From the NCBI GenBank assembly GCA_024698925.1, contig JAILQO010000031.1, positions 1 through 64,000 on the forward strand: a DNA stretch of 64,000 bases. Reading direction: 5' to 3'. Of the stretch, positions 1 to 64,000 are shown piece by piece (the first letter of the stretch is position 1; the number at the start of each line of letters is the position of its first letter). The translations under genes and the position numbers were made by a program. The notes below the pieces were generated by a model that searched no databases, was not told the origin of the DNA, and saw nothing but the letters and a program-made list of their open reading frames with translations. The stretch comes from Bacteroidaceae bacterium. GTDB taxonomy: Bacteria > Bacteroidota > Bacteroidia > Bacteroidales > Bacteroidaceae.

Positions 1-8
1 CCTCCGTC

Positions 9-115
9 TCATACCCGTTCAGCCACCCGGAGCTTGGCGCTCCTGGCGCGGGGGTTGCGCGCGAGCTCCTCCTCGCTCGGGAGGATGGGCTTGCGGTAAA
101 CGGAACGCAGCGTCT
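9..115 (-). pseudogene. rsmH: C-terminal fragment of 16S rRNA m4C1402 methyltransferase RsmH-like protein, abutting truncated pckA
   Basis: Minus-strand frame reads ..[36 protein letters not shown], the typical RsmH/MraW C-terminal motif; stop at 9-11; much higher GC than the flank. Confidence 0.6.
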
Positions 116-1068
116 GCAAAATCAATCTTGCCCTGTGCATCCACAGTCACGTTCTCCAGCAGAGCATTGCGGCGGATAGCGTTATAGATGTCAGGCTCGT
201 TCTCCTTGGAAAGGTTGATCACCTTGGCGTAGCAGCCGCCTTCCAGATTGAACACGCCCTCGTCGTCCCAGCCGTGCTCGTCGTCGCCAATGAGAAGACG
301 CTTGGGGTCGGTAGACAGAGTGGTCTTGCCGGTGCCGGAGAGGCCGAAGAAGATGGCGGTATTCTTGCCCGCCATATCGGTGTTGGCAGAGCAGTGCATA
401 GAAGCTATGCCCTGCAGGGGGAGGTAGTAGTTCTGCATAGAGAACATACCCTTCTTCATCTCACCGCCGTACCAGGTGTTGATAATGCACTGCTCGCGGC
501 TGGTGGTGTTGAAAGCTACACAAGTCTCAGAGTTCAGACCCAGCTCCTTGTAGTTCTCTACCTTTGCCTTAGAAGCGTTGTAGATAACGAAGTTAGGCTC
601 GAAGTTAGCCAACTCCTCCTCGGTGGGCTGAATGAACATATTCTTGATGAAGTGTGCCTGCCAGGCTACCTCCATGATGAAGCGGACAGCCAGGTGAGTA
701 CCCTCGTTAGCGCCGCAGAAAGCGTCAACAACGTACAGCTCCTTGTTGCAGAGCTCCTTGATGGCGATTTCCTTTACCTTTGCCCAAACTTCCTCGCTCA
801 TGGGGTGGTTGTCGTTCTTGTACTCCTCAGTTGTCCACCATACCTTGTCCTGGCTCTGTGCATCCTTTACGATGTACTTGTCCTTAGGAGAACGACCAGT
901 GTAGATACCAGTCATCACGTTGACAGCGTTCAACTCGGTGTTCTGGCCCTTGTCGAAACCTGTCAGACCAGCCTTTGTCTCCTCCTCAAAGAGGAATTCA
1001 TAAGAGGGATTGTGGGCAATCACGGTGCTACCGGTGATGCCGTACTTTGTCAAGTCTAATTTTGCCAT
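110..1068 (-). CDS. pckA: Phosphoenolpyruvate carboxykinase (ATP), 3' truncated at window/contig edge
   Basis: [13 protein letters not shown]...[27 protein letters not shown]-loop and PEPCK motifs; protein departs from PEPCK after GKIDFAD. Confidence 0.93.
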
Positions 1069-1304
1069 TTGTTAATCAAATATTTGATGGTTAAACGTAG
1101 AAACATAGATGCCAACAAGGCGCATTTCGCCTAAGGCGCTGCAAAATTAGTCTTTTCTTTTGAGCTGACGAAAAGAAAGACAAAAAAAATCTCCAAGAGC
1201 CTTTTATATTTATCTTTCATTTACACTTTTGCAAGGCTGATTTGGCAAAACCTTCGCTTTTATCTATTTAACCCAGACTCGATGTGTGGAACCATTGTTG
1301 TAAC

Positions 1305-2798
1305 CTATCTAAACAATGTTGTTCCATTCAGCGAGGCATCGCTGCTTTCGATCTTCAGTGTCCTATTGTTCACAGGAATGACAACGAGGGAGTCTGAACC
1401 CAACAACTTCTCCACCCATTCGCCTTCAGAGTCGGGGTTGTCAAGATCGCCCGTGAACTCCATCGCCACTTTGTCATAGTAAAGGACAGCTTTATGCTCA
1501 GATAGAGTTATGTTTTTGATGAGGAAGTTGTCACAAAGCTCATACTCCACAGAAGTGGAGAGATTGCCATAGCCCTTATGGCCGTCTATCACTCCATAAC
1601 TGCTAACCAGAACCATCGTCACGCTATTCATGTCATCGCCATTGCTCCATCGGCCGAAGATGGGGCTGTCGTAGTAAACGGTCGAGCCCACACTCGGTTC
1701 CTTCGTACCACATGGCATGGCATTGAAGGCTTGGTTGTAGCTCTCATGTGAGCGCTCGAGTTGAGATGTGACGTCGCGTGCCGTGCCGCCAGTATCTACG
1801 AGGAACATGGCGCTGGGATTGGAGCAGAGGGCTATCTTGTCTGCCCCTTTCACCTCCAGGGGATAAGGCATTACAAGCGGGTAATCGAGGTTATCAAACT
1901 GACTGCGCAGCCGTCCTTCACCTACATATTCAAGATCACCCTCGATAATCTTATAGACCTGCTTCTGATTGACCAGCACGCGGCCTTCACAGACGCGGTC
2001 GTAGAGACGCATGCGGCTGTCAAAGGCTTTCTCGAAGCTTTTATCCGGGTGTGCGATGTCATAGACGAAGAGTATTTCATGACTGGGATTCATGGCCAAC
2101 AGATAGCCATTTTGAACCAAGTCTTCACGTACGGCCCCATCGCGCTTGGGTGCTGAGTGATTGACGATATCGCTCAGAAGCTCGTTGCCCTCCTTGTCGA
2201 TGACGGCCCAGGTGTGTGCATCCTTCCACACGACGGCATAGCCCTCGTTGAAGCGGTTGGCAGCGTAGTAGTCAGTGGGGATAACCACCTCGCCCTTTTC
2301 ATCGAGATATCCCCAAAGCATACCGCCCTTGCCGTCGTCGGCACAGAACAGAGCACGACCACAGAAGAAGTTACCCGCATCGCGAGCCAATACGGAGAAT
2401 GCCTCCTTGCCGCTGCGGTCGATATAGCGGAGCTGGTCATTGCTATCCACCACGGGAGCATATTTTCCCGTGAAGGCGCCCACTTTCTTGTAGCCCTCCC
2501 CGATGGGCTTCGGGTCTTTCTCGGTCTTGAAGAAATAATAGAGGTTCGTCCCCTTGTCGAAGGCCGTAAAGATGCCGTTCACGGAGGAACTCGGTAGCAT
2601 CAGGTTCTCGGGCAGTTCAATGATGTCGCCCTCCAGATTCATGAGGAAGGCACCGTCGCCGCTATTGTTCTCAAAGGCCAGATAGTCGATGATACCTACA
2701 GTGTTGTTCTCGCCGCTCGTTGTGCCAGAGCAAGCAGTCAAGAGAGCTGCGCACAGCGCCACCAGCGCCATACACAAGGTTGAAAATCGTTTGTTCAT
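1305..2798 (-). CDS. WG-repeat-like secreted lipoprotein
   Basis: MNKRFSTLCMALVALCAALLTAC lipobox; repeats such as EGYAVVWKDAHTWAVIDKEGNELL. Confidence 0.7.
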   Translation of the reverse strand: MNKRFSTLCMALVALCAALLTACSGTTSGENNTVGIIDYLAFENNSGDGAFLMNLEGDIIELPENLMLPSSSVNGIFTAFDKGTNLYYFFKTEKDPKPIGEGYKKVGAFTGKYAPVVDSNDQLRYIDRSGKEAFSVLARDAGNFFCGRALFCADDGKGGMLWGYLDEKGEVVIPTDYYAANRFNEGYAVVWKDAHTWAVIDKEGNELLSDIVNHSAPKRDGAVREDLVQNGYLLAMNPSHEILFVYDIAHPDKSFEKAFDSRMRLYDRVCEGRVLVNQKQVYKIIEGDLEYVGEGRLRSQFDNLDYPLVMPYPLEVKGADKIALCSNPSAMFLVDTGGTARDVTSQLERSHESYNQAFNAMPCGTKEPSVGSTVYYDSPIFGRWSNGDDMNSVTMVLVSSYGVIDGHKGYGNLSTSVEYELCDNFLIKNITLSEHKAVLYYDKVAMEFTGDLDNPDSEGEWVEKLLGSDSLVVIPVNNRTLKIESSDASLNGTTLFR

Positions 2799-2839
2799 AA
2801 GTTTAAGTATGAGTTGAGCAAATACATTTATTTTCACAG

Positions 2840-5326
2840 TTAGCGTTTGGATGGAATAAGCGCTTTCTGCGTCGTGCCGTCCGCGCGGCGGAGAATGTGA
2901 ACGCCTTTACCCTGTACAGAGGAGCGGTAACCGCCAAGCGTGTAATATTGATTGCCAGTAGCTGACAATCTTGCTCCGATGTTGGCGATGCCGACGGGAA
3001 GAATGTTGGGGAATATCACTCCCCAAGGAGATTGCCGGTATGCATCTATTGCCTGATCAGGTACGTATAACATAGCCTCTGTGTTGGCATCTTTGAAGGC
3101 ATTGGCATTCAGCGTGGGAGGGTCGAGGGCCAGACATTGAACCACGTGTAATTGTGCACACGCGCCAAAGGCATAGGCTCCCAGTTCTTTCGTGGTCGCC
3201 GGCAGTGTCACTTTTTCAAGATGACTTTCGTAGCAGGAATAATTTGTAACGAACTCTGTGCCGTCAAGCACAGAATAGCCTGCGCCCTTCCTGGCTGGCG
3301 GATAGTAGATGAGTTCACTATCATCAATGAGATACAGCACGCCATCCGCAGACTTATAAACGCTGTTATCATCGGCCACATAAATAGCCCTTAATTGGGG
3401 GCAATAGAAACATCCTGTTCCTATGCTTGTCACGCTTGCAGGAAGAGTGAGTGTCGTCAACCCATTACATCCCTGGAAAGCGCCGTCACCAAGCCTCTCC
3501 AGCCCTTGGTTCAATTTGACAGATGTCATCTTTTCACACTGGTAGAAGGCATTGGGCGCGATGGCGCTCACGGTGGTGGGTAGCGTAACAGTTCCTTTTT
3601 TGTAAGGTGGGCAATAGATGAGAGTCTCCGCCGGAATGCCTTGATACAGGACATCATTCATAAGCATGAAGTGTGTATTATCTGGATCCAGCGTCAGCTG
3701 CTGAATGCTTGTCGCCCCTGCGAAGACGGCCTCTCCAATCGACGCTACTAGCGCTGGAATATGAATCGCTTCCAACGCTGATGAATAAGTGAAAGCGTTG
3801 TCATGAATCTCCAACAACCCTTCTGGCAGAACTATGCTGCGCAGTTGGTGGCAGTTACTGAAAGCCCATTCGGGGATGGTGTTAAGCCCTGAGAAATATT
3901 GAAGTTCATTGAATGTCGTGATATCTGTTTTGTAGAATGTCCTGCCGATATCCTCGACGCTGCGCGCTTCGCCATAAGAGAGCAATCCATCATGGTTCGT
4001 GTCCCAGTTCGCCACACACAGTTGCTTCACCAGCGGGTCCTCGAAGTCGATAATGTTTTCAAACGTAAAGTCATAATGCCCAGTGGCAATGATATGGTTG
4101 AATTTCGACCATGACATTGTCGTGCTGAACGCCTTTTTGCAACCTTGTACATTGGGTACAATCAGCAGGGCATCGCGAAAGTTTCTCTTATTGAACGTAC
4201 TGTCCGCTATTATGAAAGGATCCCTGAAACCGACTCTTACAACCTTAATGTCCGCTACATAGCTGTTGAAGGCGTAGTTGCCTATTTTCTCCACACTACG
4301 TGGCAGCTCCACGTGAGTCATATCATCCAGATGGTTGAAGGCATAACTACTTATCACCTTGATGCCATCCGGAATGGTGACGCGTTGCACCAGCTGCCCT
4401 TCGGCATGAGAGGGAGAAGGAGGAAAGCGGAGATGATGTGTGTAGAAGATAGGATTGGAATCTGCAGTCGTAAATGTGATGAGGCTCCATTTTTCCAAAG
4501 CACGGCAGAAAACCTTCTCTAAGCCCTTGCATTGTTTGAACGCACTCTTGCCGATGGTGAGAGTGTCTTCATTGAAGAGTTCCAACGTTTTGATGTTTTT
4601 GCAGTTGGCAAAGGCTTCTTCCCCAATGTTCTTCAGGTTACCGGATAGAGTCAGTTGGGTTAGCCCTGTACAACCTTTGAAGGCATCGTTGCCGATGGTT
4701 TTCAATTTGCGCGGAAGGTTCAATTGAGTAAGGCCCGTGCAACCAGTAAAACCACTGAGGTTTTCAAGTGTTTCAGGGAACTTTACAGATGTGAGAGCAA
4801 TGCAGTTCTCAAAGGCATAGGGCGCTATATCGGTAAGGGTGTTGTGGCTGCTGAAATGCACATTCTTCAGCTTGCTACAGCCGGAAAAGGCATACTCCCC
4901 GATGGTCGTAGCACCACCCTCGAAGATGACATCGGTCAATGCAGCACAATCCATAAAAGCTTTTTGCCCCACTTCTACCGTCGGGAGGATACGAATAGAG
5001 GTAATTTCTCTATTACGAAAGGCCTCATCATAGATACCCACGACATCCGCATCCACATAGATGGTATCATATCGAGGTCCTGCAGGCAGAAAAGTCACAG
5101 ACTTCTCCACCAAGTAGTAGAATGATACATGCTTAGGTACTACAACTCGGTCGACATCGCTTCCTGCCACGTAAGCTTTATTATCGCTTATGTAATAATA
5201 AAGACTGTCATGATGTCTTTTCTGTGTATAATAAAAATCAGGCATTGCTGATAGCTGTGAGCATAGACACAGCAAGGCAGAAACAAGAAGAAACTTGGGT
5301 ATATGATTTCTGTTGTTTACGTTCAT
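2840..5326 (-). CDS. BspA-type leucine-rich-repeat (LRR_5) surface protein
   Basis: Many repeats of type AFxGCxxLTxLTLPxxLxxIGxxAF; signal peptide; embedded DTNHDGLLSYGEA; C-terminal GKGVHILRRADGTTQK. Confidence 0.85.
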   Translation of the reverse strand: MNVNNRNHIPKFLLVSALLCLCSQLSAMPDFYYTQKRHHDSLYYYISDNKAYVAGSDVDRVVVPKHVSFYYLVEKSVTFLPAGPRYDTIYVDADVVGIYDEAFRNREITSIRILPTVEVGQKAFMDCAALTDVIFEGGATTIGEYAFSGCSKLKNVHFSSHNTLTDIAPYAFENCIALTSVKFPETLENLSGFTGCTGLTQLNLPRKLKTIGNDAFKGCTGLTQLTLSGNLKNIGEEAFANCKNIKTLELFNEDTLTIGKSAFKQCKGLEKVFCRALEKWSLITFTTADSNPIFYTHHLRFPPSPSHAEGQLVQRVTIPDGIKVISSYAFNHLDDMTHVELPRSVEKIGNYAFNSYVADIKVVRVGFRDPFIIADSTFNKRNFRDALLIVPNVQGCKKAFSTTMSWSKFNHIIATGHYDFTFENIIDFEDPLVKQLCVANWDTNHDGLLSYGEARSVEDIGRTFYKTDITTFNELQYFSGLNTIPEWAFSNCHQLRSIVLPEGLLEIHDNAFTYSSALEAIHIPALVASIGEAVFAGATSIQQLTLDPDNTHFMLMNDVLYQGIPAETLIYCPPYKKGTVTLPTTVSAIAPNAFYQCEKMTSVKLNQGLERLGDGAFQGCNGLTTLTLPASVTSIGTGCFYCPQLRAIYVADDNSVYKSADGVLYLIDDSELIYYPPARKGAGYSVLDGTEFVTNYSCYESHLEKVTLPATTKELGAYAFGACAQLHVVQCLALDPPTLNANAFKDANTEAMLYVPDQAIDAYRQSPWGVIFPNILPVGIANIGARLSATGNQYYTLGGYRSSVQGKGVHILRRADGTTQKALIPSKR

Positions 5327-5344
5327 AGATGTTTTTTGAGATTG

Positions 5345-6565
5345 TTACTTCGCAGTCTTCATGATCTTCCCGACGGCATTGCGGTAGCCCTTCACACCTT
5401 TGGGATTCAGAATCCACAGGTCGCAGCTTTCATGAGCGCCACCCATGCCTTCTGCCCAATCCTCCAGCACGACGATATTACCCAAGGCGTCAATATGCAT
5501 ACGGCAGAACTGTACATACAGTTCATTCTTTAACATGCCGTCAGGCAGGCTGGGATGCTCGCCTAAAGCCACGGGGGTGTCAAAGGCACCGACCTCAAAG
5601 AACTGAACAGCATACTCTTTACTGACATCAGAGTATGTAACAAGACTGCCGTCTGGAAGGACACCCACCTTGTAAAAATCTTCCGCTTGTGTAGGAGGCA
5701 CCTTGAGGTATTCTTCCCAAGTGCCAGGCTCCTTCACATTCATGCGGAAGATACGGCGCTTCACAGCAACATATATATAGTCACCCTGAAGCGTCATCTG
5801 ATATTCCTTCAAGGGATTGGGGGTGTACCCCTCGTTCTCCTTCAGCTGAACGAAATAGGGCTGGTTAAAGAGCTTGAAGTACTTCGACTTGCCCTCTTTC
5901 GTAACCTGCCACACGGAACCGTTGTCCACACCCCAGCAGGTGCCGTTGGCATCCATCTGACAATGTTCCATGACGCCAAAGCCCTTCTCTACAGGGAAGC
6001 GGATGATGGCTTTCATCGCTTCCAAGTCATATAAGACATAGTAGTCGGTTGTCCAGGAAGAGCCTGGTTCGTCTGGCACTTCGATATAATACAGAATGTA
6101 TTTCCCGTTATGGGCTACAATCTCCATCGCCGTCCCAAGCTTCGGGGAGGACGTCACCGATTTGCCATCCCAGATGCGCACGTATGTTTTGTTACTCCCC
6201 GGCATACGATGTTGCAGCATCAGTTTGCCGCCCGAGTACCAGATATTCCTGATTTCCGGGCGGGCACCCTCATAGATACCTTTGATGCCAGGGATGACCG
6301 TCGTCACCACCCCGGTCTGGTTATCAATGGCCAATACCGCGTTGTTCTCATCGCTTTCCAAGATGTAAGTAACACTGTCGGCGAGCGCCATGTGCCGTAT
6401 GCCATATTCATAGCAGCACCAGCGTTTCTCCGTGGGTTTCTGCTGCGTGGTACGCGTGTTGGTCGCAGTTCGTGAGTTCGTTCGTTTCACTTGGGCCTGA
6501 CTGTTCAACGTCAAGACTGCTGTCAATGTCAGGAGCAGTACTTGCTTTGCGAAGGTTGTTTTCAT
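5345..6565 (-). CDS. Secreted protein of unknown function, possibly beta-propeller
   Basis: Signal peptide MKTTFAKQVLLLTLTAVLTLNSQAQ, repeated beta-rich segments; 406 aa ORF. Confidence 0.6.
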   Translation of the reverse strand: MKTTFAKQVLLLTLTAVLTLNSQAQVKRTNSRTATNTRTTQQKPTEKRWCCYEYGIRHMALADSVTYILESDENNAVLAIDNQTGVVTTVIPGIKGIYEGARPEIRNIWYSGGKLMLQHRMPGSNKTYVRIWDGKSVTSSPKLGTAMEIVAHNGKYILYYIEVPDEPGSSWTTDYYVLYDLEAMKAIIRFPVEKGFGVMEHCQMDANGTCWGVDNGSVWQVTKEGKSKYFKLFNQPYFVQLKENEGYTPNPLKEYQMTLQGDYIYVAVKRRIFRMNVKEPGTWEEYLKVPPTQAEDFYKVGVLPDGSLVTYSDVSKEYAVQFFEVGAFDTPVALGEHPSLPDGMLKNELYVQFCRMHIDALGNIVVLEDWAEGMGGAHESCDLWILNPKGVKGYRNAVGKIMKTAK

Positions 6566-6799
6566 TATCTTCTGGTTTTAATGGTTGGGTTATCACAGAT
6601 TCGTCTTCTTGCTCTTGGGCTTGAGTCGTGAAATCGCTGCAAAGGTACAACTTAATCCCCACAACGAGCATAACTTTTTTATGGCATATCGCGAAGGGTT
6701 ATGTCTTTTCCATGTCTTTTCTATGCTTTTTAACCCCACTACTTGCAATTTTTTGCTCTTCTGACGATTATTTCATACCTTTGCACGGCGAAACAACAA

Positions 6800-7768
6800 A
6801 TGTCTGAGGAAATATCCAACAAGTATCAACAAGTGTCAGTTATGAAATACGAGAAACTGTGTCGTGCCATAGAGGAACAACTGCATCGCGAGATGCACAC
6901 ACCCGCGGACTTTGAATACCTGTCTGAGCAATTGCAGAGACAGACGGGCGATTCCGTCAGCAGCACTACGCTCATGCGTCTATGGGGCTATCGTCCGTCT
7001 GTGACGGTGCGCACAAGTACGCTTGACATTCTGGCGCGTTTCATCGGTTATGAAGATTATACGCATTTCAATAGCGCCTGTATGGAAGAAGATGCACAGG
7101 CGGAACCAGCAGGCATCGTCGAGGAAGTCAAGGAGAAACCTTCCCGCTTCCACTACGGATACATGGCGGCAGCAGTGGCCGTCATTGTGGTCTGTGCCGG
7201 AATGTTTCTGTTTTTCAGCTTACGGTTCAGGCCCACTGAAGAAGTTGCGGCCCAGCGGTCCCAGCCTCATTTCATCACCAAACTGTCTGAACTGGGCAAC
7301 AACCGAAAATATCTTATTCATACACGCCGTGACCGGCGGGGTATCTTAGGTATTAGCAGTCGCCATCTGGCCAGTACCTACGGTATAGCCCGCTTTTATC
7401 ATTGTGATGAGCCCTCGCCTTTTGCACTCATTCAATACGAAGATAACTACTACCTGTATAGCGTGCAGGAAGACCTTTTCGTCAATGTCTTGCAATATCT
7501 GACCAATCAGCCCCTGCGACAAGATTTTGGCAAAGAGAACTGGTGCGCCTTTGATATTCGGCCGGAGAGAGGCTGCTTTGTCATCGATTTCAAGTCTCAT
7601 ACAAAAGTCTATACCCTGAATGTGAATGCAGGTGATGGTATCATCATCGATGATTGGGGCACCACCAACGGCACCTATGATGATGGCAATCTATTCATCC
7701 TGGAGGACGTTGGTCCCTTTGACCCTACAGAAGCTTTCATCCTATTACAAAACTCGCTGACAGACTGA
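6800..7768 (+). CDS. Single-pass membrane protein with N-terminal HTH-like cytoplasmic domain
   Basis: TM segment YGYMAAAVAVIVVCAGMFLFFSL; N-terminal EKLCRAIEEQLHREMHTPADFEYLSEQLQRQ; promoter ATACCTTTGC about 6778. Confidence 0.6.
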   Translation: MSEEISNKYQQVSVMKYEKLCRAIEEQLHREMHTPADFEYLSEQLQRQTGDSVSSTTLMRLWGYRPSVTVRTSTLDILARFIGYEDYTHFNSACMEEDAQAEPAGIVEEVKEKPSRFHYGYMAAAVAVIVVCAGMFLFFSLRFRPTEEVAAQRSQPHFITKLSELGNNRKYLIHTRRDRRGILGISSRHLASTYGIARFYHCDEPSPFALIQYEDNYYLYSVQEDLFVNVLQYLTNQPLRQDFGKENWCAFDIRPERGCFVIDFKSHTKVYTLNVNAGDGIIIDDWGTTNGTYDDGNLFILEDVGPFDPTEAFILLQNSLTD

Positions 7769-7817
7769 AAGTTGACAATATCAGTCTGTCGGCGAGTGGG
7801 GAATGTAATAGCGATGG

Positions 7818-8474
7818 TTACAGCTTCTCGCCGTAGCAGAGATCGCCACAATCTCCAAAGCCCGGGACGATATATTTGTTGGCGTTCATGCCCGGATCGA
7901 TGGCAGCACACCAGACGGTAGCATCCTCCGGCAGCGTCTGACGCAGTACGTCCAAACCTTCGGGGGTGGCAATGACGCAGCAGATATGGACCTCCTTGGG
8001 GTGACCAGTCTTGACCAAAGCTTCATAACTGGCTGCCATCGAACCGCCGGTAGCCAGCATGGGATCTACGATGACGAGCGTCTTGCCCTTGCATGAAGGA
8101 GCTGCCATATATTCTGTGTGAATACCTACCTCGGTGTGTTCGCGGTTGGTGTACATACGGTAGGCTGAGACGAAACCGTTGGCGGCCTTGTCAAAGACAT
8201 GCAGGAAACCCTCGTGGAAAGGCAGGCCTGCACGCAGTACGGTGGCAATCAGCAGGTCATCCTTGGGGACGGGAATATCGAGTGTGCCCAGCGGAGTGGT
8301 GACGGTCTTGGCCTTGTAGGTGAGCGTCTTGGACAGCTCAAAAGCCATCATTTCACCGATGCGCTGAACGTTATTGCGGAATAGCAGTCGATTCTTCTGG
8401 TACGTTTTGTCACGCAACTCTGCCATGTACTGATTCATGACGGAGTTCTGCTCTGCGAAATTGATAATCTTCAT
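7818..8474 (-). CDS. upp: Uracil phosphoribosyltransferase
   Basis: PRPP motif VIVDPMLATGGSM; overall Upp-like. Confidence 0.9.
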   Translation of the reverse strand: MKIINFAEQNSVMNQYMAELRDKTYQKNRLLFRNNVQRIGEMMAFELSKTLTYKAKTVTTPLGTLDIPVPKDDLLIATVLRAGLPFHEGFLHVFDKAANGFVSAYRMYTNREHTEVGIHTEYMAAPSCKGKTLVIVDPMLATGGSMAASYEALVKTGHPKEVHICCVIATPEGLDVLRQTLPEDATVWCAAIDPGMNANKYIVPGFGDCGDLCYGEKL

Positions 8475-8512
8475 AGTGGTAGTTTATAAGCGTTTTTTGA
8501 ATGATTAAATGG

Positions 8513-9151
8513 CTATTGATTGCTCACCACCAACGCATTACCGGATACGCGAATCATGTAGCGATACAATTTGTTCCCATCATCGCTAATACCGAGATTG
8601 TTGAGGTTGTAGGCGCGATTACATTTGCCGCAGGTGGCACGTTGGTTGAGTTCCAGCGTCAGGGCACGCGTGATGCTCATGTCTTCGTAGCAGCGGGGAC
8701 AAACACGATCGAAGCAGACCACGCGACTCTCCGAGGAAAGCTGTTCCGCGATAATAGGCGTACCAACGATGAGACCGCTTAATCCCAGTATGTAGCCGGC
8801 TTTGACATCCTGCTCCGTGCGATTGTAGGCGTAGTCCTCGCGAATACCGGGACTTGAGAAGACATATTGATTGTTCTGGGGCGTGATGGTGCAGAACTCG
8901 CCCGGGTTGTGGAGGGCGGCATTCAGCTGCGGCACTAATTGGGCATTCTGGAAGGCAAAACGCGCCACATGGCGGCTGTATGTCTGCTCCGCCTCGGAAC
9001 AGGAAAGGAGCCCAAGACTGACGGAAATAATAGAAATAATAAATAATAAATGATAAATAATAAATGACAAAGAAGCCCCAAATGATAAAGAAGCCCCATA
9101 AGGCCCATGAGGCCCACGGAACCAATGGGGCTTATGAGCATTCTTTGTCAT
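8513..9151 (-). CDS. Putative lipoprotein with CxxC...CxxC zinc-ribbon-like motif
   Basis: Lipobox-like LGLLSC; CPRCYED...CGKCNRAY; signal region encoded by repeats. Confidence 0.6.
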   Translation of the reverse strand: MTKNAHKPHWFRGPHGPYGASLSFGASLSFIIYHLLFIISIISVSLGLLSCSEAEQTYSRHVARFAFQNAQLVPQLNAALHNPGEFCTITPQNNQYVFSSPGIREDYAYNRTEQDVKAGYILGLSGLIVGTPIIAEQLSSESRVVCFDRVCPRCYEDMSITRALTLELNQRATCGKCNRAYNLNNLGISDDGNKLYRYMIRVSGNALVVSNQ

Positions 9152-9154
9152 GGA

Positions 9155-10495
9155 TTATTCCGCGGCTAATTTCCGTTCTGCCTCGTCCACGCGCTCGAAG
9201 GAGAAACCGTCAAGCACGTGCTGCATGAGGGCAGCAATCTCCTTGTTGCAAGGCTGACCGATGGAGCCGGCATGTGTATGGTGTACTTCCTTGACGGGTT
9301 TGAACTGTCCGGCCTCGATATCCAATCCCACCTTCTTGTAGGCATCGCGGAAAGGCATACCGTTGGCGGCCAGACGATTGACCTCCTCCACGGAGAACAT
9401 AAGGTCGTAGCGGGGATCGTCAAGGATATGGTCGTTGACCTGCATTTTATTGATGATGTACGAGGTCATCTGCAGGCAGTCCTTCAGTTCTGCGAAAGCG
9501 GGCAGGAAGACCTCCTTGATAATCTGCAGGTCGCGGAAGTAGCCACTGGGCAGGTTGTTCATAATGAGCATAATCTGCTGCGGCAGCGCCTGCAGCTTAT
9601 TACACTTGGCACGTGTCAGCTCGAAGACATCGGGGTTCTTCTTGTGGGGCATGATGCTGGAGCCTGTCGTGCACTCATTGGGCAACTTCACGAAAGCGAA
9701 GTTCTGCGAGTTGAACATGCAGGCATCGAAGGCCAGCTTGGCGATAGTTCCGGCTACGGAGGCTAAGGCAAAAGCCACGTTGCGCTCCATCTTGCCGCGT
9801 CCCATCTGAGCATAAACCACGTTATAGTCCATCGAGTCAAAACCCAATAGGTCTGTGGTCATCTGGCGGTTCAGGGGGAAGCTGGAGCCATAGCCTGCAG
9901 CGGATCCCAACGGGTTGCGGTTCACCATCTTATAGGCCGCCTGCAGGAACAGCATATCGTCCGTGAGGCTCTCGGCATAGGCTCCGAACCAAAGGCCGAA
10001 GCTGGAGGGCATAGCCACCTGCAGGTGCGTATAACCTGGCATGAGGACGTCGCGATAACGTTCGCTTTGTGTCTGCAACTCGTCAAAAAGCACCTTCACG
10101 AGATCTACAATCTCACGCAGTTGGCGACGCGTCCAGAGCTTCAAGTCCACCAATACCTGGTCGTTGCGCGAGCGACCGCTGTGGATTTTCTTGCCGACAT
10201 CGCCCAAACGGCGTGTCAGCAACAACTCCACCTGCGAATGGACATCCTCTACCCCATCCTCGATGACGAACTGTCCAGCACGAATCTCTTGGAGGATGTG
10301 GCGCAGCTCTTTCAGGAGTACTTGCAGCTCATCGGCTGTCAGCAATCCGATGCTTTCCAGCATCGTGATATGTGCCATAGAGCCTAAAACATCGCTCTCG
10401 GCCAGATAGGCATCCAGCTCGCGATCGCGTCCCACCGTGAACCGCTCAATCTCGGCGGTCGGGGTGAAGTTCTTTTCCCACAACTTACTTGCCAT
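9155..10495 (-). CDS. argH: Argininosuccinate lyase
   Basis: GSSIMPHKKNPDVFEL fumarase/ASL signature; KLWEKNFTPTAEIERFTVGRDRELD. Confidence 0.95.
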   Translation of the reverse strand: MASKLWEKNFTPTAEIERFTVGRDRELDAYLAESDVLGSMAHITMLESIGLLTADELQVLLKELRHILQEIRAGQFVIEDGVEDVHSQVELLLTRRLGDVGKKIHSGRSRNDQVLVDLKLWTRRQLREIVDLVKVLFDELQTQSERYRDVLMPGYTHLQVAMPSSFGLWFGAYAESLTDDMLFLQAAYKMVNRNPLGSAAGYGSSFPLNRQMTTDLLGFDSMDYNVVYAQMGRGKMERNVAFALASVAGTIAKLAFDACMFNSQNFAFVKLPNECTTGSSIMPHKKNPDVFELTRAKCNKLQALPQQIMLIMNNLPSGYFRDLQIIKEVFLPAFAELKDCLQMTSYIINKMQVNDHILDDPRYDLMFSVEEVNRLAANGMPFRDAYKKVGLDIEAGQFKPVKEVHHTHAGSIGQPCNKEIAALMQHVLDGFSFERVDEAERKLAAE

Positions 10496-10967
10496 AAGGT
10501 ATCATTGCCAGCATATCGGCGAGTTTCTCGACACCCTCCTGCAGTGGCTTCTTGGCCATCTGCTTCATGAAGAAGTTGAGTTCTGCGCCGATGGTACATT
10601 TCATTTTGCTCTCGTAGGTCGAAGTCGGGAGCATCTGTATCCAGAGGTTGGCCGCAAGGGGTGCCCCTAAGACCTCGAATTTCACGCATTTCGGGTCATC
10701 GCGCTCCACAATCTGCAGAGAGATGTTACCGATGGGTGACCCTGTAATGCTGATGCTGTCAGCGGTGAATTCCAGTTTCTGCACCAAGTCCTGAATCTGA
10801 GCCAGTTTATCCTCGGGCACCTGACCAGAAGCGCGCAACTGATCCACGAATGCAGGATCGTTCATGCGCTCCTTCATACCCTCTAAGTTACGCAGGTCAG
10901 AGAGTTTGGAGAAGACGCTGGCCTGCGGGTATGGAATCTGCTTAACGTTACTTTCGAATTTTGTCAT
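10485..10967 (-). CDS. SRPBCC/START-like family protein
   Basis: MTKFESNVKQIPYPQASVFSKLSDLRNLEGMKER; ATGA overlap with pyrE stop. Confidence 0.65.
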   Translation of the reverse strand: MTKFESNVKQIPYPQASVFSKLSDLRNLEGMKERMNDPAFVDQLRASGQVPEDKLAQIQDLVQKLEFTADSISITGSPIGNISLQIVERDDPKCVKFEVLGAPLAANLWIQMLPTSTYESKMKCTIGAELNFFMKQMAKKPLQEGVEKLADMLAMIPYGK

Positions 10968-11596
10968 CCGTTCCAGTGTGCCGGATCGCGGCGCCATTCA
11001 TTTAATACTTCCACGTCAGACTCGCGAATATAGTCCGTAGCGAGGGCTTCAGCTACGACGGCCTCGTAGTTGGTCAGCGTTACCAGCTCTACGCCAGCTT
11101 CCTTGAACGCCTTCTTGGCGACATCGAAGCCATAGGTGTAGGCAGCTACCATACCGATTACATCGCAGGCATTGTTACGAATAGCCTCAACTGCCTTCAA
11201 ACTGCTGCCGCCTGTGGAGATAAGGTCCTCAACAACCACCACTTTCATGCCGGGTCGCAGTTCGCCCTCGATGAGGTTTTCCAGACCGTGATCCTTGGGT
11301 TTGGAACGGACATAGACAAAGGGGAGTGATAGCGTATCAGCCACTAACGCACCTTGAGGAATAGCACCAGTAGCTACGCCGGCAATCGCATCCACCTCAG
11401 GGAAACGTTCCATGATGATGCGTGCCGTTTCTATTTTTACAAAAGAGCGCAAATCCGGATAGGACAGCGTCTTGCGGTTATCGCAATAGAAAGGTGATTT
11501 CCAGCCGCTTGCCCACGTAAACGGATTAGCAGGCTGCAATTTGATAGCCTTGACTTTCAGAAGCTTATTGGCAAAAATCTTTTCCAGTGTTTTCAT
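10964..11596 (-). CDS. pyrE: Orotate phosphoribosyltransferase
   Basis: VVVVEDLISTGGSSL PRPP motif; NPFTWASGWKSPFYCDNRKTLSYP. Confidence 0.95.
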   Translation of the reverse strand: MKTLEKIFANKLLKVKAIKLQPANPFTWASGWKSPFYCDNRKTLSYPDLRSFVKIETARIIMERFPEVDAIAGVATGAIPQGALVADTLSLPFVYVRSKPKDHGLENLIEGELRPGMKVVVVEDLISTGGSSLKAVEAIRNNACDVIGMVAAYTYGFDVAKKAFKEAGVELVTLTNYEAVVAEALATDYIRESDVEVLNEWRRDPAHWNG

Positions 11597-11758
11597 ATAT
11601 CTTTCGTTTTACCGGTGCAAAGGTACGACTTTTTCGTGGAAAGGACACACATTCCACATAACAATTCGTAAAAAATAGGCCAAATATTTTGCAGAATGAC
11701 AGAAAACGCCTACTTTTGCCGACACTTTTCTATAAACATCAAACACATTTTTAATGTC

Positions 11759-13126
11759 ATGAAAGAAAGACAAAAGCGGTTCTTCTTGCCAGAGAGCGAG
11801 ATACCGACACAGTGGTACAACATCCAGGCAGACATGGTCAACAAGCCCATGCCGCCCCTCAACCCTGCTACGAAGGAGCCCCTCAAGGCAGAGGATCTCT
11901 TCCCCATCTTCGCAGAGGAGTTGGCACGACAGGAGATGAACCAAACCGACGCATGGATCGATATTCCCGAGCCCGTGCGTGAGATGTATAAGTACTACCG
12001 TTCCACCCCGCTGGTACGTGCCTACGGACTGGAGGAAGCCCTTGGGACACCCGCTCATATCTATTTCAAGAATGAGAGCGTATCGCCCGTCGGCAGCCAC
12101 AAGTTGAACTCAGCCCTCGCACAGGCTTATTATAATAAGGTGCAGGGTGTCACCAATATCACCACTGAGACCGGTGCCGGTCAGTGGGGTGCAGCCCTTT
12201 CCTACGCCGCCAAGGTATTTGGCCTTGAGTGCGCTGTTTATCAGGTGAAGATCAGCTATAATCAGAAACCCTACCGCCGCAGCATCATGCAGACTTTCGG
12301 CGCGACCGTCGAGGCTTCGCCCTCTATGTCCACACGTGCAGGTAAGGACATCATCACACGCGACCCGATGAACCAAGGTTCGCTCGGCACGGCCATCTCT
12401 GAGGCTATCGAGCTGGCGATGTCCACTCCTAACTGCAAATACACGTTAGGCTCTGTACTCAACCACGTAGCTCTCCATCAGACGGTGATCGGTCTGGAGG
12501 CAGAGAAGCAGATGGCGATGGCTGGCGAGTATCCCGACATGGTGATTGCCTGCTTCGGTGGCGGTAGCAACTTCGGTGGCATCTCCTTCCCCTTCATGCG
12601 TCACAACATCCTTGATGGCAAGAAGACACAGTTCATCGCTGCAGAGCCCTCTTCCTGCCCCAAGCTCACCCGTGGTGTGTTCCAGTACGACTTCGGTGAT
12701 GAGGCTGGTTATACGCCCCTGCTGCCTATGTTCACGCTGGGCCACAACTTCATGCCCGCTAACATCCATGCCGGTGGTCTCCGCTACCACGGTGCCGGTG
12801 TCATCGTCAGCCAGCTGTTGAAGGATGGTTACATGGGTGCTGTAGATATTCCACAGCTCGAGACCTTCGAGGCTGGAACTCTCTTTGCCCGTGCCGAAGG
12901 TATCATTCCCGCTCCCGAGAGCTGCCACGCCATCGCTGCTACCATTCGCGAAGCCCTGAAGTGCAAGGAGAGCGGCGAGGAGAAGGTCATCCTCTTTAAC
13001 CTCAGTGGACACGGTCTCATCGACATGAGCGCCTATGACCAATACCTCTCCGGCAATCTCCAGAACTACGAGGTCACGGACGAGCTCGTAGCAGAGAACC
13101 TAGCCAAACTCGAAAAGATTATCTGA
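11759..13126 (+). CDS. trpB: Tryptophan synthase beta-like (TrpB2 type)
   Basis: GRPTPL-equivalent RSTPLVRAYGLEEAL; VGSHKLNSALAQAYY; N-terminal extension typical of TrpB2. Confidence 0.9.
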   Translation: MKERQKRFFLPESEIPTQWYNIQADMVNKPMPPLNPATKEPLKAEDLFPIFAEELARQEMNQTDAWIDIPEPVREMYKYYRSTPLVRAYGLEEALGTPAHIYFKNESVSPVGSHKLNSALAQAYYNKVQGVTNITTETGAGQWGAALSYAAKVFGLECAVYQVKISYNQKPYRRSIMQTFGATVEASPSMSTRAGKDIITRDPMNQGSLGTAISEAIELAMSTPNCKYTLGSVLNHVALHQTVIGLEAEKQMAMAGEYPDMVIACFGGGSNFGGISFPFMRHNILDGKKTQFIAAEPSSCPKLTRGVFQYDFGDEAGYTPLLPMFTLGHNFMPANIHAGGLRYHGAGVIVSQLLKDGYMGAVDIPQLETFEAGTLFARAEGIIPAPESCHAIAATIREALKCKESGEEKVILFNLSGHGLIDMSAYDQYLSGNLQNYEVTDELVAENLAKLEKII

Positions 13127-13156
13127 TTCCATTTCACATACATTATTATATAATAT

Positions 13157-13192
13157 AATAAGCGGTGGAGTTGAAAGGCTCTGCCGCTTATT
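13157..13192 (+). terminator. Intrinsic-terminator-like hairpin after trpB2
   Basis: AATAAGCGG...CCGCTTATT followed by ATTTTG. Confidence 0.6.
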
Positions 13193-13216
13193 ATTTTGCG
13201 GCATCATCAAGCCAAA

Positions 13217-13258
13217 CGAAACAATAGTGAAAACGAACGAAACAATAGCGAAAATGAA
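13217..13258. repeat. Tandem 21-nt (3 x 7) direct repeat, two copies
   Basis: CGAAACAATAGTGAAAACGAA / CGAAACAATAGCGAAAATGAA. Confidence 0.85.
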
Positions 13259-13394
13259 AAACGGATTTTCCTTTGGCTGTCTAAGAAACAATGTTTACCT
13301 TTGCCCCGTCAAATGCGGTTATCATTTACCCGCAAACATCATCTCATTTACCAACAACAGACTATTATCATTACACACAACATTTGTTTAACCC

Positions 13395-14927
13395 ATGAAA
13401 CAGATTCTAACTACAATCTTCGCGCTGACAGTTGCTACAGCTGCGCAGGCGATAGGAACTATCACGGTGACGGTGAAGAACACCACCCATCAGCACATTA
13501 CGGGCTTCGGCGCCGCGAGTTGTGACGGGGCCATGAAGCCTTATGGCGACGATACAGCACCGGCATCATTGCTCTACAACCCCAAAAACAAGATCTGCCT
13601 GAATATCATGCGCATGGAGATCTCGCCCAGCTTTGAAGGCGATAACTGGGGCGACTACGACTGGAACGGCTCGCTGCCTTCGGCTAAGATTGTCAAGAAG
13701 TATGGCGGCATCGTCTTCGGTACACCTTGGTCGCCTCCCGGTGAATACAAGACCAATGGCGGGGCCAATGGTGGCAAAGTGAACGACAAGGATGATAACG
13801 ATCCGCAAAACGTTCGTGGCAAGCTGCGTGAGGACTGCTATGACAAGTTCTTCCCCTGGCTCAATTCCTTCCTGGCTTGGATGAAGAAGAACGGGGTCAA
13901 CGTGGATGCCGTGTCCATCCAGAACGAGCCCGACTGGTGGGTCAACTACTCTGGCTGTCTCTATAGCCCGCAGGAACTGGTTACTCTGGTCAAGAACTAT
14001 GCCTATATGCTAGACCGTGAGACATACAACGGCGTGAAACTAATCAGTGGCGAGAGCCTGGGCTTCACGCAGAACTATACCGATCCGCTCATGAACGATG
14101 CTACCTGCCGCGAGCAGATTGACATCGTTGCAGGTCACCTCTATGGACATGCTCCCTTGGATTACATGAAGAAGTCGGCCGTACTTGCTGCCAAATACGG
14201 CAAGGAAGTGTGGATGACGGAGCACTCCGTGACGGATTACCTCAAGGACCGCACACCAAACTGGGACGAACAGATCGATTTCGCACAGGAAGTGAACGAG
14301 TGTATGATGGCTGGTTGCACAGGCTATATATATTGGTACATGCGCGCGCATTGGGCCTTTGTCAGTACGGGCGAAACACAATACGGTTCAGAGAACAGGA
14401 CGAAGAACAGACTGCTGCCTCGCGCCTACGTGATGAGCCATTTCTCCAGAAACGTGACGGGCTCCACACGCTTGGAAGCCACAGCTAACGTCACCATGGG
14501 TACGAATTCCGATTTCGAATCGACAGCATACATCAAGGGCGACTCACTCATCGTGATGGCCATCAATGCTGTGGACAAAGAGTACAACCTCAAGCTCCGC
14601 CTCCCCGTCAATGTGAAGAGCGGTACGCATGTGCTGTCAACAGGCAATAAGAAGACGCAACTCTATCAGGAGTCAGAGATTGAGATAGCAGCGCCCGCAA
14701 AGACTATCGTGGTCAACATGCCAGTGAAGAGTCTGAATACGTACATCTTCATGATTGATCGTGGCGAAGATGCTGTAGCAGCACCGAAATTAGCTGGCTG
14801 CGAACTGCCCAGGAGCGCATTCTACGACATGCAGGGCCGCAAGATGAGTACTCCCCACAACGGCCTCTTCATCGAGCAACGCCCCGATGGAACCGTACGC
14901 AAGGTCTATACCTCACGTCGCCAATAA
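13395..14927 (+). CDS. Glycoside hydrolase family 30 (glucuronoxylanase/endo-xylanase-like) with C-terminal sorting-like tail
   Basis: ITGFGAASCDGAM, VSIQNEPDWW, VWMTEHSV; signal peptide; C-terminus YDMQGRKMS...GLFIEQRPDGTVRKVY. Confidence 0.85.
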   Translation: MKQILTTIFALTVATAAQAIGTITVTVKNTTHQHITGFGAASCDGAMKPYGDDTAPASLLYNPKNKICLNIMRMEISPSFEGDNWGDYDWNGSLPSAKIVKKYGGIVFGTPWSPPGEYKTNGGANGGKVNDKDDNDPQNVRGKLREDCYDKFFPWLNSFLAWMKKNGVNVDAVSIQNEPDWWVNYSGCLYSPQELVTLVKNYAYMLDRETYNGVKLISGESLGFTQNYTDPLMNDATCREQIDIVAGHLYGHAPLDYMKKSAVLAAKYGKEVWMTEHSVTDYLKDRTPNWDEQIDFAQEVNECMMAGCTGYIYWYMRAHWAFVSTGETQYGSENRTKNRLLPRAYVMSHFSRNVTGSTRLEATANVTMGTNSDFESTAYIKGDSLIVMAINAVDKEYNLKLRLPVNVKSGTHVLSTGNKKTQLYQESEIEIAAPAKTIVVNMPVKSLNTYIFMIDRGEDAVAAPKLAGCELPRSAFYDMQGRKMSTPHNGLFIEQRPDGTVRKVYTSRRQ

Positions 14928-14956
14928 GAGCCAACATACAGATCAGACAAAGACAA

Positions 14957-14993
14957 AAAGAAAGCGCAACCTGCAAGGGGCTGCGCTTTCTTT
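14957..14993 (+). terminator. Intrinsic terminator
   Basis: AAAGAAAGCGCA...TGCGCTTTCTTT perfect stem. Confidence 0.75.
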
Positions 14994-15034
14994 GTTGACG
15001 GAGCGATGTCCGCGCGTCAGTACTTGTTCATTCC

Positions 15035-15496
<462 letters not shown>

Positions 15497-15553
15497 TTAA
15501 TTGTTATTGATGATGAATGAATCTAAGTTACTATAGATCATTAATGGGCTCTC

Positions 15554-17461
15554 TTACGCAGCCTTCTTGCGGAAGGGCGTGAAGGCCTTGCCGCCACCCT
15601 CGAAGTCAGCATTCTTGAAGAACTCCACGAAGGTGAGACGCATCGGGTGCACGAAGGATGAAATCATGCAGAGACCGAAGTTGATACCATGACCCAGCAG
15701 CAGGATGAGCAGCATCGGTAGCCAGCGGATGAGCCAAGGCAGCGAGGACGTAAGCTCAATAGCCAGCTGGTTGAACACACCACCAAGGACGCCACCCGTC
15801 AAACCGAGAGCGAAGAGGCGGATGTAGCTTAGCAGGTCGCCCAACAGACCTGTTGCCATTCCATAGATGCTCCACAGACCGCCGCCGAAGTTGATGAAGA
15901 TGTTCTTGTCGGGGTTGTTGTAGAACATGATGCCAAGGGCGGCCACTGCGATGAGCGCATAGAAGACATACTGCAGGAACAACGGCAGGGCTACACCACA
16001 GGCAGGAAGGCCAAAGAGCAGCGTGGCAGACAGCAGGGCCGTAACCCATGAGAACTTGCCTACGCCATACTTCCAACCGCCGTTCTTGACGGCTTTGGCA
16101 CCAGCGAGCGACATACCAATGAGTACCTGTACCAGACCAATCAGGACGGAGAAGACCATCATCGGCGCATAGCCGAAGGGCTTGTAGTTGTTCTCATTGA
16201 TGAACAGGTGCTTGACGGGTGATAGGAAGGCCCAATCCTGTTGCGAGAGGTCGATACCGAAGAAGGAGCCAGTCAGGAAACCGACGACCATCGTGGTGGC
16301 ACCGAGCCAGCAACCCAACTTGGCATAAGCCTTGATATCAGGCATCGCCTTCAGGAGCCAGAGGCTGACGGCAAGGATCAGGAGACCATAGCCGGCATCG
16401 CCCATACAGAGGCCGAAGAACAGCATGAAGAACGGTGCGAAGAAGATGGTGGGATCCAGGTCGCGATAGTTGGGCAGCGAGTACATCTTAAGGATAGGCT
16501 CGAAGAGGCTGCTGTAGCTGTCGTTCTTGATCTCAATGGGAACCTTGTCGCCTTCAACGGGATCAGCCATCTCATAGAAGATACCTGCTGCATCCAGTGC
16601 GGAGGTGACCTCTGCGGCATCGTCTGTCTTCACCCAGCCCTCCATCAGGCGTACAACGCCATCAGCCACATCCTCGTGACTCAACTGCACACGTGCTAAC
16701 GAGATGCAGTCGTCGTTCTGCAGTTTGGCAGCCTCAACGACAGCGCGTTTCTCGAGGGCGAGGTGCAGCTGTTGCTGATGGATATCGTGGAGGCGCTGTT
16801 TCTGATCAGCCTTCTCCTTGATATAATAGGAGAGGGGGTGCTCAGGCAGCGTAAGGTGCTCTGCAGCGATATTCGGTTGCGAAGATACGGCTGCGGAATC
16901 TGTTGACGAGAAAGTCACGAAATAGGTTTTCTTGTTCTCCTCGGCGACGGGAGTCGCGAAGTACTCATCAGCCCATTGCTGACGGAAGCTCTTGGGGGAG
17001 CAACGGAAGAAATGAATGCTGCAGTGTGTATCGGCCTCGAGCGCACGGAGGTCGTCCCATGAGAACTCGCCAAAGGGCTCCAGCTGAGCGATGGCCTTGT
17101 CTGCATCGTCAATTGCATGACGTGTGGCAATCTCATCGGCTGTAAGCTGTTCCAGCTTCTCCACGATGGAAAGGCCGGAGAGCTCAGTGGGGGGTGCTGC
17201 GGCAGCAGTTGCCTCGAAGGAAAGGGCCTCTGCATCGCCGGCTTTCTTAGCCTTCTCGTAGGCGGCAGCAGCATAGGACATGGACTTGAGTGCCGTCTTG
17301 AAGCGCTCGTCAAGGGCCAGCGCATCCTGAAGCTCAGGGCTGGTAGCACCTGCTTGGAGCTCCACAACGTGTACGACACCTAATTGTCGCAGCTGTTCAA
17401 TGAAAGGAGCGTACTCCTTGTCTGTGACCAAGAAGGTCAACTTTTTCATTCCCAGTATCAT
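15554..17461 (-). CDS. V/A-type ATP synthase subunit I
   Basis: N-terminal KKLTFLVTDKEYAPFIEQLRQLGVVHV; C-terminal multi-TM FFGLCMGDAGYG, SYIRLFALGLTGGVL. Confidence 0.93.
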   Translation of the reverse strand: MILGMKKLTFLVTDKEYAPFIEQLRQLGVVHVVELQAGATSPELQDALALDERFKTALKSMSYAAAAYEKAKKAGDAEALSFEATAAAAPPTELSGLSIVEKLEQLTADEIATRHAIDDADKAIAQLEPFGEFSWDDLRALEADTHCSIHFFRCSPKSFRQQWADEYFATPVAEENKKTYFVTFSSTDSAAVSSQPNIAAEHLTLPEHPLSYYIKEKADQKQRLHDIHQQQLHLALEKRAVVEAAKLQNDDCISLARVQLSHEDVADGVVRLMEGWVKTDDAAEVTSALDAAGIFYEMADPVEGDKVPIEIKNDSYSSLFEPILKMYSLPNYRDLDPTIFFAPFFMLFFGLCMGDAGYGLLILAVSLWLLKAMPDIKAYAKLGCWLGATTMVVGFLTGSFFGIDLSQQDWAFLSPVKHLFINENNYKPFGYAPMMVFSVLIGLVQVLIGMSLAGAKAVKNGGWKYGVGKFSWVTALLSATLLFGLPACGVALPLFLQYVFYALIAVAALGIMFYNNPDKNIFINFGGGLWSIYGMATGLLGDLLSYIRLFALGLTGGVLGGVFNQLAIELTSSLPWLIRWLPMLLILLLGHGINFGLCMISSFVHPMRLTFVEFFKNADFEGGGKAFTPFRKKAA

Positions 17462-18105
17462 GCGGCATCCTCCTTTCCGTCTTCCTCGCCCTTCGATGCG
17501 GCAGCTTCTTCAGCGGCACGCTTTTCCTGCAGAGACTTGAGGATCTTTTGTGAAGATTTGGAGAGGTTCTCCTCGTCCTCCATGAATCGCTTAATCTTGC
17601 GCACCGCCTCTTGGAAGCCTGGAATCTGAACCTTCTCGAAGAGGTTCACTTTCTGGGTGGTCTTGCGGCGGGCGTGTTCCAACAGGTCGCATTTGGCAAC
17701 GGCGAACTCGCGCTCGACGGCTGTCTTGGCAAGGCCATGCAGGAGGTTGATACCATCGAAGTACCATTTCGGAGCGCTGAAGATACCGAAGGGCTTAGCC
17801 TCGAGGCGGATGTTTAGGAGCACCGGCACGCGAACACCGGCAATCTTCTTGACATCCATCTCGATATCCTTCAGCTCTACCAGCGACGCATCGAACTCGC
17901 CCCACAGGGCATACATCGACTCGTAGCCGGCAATCTGAGCCTCGAGCTGGGCCTCCAACGCAGCCACCTCCTCCTTGCAGCGCTTCACCTCAAGGCGCAG
18001 GGCCGTCTCCTTATTCTTGATGATAGGGAGCGTGCGCTGTCGCATCTTGAGTTGCTTCTCAATCTGCTGGAGTGATGTTTTGTTGTATTGAAACTTTATT
18101 GCCAT
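17458..18105 (-). CDS. V/A-type ATP synthase subunit D
   Basis: FQYNKTSLQQIEKQLKMRQRTLPIIKNKETALRLEV coiled-coil; operon position. Confidence 0.85.
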   Translation of the reverse strand: MAIKFQYNKTSLQQIEKQLKMRQRTLPIIKNKETALRLEVKRCKEEVAALEAQLEAQIAGYESMYALWGEFDASLVELKDIEMDVKKIAGVRVPVLLNIRLEAKPFGIFSAPKWYFDGINLLHGLAKTAVEREFAVAKCDLLEHARRKTTQKVNLFEKVQIPGFQEAVRKIKRFMEDEENLSKSSQKILKSLQEKRAAEEAAASKGEEDGKEDAA

Positions 18106-18127
18106 ACTTTATAGTTGACAAGTCTAT

Positions 18128-19450
18128 TTATTTCCAATAGATATCGGTGAACTCTTTCTTAATGTTGACCTCTTCAATCTTGAAGTATTTGCGGAAGAGC
18201 TGCCAGGTGACATCGAGCATCTCGGTCGTATCTACGTTGACATCGATGGCAAGGATGGCGGTAGCATAGTCCTTCGCAAAAGCGAGACAGCGATTGTCAT
18301 AGTCGGTGAGGTCAAAGCCGTTCTCTAGCTTGGTCTTGGCGTTGGCGGCATCAGAGTAGAGTCGGATAGCGGCGTTCATGACCTGCGAGTGATCCTTACG
18401 GGTCTTCTTACCTGCTACAAGCTGCTTCAGACGAGACAGCGAACGGAACGGATCAACGATGACCTTACCCACATCGGAGTCACGACGCAGATAGAGCTGA
18501 CCCTCGGTGATGTAACCCGTATTATCAGGAACGGCGTGAGTAATGTCGCCGCCAGAAAGGGTGGTCACAGCAATGATCGTGATGGAGCCGCCACCAGCCT
18601 CCTCGGGGAACTGTACAGCCTTCTCGTAGATCTTGGCCAAGTCGGAATAGAGAGAACCGGGCATGGAGTCCTTGGAAGGAATCTGGTCCATACGGTTGGA
18701 GACGATGGCGAGAGAGTCAGCGTAAGAGGTCATGTCCGTCAGCAGGACGAGTACAGTCTCATGCTTCTCGACAGCGAAATACTCGGCAGCAGCCAGCGCC
18801 ATATCGGGAATCAGCAGACGTTCTACGGCGGGGTCCTCGGTGGTATTCATGAAAGAAATGATACGGTCCAGAGCTCCTGCATTGGAGAACGTGTTCTTGA
18901 AGAAATAATAGTCGTCGTTGGTCATACCCATACCGCCAAGGATGATCTTATCGACCTTAGCGCGCAGGGCAACCATAGCCATGACCTCATTGAAGGGCTG
19001 GTCGGGGTCGGCGAAGAAAGGAATCTTCTGACCTGATACGAGCGTATTGTTCAAGTCAATACCTGCAATACCCGTTGCAATCAACTCGCTGGGCTGCTTA
19101 CGGCGAACAGGATTCACGCTGGGGCCACCGATAGCGACTTCCTTACCTTCGATAGCTGGACCGCCATCGATAGGTTGACCGTACGCATTGAAGAAGCGGC
19201 CCGCAAGCTGCTCACTGACCTTCAAGGAAGGTGAATGACCGAGGAAGACAACTTCTGCATTGGTGGGGATGCCACCTGTACCCTCAAAGACCTGAAGGGT
19301 CACGTTGTCGCCGATAATTTTCACCACCTGTGCCAACTTGCCGTCGATGGTGGCCAGTTCATCGTAGCCTACGCCTGTTGCCTTCAGCGAACAGGTAGCT
19401 TTCGTAATCTGGCTAATCTTTGTATATATTTTTTGAAAAGCTTGTGCCAT
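18128..19450 (-). CDS. V/A-type ATP synthase subunit B
   Basis: GRFFNAYGQPIDGGP, PFFADPDQPFNEV, YSDLAKIYEKA. Confidence 0.95.
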   Translation of the reverse strand: MAQAFQKIYTKISQITKATCSLKATGVGYDELATIDGKLAQVVKIIGDNVTLQVFEGTGGIPTNAEVVFLGHSPSLKVSEQLAGRFFNAYGQPIDGGPAIEGKEVAIGGPSVNPVRRKQPSELIATGIAGIDLNNTLVSGQKIPFFADPDQPFNEVMAMVALRAKVDKIILGGMGMTNDDYYFFKNTFSNAGALDRIISFMNTTEDPAVERLLIPDMALAAAEYFAVEKHETVLVLLTDMTSYADSLAIVSNRMDQIPSKDSMPGSLYSDLAKIYEKAVQFPEEAGGGSITIIAVTTLSGGDITHAVPDNTGYITEGQLYLRRDSDVGKVIVDPFRSLSRLKQLVAGKKTRKDHSQVMNAAIRLYSDAANAKTKLENGFDLTDYDNRCLAFAKDYATAILAIDVNVDTTEMLDVTWQLFRKYFKIEEVNIKKEFTDIYWK

Positions 19451-19456
19451 AACTGT

Positions 19457-21196
19457 TTACTTGATGAATTCCTCTATCTGTTTCTTGAAGTCGTAGTATT
19501 GTTCGCTCTTGAACTGGCTGTAGTTCCACTGCTTGCACAAGTTAATGAGCTTGCGGAAGAAATCAGTTGCTTCAAGGAAGGTGTCGAACTCAAAGTCGTG
19601 CTCGCAGATCTCAGTGACAAGATTCAGAATCTCCTCCTGACGCTCGATAGGTGTAACAGCATCGACCTCGTCGAAAGCATCCTGCTGAAGCACGACATAG
19701 TCAATGACTTCTGACTTCCAGAATGTGACGTGGTAATCTACGGGTACACCGTCATCACCGAGGATGTTAATCTGTTCGGCAATCTCCTTACCGCGTTGCA
19801 TACGGGTCTTTAGGGCGAGCACCTTGGGAATCCACTCTTCGTTGATGTGGTTCTTGATATATTCTGCAAATTCTGGATATTCGAGATATTTGGAATAAGA
19901 ATCGATAGGATTCACAGCCGGATAACGCTTCTTGTCGGCACGTTCCTGCTCCAGAGCGTAGAAGCAACGAGCCACCTTCTTGGTGTTCTCCGTAACGGGC
20001 TCCTTCAGGTTACCACCAGCGGGTGATACAGTACCGATAAAGGTGATGGAACCTACCTCGCCGTTGTTCAGATAGACATAGCCGGCACGACCGTAGAAGT
20101 TGGAAATCAAGGCAGAGAGGTCCATGGGGAAGGCATCGGGTCCAGGCAGTTCCTCCATACGGTTAGACATTTCGCGCAAAGCCTGTGCCCAACGACTGGT
20201 GGAGTCTGCCATCAGGAGTACGCGCAGACCCATTGAACGATAGTACTCAGCCATCGTCATAGCGGTATAAACGGAGGCCTCACGTGCGGCAACAGGCATG
20301 TTGGAGGTGTTGGCAATAATGATGGTACGCTCCATCAGTTTGCGACCTGTATGGGGATCTTCCAGCTCAGGGAACTCCGTGAAGATTTCAACGACCTCAT
20401 TGGCACGTTCACCGCAGGCGGCGATAATCACGATATCCGCCTCGGCCTGCTTGGAGATGGCGTGCTGGAGCACGGTCTTACCTGTTCCGAAAGGACCCGG
20501 GATGAAGCCCGTACCGCCTTCCACGATGGGGTTGAAGGTATCGATTGTGCGGACGCTGGTCTCAAGAAGCTTGAAAGGACGGGGCTTCTCGCGATAGTTA
20601 GTCATCGCGAATTTAACAGGCCAGTGCTGGATCATGTTCACATCCAAATCTGTGCCGTCCTCGAGGGTGAGGGTTGCAATGGTATCTGTTACTTTGTATT
20701 GTCCAGCCTTTGCAATACTCTTGATGGTGGCTGTTCCTTCCATCTGGAAGGGTGCCATAATCTTCAGGGGCTGGCTGTTCTCCTCGACCTTGCCGAGCCA
20801 GTCGCTGGCTTGAACCTTGTCGCCTACCTTGGCAATCGGTTCGAAGTCCCAAAGACGTTCGCGATCCAACGGGTCTGTATATTGACCGCGCTTGAGGAAA
20901 ACACCCTCCATCTTGTCGAGGTCGTTCTGCAGACCATCGTAGTTCTTGCTGAGCATACCCGGGGCGAGCTGCACTTCCAGCATGTGGCCCGTGAACTCAG
21001 CCACAGCACCTACCTTCAGTCCGCGGGTGCTCTCAAATACCTGCACATAGACATCCTGACCGACGACCTTGATAACCTCACTCATGAGGCGGTCACCGCC
21101 GGTCTCGATATAGCAGATTTCACCCTGCTTCACTGGACCGTCTACGCGGAGCGTTACCATATTGGCGATAACGCCACTTACTGTTCCTTTTGTCAT
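19457..21196 (-). CDS. V/A-type ATP synthase catalytic subunit A
   Basis: GPFGTGKTVLQH Walker A; MADSTSRWAQALRE. Confidence 0.97.
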   Translation of the reverse strand: MTKGTVSGVIANMVTLRVDGPVKQGEICYIETGGDRLMSEVIKVVGQDVYVQVFESTRGLKVGAVAEFTGHMLEVQLAPGMLSKNYDGLQNDLDKMEGVFLKRGQYTDPLDRERLWDFEPIAKVGDKVQASDWLGKVEENSQPLKIMAPFQMEGTATIKSIAKAGQYKVTDTIATLTLEDGTDLDVNMIQHWPVKFAMTNYREKPRPFKLLETSVRTIDTFNPIVEGGTGFIPGPFGTGKTVLQHAISKQAEADIVIIAACGERANEVVEIFTEFPELEDPHTGRKLMERTIIIANTSNMPVAAREASVYTAMTMAEYYRSMGLRVLLMADSTSRWAQALREMSNRMEELPGPDAFPMDLSALISNFYGRAGYVYLNNGEVGSITFIGTVSPAGGNLKEPVTENTKKVARCFYALEQERADKKRYPAVNPIDSYSKYLEYPEFAEYIKNHINEEWIPKVLALKTRMQRGKEIAEQINILGDDGVPVDYHVTFWKSEVIDYVVLQQDAFDEVDAVTPIERQEEILNLVTEICEHDFEFDTFLEATDFFRKLINLCKQWNYSQFKSEQYYDFKKQIEEFIK

Positions 21197-21211
21197 ATCT
21201 TTTTGATTTGT

Positions 21212-22057
21212 TTATTTTCTGATAAATTCCTCGGGAATCTTGGCTTCACCACGGAGGTTCTCGATAATCTCTGTGAAACGCGTGCGTCCTTGTTCCACGT
21301 CGAGCAATGCCCAGCGTTCCAGCATCTCTGTGCGAGCCAGGTAGCTGAAGAGAGCATTGATGTCGAAAGGCTCCAGGAAGGTTTGCTCTTCAAGCCAATT
21401 CCAACGCAACGCATCGATCGCGCGCTCCTTCTCTACGGGATCTTCTGTATCAGCACAACGCATCAGATCCTTCACGTAGTCGTATTCAGCACCTAAGTCG
21501 AAATCGTGGGCGTTGGCGTGTTCGAGAATGGTTTCCACGACTTCGCCGCCGCCTTGCACATAATCGGAGAGCTGCCATCCCTGCTTGCGGGCTATCAGCG
21601 CAGTGAGAATGTTCAGGATGTCCAGATTCAGCTGATACCAGGTGGCCATCATCTTGTTCGGCACCTCGCGGGCATATTCGTAGTAGGCCAGCATCAAGGC
21701 GTCCTTGGGGAACCATCCTGCCTTATCCTTGTTATAAGCATACTCACGCGCGAAGATGGACATGAACGACGGATAGCGGTGCACGTTGAAGTTCATCTCG
21801 CGGGCGCTGCGAATCAGGTCCTCATACTGCTCACGGCTCAGATTGCCGCGTTCGTCGATTTCTGCGGTGGGATCTGCCAGTAGGCGTACGAGGTTCTCAC
21901 AGTCGAAGCGGAGATAATAGTAGTATAGGAGCTTCTCGTCCTGTGGCTCAATGACCTCTGCCAACTCCTCTTTCAATTGGAGGAGCGAGCGCGCAGGCTT
22001 GGCATCGCTAAGCCGGATGTCTGGCAGACCTGCCATTAAACAATAGTAGTTGGCCAT
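21212..22057 (-). CDS. DUF2764 family protein in V-ATPase operon
   Basis: MANYYCLMAGLPDIRLSD N-terminus, position between E and A. Confidence 0.8.
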   Translation of the reverse strand: MANYYCLMAGLPDIRLSDAKPARSLLQLKEELAEVIEPQDEKLLYYYYLRFDCENLVRLLADPTAEIDERGNLSREQYEDLIRSAREMNFNVHRYPSFMSIFAREYAYNKDKAGWFPKDALMLAYYEYAREVPNKMMATWYQLNLDILNILTALIARKQGWQLSDYVQGGGEVVETILEHANAHDFDLGAEYDYVKDLMRCADTEDPVEKERAIDALRWNWLEEQTFLEPFDINALFSYLARTEMLERWALLDVEQGRTRFTEIIENLRGEAKIPEEFIRK

Positions 22058-22058
22058 C

Positions 22059-22646
22059 TTAGAACAGCATTTCGATGAGTTGCGGACGCAGGAAGTTCTT
22101 GAAGTAGCTCTCTAGTTCATCCTTACCAAAATCAACGCGATAGCTACCATCAGCAGGTTGGATGGAGAAGAGTGCTTGCTGTCCATTGACCTTCTCAATC
22201 TTCACACCCTTGTCCAAAAGAGCCTTAGCCTCACGTGCGAAATAGGTCTTAAGGTTTTCAGCATCTGCCGTGGAAATAACGATATCACCTTGTTTTGCCC
22301 ATTCAGTAGCCAGCGCCACGGTAAACTTACCCAGGAAATCCTTATCATCGGTAAGTTTCTGTACGCTTTGGTTAACCACCTTCTCGGTGACCACATTGGT
22401 AATCTCACTCTTGAGGGCGTTGATGGCCTGACCCATATACAGCTTCAGTTCGCTCTTGGTGTTCTGGTCCAGCTCGGCTGCTGCTTTCTTGGCTTGCGCG
22501 GCAATTGCTTCTGCCTGCTGCTTGGCTTCAGCTACAATCTGTGCAGCCTGAGCCTTCGCCTGCTCAATGATTTGCGCAGCCTCAGCTTGTCCTTTTTCAA
22601 CGCCTTCGCGACGTATCTTGTCGGTGAGTTCTTGAATTTTTTCCAT
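22059..22646 (-). CDS. V/A-type ATP synthase subunit E
   Basis: MEKIQELTDKIRREGVEKGQAEAAQIIEQAKAQAAQIV coiled-coil; operon position. Confidence 0.85.
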   Translation of the reverse strand: MEKIQELTDKIRREGVEKGQAEAAQIIEQAKAQAAQIVAEAKQQAEAIAAQAKKAAAELDQNTKSELKLYMGQAINALKSEITNVVTEKVVNQSVQKLTDDKDFLGKFTVALATEWAKQGDIVISTADAENLKTYFAREAKALLDKGVKIEKVNGQQALFSIQPADGSYRVDFGKDELESYFKNFLRPQLIEMLF

Positions 22647-22742
22647 TTGATATAAGTACTTATAAGATTGTTTTTTGGATTTTTCGCGCAAAAGTACTCA
22701 TATTTTGCCGATTGGCAAAACTTTAGCGCAAAAAAGTCAAAG

Positions 22743-22846
22743 AAAAAAGCGATGATCCTCACGGACAATCGCTTGACAAAATCATTTACCTTATAAACTA
22801 ACTAACTAAATCTCTGTGGAGGGGAACTTATTTCCCTTTTCCGAGT
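22743..22846 (-). ncRNA. Candidate stand-alone small RNA with own promoter and intrinsic terminator
   Basis: TACCTTTGC box at 22855-22847 (minus), AAGCGAT...ATCGCTT hairpin 22747-22774 followed by U-run; no ORF between. Confidence 0.5.
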
Positions 22847-22991
22847 GCAAAGGTACGTGCTTTTTTCGAAGTATGAACAAAAAAATATGTTCAAGAACAC
22901 AAAAATGCCCTTTTCTTTGATTTTTATCAATTGAAAAGCCCCAAAATGATACTCAAATGTTGTTATTTAACAGAAATAACTGTAAAAAGAA

Positions 22992-23017
22992 GCCCCCAAC
23001 TCGTTCGTGCTGGAGGC
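22992..23017 (-). terminator. Terminator-like hairpin after metG
   Basis: GCCTCCAGC...GTTGGGGGC stem (with G-U pairs) then TTCTTTTT on minus strand. Confidence 0.6.
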
Positions 23018-23057
23018 CTCTAAAATATCTGGATTGAGTGAGATTCCTGAGTGTGGT

Positions 23058-25112
23058 TTATCCGACTTGGCTACCAGGTTTCACTTCACGCTGCGGTGTG
23101 ATGACCGAGAGTGAGCCGTCAAAGTTCACCGCAGAAAGAATCATACCCTGACTCTCCAGGCCCATCATCTTGCGTGGCGGGAAGTTGGCAATAAAGCAAA
23201 CCTGCTTGCCCACGAGGTCCTCGGGCTCGTAATGCTGTGCAATACCGCTGAGGATGGTTCTGTTCTCCAGCCCGTCGGCAATCTCAAACTTCAACAGTTT
23301 GTTGCTCTTCTTCACCTTCTCACAAGATAGAATGGTACCTACGCGAATATCGAGTTTCTCGAAATCGTCGAAAGTTACTTCCTTCTTAATAGGCTCTGCC
23401 TTGTAATTTGCGGCCTCGTTCTCTTTCTTGATGCGCTCCAGACGATCCATCTGTGCCTGAATGGCCTCATCCTCAATCTTCTCGAACAGCAATTCGGGCT
23501 TAGCCAGCTGATGGCCGGGCTTCAATAGTTCCGTAGAACCGAGATTATCCCACCCTAATGCTTCCACATTCAGCATCGCATAGAGTTTCTTGCTGCTGAA
23601 TGGCAGGAACGGTTCAAAAGCGATGGCCAGGTTGGCGGTGAGCTGGAGGGAGATATTGATGATGGTCTTAACTCGTTCGGGATCTGTCTTGATCACCTTC
23701 CAAGGCTCGCAGTCGGCAATGTACTTATTACCGATACGGGCCAGATTCATGGCCTCCTTCTGTGCATCGCGGAACTTGAAGTTATCCAGAAGCGCTTCCA
23801 CCTTGGCTTTCACGTCCTTGAATTCAGCGATGGTTTCCTTATCATAATCGGTCAGTTCACCACAAGCCGGCACAATTCCCTCATAGTATTTCTGTGTCAG
23901 CTGCAACGCACGATTCACGAAGTTGCCATAGACCGCAACCAACTCGTTGTTGTTGCGTGCCTGGAACTCTGCCCATGTGAAGTCGTTGTCCTTTGTTTCA
24001 GGCGCTGAAGCGGTGAGCGCATAACGCAGGACATCCTGTTTGCCTGGGAAATCAACGAGATACTCATGCAACCATACAGCCCAGTTACGAGATGTGGAAA
24101 TCTTATCGCCTTCAAGATTCAGAAACTCGTTGGCAGGCACGTTGTCTGGCATAATATAACCGCCATGAGCTTTCATCATGACAGGGAAGATGATGCAATG
24201 AAAGACGATGTTGTCTTTGCCGATGAAGTGGACGAGGCGAGTTTCCTCATCTTGCCACCAGCGCTGCCACGTTCCCCAACGATCGGGATTACTCTCGCAA
24301 AGTTCCTTGGTATTGGAGATATAGCCAATGGGCGCATCAAACCAGACATAGAGCACCTTTCCATCAGCACCTTCAACAGGTACGGGAATGCCCCAGTCCA
24401 GGTCACGCGTCATAGCGCGCGGCTGCAATTCCATATCGAGCCAACTCTTGCATTGGCCATAGACGTTTGAGCGCCATTCTTTGTGGCCTTCAAGGATCCA
24501 TTCTTTGAGCCAGCCCTCGTAATCATTGAGCGGCAGGAACCAGTTTGTGGTATCCTTGAGTACAAGCTGTGCACCACTCTCCTTGGAGCGCGGGTTGATG
24601 AGCTCTGTGGGATCCAGGTCGCGACCGCACTTCTCGCATTGGTCGCCATTTGCTTCTGCGTGGCAGTGGGGACATTCTCCAACGATGTCACGATCGGTCT
24701 TGAAGGTACCCGTTGTCTCGTCATAGAACTGCTTCGTTGTCTTCTCGATGAGTTTCCCATCATCGTAGAGTTTGCGGAAGAAATCGCTGGCGAACTTATG
24801 GTGCGTGTCAGAGGTTGTACGGCTATAGACGTCAAAACTGATACCAAACTCCTCGAATGAGTCCTTGATCATCTTATGATAGCGATCAACAACCTGCTGT
24901 GGTGTGATACCTTCTTTGCGGGCGCGCTGAGTGACGGGCACACCATGCTCGTCAGAGCCGCCGATGAACATCACATCCTCGCCCTTCAGACGAAGATACC
25001 TAACATAGATATCTGCGGGTACATAGACGCCTGCAAGATGGCCGATGTGTACGCCACCATTGGCGTAAGGCAACGCAGAGGTGACAGTTGTTCTTTTAAA
25101 TTTCTTTTCCAT
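23058..25112 (-). CDS. metG: Methionyl-tRNA synthetase
   Basis: [27 protein letters not shown] (KMSKS-like), C-terminal tRNA-binding domain. Confidence 0.97.
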
Positions 25113-25128
25113 GTATGATATAGATAGT

Positions 25129-26934
25129 TTATTCGCGATTTGCTCTTTTGCGCTCCAGGTGATCCAGAATGATTTTCCTCATGCGCATGCTCTTGGGTGT
25201 TACCTCAACGTATTCGTCCTCCTTGATGTATTCAAGTGCTTCTTCCAGGCTGAGGAGGGTGGCGGGGATGATGCGTACCTTCTCATCACTACCGCTGGCA
25301 CGCATGTTTGTGAGCTGTTTGTTCTTGGTCACGTTAATGACGAGGTCGTTCTCATGAATATGTTCACCTACAACCTGTCCGGCATAGACCTCTGTCTGCG
25401 GTTCGATGAAGAACTTGCCACGATCCTGTAGGTTGTTGATCGCATAGGCAAAGGCGGTACCGCCTTCCAGTGCAATCATGGAGCCTGAGGTGCGACGTAC
25501 GATATCGCCCTTGTAAGGCTGGTATTCTTTGTAGCGATGGGCCATGATGGCTTCGCCTTGCGAGGCGGTAAGCACATTGGTACGGAGACCGATGATACCA
25601 CGTGAGGGAATGAGGAACTCGATGTTCACGCGATCACCCTGACTCTCCATACTCGTCATCTCACCTTTGCGGCGTGTAACCATATCAATCATCTTTGAGG
25701 AAAACTCCTCTGGGACATTGATCGTCAGTTCCTCGATGGGCTCGCAACGTTCGCCATTGATTTCTTTGTAGATCACTTGTGGCTGTCCCACCTGCAACTC
25801 ATAACCTTCACGACGCATGGTCTCAATGAGCACGCTCAGATGCAGCACACCACGTCCGCTGACAATCCAGCGGTCAGTGCTGTCGGGAGCCTGTTCCACA
25901 CGCAGCGCCAGGTTCTTCTCCAATTCCTTCTGCAGGCGTTCATGGATATGACGGCTGGTGCACCACTTTCCTTCCTTGCCGAAGAAAGGCGAGTCGTTGA
26001 TGGTGAAGAGCATAGACATTGTCGGCTCATCAATACTGATTGTGGGCAGTGCTTCGGGCTCTTCGGCGTCACAAATGGTATCGCCGATTTCAAAGTTGGA
26101 AAGACCAATGATGGCGCAGATATCGCCACTGGAGACGGCATCCGTCTTCTGATGCCCCATACCCGTGAAAGTGTGCAGTTCTTTAATCTTCGTGCGTTCC
26201 TTGGAACCATCACGATGGACAATGGTGATAGCCATTCCTTCGCGCAGAGTGCCACGATGCACACGTCCGACTGCGATGCGCCCAGTATAGGTGGAGTAGT
26301 CCAGTGATGTAATCAGCATCTGCGGTGTGCCATCCAGCTGTTCAGGTGCAGGGATGTGCTCCAGAATCTGATCAAGGAGATAGAAGATATTGTCTGTCGG
26401 CGTCTGCCAGTCTTCGCCCATCCAACCCTGCTTGGCAGAGCCGTAAATGACGGGGAAATCCAACTGATCTTCTGTGGCGTCAAGATCGCACATGAGGTCA
26501 AAGACCATCTCATAGACTTCCTCCGGTCGGCAGTTGGGCTTATCAACCTTATTGATGACCACGATGGGCTTCAGTCCTATCTGCAGAGCCTTTTGCAGCA
26601 CGAAACGAGTCTGGGGCATTGGACCTTCAAAGGCGTCCACCAACAGCAGACAACCATCGGCCATGTTCAGCACACGCTCCACCTCGCCACCGAAGTCCGA
26701 GTGTCCCGGAGTGTCGATGATGTTGATTTTGGTATCTTTATAGTTGATGCTGACGTTCTTGGATAGGATAGTGATGCCACGTTCGCGCTCCAATTCGTTG
26801 TTGTCCAACATCAGTTCGCCTGTCTGCTGGTTATCACGGAAGAGGTTGCCTGCCAAAAGCATTTTGTCCACCAGTGTGGTCTTGCCGTGATCCACGTGTG
26901 CGATAATGGCAATATTTCTGATATTCTGCTTCAT
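25129..26934 (-). CDS. typA: Translational GTPase TypA/BipA
   Basis: [29 protein letters not shown]; BipA C-terminal region. Confidence 0.97.
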
Positions 26935-27129
26935 TTTGATGTATAACTTTCTTTTGCGGGCGCAAAGGTACAACTTTTTTGGCGAACAGCGCTCATCTTC
27001 ATGCCCTTTTTATTATATTATGGTGTAAAATCGTACGTGCAGGGCATAAAAGAAGACAGCACAAACCTCGTTTTTAAGGTCTGCGCTGCCTGTATGATGC
27101 TTGATAAGTTTATCGAACTTGTCTCTTTC

Positions 27130-27729
27130 TTAGATGCTGTCGCGTCCGCCAATGAGACTGTCGCGTCCACCACCAGGAATGCTGTCAAGTTTGCCACCAG
27201 GAATGCTGTCACGGCCGCTAGGGATAACGGTGCTGTCGCCGCCAGCACTGGGGATGCTGTCGCCACTAGGGAGGAAGATGCTATCGCCACCTTCTGTAAG
27301 GTGCAGCTCCGCCATGACCTTAGCCTTTGTTTCTTCAACCCAAGCCTTCAGCTCAGCCTTGGTCTTGCCACCGAACTGTGGTGTCACATCCACAATGACA
27401 TCCTTACCCTTATTGCTGGTCTGGTTGTTGGGATATGCCTGCTGAATGATCATGTTTGCAGTCGTGGCGTTTGCCTTGTTGGGGAATGTGTGCGTCAAAA
27501 TAGCGCTGGTGCACCGACCGTCCTCGTCGAATGTGAACGTGTAGTTCATCGTTATTTCAAAGCCATAGTTCTTTGTATTGAATTCGAGGGCGATGGCATT
27601 GTCGGTTTCCGTGATCTTAGGTTCCAGTTTGGCAACATCTTCCTTGGTTGGGGTGAGGTCTTCTTCGCCGCAAGCGACATAGACACAACCAATGATTGCT
27701 AATAGGCACAGATAGAATAGCTTTTTCAT
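27130..27729 (-). CDS. Lipoprotein with C-terminal GGDSI repeat tail
   Basis: MKKLFYLCLLAIIGCVYVAC lipobox; tail GGDSIFLPSGDSIPSAGGDSTVIPSGRDSIPGGKLDSIPGGGRDSLIGGRDSI. Confidence 0.7.
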   Translation of the reverse strand: MKKLFYLCLLAIIGCVYVACGEEDLTPTKEDVAKLEPKITETDNAIALEFNTKNYGFEITMNYTFTFDEDGRCTSAILTHTFPNKANATTANMIIQQAYPNNQTSNKGKDVIVDVTPQFGGKTKAELKAWVEETKAKVMAELHLTEGGDSIFLPSGDSIPSAGGDSTVIPSGRDSIPGGKLDSIPGGGRDSLIGGRDSI

Positions 27730-28001
27730 AATTGACTCAGTGTTTGATGAATAATGATTGTTAAGCGGGTGCAAATGTAGGCAAAACCTCAATACGCACC
27801 AAATATTTCTTTAAAAAAAGTAAAAAAATGATGGAAAATGTACAAAAATCACGCTAAAAGGGTGTGTGTTATATAACTTTTACCTACCTTTGCGCCCGCA
27901 AATCCCGAAAGTCGGGTGCATTCGAGGGTGGGTGTACGACGATTGATGACGACGGCTCACCACCTGAAGGATGTGATTATCAACTTTATCATCAAAACAT
28001 T

Positions 28002-28271
28002 ATGTACTTAGATTCCGCTAAGAAGACCGAACTCTTCGAGAAGTTCGGCAAGGGCACCACCGACACTGGTAGCGCCGAGAGCCAGATTGCATTGTTCACT
28101 TATCGCATTGCTCACCTCACTGAGCACATGAAGCAGAACCGTAAGGACCACAGCACAGAGCGTGCTCTGACAGGTCTCGTAGGTAAGCGTCGCGCGCTCC
28201 TCAACTACTTGAAGTCTCGCGACATCAACCGCTACCGCGCAATCGTCAAGGCTCTGGGTCTGCGTAAGTAA
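28002..28271 (+). CDS. rpsO: 30S ribosomal protein S15
   Basis: MYLDSAKKTELFEKFGKGTTDTGSAESQIALFTYRIAHLTEHMKQNRKDHSTERALTGLVGKRRALLNYL. Confidence 0.97.
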   Translation: MYLDSAKKTELFEKFGKGTTDTGSAESQIALFTYRIAHLTEHMKQNRKDHSTERALTGLVGKRRALLNYLKSRDINRYRAIVKALGLRK

Positions 28272-28435
28272 ACGAAAAACGCAGCCTAACAGCGGACCCT
28301 CCCCTCACTCTCCCTGCGAGGGAGGGAGTGGTCACTGCTCAAGAAGTGAAATCACCCAAGAGAGAAGTGTCTGGTTTATCCTATGCTTCTCTTTTGTTTT
28401 TTTGACATCAAAACAATCATCATATCATAATGGCC

Positions 28436-31171
28436 ATGAGCAAAAACAACCAGTCAAATAGTAACCAGACTCCCCTCGCCCACGGGAGAGGAGTTGGGGG
28501 CGAGGCTTTGGGAAGTGTCTTCCGTTCACTCCTCCCAGACATCCTTGCCATCCTCTTCTTTGTGGCACTCTCCTTTGCCTACTTCCTCAAGCCTGTCAGC
28601 GAGGGACTTGTTCTGAAAGGTCACGATCATAGTGGTGGCGCAGGAGCAGCCTCTGAGATGGAGGCATATCGTGACAGTCACAACGGCGAGCGCACTCGCT
28701 GGACCAATACGCTCTTCTCGGGTATGCCTACCTATCAGATGGCGCCGTCCTATCCCTCCACAGAGAAGTTGCAGAAGGTAGAGAAGGTCTATAAACTCTT
28801 CCTGCCCGACTATGTGGTGCTGGTCTTTGTAATGCTGCTGGGATTCTACATCCTGCTGCGTGCCTTTGATTTCAAGGCTTGGATGGCTGCCCTCGGAGCT
28901 GTCCTGTGGGCGTTTTCCAGCTACTACTTTATTATAATAGGTGCAGGCCACATCTGGAAATTCTATACCTTGGCCTATATTCCACCAACCATTGCAGGTA
29001 TGGTTCTCTGCTATCGTGGCCGTTATGGCTGGGGACTTCTTGTCACCGCTTTCTTCATGGCGTTGCAGATTCTCTCCAACCATGTGCAGATGACCTACTA
29101 TTTCGCCTTTGTTATCGCCTTGATGGCGTTGGCAGAGCTTTTCGCTGCCATAGCCCACCCCCAGCCCCTCCCCAAGGGAGGGGAGAACGATGCCGCTGGC
29201 GAATCCAATGGAAATGAGTCCCCCTCCCTTGGGGAGGGGATAGGGGTGGGCCGCTGGCTCAAAGGTACCCTCACCTTCGCCCTCGGCTGCCTCATCGGTA
29301 TCGCCATTAACGCCTCCAATCTCTTCCACACGTGGGAGTACAGCAAGGAGACCATGCGTGGAAAGAGCGAGCTGACACAGAAGACCAAGGATGCTGCCGA
29401 CCAGACCAACAGCGGACTGGAACGCTCCTATATTACGGCCTGGAGCTATGGCATTGATGAAACCTGGACACTCCTCATCCCCAATGCCAAAGGTGGTGCT
29501 TCGCAGCCGCTCACGCAGAGCAAGACGGCGATGCAGAAAGCCAATTCCACCTATATGCCCGTTTATCAGAGCCTCGGGCAGTACTGGGGCGAACAGCCTG
29601 GTACCAGTGGTCCCGTCTATGTCGGAGCTTTCGTACTATTCCTCTTCATTTTGGGCTTTTTTATCGTGAAAGGGCCGATGAAATGGGCTCTCTTCATCGC
29701 TACGATTCTGAGTATCACGCTTGCCTGGGGTAAGAACTTCATGCCCTGGACCGACCTGTGGCTTGACTACGTGCCGATGTATGACAAGTTCCGTACCGTA
29801 GCCTCCATCCTCGTCATCGCCGAGTTTACGATACCCTTGCTCGCAATGCTCGCTCTACGTGAGTTAGTGAAAAATGAAAGAGTGATAAGTGGAAAATACA
29901 AGTTACCCTTCTTCATCTCTCTGGCTTTAACCGCAGGCCCTTGCCTATTGTTCTGGCTCATGCCTGATGTGTTCTTTGGCAACTATATCAGCAGTTCTGA
30001 GTCTTCGATGCTTCAGAATGCTGTAGCTCAAGGTTATATCCCGCAGGATATGCTGGCCAGTATTCTGGCTAGTATCAATGAGATGCGTAGCGCTGTCTTC
30101 TCTGCCGATGCAGGCCGTTCGTTGCTCATTATCCTGGTAGGTTGCGCTGTGTTACTCGCTTACCATTATAAGAAGATCAAGGCGTGGGCGATGGTGGCAT
30201 GTCTCATCGTACTCTGTACAGCCGACATGTGGGATGTCAACAAGCGTTATCTCAATGATGCCATGTTCTCGCAACCGCTGCCAGCCCAGCAGTTCTTCCA
30301 GAAGACACCTACGGATGAGGCTATCCTTCAGGACAGCGACCTCTACTATCGTGTCGTGAACCTCGCAGTCTCCACCTTCAATGACAATAGCACCAGCTAC
30401 TGGCATAAGAGTATTGGCGGTTACCACGCAGCCAAACTGCGTCGTTATCAGGAGCTCATAGAGGCCCATATCCAGCCGCAGCTCTTCACGCTCCATCGTG
30501 CATTAGCTGAGAGCGGTGGTCGTTTGGACAGTCTGGCAGGCGACAGCCTTTTCCCTGTCATCAATATGCTCAACACCAAGTATGCCATTGTGCCGCTTCA
30601 GGGTGGCCAGACGCTACCGATTCAGAATCCTTGGGCGATGGGCAATGCCTGGTTCGTGGATAACGTACTCCTCGCCTCCAACGCAGACGAAGAGCTCTCT
30701 CTCCTCGCCTCCATCAATCCTCGTCACACTGCTGCTGTCGATGTCCGTTTCCGCGATCAACTCCCCGATGCCTTTATCAGCGCTGGAGGGGTGACAGAAG
30801 CCACCTCGGAGGCCGTAGGAGGGGCCACCTCAGCCATTTCCCTCACCACCTACGAAGCCAACGCCCTCACCTTTGAGGCCAACACGGACCGTCAGCGCCT
30901 CGCTGTCTTCTCGGACATCTACTATCCAGGCTGGCAATGCACGATTGATGGTGAGCCAGCTGAGATTCTGCGTGCTGACTACGTATTGCGTGCCGTGGTC
31001 ATTCCTGAGGGCAAGCATACGATTGCGTTCCGCTTCGATCCCCAGAGTCTTCACACGACGGAGGCGATAGCTACCTCAGCCCTCATTCTCCTCCTCGTCC
31101 TGCTGTTGGCGCTTGTGGGCTGGAATGTCTGGAAACGGAAGGCCGCGAAAAATGATCTTCAAGGTAAGTAA
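28436..31171 (+). CDS. YfhO-family multi-pass membrane protein
   Basis: KGHDHSGGAGAASEM..., many TM segments, YYPGWQCTIDGEPAEILRADYVLRAVVIPEGKH C-terminal domain. Confidence 0.85.
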   Translation: MSKNNQSNSNQTPLAHGRGVGGEALGSVFRSLLPDILAILFFVALSFAYFLKPVSEGLVLKGHDHSGGAGAASEMEAYRDSHNGERTRWTNTLFSGMPTYQMAPSYPSTEKLQKVEKVYKLFLPDYVVLVFVMLLGFYILLRAFDFKAWMAALGAVLWAFSSYYFIIIGAGHIWKFYTLAYIPPTIAGMVLCYRGRYGWGLLVTAFFMALQILSNHVQMTYYFAFVIALMALAELFAAIAHPQPLPKGGENDAAGESNGNESPSLGEGIGVGRWLKGTLTFALGCLIGIAINASNLFHTWEYSKETMRGKSELTQKTKDAADQTNSGLERSYITAWSYGIDETWTLLIPNAKGGASQPLTQSKTAMQKANSTYMPVYQSLGQYWGEQPGTSGPVYVGAFVLFLFILGFFIVKGPMKWALFIATILSITLAWGKNFMPWTDLWLDYVPMYDKFRTVASILVIAEFTIPLLAMLALRELVKNERVISGKYKLPFFISLALTAGPCLLFWLMPDVFFGNYISSSESSMLQNAVAQGYIPQDMLASILASINEMRSAVFSADAGRSLLIILVGCAVLLAYHYKKIKAWAMVACLIVLCTADMWDVNKRYLNDAMFSQPLPAQQFFQKTPTDEAILQDSDLYYRVVNLAVSTFNDNSTSYWHKSIGGYHAAKLRRYQELIEAHIQPQLFTLHRALAESGGRLDSLAGDSLFPVINMLNTKYAIVPLQGGQTLPIQNPWAMGNAWFVDNVLLASNADEELSLLASINPRHTAAVDVRFRDQLPDAFISAGGVTEATSEAVGGATSAISLTTYEANALTFEANTDRQRLAVFSDIYYPGWQCTIDGEPAEILRADYVLRAVVIPEGKHTIAFRFDPQSLHTTEAIATSALILLLVLLLALVGWNVWKRKAAKNDLQGK
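29154..29250. repeat. 30-bp near-perfect inverted repeat inside yfhO-family gene
   Basis: CCCACCCCCAGCCCCTCCCCAAGGGAGGGG (29154-29183) vs CCCCTCCCTTGGGGAGGGGATAGGGGTGGG (29221-29250), 28/30 complementary. Confidence 0.95.
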
Positions 31172-31254
31172 TTTCTTTTTTCACCTTCATTTTCTCGCGT
31201 TCTCATACTTTTTCACTACCTTTGCACCCGCAAAGTGAAATCATTCACATGGGC

Positions 31255-31326
31255 GGCCCTGTAGTTCAACGGATAGAATAGAAGTTTCCTAAACTTTAGA
31301 TAGGGGTTCGATTCCCCTCGGGGCTA
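31255..31326 (+). tRNA. tRNA-Arg (CCT)
   Basis: Cloverleaf: acceptor GGCCCTG/CGGGGCT, anticodon loop TTCCTAA, T-arm AGGGGTTCGATTCCCCT. Confidence 0.9.
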
Positions 31327-31350
31327 CCGAAAGGAGCAATGGGAAGAATT

Positions 31351-31385
31351 AAAGAGCGCTAATTTACAAAAAGTTAGCGCCCTTT
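31351..31385 (+). terminator. Terminator-like hairpin downstream of tRNA-Arg
   Basis: AAAGAGCGCTAA...TTAGCGCCCTTT then CTTTT. Confidence 0.65.
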
Positions 31386-31398
31386 CTTTTCCAAAATA

Positions 31399-31424
31399 GT
31401 GTACTATTAATTGCAATAGTACAC
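31399..31424. repeat. Perfect 10-bp inverted repeat
   Basis: GTGTACTATT aattgc AATAGTACAC, followed by another AGTACAC at 31429-31435. Confidence 0.9.
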
Positions 31425-31445
31425 CTTTAGTACACAATCCATCTT

Positions 31446-33470
31446 TTAGCGGAGTTGGAGGCGTAGGAGGAGCTGGAGGTCAGGCTTCCAGGGACTGTTG
31501 ATTTGTGTGGCTCCTGAGGAGATGACGGAGCGGTCGCGGTAGTGGGTCACGCCTGCCTTGAACTGCAGCTGGAAGCGGCTACGGGCTGCTGCGTGACTGG
31601 GCTGCCAGCGTATGGTACTTACCAGCCGTTCCCCTTTGCCATAAAGCATCTGCATACCGAATGTCTGCATCAGCGAGGGTTCGTAGAGGTAGAGGCGACT
31701 GTTATAGTCTTCGGTGGAGAAGAGCAGGAAGGACATCGTGGTGCTGAATGGAGCCTGGGCTGGGGCATAGTCAAGTCTTGGCATCAAGGCCCAGCCTGTG
31801 GAGGAAGTGTTTAGAACGGCATCCGTGAAGTAGTGAAGAAAGGCTGTGGTGGAAGCCGTGAATTCACGCCCGAGCTGACGGCTGTAGCCTGCACGCAAAC
31901 GATGACTGTAGGTGCGGCGGTCACTACGTTCCTTGCTTTTGACAGCGTAGCGCAGTTGTGCCGTTTGCTGACGGGAGAAGTGAACGGTGCCTTGCACAAC
32001 ACCCTCGAATCCGCTACTGGAGCGGGTCATGGTGTAGCGTGGCCAAGGTGCGTAGAAATAGTCTAAGAGTGCGTGGAGATCCAAGGCTCCAAGCCCGTGA
32101 GCATCCGCCATGAGGCAGAGGCCGCTTTCATTGCGCACATCAGCACTTTCACCAAAGGATAAGGCATAGGGCGAGAAGTAGTTCTTGCCGTAGAAGCGCT
32201 GGATGGCAGAGAACTGCCATGCGGCAGACGGTCGCCACGCAAGCCGGTTTAACGTTGCCACTCCTTTGCTCTTGCGCGCAAAGCTGTAAGCTGTCTCTCC
32301 GCTGATGGCGAGATGATGCCCTTGAAAGCCGTAGTCAACTGCAGTTGCACCAAAGAGGTAGCCTTCAGGATAAATCTGACGATAGAGCTGTTTGTCCTGA
32401 CGGAACAGATGGTCATAGTGCTGGAATAATGCTGAGGCTCCTGCCTGCCATGAGGCATGATGCCAGGCTGCATGAAGGGCTGCGGCATGACTGCCGAGGG
32501 TGCCGCGATGGGCTCGTTCGCTGTCTGTGCGATGCAGTCCAGAGGTGTTGATAGACCGCACCGTATTGTCTTTCTGCACCGTGGCATCTAGTTGTCGTGT
32601 GGAACCGAGCGCTGTGATAGTCCATTGTGTGCCCAGCTCCACACTTGCTGCTACGCCACGCAGATAGCGGCTCTCGTCGGCAGACCGATGGGGACGGAGC
32701 GATGAGCTGGAGCGCCAGAGATTTCCTTGCTGCTTACCGATGCGGAATCCCGTATTCATCACCAACCCCTCGCCGAATGATGCCTTGAAGTCACCTATTA
32801 TCATCGTATGCAGGCGCGCGCGTGAGCCAAGCGACACATCCTTGAGCATCACGTGGGCTCCCCATGCATCCCAGAGCGGCTGCTGGCGTGTGAAGATAGG
32901 TTCACCCGCATCCTTTTCAGCTCGCACTCCCACGTCCCAATGGTTCCATTGCCCTGTGTAGCGTAGTCGGTTGGAGATGCCTTGTGCCCACGGCCATCCT
33001 TGGCGCTCATAGAGCGGGATGTCCAGTCGCGTCAGCACTTCCTGGCGATTGCTGGGGAGGCTACGTTGTGGCTGCGTGGGTTGTGAGGTCTCCGCTTCTA
33101 TCATCACAAAGAGACGGAGCCATTCTTGCTGCTGGAGTGTCAAGGCAGCTATCAGCCTCAACTCGCCCAACGAGTGTAGCGCGCCGTGTCTGTCACGATA
33201 ATTGACAATCGCTTCGGCCTCGCGCTTGGAGAGAAAAGGCAGCTCCAGCAGCTCGGAGCATGAGGTGCGATTGATGTCCAGCGGATGCTCGTGCCAGTAA
33301 GACAGCTCCTCTGCCTGCGCCTCCCAGCTTTCGGCATCTGCTTCGTCCGTCACATTGGCCTCTGTCCACTCCTGCATGAACTGATCCCATGATAACGACT
33401 GCCCTCTTGCATTTGTCAAGCCGAGGAACGTAAAAAGTACCAATAAGACAGTTTTTCGCGCTTTTTCCAT
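31446..33470 (-). CDS. Secreted/outer-membrane protein with N-terminal helix-hairpin-helix (ComEA-like) motif
   Basis: PLDINRTSCSELLELPFLSKREAEAIVNYRDRHGALHSLGELRLI then beta-rich barrel-like region. Confidence 0.7.
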   Translation of the reverse strand: MEKARKTVLLVLFTFLGLTNARGQSLSWDQFMQEWTEANVTDEADAESWEAQAEELSYWHEHPLDINRTSCSELLELPFLSKREAEAIVNYRDRHGALHSLGELRLIAALTLQQQEWLRLFVMIEAETSQPTQPQRSLPSNRQEVLTRLDIPLYERQGWPWAQGISNRLRYTGQWNHWDVGVRAEKDAGEPIFTRQQPLWDAWGAHVMLKDVSLGSRARLHTMIIGDFKASFGEGLVMNTGFRIGKQQGNLWRSSSSLRPHRSADESRYLRGVAASVELGTQWTITALGSTRQLDATVQKDNTVRSINTSGLHRTDSERAHRGTLGSHAAALHAAWHHASWQAGASALFQHYDHLFRQDKQLYRQIYPEGYLFGATAVDYGFQGHHLAISGETAYSFARKSKGVATLNRLAWRPSAAWQFSAIQRFYGKNYFSPYALSFGESADVRNESGLCLMADAHGLGALDLHALLDYFYAPWPRYTMTRSSSGFEGVVQGTVHFSRQQTAQLRYAVKSKERSDRRTYSHRLRAGYSRQLGREFTASTTAFLHYFTDAVLNTSSTGWALMPRLDYAPAQAPFSTTMSFLLFSTEDYNSRLYLYEPSLMQTFGMQMLYGKGERLVSTIRWQPSHAAARSRFQLQFKAGVTHYRDRSVISSGATQINSPWKPDLQLLLRLQLR

Positions 33471-33661
33471 GCAAAATATAGCTTTCGGATATGCAAAAGT
33501 AAAGAAATTATAGAGATTTTGTCACTTTTTGTCAGAAAAAAGCTTGCATTTAAGGTTTTTTCGCTACTTTTGCCGCGCATTTTCGCAAGAGCGAATGCAA
33601 ATAGCGATGAATGTAAGAGAAAAAGAAAAATAATTGTAGAATTAGTAAAACTAAAAGACTT

Positions 33662-34453
33662 ATGAGAGTTATCATTGAACCGAGCTACGATCGCATGTCC
33701 CAGTGGGCTGCCGATTACATCGTCAACAAGATCAACGCTGCAAAGCCCACAGCCGAGAAGCCCTTTGTGCTTGGTCTCCCCACCGGCAGCAGCCCCATCG
33801 GTACCTACCAGGCACTGGTCAAGGCTAACAAGGAGGGTCGCGTAAGCTTCAAGCACGTGCTGACGTTCAACATGGACGAGTATGTGAACCTTCCCGAGAG
33901 CCATCCCGAGAGCTACCACAGCTTCATGGCTACCAACTTCTTCGATCACATTGATATCCCCAAGGAGAATATCCATATCCTGAACGGTAACGCCAAGGAT
34001 CTGGCAGCTGAATGTGCTCATTACGAGCAGATGATTCAGGAAGCCGGTGGTATCGATCTGTTCATGGGTGGTATTGGTCCTGACGGCCACATCGCTTTCA
34101 ACGAGCCGGGCAGCAGCCTGCAGAGCCGCACACGCCAGAAGACGCTGACTACTGATACACGCGTAGCTAACAGCCGCTTCTTCGGTGGTAACCCCGACGA
34201 AGTACCTGCAACAGCTCTTACTGTAGGCGTAGGCACCGTGATGGATGCACGCGAGGTATTGATTCTCTGCAATGGCCACAACAAGGCTCGCGCCCTTCAG
34301 GCAGCTATTGAGGGTCCTGTCACCCAGTGGTGGACCATCAGCGCCCTGCAGATGCACCCCCACGGCATCATCGTCTGCGACGAGGCTGCCACCGAGGAAA
34401 TCAAGCACGGCACCTACAAGTACTTCAAGGATATCGAGAAGGATAACCTCTAA
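33662..34453 (+). CDS. nagB: Glucosamine-6-phosphate deaminase
   Basis: [44 protein letters not shown]. Confidence 0.96.
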
Positions 34454-34510
34454 TCATCCTTTCAGCGTTCCTGAAGCGCACGTTAACACATTCAACGGTT
34501 AACATACCTC

Positions 34511-34542
34511 AAGCCTTTCAGCCATCACAGCTGGAAGGCTTT
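34511..34542 (+). terminator. Intrinsic terminator after nagB
   Basis: AAGCCTTTCAGC...GCTGGAAGGCTTTC then TTTTTG. Confidence 0.75.
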
Positions 34543-34565
34543 CTTTTTGTTATTATTAGTGACCC

Positions 34566-34740
34566 TTCACAGATTCACAATTCACAGTTTATTTTTCAAG
34601 GGGGTACACCCCACCCCTTCGATTATTCTTATATTATTTATATGAATAATTATTTATATATATGTATAAATATACAATTCTAGCTCAGGTCGAGAGGGGG
34701 GAGGGCTCGAAAAATAACTGTGAATCTGTGAATCTGTGAA
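34566..34740. repeat. Large fold-back element built of ATTCACAG-type units
   Basis: 34566-34597 and 34709-34740 are near-complementary (TTCACAGATTCACA..ATTTTTC / GAAAAATAACTGTGAATCTGTGAATCTGTGAA). Confidence 0.9.
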
Positions 34741-35090
34741 TGCTCTTAGCGCAACTCATTCATATAGAATATTTTCGCTGCACAGGGCATTTTTGCGCCC
34801 TGCCTAGGAAAAATTTTTTCCCTGCCCAGGGAGCAAGATTTTTCTCGCGAGCCACTTATTTCATCCCTAGTCGGGTGATTTTCTCCACACACTCGCTCCT
34901 CAATTTGCAAACAACGCAACCAAACTATGCCGTTTTGCATTTGTATATTTATGCATAATCAGGTAACCATTTATTATAGGATCTGCTGGTATTCATGATG
35001 ACAACAAAAAAATGGCGGATGGAGCGCTGTTATTATGAAAAAAAGGTGTACCTTTGTCCGCCCAAAATGACTAATCATTGTCAACTGAAA

Positions 35091-36218
35091 ATGAAAAAGA
35101 TATTGACTGTGGCCTGCATGGCGATGGCACTAGCTGCCCATGCACAGGAAAACACTAACAAGTGGTACGACAACCTCAAGTTCAGCGGCTACGGCATGCT
35201 GCAGTATCAGGCTACCGATAAGTATAGCAACCAGACCATCACAAATAGCAACGGAGATCCAGAGACCGTTGCCGTGAAGGACCACGCCAACGCTTTCAAC
35301 CTGCGTCTGGCCCGCTTCATCCTCGACGGCAAGATCAGCGACTTTGATTGGCGCGTACAGATACAAGGCACAAATGCGAAGGGGGCCGGAGAGCCCACCG
35401 TGCAGCTCATCGACCTCTACGCCGAATGGGTGGCGCACAAGGAATTCCGCATCAAGGCAGGTCAGTTCAAGCGCGCCTTCACCTTCGAGAATCCCATGAA
35501 TCCCATCACGCAGGGATGGTACTCATACGCCAACGTCATCAACGCCCTTTCAGGCTTCGGCGACCGCACGGGTGAGAAATCCAGCGGCGGACGCGACATC
35601 GGCCTGCAGGTGCAGGGCGACCTCTTCCCCAACACCAGCGGACGCCGACTGCTGCACTATCAGGTGGGCGTTTACAATGGCGAGGGTATCAATGCCAAAG
35701 AAACGAATAACCGCAAGGACATCATCGGAGGCCTGTGGGTGATGCCCTTTGAGGGCTTCCGCATCGGCGCGTTCGGATGGACAGGCAGTCGCGGCAACAT
35801 GACAGATATGAATGACGACAAGGTCAGCATCGACAAGAATCGCTATGCGCTCTCGGCAGAGTACACCAAAGACGAGTACACCTTCCGCGCGGAGTATCTG
35901 CACAGCCAGGGCTGGGGCGCTGACAAGGTGGGCAGCAATACCATCGACTACTCCAAGGGCGACAAGGCCGACGGCTGGTATGTCCTTGGCATCGTGCCTG
36001 TTGTCAAGAACAAACTCCACGCCAAGGCCCGCTACCAGACCTACCGCGAGAAGAAGGAGTGGAATAGCGCCAAGACGATGTACGAGGTGGGCGTGAACTA
36101 CTACTTCACGAAGAACCTGCAACTGAATGTGGAGTACGCGCTCGTCAATGAACGCGCCATCGTAGATAACAAGCAGAACTACAACTTCTTCGACGCACAG
36201 CTCGACTTCCGCTTCTGA
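35091..36218 (+). CDS. Porin (phosphate-selective porin O/P-like)
   Basis: Signal peptide MKKILTVACMAMALAAHAQ; KFSGYGMLQYQ, RFILDGKISDFDWRVQIQG; C-terminal FFDAQLDFRF. Confidence 0.8.
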   Translation: MKKILTVACMAMALAAHAQENTNKWYDNLKFSGYGMLQYQATDKYSNQTITNSNGDPETVAVKDHANAFNLRLARFILDGKISDFDWRVQIQGTNAKGAGEPTVQLIDLYAEWVAHKEFRIKAGQFKRAFTFENPMNPITQGWYSYANVINALSGFGDRTGEKSSGGRDIGLQVQGDLFPNTSGRRLLHYQVGVYNGEGINAKETNNRKDIIGGLWVMPFEGFRIGAFGWTGSRGNMTDMNDDKVSIDKNRYALSAEYTKDEYTFRAEYLHSQGWGADKVGSNTIDYSKGDKADGWYVLGIVPVVKNKLHAKARYQTYREKKEWNSAKTMYEVGVNYYFTKNLQLNVEYALVNERAIVDNKQNYNFFDAQLDFRF

Positions 36219-36368
36219 GTGATGAAGTCGGGTCACTGAACGTCAAAGGAAAAGACAAAAACATGAAAACATCAACCCATAAATGGGTTTTTTCACACAA
36301 AAGCGAACGCTAATTCCTAAAAAGTTCGTACCTTTGCAGCCGCAAATTAATTTTTATCAGATAGATAC

Positions 36369-37880
36369 ATGGAATTTAAGCGTATTCAAGCTGCTGAAGC
36401 CGCAGCGCTGATTGAGAACGGCCACACACTGGGCCTCTCAGGCTTCACACCCGCAGGCGTGCCCAAGTGCATTACTGCCGAGGTGGCTAAGAAAGCTCAT
36501 GCCGAACACGAGGCAGGCCGTCCGTTCAAAGTGAATATCTTCACGGGTGCCAGCACAGGTCAGAGCTGCGACGGTATGCTGGCCAACGAGCAGGCCATCG
36601 GTCTGCGCGCGCCTTACACCACCAACCCCGACTTCCGCAAGCACGTGAACCTCAACGAGATTCGCTACACGGATCTCAACCTCAGCAATATGGCTACCCA
36701 GATCCGTCAGGGCTACCTCGGCGACGTGGATTGGGCCATCATCGAGGCTTGCGACGTGGAGATTCACGGCTCCAAGGCTCACATCTTCCTGACAGCTGCT
36801 GGTGGTATCAGCCCCACCGTTTGCCGTCTGGCCAAGCGTGGTATTTTCGTAGAGCTCAACGCCTTCCACAGCCCGAAGAGCAAGGGTCTGCACGACGTTT
36901 ATGAAATTGAATACCACCCCTATCGCACTCCCATCAACATCACCAAGCCCAACGATCGCATCGGTAAACCCTACGTGGAGGTAGATGCAGACCGCATCCT
37001 GGGTATCGTTGAGTGCAACATCCCCGATGAGGCACGCACCTTCAAGGATCCCGATCCCATCACCACCAAGATTGGTCAGAACGTGGCAGACTTCCTCGTC
37101 CAGAACATGCGCGAGGGTAAGATTCCTCCCACCTTCCTGAACCTGCAGTCTGGCGTAGGTAGCGGTGCCAACGCCGTGCTCGGCGCTTTGGGACACAGCA
37201 CAGAAGTGCCCAACTTCAACATCTACACCGAGGTGCTGCAGGATGCACCTGTGCAACTGATGCGCGAGGGTCGTGTGCTCTCTGCTTCGGCCTGCTCACT
37301 GACGGTGACCAACGAGTGCCTCACAGGCATCTACGATGATATCGACTTCTTCAAGGACAAGCTCGTACTGCGTCCCTCTGAGATCTCCAATAACCCCGAG
37401 GTCATTGCTCGCATCGGCGTCTGCTCCCTGAACACCGCCATCGAAGCTGACATCTACGGTCACGTGAACAGCACCAAGATTTGCGGCACGAAGATGATGA
37501 ACGGTATCGGCGGTAGCGCTGACTTCACCTGCAACAGCTACCTCAGCATCTTCACCTGCGGTTCCACCACCAAGGGCGGCGCGATCTCCAGCATCGTTCC
37601 TTTCGCCAGTCATATCGACCACACCAGCCACTTCGTGGACGCTGTCATCACAGAGTACGGCGTAGCCGACCTTCGCGGCAAGTGCGCAATGGAGAAGGCC
37701 GAGGAGCTCATCAAGGTGGCTCATCCCGACTACCAGCCCCTGCTGCGTGACTACCTGAAGTATGCCGAGAAATATAGCGGCCACACACACCACTGCCTCA
37801 GCGCTGCCTTTGCAATGCACGACACGTTCCTGCGCAAGGGCGACATGCGCCTGACAGATCTGGCTGAATACGTCAAGTAA
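36369..37880 (+). CDS. Acetyl-CoA hydrolase/transferase family (succinate/acetate CoA-transferase type)
   Basis: GHTLGLSGFTPAGVPK; LNLQSGVGSGANAVLGAL; SCNSYLSIF-like; EYGVADLRGK. Confidence 0.9.
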   Translation: MEFKRIQAAEAAALIENGHTLGLSGFTPAGVPKCITAEVAKKAHAEHEAGRPFKVNIFTGASTGQSCDGMLANEQAIGLRAPYTTNPDFRKHVNLNEIRYTDLNLSNMATQIRQGYLGDVDWAIIEACDVEIHGSKAHIFLTAAGGISPTVCRLAKRGIFVELNAFHSPKSKGLHDVYEIEYHPYRTPINITKPNDRIGKPYVEVDADRILGIVECNIPDEARTFKDPDPITTKIGQNVADFLVQNMREGKIPPTFLNLQSGVGSGANAVLGALGHSTEVPNFNIYTEVLQDAPVQLMREGRVLSASACSLTVTNECLTGIYDDIDFFKDKLVLRPSEISNNPEVIARIGVCSLNTAIEADIYGHVNSTKICGTKMMNGIGGSADFTCNSYLSIFTCGSTTKGGAISSIVPFASHIDHTSHFVDAVITEYGVADLRGKCAMEKAEELIKVAHPDYQPLLRDYLKYAEKYSGHTHHCLSAAFAMHDTFLRKGDMRLTDLAEYVK

Positions 37881-37900
37881 AGCAGCATGCTATAAAGAAT

Positions 37901-37929
37901 AAAGGGGGACCCGAATTGGATCCCCCTTT
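37901..37929 (+). terminator. Intrinsic terminator
   Basis: AAAGGGGGA...TCCCCCTTT then TT. Confidence 0.75.
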
Positions 37930-37947
37930 TTCATTATATAAACAGGC

Positions 37948-40362
37948 CTACAGCTTGATGCTTTGGCGTTTGCCGTTGTAAGTAACGTCCTTCTTGGTGC
38001 CGTCTGGCAGCACAATGCGGAAGGTGCGTTGTGCGAGCATGCCAGGGAACTGACCTTGGCGGGCTCCGAGGGTGAGGGTGCGTCCCTTATCCTTCCACGT
38101 CATCGGAATCTCTGCATAGGCGCCCTGCTCGTATGCATAGGTGTCGCCATCGTCCTCATAGAGCGTGAAGGTGCCGTCTGCGCCAGGATAGACACGCAGT
38201 TCCAGCGTACTCCAGTCGCGCTGCGGAATGGACTGCATCACGTCGCCCACAGGCAGGATGCTGCCAGCACGCACGAAGAGCGGAATGGAAGCGAGGGTCG
38301 TTGTGAGGGTGATGTCCTGCCCACCGGCGTAGGCCTTACCCGTCCAGAAGTCATACCACTGCGTGCCTGCGGGCAGGTACTTCTTGATGGTCTTGGGCAT
38401 CGTGAAGTCCTGAGCTGCGGAGGGTGTCTCGCCATCATCCTTCTTCTTGTCCCATCCTGTCATTTCGTTGGTGCGGATGAGCTTCTCCTGCGTATATTGA
38501 GCCTCCACGATGGGAGCTACCAGCAACTGGCGGCCGAAGAGGAACTCGTCCTTGAGATCGTGCGTGCGGGCATCTTTCTGGAAGTCCATCCAGAGGGCAC
38601 GCATGAAGGTGCCGCGACGATGGGTCACGTCCCAGGCGGTACTATATATATAAGGTATAAGACGGTAGCGCAGGCGGATGGCATCGGCAAGTGCATCATA
38701 AACAGGCTCGCCGGCCTTGCCGAAGTGATAGACCTCGCGATAAGTCTCTGTACCGTGACTGCGCATCATGGGACAGAAAGCGCCAAACTGCATCCAACGG
38801 ACATAGAGCTCCTGGAACTGCGGGTTGCGGCAGCCCGTCATGGGACCTCCGTGGTTATAAGAACCTGAGAAGAAGCCGCCGATGTCGGTATTGCAATGGG
38901 GAGCACCCGTCAGCGAGAAGTTCAGCAGCATCGGTATCTGGTTGCGCAGTGTGGGCCAGTTGCTGTTGACATCACCCGTCCACACATTGGAGGCAAAGCG
39001 CTGCTGACCGGCAAAGCCGGAGCGCGTCAGCACCATCACACGCTTGTCCGAGGTCGTTGCACGCTGGTGTTCATAGACACCCTGCACACAAGCCAGCGGG
39101 AAGGCATTGCGCACCTTGCGGAAAGTGCCGAGGGCGGTAGGTTCGTCGAGGTCGCTCTCCTTGAAGTCATGATGGTCGGGGTCCGTGGAATCCATCCACC
39201 ACACGTCAGCGCCGAGGTCGAAGAGTCGCTTCAGGTGGTTCCAATAAATGTCGCGTGCCTCAGCGGTATAGGGTTTATAGACGCGTACGCCGCTGGGATA
39301 GTCCTTACGGGGCGGCCACTGAGAGAGTCCGCTCTGGGGCCACGTCTGGAAATTGAAGAGCAAGTCGCGCTCATCCATATCGCGATAGGGCTTGGTCATC
39401 GGGCCAAAACTCTGCCAGATGCTGATAGCCAAGTGGGCATTCTGATCGTGAATGTGCTTGATCATACCCTTGGCATCACCGAATTCGGGATTCAGGAATT
39501 CCATCGCATTCCACAGGTAGTTGCTGTCCCAGTACTGCCAATCGAGAATCATGCCGTCAAGAGGCACACCAATCGCACGATAGCGGTCCAGCACCTCTGT
39601 CAGTTCGCGCTGGCTCTTGTAGCGCTCGCGGCTCTGCCAGAAACCGTAGCTCCACATCGGCAGCATAGGCACATCGCCTGTCAGTTCGCGAATGAGGGCG
39701 ATATTTCCGTCGGCTGAACCACCCAGCATGAAGTAGTAATCAATGCCGTCGGCCACCTCAGAGGCAAAGGTGAGGCCATCCTCGCGAGTGTCACGGAGCT
39801 GCGTCGGAGAGTAGTTGTCCCAGAAGACCGCGTAGCCCTTGAGGCTCTGGAAGATGTTCTGGAAGTCCTCGAGATTGCTTTGGATCATGCGGCGATGCTC
39901 ACCACGCTGGTTCAGCTTGCCGTTCTCCATGAGGCCAATACCATAGATAGCCTCATCGGCATCGAGGTCAAAGCGGGTTCCTGCACGGAAGAGGCCTGCG
40001 TCAGCACCTTCCTTGATGGGCTGCAGCTCCCAGGCGTCCTCACACAGCAGTTCGCGCATATCCTTCGTGAGGAAGCGCACGGTGCCTGTCGATTTCCACA
40101 CCACAACGGCCATTTTGTCCGTCTTCAAGGTGACGATTCCGTCCTTGTCCGTTTGCTTGACCTTCACCGTCTCAGGTGTCTTGATGACAACGAGACTGGG
40201 AGCAACAGAGGCTCCGGACATGGTCTTGGTAATGCGCACAATGTCATTGCTGAGGAAGGAGACACGCAAGGTGACATCCTTGCCCACCGTCAGCGTGACG
40301 TCAGTAGCCATCATCGTCGTTGCGACGAGGACGAGCAGAAGAGAAGAGAGAATTCTTTTCAT
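37948..40362 (-). CDS. Glycoside hydrolase family 31
   Basis: DGMILDWQYWDSN, DVWWMDSTDPDHHD, DIGGFFSGSY; signal peptide. Confidence 0.88.
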   Translation of the reverse strand: MKRILSSLLLVLVATTMMATDVTLTVGKDVTLRVSFLSNDIVRITKTMSGASVAPSLVVIKTPETVKVKQTDKDGIVTLKTDKMAVVVWKSTGTVRFLTKDMRELLCEDAWELQPIKEGADAGLFRAGTRFDLDADEAIYGIGLMENGKLNQRGEHRRMIQSNLEDFQNIFQSLKGYAVFWDNYSPTQLRDTREDGLTFASEVADGIDYYFMLGGSADGNIALIRELTGDVPMLPMWSYGFWQSRERYKSQRELTEVLDRYRAIGVPLDGMILDWQYWDSNYLWNAMEFLNPEFGDAKGMIKHIHDQNAHLAISIWQSFGPMTKPYRDMDERDLLFNFQTWPQSGLSQWPPRKDYPSGVRVYKPYTAEARDIYWNHLKRLFDLGADVWWMDSTDPDHHDFKESDLDEPTALGTFRKVRNAFPLACVQGVYEHQRATTSDKRVMVLTRSGFAGQQRFASNVWTGDVNSNWPTLRNQIPMLLNFSLTGAPHCNTDIGGFFSGSYNHGGPMTGCRNPQFQELYVRWMQFGAFCPMMRSHGTETYREVYHFGKAGEPVYDALADAIRLRYRLIPYIYSTAWDVTHRRGTFMRALWMDFQKDARTHDLKDEFLFGRQLLVAPIVEAQYTQEKLIRTNEMTGWDKKKDDGETPSAAQDFTMPKTIKKYLPAGTQWYDFWTGKAYAGGQDITLTTTLASIPLFVRAGSILPVGDVMQSIPQRDWSTLELRVYPGADGTFTLYEDDGDTYAYEQGAYAEIPMTWKDKGRTLTLGARQGQFPGMLAQRTFRIVLPDGTKKDVTYNGKRQSIKL

Positions 40363-40500
40363 CTTGATGTAGGGTTCAGTTTGAAGAGATTTAGTATGAT
40401 TTGTGTCTGATGCAGTCATCTCAGAATAGGAAAAACAAAAGATGAAAGAAGAGTGTGTTAGGCTTTTCTTTCATCTCCCGTCTTTACGCTTTGTTCTGTG

Positions 40501-40573
40501 GTTGGGATACCCGGATTCGAACCAGGAAAAACAGAACCAAAACCTGTTGTGTTACCATTACACCATATCCCAA
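40501..40573 (-). tRNA. tRNA-Gln (TTG)
   Basis: Acceptor TTGGGAT/ATCCCAA, anticodon loop TTTTGGT, T-loop TTCGAAT. Confidence 0.92.
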
Positions 40574-40732
40574 TCCTAAGGCTTTTATTGCTAAAAGCGC
40601 GGCAAAGGTACACATTATTTTCCATTTCTGCCGCACAAATTCAGAAAAAATTTACATGAACGATGCTTTTATTGACATGTAATTCAAATAAAGTTCGTAT
40701 ATTTGCGGCGCAGGAAAAACTTTACACCCGAA

Positions 40733-41629
40733 ATGGAAAAGAAAGTAGCATTAGTATTGTCAAGCGGCGGTGCTAGAGGACTTGCCCACATCGGCGCCAT
40801 CGAGGAACTGGAGGCACAAGGCTATCAGATTACCTCCATTGCAGGATGTTCGATGGGCTCGCTCATCGGAGGTGTCTATGCGGCCGGAAAGCTGGCGGAA
40901 TTCCGCGAGTGGATGAAGACGATAGACAGAAAGAAGATGAGGGAGCTGACGGACTTCTCGCTCAGCCTGAACCATGTGGCCAAGGGTATGCGCATCATCG
41001 AGGCCATCATGGAATTTGTGCCCGACGTTCCCATCGAGGAGCTCCCCATCCCATATTGTGCTGTTGCTACCGACTGGATATCCGGGCGCGAGGTGGTGTT
41101 CCGTGAAGGCAGCCTGTTCCAGGCCATCCGCGCCTCCATCTCGCTACCTTCATTCTACGAGCCCGTGAAGCGCGACGGCATGATACTTATTGACGGCGGT
41201 GTGACCAATCCCATACCTTTGAACCGTGTCGTGCGCCACGAGGGCGACATCCTTGTGGGCGTTGACGTGAGCGGTCACGACTACGAGGCGCAATGGGAAG
41301 CGCATCAGGAACAGACGGAAAAGCGCAAGCACAGCACGTCGCTCTCGCAGCAGATACTCAACCGCCTCATCCCTGACAATCTCGACTTCAACCATTACAC
41401 GATTCTCTCGCGAGTCAGTTCCATCATGATCCGACAGAATTCCCTGCTGATGACGCAGCTGACAAAGCCTGACATCTTGGTGGATATCCAGATGAGTCGC
41501 TACGACGGCTTTGACTACGACAAGTCGGAGAAACTCATCGCCTTGGGAAAACAGAAGACACGACAGGCGCTGCTCCAGCACGCTGAATGTCTGTCGAAGA
41601 TCCCGAAGGAAATGCACAGGGCTCAATGA
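40733..41629 (+). CDS. Patatin-like phospholipase
   Basis: LVLSSGGARGLAHIGAIEEL, GCSMGSLIGG, DGGVTNPIPL. Confidence 0.92.
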   Translation: MEKKVALVLSSGGARGLAHIGAIEELEAQGYQITSIAGCSMGSLIGGVYAAGKLAEFREWMKTIDRKKMRELTDFSLSLNHVAKGMRIIEAIMEFVPDVPIEELPIPYCAVATDWISGREVVFREGSLFQAIRASISLPSFYEPVKRDGMILIDGGVTNPIPLNRVVRHEGDILVGVDVSGHDYEAQWEAHQEQTEKRKHSTSLSQQILNRLIPDNLDFNHYTILSRVSSIMIRQNSLLMTQLTKPDILVDIQMSRYDGFDYDKSEKLIALGKQKTRQALLQHAECLSKIPKEMHRAQ

Positions 41630-41682
41630 GAAAGGTGAGAACATTGATGCCAGCATCAAATTATTAGAACATACCTTTAAAG

Positions 41683-41721
41683 AAAAGGGGCTGTGCCATT
41701 CAATTTGACACAACCCCTTTT
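41683..41721. terminator. Bidirectional terminator between convergent genes
   Basis: AAAAGGGGCTGTG...CACAACCCCTTTT. Confidence 0.7.
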
Positions 41722-41742
41722 AAGTCTTCAAACGGTCGCTAA

Positions 41743-44571
41743 TTACTGCTCCGGTTCCATGATGACACGGATGCGGTTGCGCTTCTTGAGGATGGACTTA
41801 GCCATCTGCTGGATATCCTTCGCGGTGATGCCCTGGACAATCGTCTCGTAGTCCTTACTGGAATCGTACTTGTAGCGAAGGATGCCGGCGATGCGTCTCA
41901 TCCAGTAGCCGTTCTCGCGCTGGTTCTGCGTGAAGGTCTTGAGCATGTATTCCTTGGCCTTGGTGATGCTCTCCTCTGCCGGACCGTTGGCAGCGACATC
42001 CTCGAGGACGTCCTGAACAATCTGCAGACAGGTGTCAGTCATCTCGGGCTTGATGGGGAATGATGACTCAAGCACATAGTAGGTCTTGTCATCGGCACCA
42101 CGGGTGATATCGCCGTCGGCACTGGTGCTGTAGGCGGCGCCGAGTTCTTCGCGAATCTTCTTGAGGTAGGTCTCGGCTACACAAGTGCCGAGGATGCTCA
42201 TAACAGCATCGTTCTTGACAGAGAGCTTGATGGGACCTGTCCAGACGCTGAGGAGTGTGGTCTGCGGCGTCTCCATCTTCTTCGTGAAGCGGTTGGTGAT
42301 GTCGCCCTTGGCGAAGCGCATACCATTGTCAACGGGCTTGTCGTTGCGCTTCATGATGGGCAGCGTAGCCAGATATTGCTTGGAGAGTTCACGGATCTGG
42401 TTCTCGTCGATGTTGCCGATGAAGAAGAAGGTGAAGTCCGAAGCGTCGGCGAAGCGGTCGGCATAGATCTGCATGATGCGGTCGTAATCGATGTCGTCCA
42501 CATCGGCCTCTGTGATGGGCACCGTCAGGGGATGGTGGTTGTAGAGGGTGGCCTGGATGCTGTCGCTGAAGGCAGCCTTCGGGTTGAGGTTCTTGTTACG
42601 CAGGGCCTCACGCAGGCTGGAGAGGTAGGAGGCTACAGCGTCGTTGTCCTTCTCACGCAGCTGGAAGTTGAGGTAGATGAGCTCGAACATGGTCTGTACG
42701 TCCTTCCTGGAGCTGTGACCACCCAGGCTCTCCTGGCGTGCGCCAACGTTGGCTCCGGCGCTGGCATTCTTGCCGGCCAGGGCCTTGGAGAGTTCTACTT
42801 GCGTGAAGCCACCCAGCTTGCTGCGTCCCATCACGCCGCCGAGGACGGCAAGGTTGATGCGGTCAGCAAGGCCGTAGCGGTTGGTACCGCCATCGCTCCA
42901 CGCAGTCATGCGGATTTCGTCGTCTTTGTAGTCGGTAGCCTTCATGACGACCTTCACGCCATTGCTGAGGGTGAGGATGGTGGAGCCACAGGGGCCGGGG
43001 ACTTCCTTCTTGATGGAACCAGCCGCGGGCAGGTCCTCAATCAGCGGACAGCTCTTCACGTTGTCCTCCCACGGGGTGAGCTCCTGCTGCTGAGCAGCAT
43101 GGATGGCATTGAGGAGTTGTTCTTCGGTAGGAATCACGAGGCCCTCCTTATCGGGGTTGACGCAGAAGACCACGAGGTTGGTATCTGTACGGGTAATGAG
43201 CTGCTTTACGAGCATCTGATAAGCCTGAACGGGGATATTAGGCAGAACCTGCTGTGCCAGCTGATACTCCACCTCAATGCCAGGAATGGCATCATTGTCG
43301 AGGAACGAACGATAGTACTCGCGGGCATAGGCGATGGACTTCTGCTTGTCGCGGTTGTTATACGCCTGCTCATAGTTGCTGAGCGCCTCGGCTACGGTGC
43401 GGTCGATCTCACCCTGTGTAAAGCCAAACTGATCCAGACGGTAGAGCTCTGCCATCACGGCCTGCACGGCCTCCTCGACGCGGCCCTCCTTGGGACTGAT
43501 GGTGACATTAAGGGCACCGGTAACCTTACTGGAAAGCAGGAAAGCGCCGTCGTCCACGCCAGCACCGCGATAAGGACACTCGGGCTTCAGAGCCAGTTCG
43601 CCCAGACGCTGGTTGAGGGCGCTGAGGGCTAAGTTCTTGCTCAACTCTTCAATATAAGTGGGAGCGAGGTTGCGGAGGCTGTCAGGAGTGGCGGGGTGCT
43701 TCAGCGAGATCATGACGACCTGAGAGGTCTGTTCGGGGTCCTTGTCGCTGACAACGATGGCCTCCGTGTTGTCAGGTACGCTGTAGTATTCGCGCTTGGC
43801 CACAAGCTGCTCTACCTTGATGGGTGCGAAGAGTTTCTGGATCTTACTTTCAATCTGATCTACGTTGATATCACCTACGACGATGATACCCTGAAGGTCA
43901 GGGCGATACCATTTGTGGTAGTAGGCGCGCAAGGTGTCGTGGGGGAATTCGTCCACCACCTCCATCAGTCCGATGGGGAAGCGGCGGCCGTAGCGGCTAT
44001 CGGACATCAGTTTCTCAAGGTGCTTGACCAGCACACGAGTCATACCGGTGTTGCGCATGCGCCATTCCTGATGGATCACGCCGCGTTCCTTGTCAATCTC
44101 CTTGCCGTCAAGTGACAGGCTGTTGCTCCAGTCGTGGAGAATCAACAGACAGGAGTCGATGGCTCCCTCGCGCGCAGGAACATTATCAATATTATACACC
44201 GTCTCCTCCACGCTGGTGTACGCATTGAGCTGGGCACCGAACTTCACGCCGATGCTCTCAAGGTAGTTGGTCAGCGAGCTGTCGGGGAAATGGGTCGTGC
44301 CGTTGAAGCACATGTGTTCCAAGAAGTGTGCGAGGCCGCGCTGGCTCTCTTCCTCCTGAATGGAACCCACCTTCTGGGCGATGTAAAAGAAGACTTGGTT
44401 CTTGGGCTCCTTGTTGTGACGAATGTAGTAAGTGAGTCCGTTGTCAAGATGTCCCACGCGAACCTGAGGATCGACAGGCAGCGGTTGCATCATTTGTTCC
44501 ATGTTTTGTGCTGAGGCAGCCAAGGAAGCAGCAAAAAGCACGATGGAAGCTAGAATTTTTGTTAGTTTCAT
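41743..44571 (-). CDS. M16 family zinc metallopeptidase (pitrilysin-like)
   Basis: HFLEHMCFNGT zinc motif; duplicated M16 domains. Confidence 0.93.
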   Translation of the reverse strand: MKLTKILASIVLFAASLAASAQNMEQMMQPLPVDPQVRVGHLDNGLTYYIRHNKEPKNQVFFYIAQKVGSIQEEESQRGLAHFLEHMCFNGTTHFPDSSLTNYLESIGVKFGAQLNAYTSVEETVYNIDNVPAREGAIDSCLLILHDWSNSLSLDGKEIDKERGVIHQEWRMRNTGMTRVLVKHLEKLMSDSRYGRRFPIGLMEVVDEFPHDTLRAYYHKWYRPDLQGIIVVGDINVDQIESKIQKLFAPIKVEQLVAKREYYSVPDNTEAIVVSDKDPEQTSQVVMISLKHPATPDSLRNLAPTYIEELSKNLALSALNQRLGELALKPECPYRGAGVDDGAFLLSSKVTGALNVTISPKEGRVEEAVQAVMAELYRLDQFGFTQGEIDRTVAEALSNYEQAYNNRDKQKSIAYAREYYRSFLDNDAIPGIEVEYQLAQQVLPNIPVQAYQMLVKQLITRTDTNLVVFCVNPDKEGLVIPTEEQLLNAIHAAQQQELTPWEDNVKSCPLIEDLPAAGSIKKEVPGPCGSTILTLSNGVKVVMKATDYKDDEIRMTAWSDGGTNRYGLADRINLAVLGGVMGRSKLGGFTQVELSKALAGKNASAGANVGARQESLGGHSSRKDVQTMFELIYLNFQLREKDNDAVASYLSSLREALRNKNLNPKAAFSDSIQATLYNHHPLTVPITEADVDDIDYDRIMQIYADRFADASDFTFFFIGNIDENQIRELSKQYLATLPIMKRNDKPVDNGMRFAKGDITNRFTKKMETPQTTLLSVWTGPIKLSVKNDAVMSILGTCVAETYLKKIREELGAAYSTSADGDITRGADDKTYYVLESSFPIKPEMTDTCLQIVQDVLEDVAANGPAEESITKAKEYMLKTFTQNQRENGYWMRRIAGILRYKYDSSKDYETIVQGITAKDIQQMAKSILKKRNRIRVIMEPEQ

Positions 44572-44612
44572 TGTATTTGTTTTTTACCTTATGATCAAAT
44601 AATTAGAAAGCT

Positions 44613-45056
44613 TTAGAACTCATGGGGTGACGTCAGGTTGCGACGTAGCTCCTCCAGCGGTTTCATGACGAAGTCACGTTCGTTCATGTGGGGATGGGGG
44701 ATGGTGAGTTCGGGCGTGTTGACAGTCTCGTCACCGTAGAGCAGGATGTCAATATCGATAGGACGGTCCGTGTAAGCTCCGCCAGGTTGCGTCTTTTCTG
44801 TACGTCCCAGTTGGCGCTCAATATCCTGTGTGGTGGCAAGCAGTTGCTCGGGTGTCAGGGTGGTGCGGTAGAGGGCTACGGCATTTAGAAATGCGTGGTC
44901 GGAGGTGAAGCCTTGTGGCTCCGTCTCAAAGAACGAAGAACAACGTACCAGTTGTCCCACATGCTGTATCATCAGTTCCAAAGCCTGCAGCAGCAAGGTG
45001 TGACGGTCGCCGAGGTTGCTGCCTAAGCCCAGATATACTTCAGTATAATTCTTCAT
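44613..45056 (-). CDS. folK: 2-amino-4-hydroxy-6-hydroxymethyldihydropteridine diphosphokinase
   Basis: YLGLGSNLGDR; RPIDIDILLYGD. Confidence 0.93.
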   Translation of the reverse strand: MKNYTEVYLGLGSNLGDRHTLLLQALELMIQHVGQLVRCSSFFETEPQGFTSDHAFLNAVALYRTTLTPEQLLATTQDIERQLGRTEKTQPGGAYTDRPIDIDILLYGDETVNTPELTIPHPHMNERDFVMKPLEELRRNLTSPHEF

Positions 45057-45069
45057 CTGTCGCTTTTCA

Positions 45070-46134
45070 TTAGTCTTTGAGAATCAGCATAGCATCACCA
45101 TAAGTGCCGAAGCGATAGCGATGGTCGCGAATGGCTTCCTTATAGGCCTTCATGACCAAGTCGTAGCCACCAAAAGCGCAGGCTATCATCAACAGGGTGG
45201 AGTAAGGCATATAGAAATTAGCAACCATACAGTTGGCGATACCGAAATCGTAGGGCGGGTAGATGAACTTGTTGGTCCAGCCGTCAAACTCCTTGAGTTG
45301 CATGTCGGCACCGATGGCCGTCTCCAACACGCGTTGAACAGTGGTGCCCACAGCACAGATACGGTGGCCTCCAGCCTTGGCTGCATTGACGATGCGGCAG
45401 GCCTCTGCACCTACATGCATTTCCTCGCTTTCCATCTTGTGCTTGGAAAGGTCTTCCACGTCAATCTCGCGGAAATTGCCGAGGCCGCAATGCATGGTCA
45501 CGAAGGCCATCTCGATACCTTTGATCTCCATGCGCTTCAACAGGTTCTTGGAGAAATGCAGACCAGAGGTGGGCGCCGTGACGGCACCTTCGTTCTTCGC
45601 AAACACGCATTGGAAGTTCTCCATATCCTCGGGCTCAGCTTTGCGCGAGATGATATGTTTGGGCAGCGGAGCCTCGCCTAAAGCATAAAGGGACTCCTTG
45701 AACTCCTCGTGCGGGCCGTCGTAGAGGAAGCGTAGAGTGCGTCCGCGGCTCGTGGTGTTGTCAATGACTTCAGCCACCATGCTCTCGTCCTCGCCAAAGT
45801 AGAGTTTGTTGCCGATACGGATCTTACGGGCAGGCTCTACGAGGACATCCCACAGGCGCAGCTCTTTGTTGAGCTCGCGCAACAGAAACACCTCGATTTT
45901 GGCACCCGTCTTCTCCTTGTTGCCCTCCAGACGTGCAGGGAACACTTTCGTGTCGTTGAAGACGAAGGCATCCTTATCATCAAAGTAGTCCAGGATGTCG
46001 TAGAAGTTGTCTCGATGCTCAATCACACCGCTTTTCGTGTGCAATACCATGAGGCGACAATCATCGCGGAACGGAGTCGGATACTGGGCAATGCGGTCGT
46101 TCTCAAGACGGAACTTGAACTGCGAGAGCTTCAT
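45070..46134 (-). CDS. queA: S-adenosylmethionine:tRNA ribosyltransferase-isomerase
   Basis: [43 protein letters not shown]. Confidence 0.93.
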
Positions 46135-46165
46135 GTTGGCAGTGATGTTGTTGATCATATCTCTT

Positions 46166-47002
46166 TTATTTATTGTTGTTATTCATTTCATCATCTTCGA
46201 TGGTCTGTTGTTCAAGCCATGCAGGGAAAGCATACATCGTCATGCAATCCTCTACGCGGACATCGCCAACACGCGTGCGACGTAGGGCTGTCAGGTGGGC
46301 TCCGCTACCCAAGGCCTGACCGATGTCGCGAGCCAAAGCGCGGATATAAGTGCCTTTGGAGCAGACAACGCGAATGGTGATGGAGGGATAGGCCTCCGTG
46401 TCTGTCGGCGTTGCAGGTGAGTGGAGAAACGCCTTGTTACGCATTCCCGTGCGGGGTAAGGGCTCTCCTACCCCTCCTGTAGGAAGAGCTGGTGCGGTAC
46501 CTACAAGTGCGCAATCCACCAATTCTATTTCATCGATAACCAACACCTTTGGCTTGAGCTCCACATCCTTCTCCTTGCGGGCGAGGTCATAGGCACGCTT
46601 GCCATCAACCTTCACGGCAGAATAGGAGGGAGGAATCTGTTCGATGCGTCCGAGGAATGACTGGAGAACACGCTCCACTTGCTCGCGCGTGATGTGCTCC
46701 GTGGGGTAGTAGGCGTCGATGGGATGTTCAAGGTCAAAGCTCGGCGTGGTAGCGCCGAGGCGTAGCGTGGCGACATACTCTTTCGTGTGAGCCTGCAACT
46801 CGTCAATGCGCTTGGTGGCTCTACCCGTGCAGACTATCATGACACCTGTGGCCAATGGGTCAAGAGTGCCTGCATGCCCCACCTTCAGCTTCTTGGTAGC
46901 AAGGCGCCTGCACAACTGCCAACGCACCTTGTTGACCACATCGAAGGAAGTCCAACGATACGGCTTGTCTATATAGAGTATTTCGCCTGCCCGAAAATTC
47001 AT
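46166..47002 (-). CDS. truB: tRNA pseudouridine(55) synthase with in-frame insert
   Basis: [31 protein letters not shown]; unusual [34 protein letters not shown] segment. Confidence 0.95.
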
Positions 47003-47866
47003 TTAGTCAACCATTACGAGTGAGTGGCCCGTCCAAAGGAGGGCGAGAATGACGATACCCACGATGATGCGATAGACACCGAAGGCCTTGAAACCGTATT
47101 TGGCCAAGAAATCAACGAACCATTTCATAGCCAGTAAAGCGACAACAAAGGCTACGACGCAGCCCAGCGCCAGCATCAGCAAGTTGTCACGTGTGGCCCA
47201 ACTGGCATCGGCTTCAGAGCCAAAGAACAACTGGAGCACATCGAGCGCTGTAGCGGCGGCCATTGTGGGAACGGCCAAGAAGAACGAGAATTCGGCAGCC
47301 GCGCGGCGTGTCAGCTTCTGAGCCATACCACCTACGATGGTGGCCATAGAACGTGAGACGCCAGGAATCATGGCGATGCATTGGAACAGACCGATACAAA
47401 ATGCGCGCTTCTCTGTGAGCTTCGTCTCTTCGCTACCCTTGTTGAACAAGCGGTCGCAGAACAGCATGAAGATACCGCCCACAACGAGCATGACAGCAAC
47501 CACTTCAACACTCTCGAGGAAACGGTCTATCAGGCCTGACATCTTGCCCAGGAAGCCTATTACGATGGCAGGAATAAAGGCCACAAGCAGCTTCCAGTAG
47601 AAATCCCATTTGTGCAGGAAAGCCTGCAACGGCGTACTGTCAGCTGGCGCAGGAGTGCGGTTCAAGCGGAAGAAGCGGTTCCAGTAGAGGCAGACAACAG
47701 AGAGGATGGCACCGAACTGGATGATAATCGTAAATGCCTTGACGAAAGGCGTGCTCTCCACGCCCAACAGGTTCTGCGTGATAATCATGTGACCTGTCGA
47801 GGACACGGGCAGGAACTCCGTCAGGCCCTCTACGATGGCAATGATGATAGTCTCAAAAGCGGTCAT
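47003..47866 (-). CDS. uppP: Undecaprenyl-diphosphatase
   Basis: [31 protein letters not shown]. Confidence 0.95.
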
Positions 47867-48126
47867 GCCTGTACCTCCTTCTCTTGCTGTTCCTCAACGG
47901 GCACCTCCTTGTCCTTGGGACGGTGCATGATGCCATAAACGATAAATGCGAAGCCAGCGAAGGTCACAGCTGGAGCCACCTTGATGCGCAACGCACTGAA
48001 GATCTCCGGGTTGAAAGCTTCCTCGGAAGAGCCTGAACCGGACATCAGGATGAGACCGATAATCACCACCGCCATGCCGATAGCCAGTAGCAAGTAATTC
48101 GTACGGTCAAATGCAAATTCTTTCAT
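47863..48126 (-). CDS. DUF3098-like small membrane protein
   Basis: Two TM segments; ATGA overlap with uppP; synteny between ftsX and uppP. Confidence 0.7.
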
Positions 48127-48143
48127 ATTATGTTTATTTCTAA

Positions 48144-49013
48144 TTATTTATACATCTCCTTCTCCTTCATACGGAGGAAGTGGCCCACGCTGAGCCAAGT
48201 GCAAATCAACGTGAGGAGCAGACCTGCCACCAATACTGAGGCACCCATAATCGCAATGATGCGTGGTGTGATGATGGTTGTGATATACTCATCTTGCTGG
48301 AAGGCCCAGTAGATAGCGCCAAAGAGCAACGCGTCGGCCAGAACCGCTGCCGTGAGCCCGATGCCCAGACTCCGCTTGATAAACGGCCAGCGAATGAAGC
48401 CCCATGAGGCGCCAACAAGACGCATCGTATGGATCGTGAAACGTTGGGAATAGACACTCAAGCGTACGGTATTGTTAATGAGTACGATGGAAATCACCAT
48501 CAGTAACAGCGCCAGTACCGAAAGTACGATAGTCGCTTTCTGTAGCGTGTCGTTGAGGTTATCTACGATGTCACGCTGGTAAACGACATCCGTCACTTGC
48601 CACATGGCCTTCAGCTCCTTGGAGATCATGAGCAGGCTATCCGTGCAGGCATACTCGGCAGGCACCGTCATCTCAATACTTGCCGTATAGGGATTCTCGC
48701 CACCAAGGAACTCCGTGGGGTCAGTGCCCATACGCTCCATTTCCTCCTTCAGGGCCTGCTCCTTAGAGATGAGCGTCGTAGAACGCACGAATGGACAATC
48801 CTGTATGCGCATGTTGAAAGTATCGGCATCTTCCGTTGAGAGGTCATCGTCAAGCAACAACGTGACTGTCAGGTTCTCGCGTACGGAACGTGACAACTCG
48901 TTGGCACTGAAACCAAACAAGACTACCAAACCTAAAAGCAGTAGCACCAATGTCGTGGAGATACACGATGTCAGCCACTGGAAACCAAAACTCTTGTATT
49001 TAATCTTTTTCAT
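48144..49013 (-). CDS. ftsX: Cell division protein FtsX
   Basis: Four-TM topology, FTIHTMRLVGASWGFIRWPF motif. Confidence 0.85.
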   Translation of the reverse strand: MKKIKYKSFGFQWLTSCISTTLVLLLLGLVVLFGFSANELSRSVRENLTVTLLLDDDLSTEDADTFNMRIQDCPFVRSTTLISKEQALKEEMERMGTDPTEFLGGENPYTASIEMTVPAEYACTDSLLMISKELKAMWQVTDVVYQRDIVDNLNDTLQKATIVLSVLALLLMVISIVLINNTVRLSVYSQRFTIHTMRLVGASWGFIRWPFIKRSLGIGLTAAVLADALLFGAIYWAFQQDEYITTIITPRIIAIMGASVLVAGLLLTLICTWLSVGHFLRMKEKEMYK

Positions 49014-50407
49014 TATAATGACGTATTTTCTTCATTACCTATTAAAGTTGCAGAGGAACTGCTGGTAATCTTGACCATTACGCGGTCGCCGATGCGGTGG
49101 TCGCCGCGGTCGAAGACCACGACACGGTTCTGTTCCGTACGACCGAACAGCTGGTTCCTGCTGCGCTTACTGATTCCCTCGGCCAGCACTTCAACCACTT
49201 TTCCTACCTGTGCCGCATTGCGCTCTGCTGAGATCTCGTTCTGCAAGGCGATGAGCTCGTTCAGGCGGCGGATTTTCACCTCCTCGGGGATGTCGTCTGG
49301 TAGGTGCTTGCTGGCATAAGTGCCTGGTCGTTCGCTGTATTTAAACATGAAGGCAGAGTCATAACCCACCTCGCGCATCAGCGACAGCGACAGCTGGTGG
49401 TCCTCTTCGGTCTCGCCGCAGTAGCCCACAAAGATGTCTGTGGAGAGGCCACAATCAGGGATGATACGGCGGATGGCTGCCACACGCTCCAAGTACCACT
49501 CACGCGTGTATTTGCGGTTCATGCGCTTCAACACGGCATCCGAACCGCTCTGTACAGGCAGATGAATATGCTTACAAACATTCGGCTTTTCGGCGATTAC
49601 GCGTAGCGTCTCATCACTCATGTCCTTAGGATGACTCGTCGTGAACCGCACCCGCATCTCCGGCACAGCCTCTGCAACGCGACTCAATAACTCAGGGAAC
49701 GTAATTGTCCATTGTCCATTCTTCATGCGTGAAGCGTCCCTTTGGGCCGAGCGATCCATTGTCCATTGGTAGCTGTTTACATTCTGTCCCAGCAGCGTCA
49801 CCTCCTTGAAGCCGCGGTCACGCAAATCACGCACTTCACGCAGAATACTCTCGACATCGCGACTGCGCTCGCGCCCACGCGTATAAGGAACAATACAATA
49901 GTGGCAAAAATTATTGCAGCCACGCATGATGCTCACAAAGCCGCCAATCATGTTCGCATGCAGACGTTGAGGCACCACATCGCGGTATGTCTCTGTCATC
50001 GACAGCTCAACATCAATGGCCTTATGCCCTAATTCGGCCTGGGCAATCAAGTCCAGCAGGGCCATATACGAGTCCGGTCCGCAAACCAAATCCGCTCCAT
50101 ACTTGCTCGTCAAATCTTCCTTGACGCGCTCCGCCATGCAGCCCAGTACACCAATAATCAATGGGTTTGCCGTTCCCGAGTTTTCTTTCGAGGACCTTTT
50201 TCGCTTCACGCTCTGCAAGTATTCCAGACGTGAAAGGATTTTCTGTTCTGCGTTATCCCGTACGGAACAGGTGTTGAGAAAGACGGCATCTGCCTCGCCT
50301 ATCTGTTCCGTTATTTCGTAGCCTGCCATCTGCATGACCGATGCCACCACTTCGGAATCAGCAACATTCATCTGGCAGCCGTATGTCTCTATCAAGAGTT
50401 TCTTCAT
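49013..50407 (-). CDS. miaB: tRNA-2-methylthio-N6-dimethylallyladenosine synthase with in-frame insert
   Basis: ETYGCQMNVADSEV; GCNNFCHYCIVPYTRGRERSR radical SAM motif; VNSYQWTMDRSAQRDASRMKNGQWTIT insert. Confidence 0.96.
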   Translation of the reverse strand: MKKLLIETYGCQMNVADSEVVASVMQMAGYEITEQIGEADAVFLNTCSVRDNAEQKILSRLEYLQSVKRKRSSKENSGTANPLIIGVLGCMAERVKEDLTSKYGADLVCGPDSYMALLDLIAQAELGHKAIDVELSMTETYRDVVPQRLHANMIGGFVSIMRGCNNFCHYCIVPYTRGRERSRDVESILREVRDLRDRGFKEVTLLGQNVNSYQWTMDRSAQRDASRMKNGQWTITFPELLSRVAEAVPEMRVRFTTSHPKDMSDETLRVIAEKPNVCKHIHLPVQSGSDAVLKRMNRKYTREWYLERVAAIRRIIPDCGLSTDIFVGYCGETEEDHQLSLSLMREVGYDSAFMFKYSERPGTYASKHLPDDIPEEVKIRRLNELIALQNEISAERNAAQVGKVVEVLAEGISKRSRNQLFGRTEQNRVVVFDRGDHRIGDRVMVKITSSSSATLIGNEENTSL

Positions 50408-50494
50408 CCGTTTTTATGCTTATGAGCTCAAATTCGGGTGCAAAGATACAACCTCAAAATGCCGAAATCAAGTAAATTGCTAAAAAACTTGCAA

Positions 50495-50529
50495 AAACTT
50501 TAAACTTTAATCCTTAAACTATAAACTTT
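50495..50529. repeat. Five in-phase heptamers (AAACTTT type) upstream of tyrS promoter
   Basis: AAACTTT|AAACTTT|AATCCTT|AAACTAT|AAACTTT. Confidence 0.9.
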
Positions 50530-50530
50530 T

Positions 50531-50551
50531 ATGTACCTTTGCGCCCGCAAA
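50531..50551 (+). promoter_or_regulatory. Bacteroidetes-type -7 promoter box plus dyad for tyrS
   Basis: ATGTACCTTTGCGCCCGCAAA. Confidence 0.7.
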
Positions 50552-50619
50552 AACGCAAATCGCTTATTTGTAAATCGCAAAATAGTAAATCGTAAATCGT
50601 TAAATCGTAAATATAAAAG

Positions 50620-51921
50620 ATGAATTTCGTTCAAGAACTCACTTGGCGAGGCATGATCCATCAGATGATGCCTGGCACCGAAGAACTTCTCCAGAAAGAA
50701 CAAGTGACGGCCTATGTGGGCATTGACCCCACGGCCGACAGTCTTCATATCGGTCACCTCTGTGGTGTCATGATGCTGCGCCATCTGCAGCGCTGTGGCC
50801 ACAAGCCCATTGCCCTCTTGGGTGGTGCTACTGGCATGATTGGCGACCCCAGCGGCAAGAGTCAGGAGCGTAACCTCCTCGACGAGGAGACGCTGCGCCA
50901 CAACGTCAGCTGCATCCGCGAGCAGCTCTCACGCTTCCTCGACTTCGACAGCGATGCGCCCAATGCCGCAGAACTCGTGAACAACTACGACTGGATGAAG
51001 GACTTCACGTTCCTCAACTTCGCACGCGACATCGGTAAGTGCATCACCGTCAACTACATGATGGCCAAGGACAGCGTCAAGCGCCGCCTCAACGGCGAGT
51101 TCCAGGAGGGTATGTCCTTCACGGAGTTCACCTACCAGCTCCTGCAGGGCTATGACTTCCTGCACCTCTACGAGACCAAAGGCTGCAAGCTCCAGATGGG
51201 CGGCAGCGACCAATGGGGAAATATCACCACCGGTACGGAGCTGATCCGCCGCAAGTTGGGTGCTGAGAACGAGGCCTATGCCCTCACCTGCCCGCTCATC
51301 ACCAAGAGCGACGGCAAGAAGTTCGGCAAGACCGAACAGGGTAATATCTGGCTCGACCGCAACCGAACCACTCCCTACGTCTTCTACCAGTTCTGGCTCA
51401 ATGTGGGTGATGAGGAGGCTGAGCGCTACATCAAGATTTTCACTTCCTTGGACAAGGAGACCATCGATGCCCTCATCGAGGAGCACCGTCAGGATCCGGG
51501 TCGCCGAGTGCTGCAGAAGCGCCTGGCCGAGGAAGTAACCATCCTCGTGCATGGTCGCGAGGACTACGAGCTGGCCCTCGAAGCCTCTAACATCCTCTTC
51601 GGCAAAGCCACCAAGGAGAGCCTCGTCAAACTCGATGAGCAGACGCTACTTGATGTCTTCAGCGGTGTACCCCACTACACCATCAGCCGCAGCCTCCTCG
51701 AAGGCGAAGGCACCAAGGCCGTGGACCTCATGGCTGTAGAGACACAGTGCTTCCCCAGCAAGGGCGAAATGCGTAAGATGGCTCAGGGCGGCGGCGTCAG
51801 CCTCAACAAGGAGAAGCTGGCGCAGTTCGATCAGGCTGTTACCACAGCCGACCTTATTGACGGCCGCTACCTGCTTGTGCAGAAAGGCAAGAAGAACTAC
51901 TATTTGCTGATTGCAGAGTAA
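50620..51921 (+). CDS. tyrS: Tyrosyl-tRNA synthetase
   Basis: [22 protein letters not shown]-terminal S4-like domain. Confidence 0.97.
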
Positions 51922-51941
51922 AATCAATCAGACAATCCTAT

Positions 51942-51987
51942 AAAAGAGAAAGAGCTATCGGAACCGCTTCGGTAGCTCTTTCTTTTA
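51942..51987 (+). terminator. Intrinsic terminator after tyrS
   Basis: AAAGAAAGAGCTA-type stem with TAGCTCTTTCTTTT. Confidence 0.7.
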
Positions 51988-52007
51988 ATTTTTAGAACCT
52001 GCCTTTA

Positions 52008-55052
<3,045 letters not shown>

Positions 55053-55610
55053 CTATCTGTCAATACACTCGTTTTTATAAGAAAAATTAAGATAATCGAA
55101 GCCGTAAATACAGACCGTTTGAACAAATCAGAGGGTGGTTTTTGCATTATCGCTATTAATAGTATTATTTTTCAGCTACATCAGGAAAAGTTTAAACGAG
55201 ACTATACCCTTTATTTACCAAAAGGCATTTTGTGGTTTACCTTTATCTGCGTGATCATTTACCAAAAACCACATGATACTTTACCATCAGGAGACATCCC
55301 GAATGAGTCAGATGGTAGACTTGACTACTTTGACCGATGGAATGGAAAGATATTGTGAAACATATGGACTATCAAAGAGGGCACAGAGTCTTTGTTTGGC
55401 CTATGTGACGAGACAAAATTTACGGCCTGCCTAAAGAGAAATTTCTCTTAGGCCTGTCAGTAAATTTTATATAGACATCGCGTAATTTATCGAAAACGGT
55501 AATGAAAACCCAAAATAGAGAAAAAATATGACAACGAGAGATAAGAAACCACGAATGGTATGGATCTTGCTCTAACAGCGATATGTCTCCTAATTGTTAT
55601 TGGTATGATA

Positions 55611-58600
55611 TCAATACGCTATTCGCTTGCTACCGTTGACGATATACACTCCCTTGGGGTGATGCTTGGAAAGTAGCTGGGTGAGGGGGAGCGGACGGCC
55701 TTGAAGATCGAAGGCGGAAGGAGCGGAGGAGAGGTTGGATTGAAGGGGCGAAGGGATGGAGGTGGCGATGGCTGCAACCTCTTCCTCTGTCATGAACGTA
55801 ATCTCCTTGACGACGCTGGTACCTGTGGTAGAGGTACAGCCAAAGCAAATGGAGAAGGCGCCGTTGGATTCCAGAATATAGGAGGAATAGACGGGGAGAT
55901 AGGCGGTGAGATCCCAGACAATAAGCAGTTCCTTGTTGCCAACATTGAGGACGCGTGTGGCGTTGACGGTTCCTACATGGTTGCCGTTCATGTACCACAC
56001 GGAGTTGTCTGCAAGGGTCGTGGAGACGTTTGTGGCGCGCACACAAAAGAGGGTGTGGTTGGCCTGCACCTTGTAGTGGTTCCATAAATCCTTCTTCAGC
56101 GAGAGGGCCATATCGTTCTTGCCCTTGCCGCATTTGAGGGTGATGCTGTTGGCAGAGCGCTGGTAGGTGATATTGGACTGCGCTACGCGGTTCTGGTCGC
56201 CCGTCTGCCAGTCAGAGTACTTGAAAACATAAGGCACGCTGTTGTCCTCCTTGGGGGGAGCGGGCTGCTGGTCGCTGATGACGATGGGTGTGGCATCATC
56301 AGTCGCAAGAGAGATGGTCTGTTCTGTGCCGTCGTAGCGGATGCGCTTATTGACCAAGCTGGACAAGTCGATGCCTGTGCCACGTTCAGGACTGACAAGA
56401 ACGAGGTCGAAGATACGCTGCTGGTGCATACCCTTGAAGGTACCTTTGCGCGGACCTATCGTGAGGGTCTGCGAAGCATCGTCCCAGGCGAAGTGAATGG
56501 TGGAATAGGCCCCCTGTTCATAGCGGTAGCTGTCACCCTCGTCCTCATAAAGCAGAAATTCGCCGTCAGCTCCAGGGTAGATACGGAGCTGCATGGAGTC
56601 AGCACGTTGCACATCGAGAGTGCTTTGAGCGTTGTAGGCGTAGGGCAGAATGGTGCCCGATGGCAGGTAGATGGGAATCATGCCGATTTCCACCTGGCGC
56701 GTAACGTTCTTGCTGCCAGCTGTCTGCTCACCGTTCCAGAAGTCCACCCATGTACCTGCGGGAAGATAGACTGATCGTGATTTGGCACCCTCTTTGACGA
56801 CAGGCGCCACGAGCAGCTTGCGACCGAACATAAACTGAGTGGGCAGGTTCTGGCATTTAGCGACATCGGGATAGGCCATGTGCATGGCGTTCATCATGGA
56901 GAGGCCGCTCTGATGGATGTCCCAAGCGGTGCTGTAAATATAGGGCATGAGATGGTAACGGAAGTTGATCCACGCGTCGAGCAGGTCATACCAAGGGGTG
57001 CCGGCTTCGCCAAAGCGGTAGATGGCCTTGTCGATGCCTGCGCCGTGGGAGCGCATCATAGCGCAGAACGTGGCAAACTGGAACCAACGGGCATAGAGCT
57101 CCTGATAGCGCTTGTTACCCACGCCTTGAAAGTCACCGACGAAGAAAGCGCCGATGTCCGAGTTCCAATGCGGGTTGCCGCAGATGCTGAAGTTGAGGGC
57201 AGCGGGAATCTGCTTCTGAAGCGTCTCCCAAGAGGCCGTTACGTCGCCGCTCCACACATTAGCTCCTGTGCGCTGAAGGCCTGCATAGGCACTGCGGGTG
57301 AGGATGCAAACGCGCTTGTCAGTGAGTTCAGCTTGCTGGCGATGGTGGTCATAGATACCTCCTACGTGCATGAGGGGGAAGGCATTGCGCACCTGTCGCC
57401 ACGTACAGCCAAGACCTGTCACGAAGTCGAAGGTCTGCTCCATATCACTACCGCCTTGATAATGATCGGGTTCGTTGGAATCCAACCAGTACCCGTCAAC
57501 GCCCTTGGAGATAATATTATTATAATAGGTGTCCCAGTAGTAGTCGCGTGCAGCAGCGTTATAGGGGTCGTAGATGGCTACACCGGCATCGCCTGGATAG
57601 GTGGTCGTCATGAGCTTATCACCCTGCTTGATGAGCATATTGTTCTCCTTCAAGTAGGCATAGGGTTTGGTCTCGGGACCGAAGTTGGCCCATGTGGAGA
57701 TAATCATGTGACCATCTTGGCGATGGATGGAGTCTATCATCTGCTGGTAGTTCTTGAAGTCAGGATTCAGAAACTCGAGTGCGTTCCAATGGGCGTTGTT
57801 GCCCCAATACTGCCAGTCTTGAACAACGCAGTCTATGGGCACAGCCAACTCGCGGTAGTTTGTCATCACACCCATCGTCTCGTTAGCGCTCTGGTAGCGT
57901 TCCTTGCTCTGAAAATAGCCGTAGGCCCAGAGGGGAATCATCGGCACCTGCCCCGTCAGCTGGCGCATATTGGCCACAGACTGTTCGCCACTGCCAACCA
58001 TGAAGAAGTAATCTACGCCGTAACCAACGGCTGACTCCATCTTGAGCGTATTCGATGATTCGGAATAGCTTGTGGGCGAGGCGTTGTTCCAGAAAATGGA
58101 GTAGCCCTTGGTAGAATAGTAATAAGGAATCCAAACGGACATATTACCCTCAATCATATTGCTATACGTGGCATCGCGTTGGTTAAAGCGGTTGTTCTGA
58201 AGCTGCCCGAGTCCATATATCTGTTCCGTGGAGGTAAGCGTAAATTGCGAACTCACCTTATATGAGGCGTAGGGGCCGTCTTGACACGCCGTGAGAACGG
58301 TACCGCTGGCTTTCTCATTCAGTAGCTGAGTGCCATCGGATGTATAGAACTTGATTTGTCCAGTTCGGGTATTGACGCGTATGTCGAGCGCCGATGTCTT
58401 CAACGACTGCGTTGAGGCATCTATCTCGGTCTGTTCCACGGCCACATCCTGCTTGGCCAGAGTAACAGCCAACTGCTGGAGCGGCACGCTACTCTCTTTC
58501 ATATATTTCCGCACATTGACGATGGATGGTGTATAGAACGCAATCTCCGTCACAACATTCTTAATCGTGTCGCGATAATCTGCCCGACCATAGGGATTAT

Positions 58601-58700
58601 CCTGACTAGCCGCAAAGACCTGCTGACCGATAGTGGGAAATAAAAGCGTCAAGGGATGCGCAATGAATAATACTGACAGCGCAATGAGAACACGTTTCAT
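55611..58700 (-). CDS. Glycoside hydrolase family 31 with C-terminal sorting-like tail
   Basis: DCVVQDWQYWGNN, DGYWLDSNEPDHY, DIGAFFVGDF; C-terminus FDLQGRPLP...KGVYIVNGSKR. Confidence 0.9.
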   Translation of the reverse strand: MKRVLIALSVLFIAHPLTLLFPTIGQQVFAASQDNPYGRADYRDTIKNVVTEIAFYTPSIVNVRKYMKESSVPLQQLAVTLAKQDVAVEQTEIDASTQSLKTSALDIRVNTRTGQIKFYTSDGTQLLNEKASGTVLTACQDGPYASYKVSSQFTLTSTEQIYGLGQLQNNRFNQRDATYSNMIEGNMSVWIPYYYSTKGYSIFWNNASPTSYSESSNTLKMESAVGYGVDYFFMVGSGEQSVANMRQLTGQVPMIPLWAYGYFQSKERYQSANETMGVMTNYRELAVPIDCVVQDWQYWGNNAHWNALEFLNPDFKNYQQMIDSIHRQDGHMIISTWANFGPETKPYAYLKENNMLIKQGDKLMTTTYPGDAGVAIYDPYNAAARDYYWDTYYNNIISKGVDGYWLDSNEPDHYQGGSDMEQTFDFVTGLGCTWRQVRNAFPLMHVGGIYDHHRQQAELTDKRVCILTRSAYAGLQRTGANVWSGDVTASWETLQKQIPAALNFSICGNPHWNSDIGAFFVGDFQGVGNKRYQELYARWFQFATFCAMMRSHGAGIDKAIYRFGEAGTPWYDLLDAWINFRYHLMPYIYSTAWDIHQSGLSMMNAMHMAYPDVAKCQNLPTQFMFGRKLLVAPVVKEGAKSRSVYLPAGTWVDFWNGEQTAGSKNVTRQVEIGMIPIYLPSGTILPYAYNAQSTLDVQRADSMQLRIYPGADGEFLLYEDEGDSYRYEQGAYSTIHFAWDDASQTLTIGPRKGTFKGMHQQRIFDLVLVSPERGTGIDLSSLVNKRIRYDGTEQTISLATDDATPIVISDQQPAPPKEDNSVPYVFKYSDWQTGDQNRVAQSNITYQRSANSITLKCGKGKNDMALSLKKDLWNHYKVQANHTLFCVRATNVSTTLADNSVWYMNGNHVGTVNATRVLNVGNKELLIVWDLTAYLPVYSSYILESNGAFSICFGCTSTTGTSVVKEITFMTEEEVAAIATSIPSPLQSNLSSAPSAFDLQGRPLPLTQLLSKHHPKGVYIVNGSKRIAY

Positions 58701-58855
58701 GTCTGTATGGATTTAAGTGATTAGTAGTTCAGATTTGTGATAAAAGACGGCACAAAGGTAAGGAAAAAACAGAAAAGTGAGGTGAGAATCACCATTTTTT
58801 TCTAAGATGATTCAAAAGAAAATGACCCACTTGAACAACATACCCAACAAACGAA

Positions 58856-58889
58856 AATCAGCAACTAGAAGCGCTTCCAGTTGCTGATT
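58856..58889. terminator. Strong hairpin between GH31 and tRNA (CAT)
   Basis: AATCAGCAACT agaagcgcttcc AGTTGCTGATT. Confidence 0.7.
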
Positions 58890-58898
58890 ATTGTTACG

Positions 58899-58972
58899 TG
58901 GACCAGCTAGGGCTTGAACCTAGGACCTCCAGATTATGAGTCTGTTGCTCTAACCAACTGAGCTACAAGTCC
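58899..58972 (-). tRNA. tRNA with CAT anticodon (Met, or Ile2)
   Basis: GGACTTGTAGCTCAGTTGGTTAGAGCAACAGACTCATAATCTGGAGGTCCTAGGTTCAAGCCCTAGCTGGTCCA. Confidence 0.88.
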
Positions 58973-59071
58973 AATAATTTCTCTTAGCGGCTGCAAAAGT
59001 AATGCAAAATGCGGGGACTTGCAAGAAATTGTGGCAAAAAGTGCTGTTTTTAGTGATGAGAACACATTCTG

Positions 59072-60202
59072 CTACTCGCCAAAGGTATCCAAATGTGCTA
59101 ATGTCTGGAGACGACGCATGGCTGCGGCATCGTCCTTCGGACATATCATGAGAACACCATCCTCCTCCGTGATGACAAAGTTGTCAAGGCCGCTGATAGC
59201 TGCGATATGGCCAGAAGGAAGGCGAACAATATTATTAGTGGCGTTGTCGAAGAGAGCTTCGCTGTGAATAGTCGTATTCTGGCGGCCGTCGCTGTGAATG
59301 TCTGTAGGAGGCTGCGGGGTGTTTCCGCGTTCATGGAGTGCAGCATCAAGGGCGATACTCTCCCAAGTTCCTAAATCAGCCCAGCCAAAATGGCAGCGTT
59401 GCACGTAGCGGTGAACTGTATGCTCCAGCAGCGCGTACTCCAACGACAGATTGGGTAGCGAACGATAGCATTGTGGTGCTGTATCAGTCGTTGCCGTAGC
59501 ACCCAAGTTAACCAGCTCTGGAAAGTCTGCACGATACTCCGGGACATGCTTGACAATATTCTCATTCATGTACAAAGCGCCAAAAACAAAGGCGCCCGTG
59601 TTCCACATGAACTCACCACTCTCCATGAAGACCTGTGCGAATTCACGATTGGGCTTCTCCGTGAAGGCTTTGATATGGAAGATGTCGGAAGAACGCTTGC
59701 CTGGTTCGCCCAGCTGGACATAACCATAGGCAGTCTCTGGACGGGTAGGAGGAACACCAAGGGTGATAATACCCTCGTTAGAACTGGCTATTGTCAAGGC
59801 ATGTAGCACATCGCGCTCAAAAAGGTCTGTGCCATAGATCTGTTGATCTGCGGGAGATACAACAATACATGCCTCAGGACAGAGATTGGCAATAGCGCTG
59901 GTAGCCCATGTCACGGGAGCCAATGTACCACGACGCACAGGTTCTGCAAAAATCTGATGACGTGGAACTTGTGGCAACTGTTCCTGAAGCAACGGAAGAT
60001 AATCAACTTGCGTGGAGATAAATATATTCTCCGGCGCTATAAAGCGGGCAAAGCGGTCATACGTCTGCTGAATGAGGGTACGGCCGGTTCCGGTAAAATC
60101 AATGAACTGCTTAGGGCATTGTTCACGGCTGACGGGCCATAGGCGGCTGCCTACGCCTCCAGCAAGTATCAAGCAGTAAAAGCTTTTTGTGAATGATGGC
60201 AT
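59072..60202 (-). CDS. Mannose-1-phosphate guanylyltransferase
   Basis: CLILAGGVGSRLWPVSREQCPKQFIDF. Confidence 0.92.
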   Translation of the reverse strand: MPSFTKSFYCLILAGGVGSRLWPVSREQCPKQFIDFTGTGRTLIQQTYDRFARFIAPENIFISTQVDYLPLLQEQLPQVPRHQIFAEPVRRGTLAPVTWATSAIANLCPEACIVVSPADQQIYGTDLFERDVLHALTIASSNEGIITLGVPPTRPETAYGYVQLGEPGKRSSDIFHIKAFTEKPNREFAQVFMESGEFMWNTGAFVFGALYMNENIVKHVPEYRADFPELVNLGATATTDTAPQCYRSLPNLSLEYALLEHTVHRYVQRCHFGWADLGTWESIALDAALHERGNTPQPPTDIHSDGRQNTTIHSEALFDNATNNIVRLPSGHIAAISGLDNFVITEEDGVLMICPKDDAAAMRRLQTLAHLDTFGE

Positions 60203-60371
60203 GAGGTCTAATTACGCGTCCGAAAACGGTTAGTTGATGTGTTTCGTTGCGCTAAGGTAGTGCTTTTTTCTGATATGTTCCAAACTTTAATCTACTTTTT
60301 GCACAAAAAGGGTAGTTTTTGTAAAAAAAGCACTACTTTTGTGCCATAAATAATCACTAAAAGTTCAGCTT

Positions 60372-61034
60372 ATGGACGTAAAGATGGAAGACAGTTGGCG
60401 CCGACGCCTTGCTGCAGAGTTTGAGAAACCTTATTTTGCAGAACTCGTGGCTTTCGTGCGACAAGAATATGCCGCAGGACCCTGCTATCCTCCTGGTGGC
60501 AAGATTTTCAACGCCTTCAATACAACACCCTTCGAGGATGTGAAAGTTGTCATCCTGGGACAAGACCCCTACCACGAACCAGGTCAGGCAATGGGCCTTT
60601 CTTTTTCTGTACCAGAAGGTGTCATGCTGCCCCCGTCGCTCAGGAATATCTACGCTGAAATCCGGGATGAACTGGGAACAGAGCCACCAGCCTCTGGCGA
60701 TTTGACACGCTGGGCGCGACAAGGTGTATTGTTGTTAAATGCAACGCTGACAGTACGACAAGGACAAGCCGCCTCGCATCAGCGACGTGGGTGGGAGGTT
60801 TTCACCGATGCTGCAATCCGAACACTGGCAACGGAGCGCGAACATTTGGTCTTCATGTTGTGGGGCGCTTACGCAGGTGCGAAAGCACAATTCATTGATG
60901 CCCAACGCCATTTGGTGCTACGCTCTGCACATCCATCGCCGCTGTCGGCAACTCGCGGTTTCTTCGGGAACCACCACTTCCAACTATGTAATGATTACCT
61001 GAAGCAATGGGGACAAGAGCCCATTGCCTGGTAA
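60372..61034 (+). CDS. ung: Uracil-DNA glycosylase
   Basis: VVILGQDPYHEPGQAMGLSFSVPEGV; SAHPSPLSATRGFFG. Confidence 0.97.
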   Translation: MDVKMEDSWRRRLAAEFEKPYFAELVAFVRQEYAAGPCYPPGGKIFNAFNTTPFEDVKVVILGQDPYHEPGQAMGLSFSVPEGVMLPPSLRNIYAEIRDELGTEPPASGDLTRWARQGVLLLNATLTVRQGQAASHQRRGWEVFTDAAIRTLATEREHLVFMLWGAYAGAKAQFIDAQRHLVLRSAHPSPLSATRGFFGNHHFQLCNDYLKQWGQEPIAW

Positions 61035-61047
61035 AAGACTATTTGTA

Positions 61048-63755
<2,708 letters not shown>

Positions 63756-63806
63756 TTATAAAATAGGTAAGGCTAGTAGCTTTGCCAAATATACAGATAC
63801 GAAAAT

Positions 63807-63906
63807 AAGAACAATGAACCTCACGGCCCATTGTTCTTTCTAACTGATTGTATTAACTTTGCTATGGACTTTGTCTGAGTAAAAAATCTCAGACAGGGAG
63901 GGGAAA
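63807..63906 (-). ncRNA. Candidate 3'-UTR RNA element downstream of rpsT, paralogous to 22743-22846
   Basis: AAGAACAATG...CATTGTTCTT hairpin with CCGTGAGG loop, internal GTCTGAG/CTCAGAC hairpin, TTTCCCCTCC box. Confidence 0.4.
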
Positions 63907-63917
63907 CTCACAATGAG

Positions 63918-64000
63918 TTATCCGAGCTTGGCGATGTGATGAGCCAGCTTGGACTTCAGGTTGGAAGCCTTGTTCTTGTGAATGATGTTCACCTTAGCCA
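63918..64000 (-). CDS. rpsT: 30S ribosomal protein S20 (C-terminal part; continues beyond window)
   Basis: AKVNIIHKNKASNLKSKLAHHIAKLG*. Confidence 0.93.
   Translation of the reverse strand, partial: AKVNIIHKNKASNLKSKLAHHIAKLG

Follow-up and report, generated by a model that had tools for sequence, protein, structure and literature searches.

A palindromic element in frame within a yfhO-family gene, and the re-use of protein loops by several such families in rumen Bacteroidales

How does a long, nearly perfect inverted repeat come to lie in frame inside the gene for a membrane protein? The window, that is, the whole 64,000-nt stretch of DNA that we analysed, belongs to a rumen Bacteroidales assembly (2.8 Mb in 97 contigs, 85% complete) and holds one such gene, a member of the yfhO family. 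The reading that we favour, with a probability of about 0.82, is that yfhO holds one of the dispersed copies of a short, non-autonomous palindromic element, translated in a tolerated loop, and that families of such elements re-land in the same loops and then decay.

The insert in yfhO and the same loop in relatives

The yfhO reading frame is open throughout its 913 codons, its product matches the Pfam family YfhO (PF09586, E = 2.5e-10), and orthologues are present in 60 of 61 relatives. A sequence-only reading of the window had described an in-frame inverted repeat with a 37-nt spacer, placed in a plausible loop after a transmembrane helix. We confirmed the repeat, its frame, its spacer and its location, while its size needed correction by one base at each end: the insert spans 99 nt instead of 97, with arms of 31 nt instead of 30 that are 94% complementary (Table 1). 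Each arm contains a small palindrome of its own (CCCTCCCCAAGGGAGGG), and the 33 residues encoded by the insert read AHPQPLPKGGENDAAGESNGNESPSLGEGIGVG. Chance is a poor explanation for the motif, since the arm pattern matches four times in the window against 0.03 matches expected. Compared with dinucleotide shuffles, the insert folds strongly both as DNA (z −7.15) and as RNA (z −5.93). In the AlphaFold model of YfhO (mean pLDDT 81.8), pLDDT drops below 50 at residues 249-266, between helices 219-242 and 273-293, so that the insert residues are predicted to form a disordered link between two membrane helices, in agreement with the loop placement.

Table 1. Coordinates of the palindromic features discussed and of the yfhO host gene within the window
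Feature	Position	Strand	Details and basis
yfhO-family membrane protein gene, host of the insert	28430..31171	+	ORF, 913 aa; Pfam; orthologues
Family A palindromic element, inverted dimer	29153..29251	+	99 nt = 33 codons; YfhO residues 242-274
Left half-unit	29153..29183	+	Tail GCCCACCCCCAG and internal palindrome CCCCTCCCCAAGGGAGGGG
Spacer of the yfhO dimer	29184..29220	+	BLAST match across the spacer; alignment
Right half-unit, inverted	29221..29251	-	Inverted-repeat arm; dispersed copies
A-like half-unit near the yfhO N-terminus, peptide TPLAHGRGVGGEA	28470..28506	-	By inspection
Probable family B half-unit in yfhO, decayed, peptide TEATSEAVGGAT	30794..30826	+	Inspection; protein alignment
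Family D element, ATGACGA heptamer inverted repeat	53094..53210	-	In frame in a GH2 beta-galactosidase-like ORF, 52008-55052 (-)

The closest named relatives of this yfhO are in assemblies of rumen and gut Prevotellaceae/Bacteroidaceae. The empty site that the sequence-only reading proposed to look for is present in most of the approximately 53 orthologues surveyed, in which the anchors flanking the loop are 54-66 residues apart, versus 86 in the window protein. The same reading had held that a loop shared across the family would speak against insertion; only two orthologues carry an insert of this kind, L153 with family A as in the window and L049 with the related subfamily A'.

The loop is occupied by other palindromes in other relatives: family B in L152 and L156, family C in L159 (its sole carrier among the loci examined) and family D in L155, L181, L319 and L330. 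Representatives of all four families fold strongly at this position (z −7.2 for A in the window, −5.4 for B in L156, −5.4 for C in L159 and −5.0 for D in L155). Folding is weak or absent in L153 (z −1.6) and L181 (z −0.6), and the inserts of L044 and L046 are unstructured; these four look like decayed copies. Loop length varies in the clade, and L158 and L047 carry expansions that are not palindromic.

Two further YfhO loops, near residue 488 and at residues 784-799, contain assorted inserts in relatives, and protein alignment places the probable family B half-unit of the window protein (Table 1) where L152 has a full family B element. Near residue 799, YfhO of L051, L052, L165 and L172 has a repeat-like insert, TPSNSPLKGE...EASPLRGGLEGS, possibly representing a further coding-palindrome family. 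By inspection, repeat-like peptides are also found in the N-termini of several YfhO orthologues.

Dispersed copies in frame in conserved genes

A genome-wide search with the arm, also suggested by the sequence-only reading, bore out dispersal: about 40 half-units lie within two mismatches of GCCCACYCCYRRCCYCTCCC in the same genome, either singly or as inverted dimers. Half-units of this family, A, measure 31-34 nt and dimers 97-104 nt, and the arm motif is found in 46 of the 61 genomes of the genus, with a maximum of 73 copies. The yfhO spacer matches those of copies on contigs C53 and C89 at 80-82% (BLAST) and aligns with that of the orthologous L153 insert; given these related spacers, the family A dimer appears to be one unit. 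A G directly outside the arm, seen in 62 of the 68 copies whose flanks were inspected, is probably part of the element. This inspection revealed neither a target site nor a target-site duplication, and there was no sufficiently close empty site at the DNA level.

At least ten family A copies in this genome are in frame in conserved genes with Pfam matches, encoding a TPP enzyme, a GlcNAc epimerase, an SSF symporter, AlaRS, PspC, a UmuC-type polymerase, HisB, a DUF3987 protein, MFS_2 and CydB. The arms are read as SPSLGEGIGVG or AHPQPLPKGGE. In genome G003, 20 of 29 copies lie within long ORFs.

Site re-use extends beyond YfhO. One AlaRS site, empty in other genomes, is occupied by family A in the window's own genome, by A' in G066 (z −6.8) and, in G013, by an inverted repeat of the GGGGCAA type (z −2.6). 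Likewise, a single ThrC site carries A' in L394 (G003) versus B in L376 (G085), while the SSF symporter and PspC have A in the own genome versus B in G079, G016 or G003. When 826 kb of the own genome, taken as an unbiased sample, were scanned for inverted repeats, five clear palindromes belonging to three families proved to lie in frame: in YfhO and PspC (A), in a beta-galactosidase and a TrmB-like methyltransferase (D), and in a protein of 979 aa (CCATTGT type), the methyltransferase and the 979-aa protein being named by inspection. The beta-galactosidase element lies in the window (Table 1); it has arms of 31-36 nt and its peptide follows VWDWVDQGL. Families C and D are inverted arrays of heptamer-like units and may have a different origin. 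Inverted repeats with arms of 17-21 nt at 7752-7797 and 60249-60344 of the window may be terminators or other elements.

Family B, whose 91-nt dimers share a conserved spacer, offers the clearest case. It occurs in 13 of the 61 genomes, with many copies in G085. ORFs contain at least 35 of the 37 copies of G085/G086 and about 45 of the 52 counted elsewhere, though the second set partly duplicates the first, G064 and G086 being apparently one genome. Since most of a bacterial genome is coding, a high intragenic fraction is by itself unremarkable; the ORF criterion being weak alone, the case for translation within genes rests on Pfam matches, frame and register. Dozens of housekeeping genes carry family B in frame; the hosts that Pfam confirmed include PurL, Era, GcvP, CarA-CarB, a class II tRNA synthetase and Mrp, as well as PyrG (CTP synthase) and ThrC (threonine synthase). 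The arms are read in one register in nearly all copies, as APLSSPEGDT / EAPSGAVGGA or the mirror form, and most copies encode xAPLSSPEGDT...TEAPSGAVGGA; other frames are open too in many copies. Length changes preserve the frame: in 44 of 46 dimers the two hairpin cores are separated by a multiple of 3 nt, and this holds for 12 of the 14 dimers of variant length (binomial p ~8e-5), which argues that the spacers are translated and not skipped, spliced or excised. In gcvP of L352, L426, L430 and L440 the B arms, in both mirror forms, flank a native-looking FTIDFGK, hinting that the arms can be gained separately.

The fixed register, the frame-preserving spacers and what would be an inert linker invite a further suggestion, that family B is adapted to protein interiors and that its lineage persists mainly within housekeeping proteins. 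We regard this as speculative and rather unlikely; if true, the lineage supplies new loops to such proteins.

Proposed origin and possible mobilisation of the inserts

In the scenario that we propose, two inverted hairpin half-units around a spacer would have moved as an element into yfhO. Intragenic copies would survive if they landed in frame within a flexible surface loop, where the ribosome would translate them into a hydrophilic linker rich in Gly, Pro, Ser and Glu. Because few loops per protein tolerate some 30 extra residues, the same loops would be hit repeatedly by unrelated palindrome families in different species, and old copies would decay through mutation. We infer that the copies transpose, and the proteins carrying them presumably work normally. 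With palindromes both in the same YfhO loop and in loops of essential enzymes, selfish DNA would seem to become part of proteins regularly in these bacteria.

Could a functional mRNA or DNA hairpin instead be kept at the yfhO position, for example one that causes ribosome pausing between the membrane helices, with structure conserved across differing sequences? The strong folding of four dissimilar sequences at this one loop, and of the window insert as RNA (z −5.9), would fit such a role. However, insert and structure are both absent from most orthologues, the structure decays in L153, L181, L044 and L046, and these families also turn up in soluble enzymes and at further loops of YfhO, which renders this explanation improbable. 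Strong hairpins within conserved, partly essential genes are also what one would see if the palindrome were left untranslated, through ribosome bypass or through RNA or protein splicing, as with mitochondrial byp elements, introns or inteins. The family B spacer lengths and the single register of nearly all its arms argue against this, in-frame stops and splice domains are absent, and 30-33 residues are too short for an intein; we consider it very improbable.

We give as little credence to an ordinary lineage-specific loop expansion that is G/C-rich and self-complementary by chance. The loop is indeed variable in length, with the non-palindromic expansions of L158 and L047 as examples, but the same sequence occurs tens of times genome-wide, in unrelated genes and on both strands, and the motif is far too frequent in the window for chance. 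For the family A and B inserts, loop expansion was rejected on account of the dispersed copies. Least probable of all is an artefact of this fragmented metagenome-assembled genome: assemblies made independently in different studies carry an identical or similar insert around these codons (L152, L156, L153 and L155), and every such insert is in frame.

What might move the elements that we take these inserts to be? Y1/IS200-type transposases have at least three relatives encoded in the own genome. One of these, a Y1_Tnp-like gene on contig C58, matches the NCBIfam model REP_Tyr_transpos with E = 1e-7, under the family cut-off, and contains the DHVH, WQ and Y..NP motifs listed for TnpA_REP class 2 (PMC6006769). 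Across genomes, the number of RAYT-like matches correlates with family A copy number (Spearman 0.57, p = 2e-6, kinship ignored), and all 13 genomes bearing family B are RAYT-positive (p = 3.5e-4, kinship ignored). None of the 20 RAYT loci examined contains an element (flanks of about 1.5 kb, contig ends permitting), and family A copies are missing from seven RAYT-positive genomes; for these two reasons the mobiliser is unproven. That a Y1 (RAYT-like) transposase moves families A and B is therefore a tentative proposal, which we hold to be somewhat less probable than its converse. The RAYT-like transposase encoded at L073 218-1480 (G000:C58) has AAGVHGNGEEN repeated four times in tandem after the HUH motif and before the Tyr motif; in-frame REPs have been reported at the corresponding place in TnpA_REP subclass 2.4.

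If the favoured reading is right, protein-coding palindromes, formerly described as a Rickettsia/Wolbachia peculiarity, are common in rumen Bacteroidales and belong to several unrelated families. The phenomenon thereby becomes comparative: AlaRS, ThrC, CTP synthase and Era are among the proteins in which dozens of natural insertions can be set against the uninterrupted state, so that one could test directly which loops admit mobile DNA, whether an insertion alters function and by what means short palindromes move. It would also explain odd low-complexity linkers such as PLPKGGE, SPSLGEG and APSGAVGGA, which may confuse annotation and structure work.

Comparison with known palindromic elements

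Among known systems, REP/BIME sequences resemble the half-units in architecture. Both are imperfect palindromes in many copies (20-40 nt in REPs; 31-34 nt and about 40 copies here), both consist of a short hairpin with a tail and pair in inverted orientation (here as dimers in YfhO, AlaRS and PspC), and the genus encodes Y1 transposases of the RAYT (TnpA_REP) superfamily. REPs have been described inside genes, including in-frame copies within tnpA_REP (PMC3733652, PMC6006769). Unlike REPs, the foot of family A is CAGC, CGAC, CAAC or TATC and not GTAG/GGAG or CGTC, although some family B left arms read CGTC, partly within the stem. Moreover, REPs are mainly extragenic, whereas A and B are often inside genes, and the copies described here do not flank RAYT genes (20 loci). 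As family A thus differs from REPs in foot, in location and in its relation to RAYT genes, we class it with the protein-coding palindromes, in another phylum. The A and B dimers, units of 91-104 nt in which terminal inverted repeats enclose a conserved spacer, also resemble MITEs. The coding palindromes of Nematomorpha mitochondria (PMC6649704) are likewise long inverted repeats embedded in coding genes, but they are mitochondrial and were not presented there as a dispersed element re-using loops; kinship by descent is not expected.

The closest parallel is with the palindromic elements of Rickettsia (RPE-1 to RPE-10) and Wolbachia (PMC3767692, PMC2229807, PMC10969869), which are about 100-150 nt long, lie in frame in conserved genes and encode a conserved peptide at solvent-exposed positions, with possible insertion hotspots. 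The elements described here share the dispersed palindrome of similar length (97-104 nt for A dimers, 91 nt for B), the in-frame insertion into unrelated conserved genes, with hosts confirmed by Pfam, and the conserved peptide, encoded by the arms of A and B. Since they occur in a different phylum, we do not claim membership by descent; by inspection their sequences are unlike, they consist of two REP-like half-units in inverted orientation, the same loops are shared by several unrelated families, and family B is almost wholly intragenic and read in one register. In the literature searched, subscription papers being outside its reach, we found no report of protein-coding palindromes in Bacteroidales. 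What is new here, in comparison with the Rickettsia and Wolbachia elements, is thus that protein-coding palindromes occur in a further phylum and that several families of them occupy common loops.
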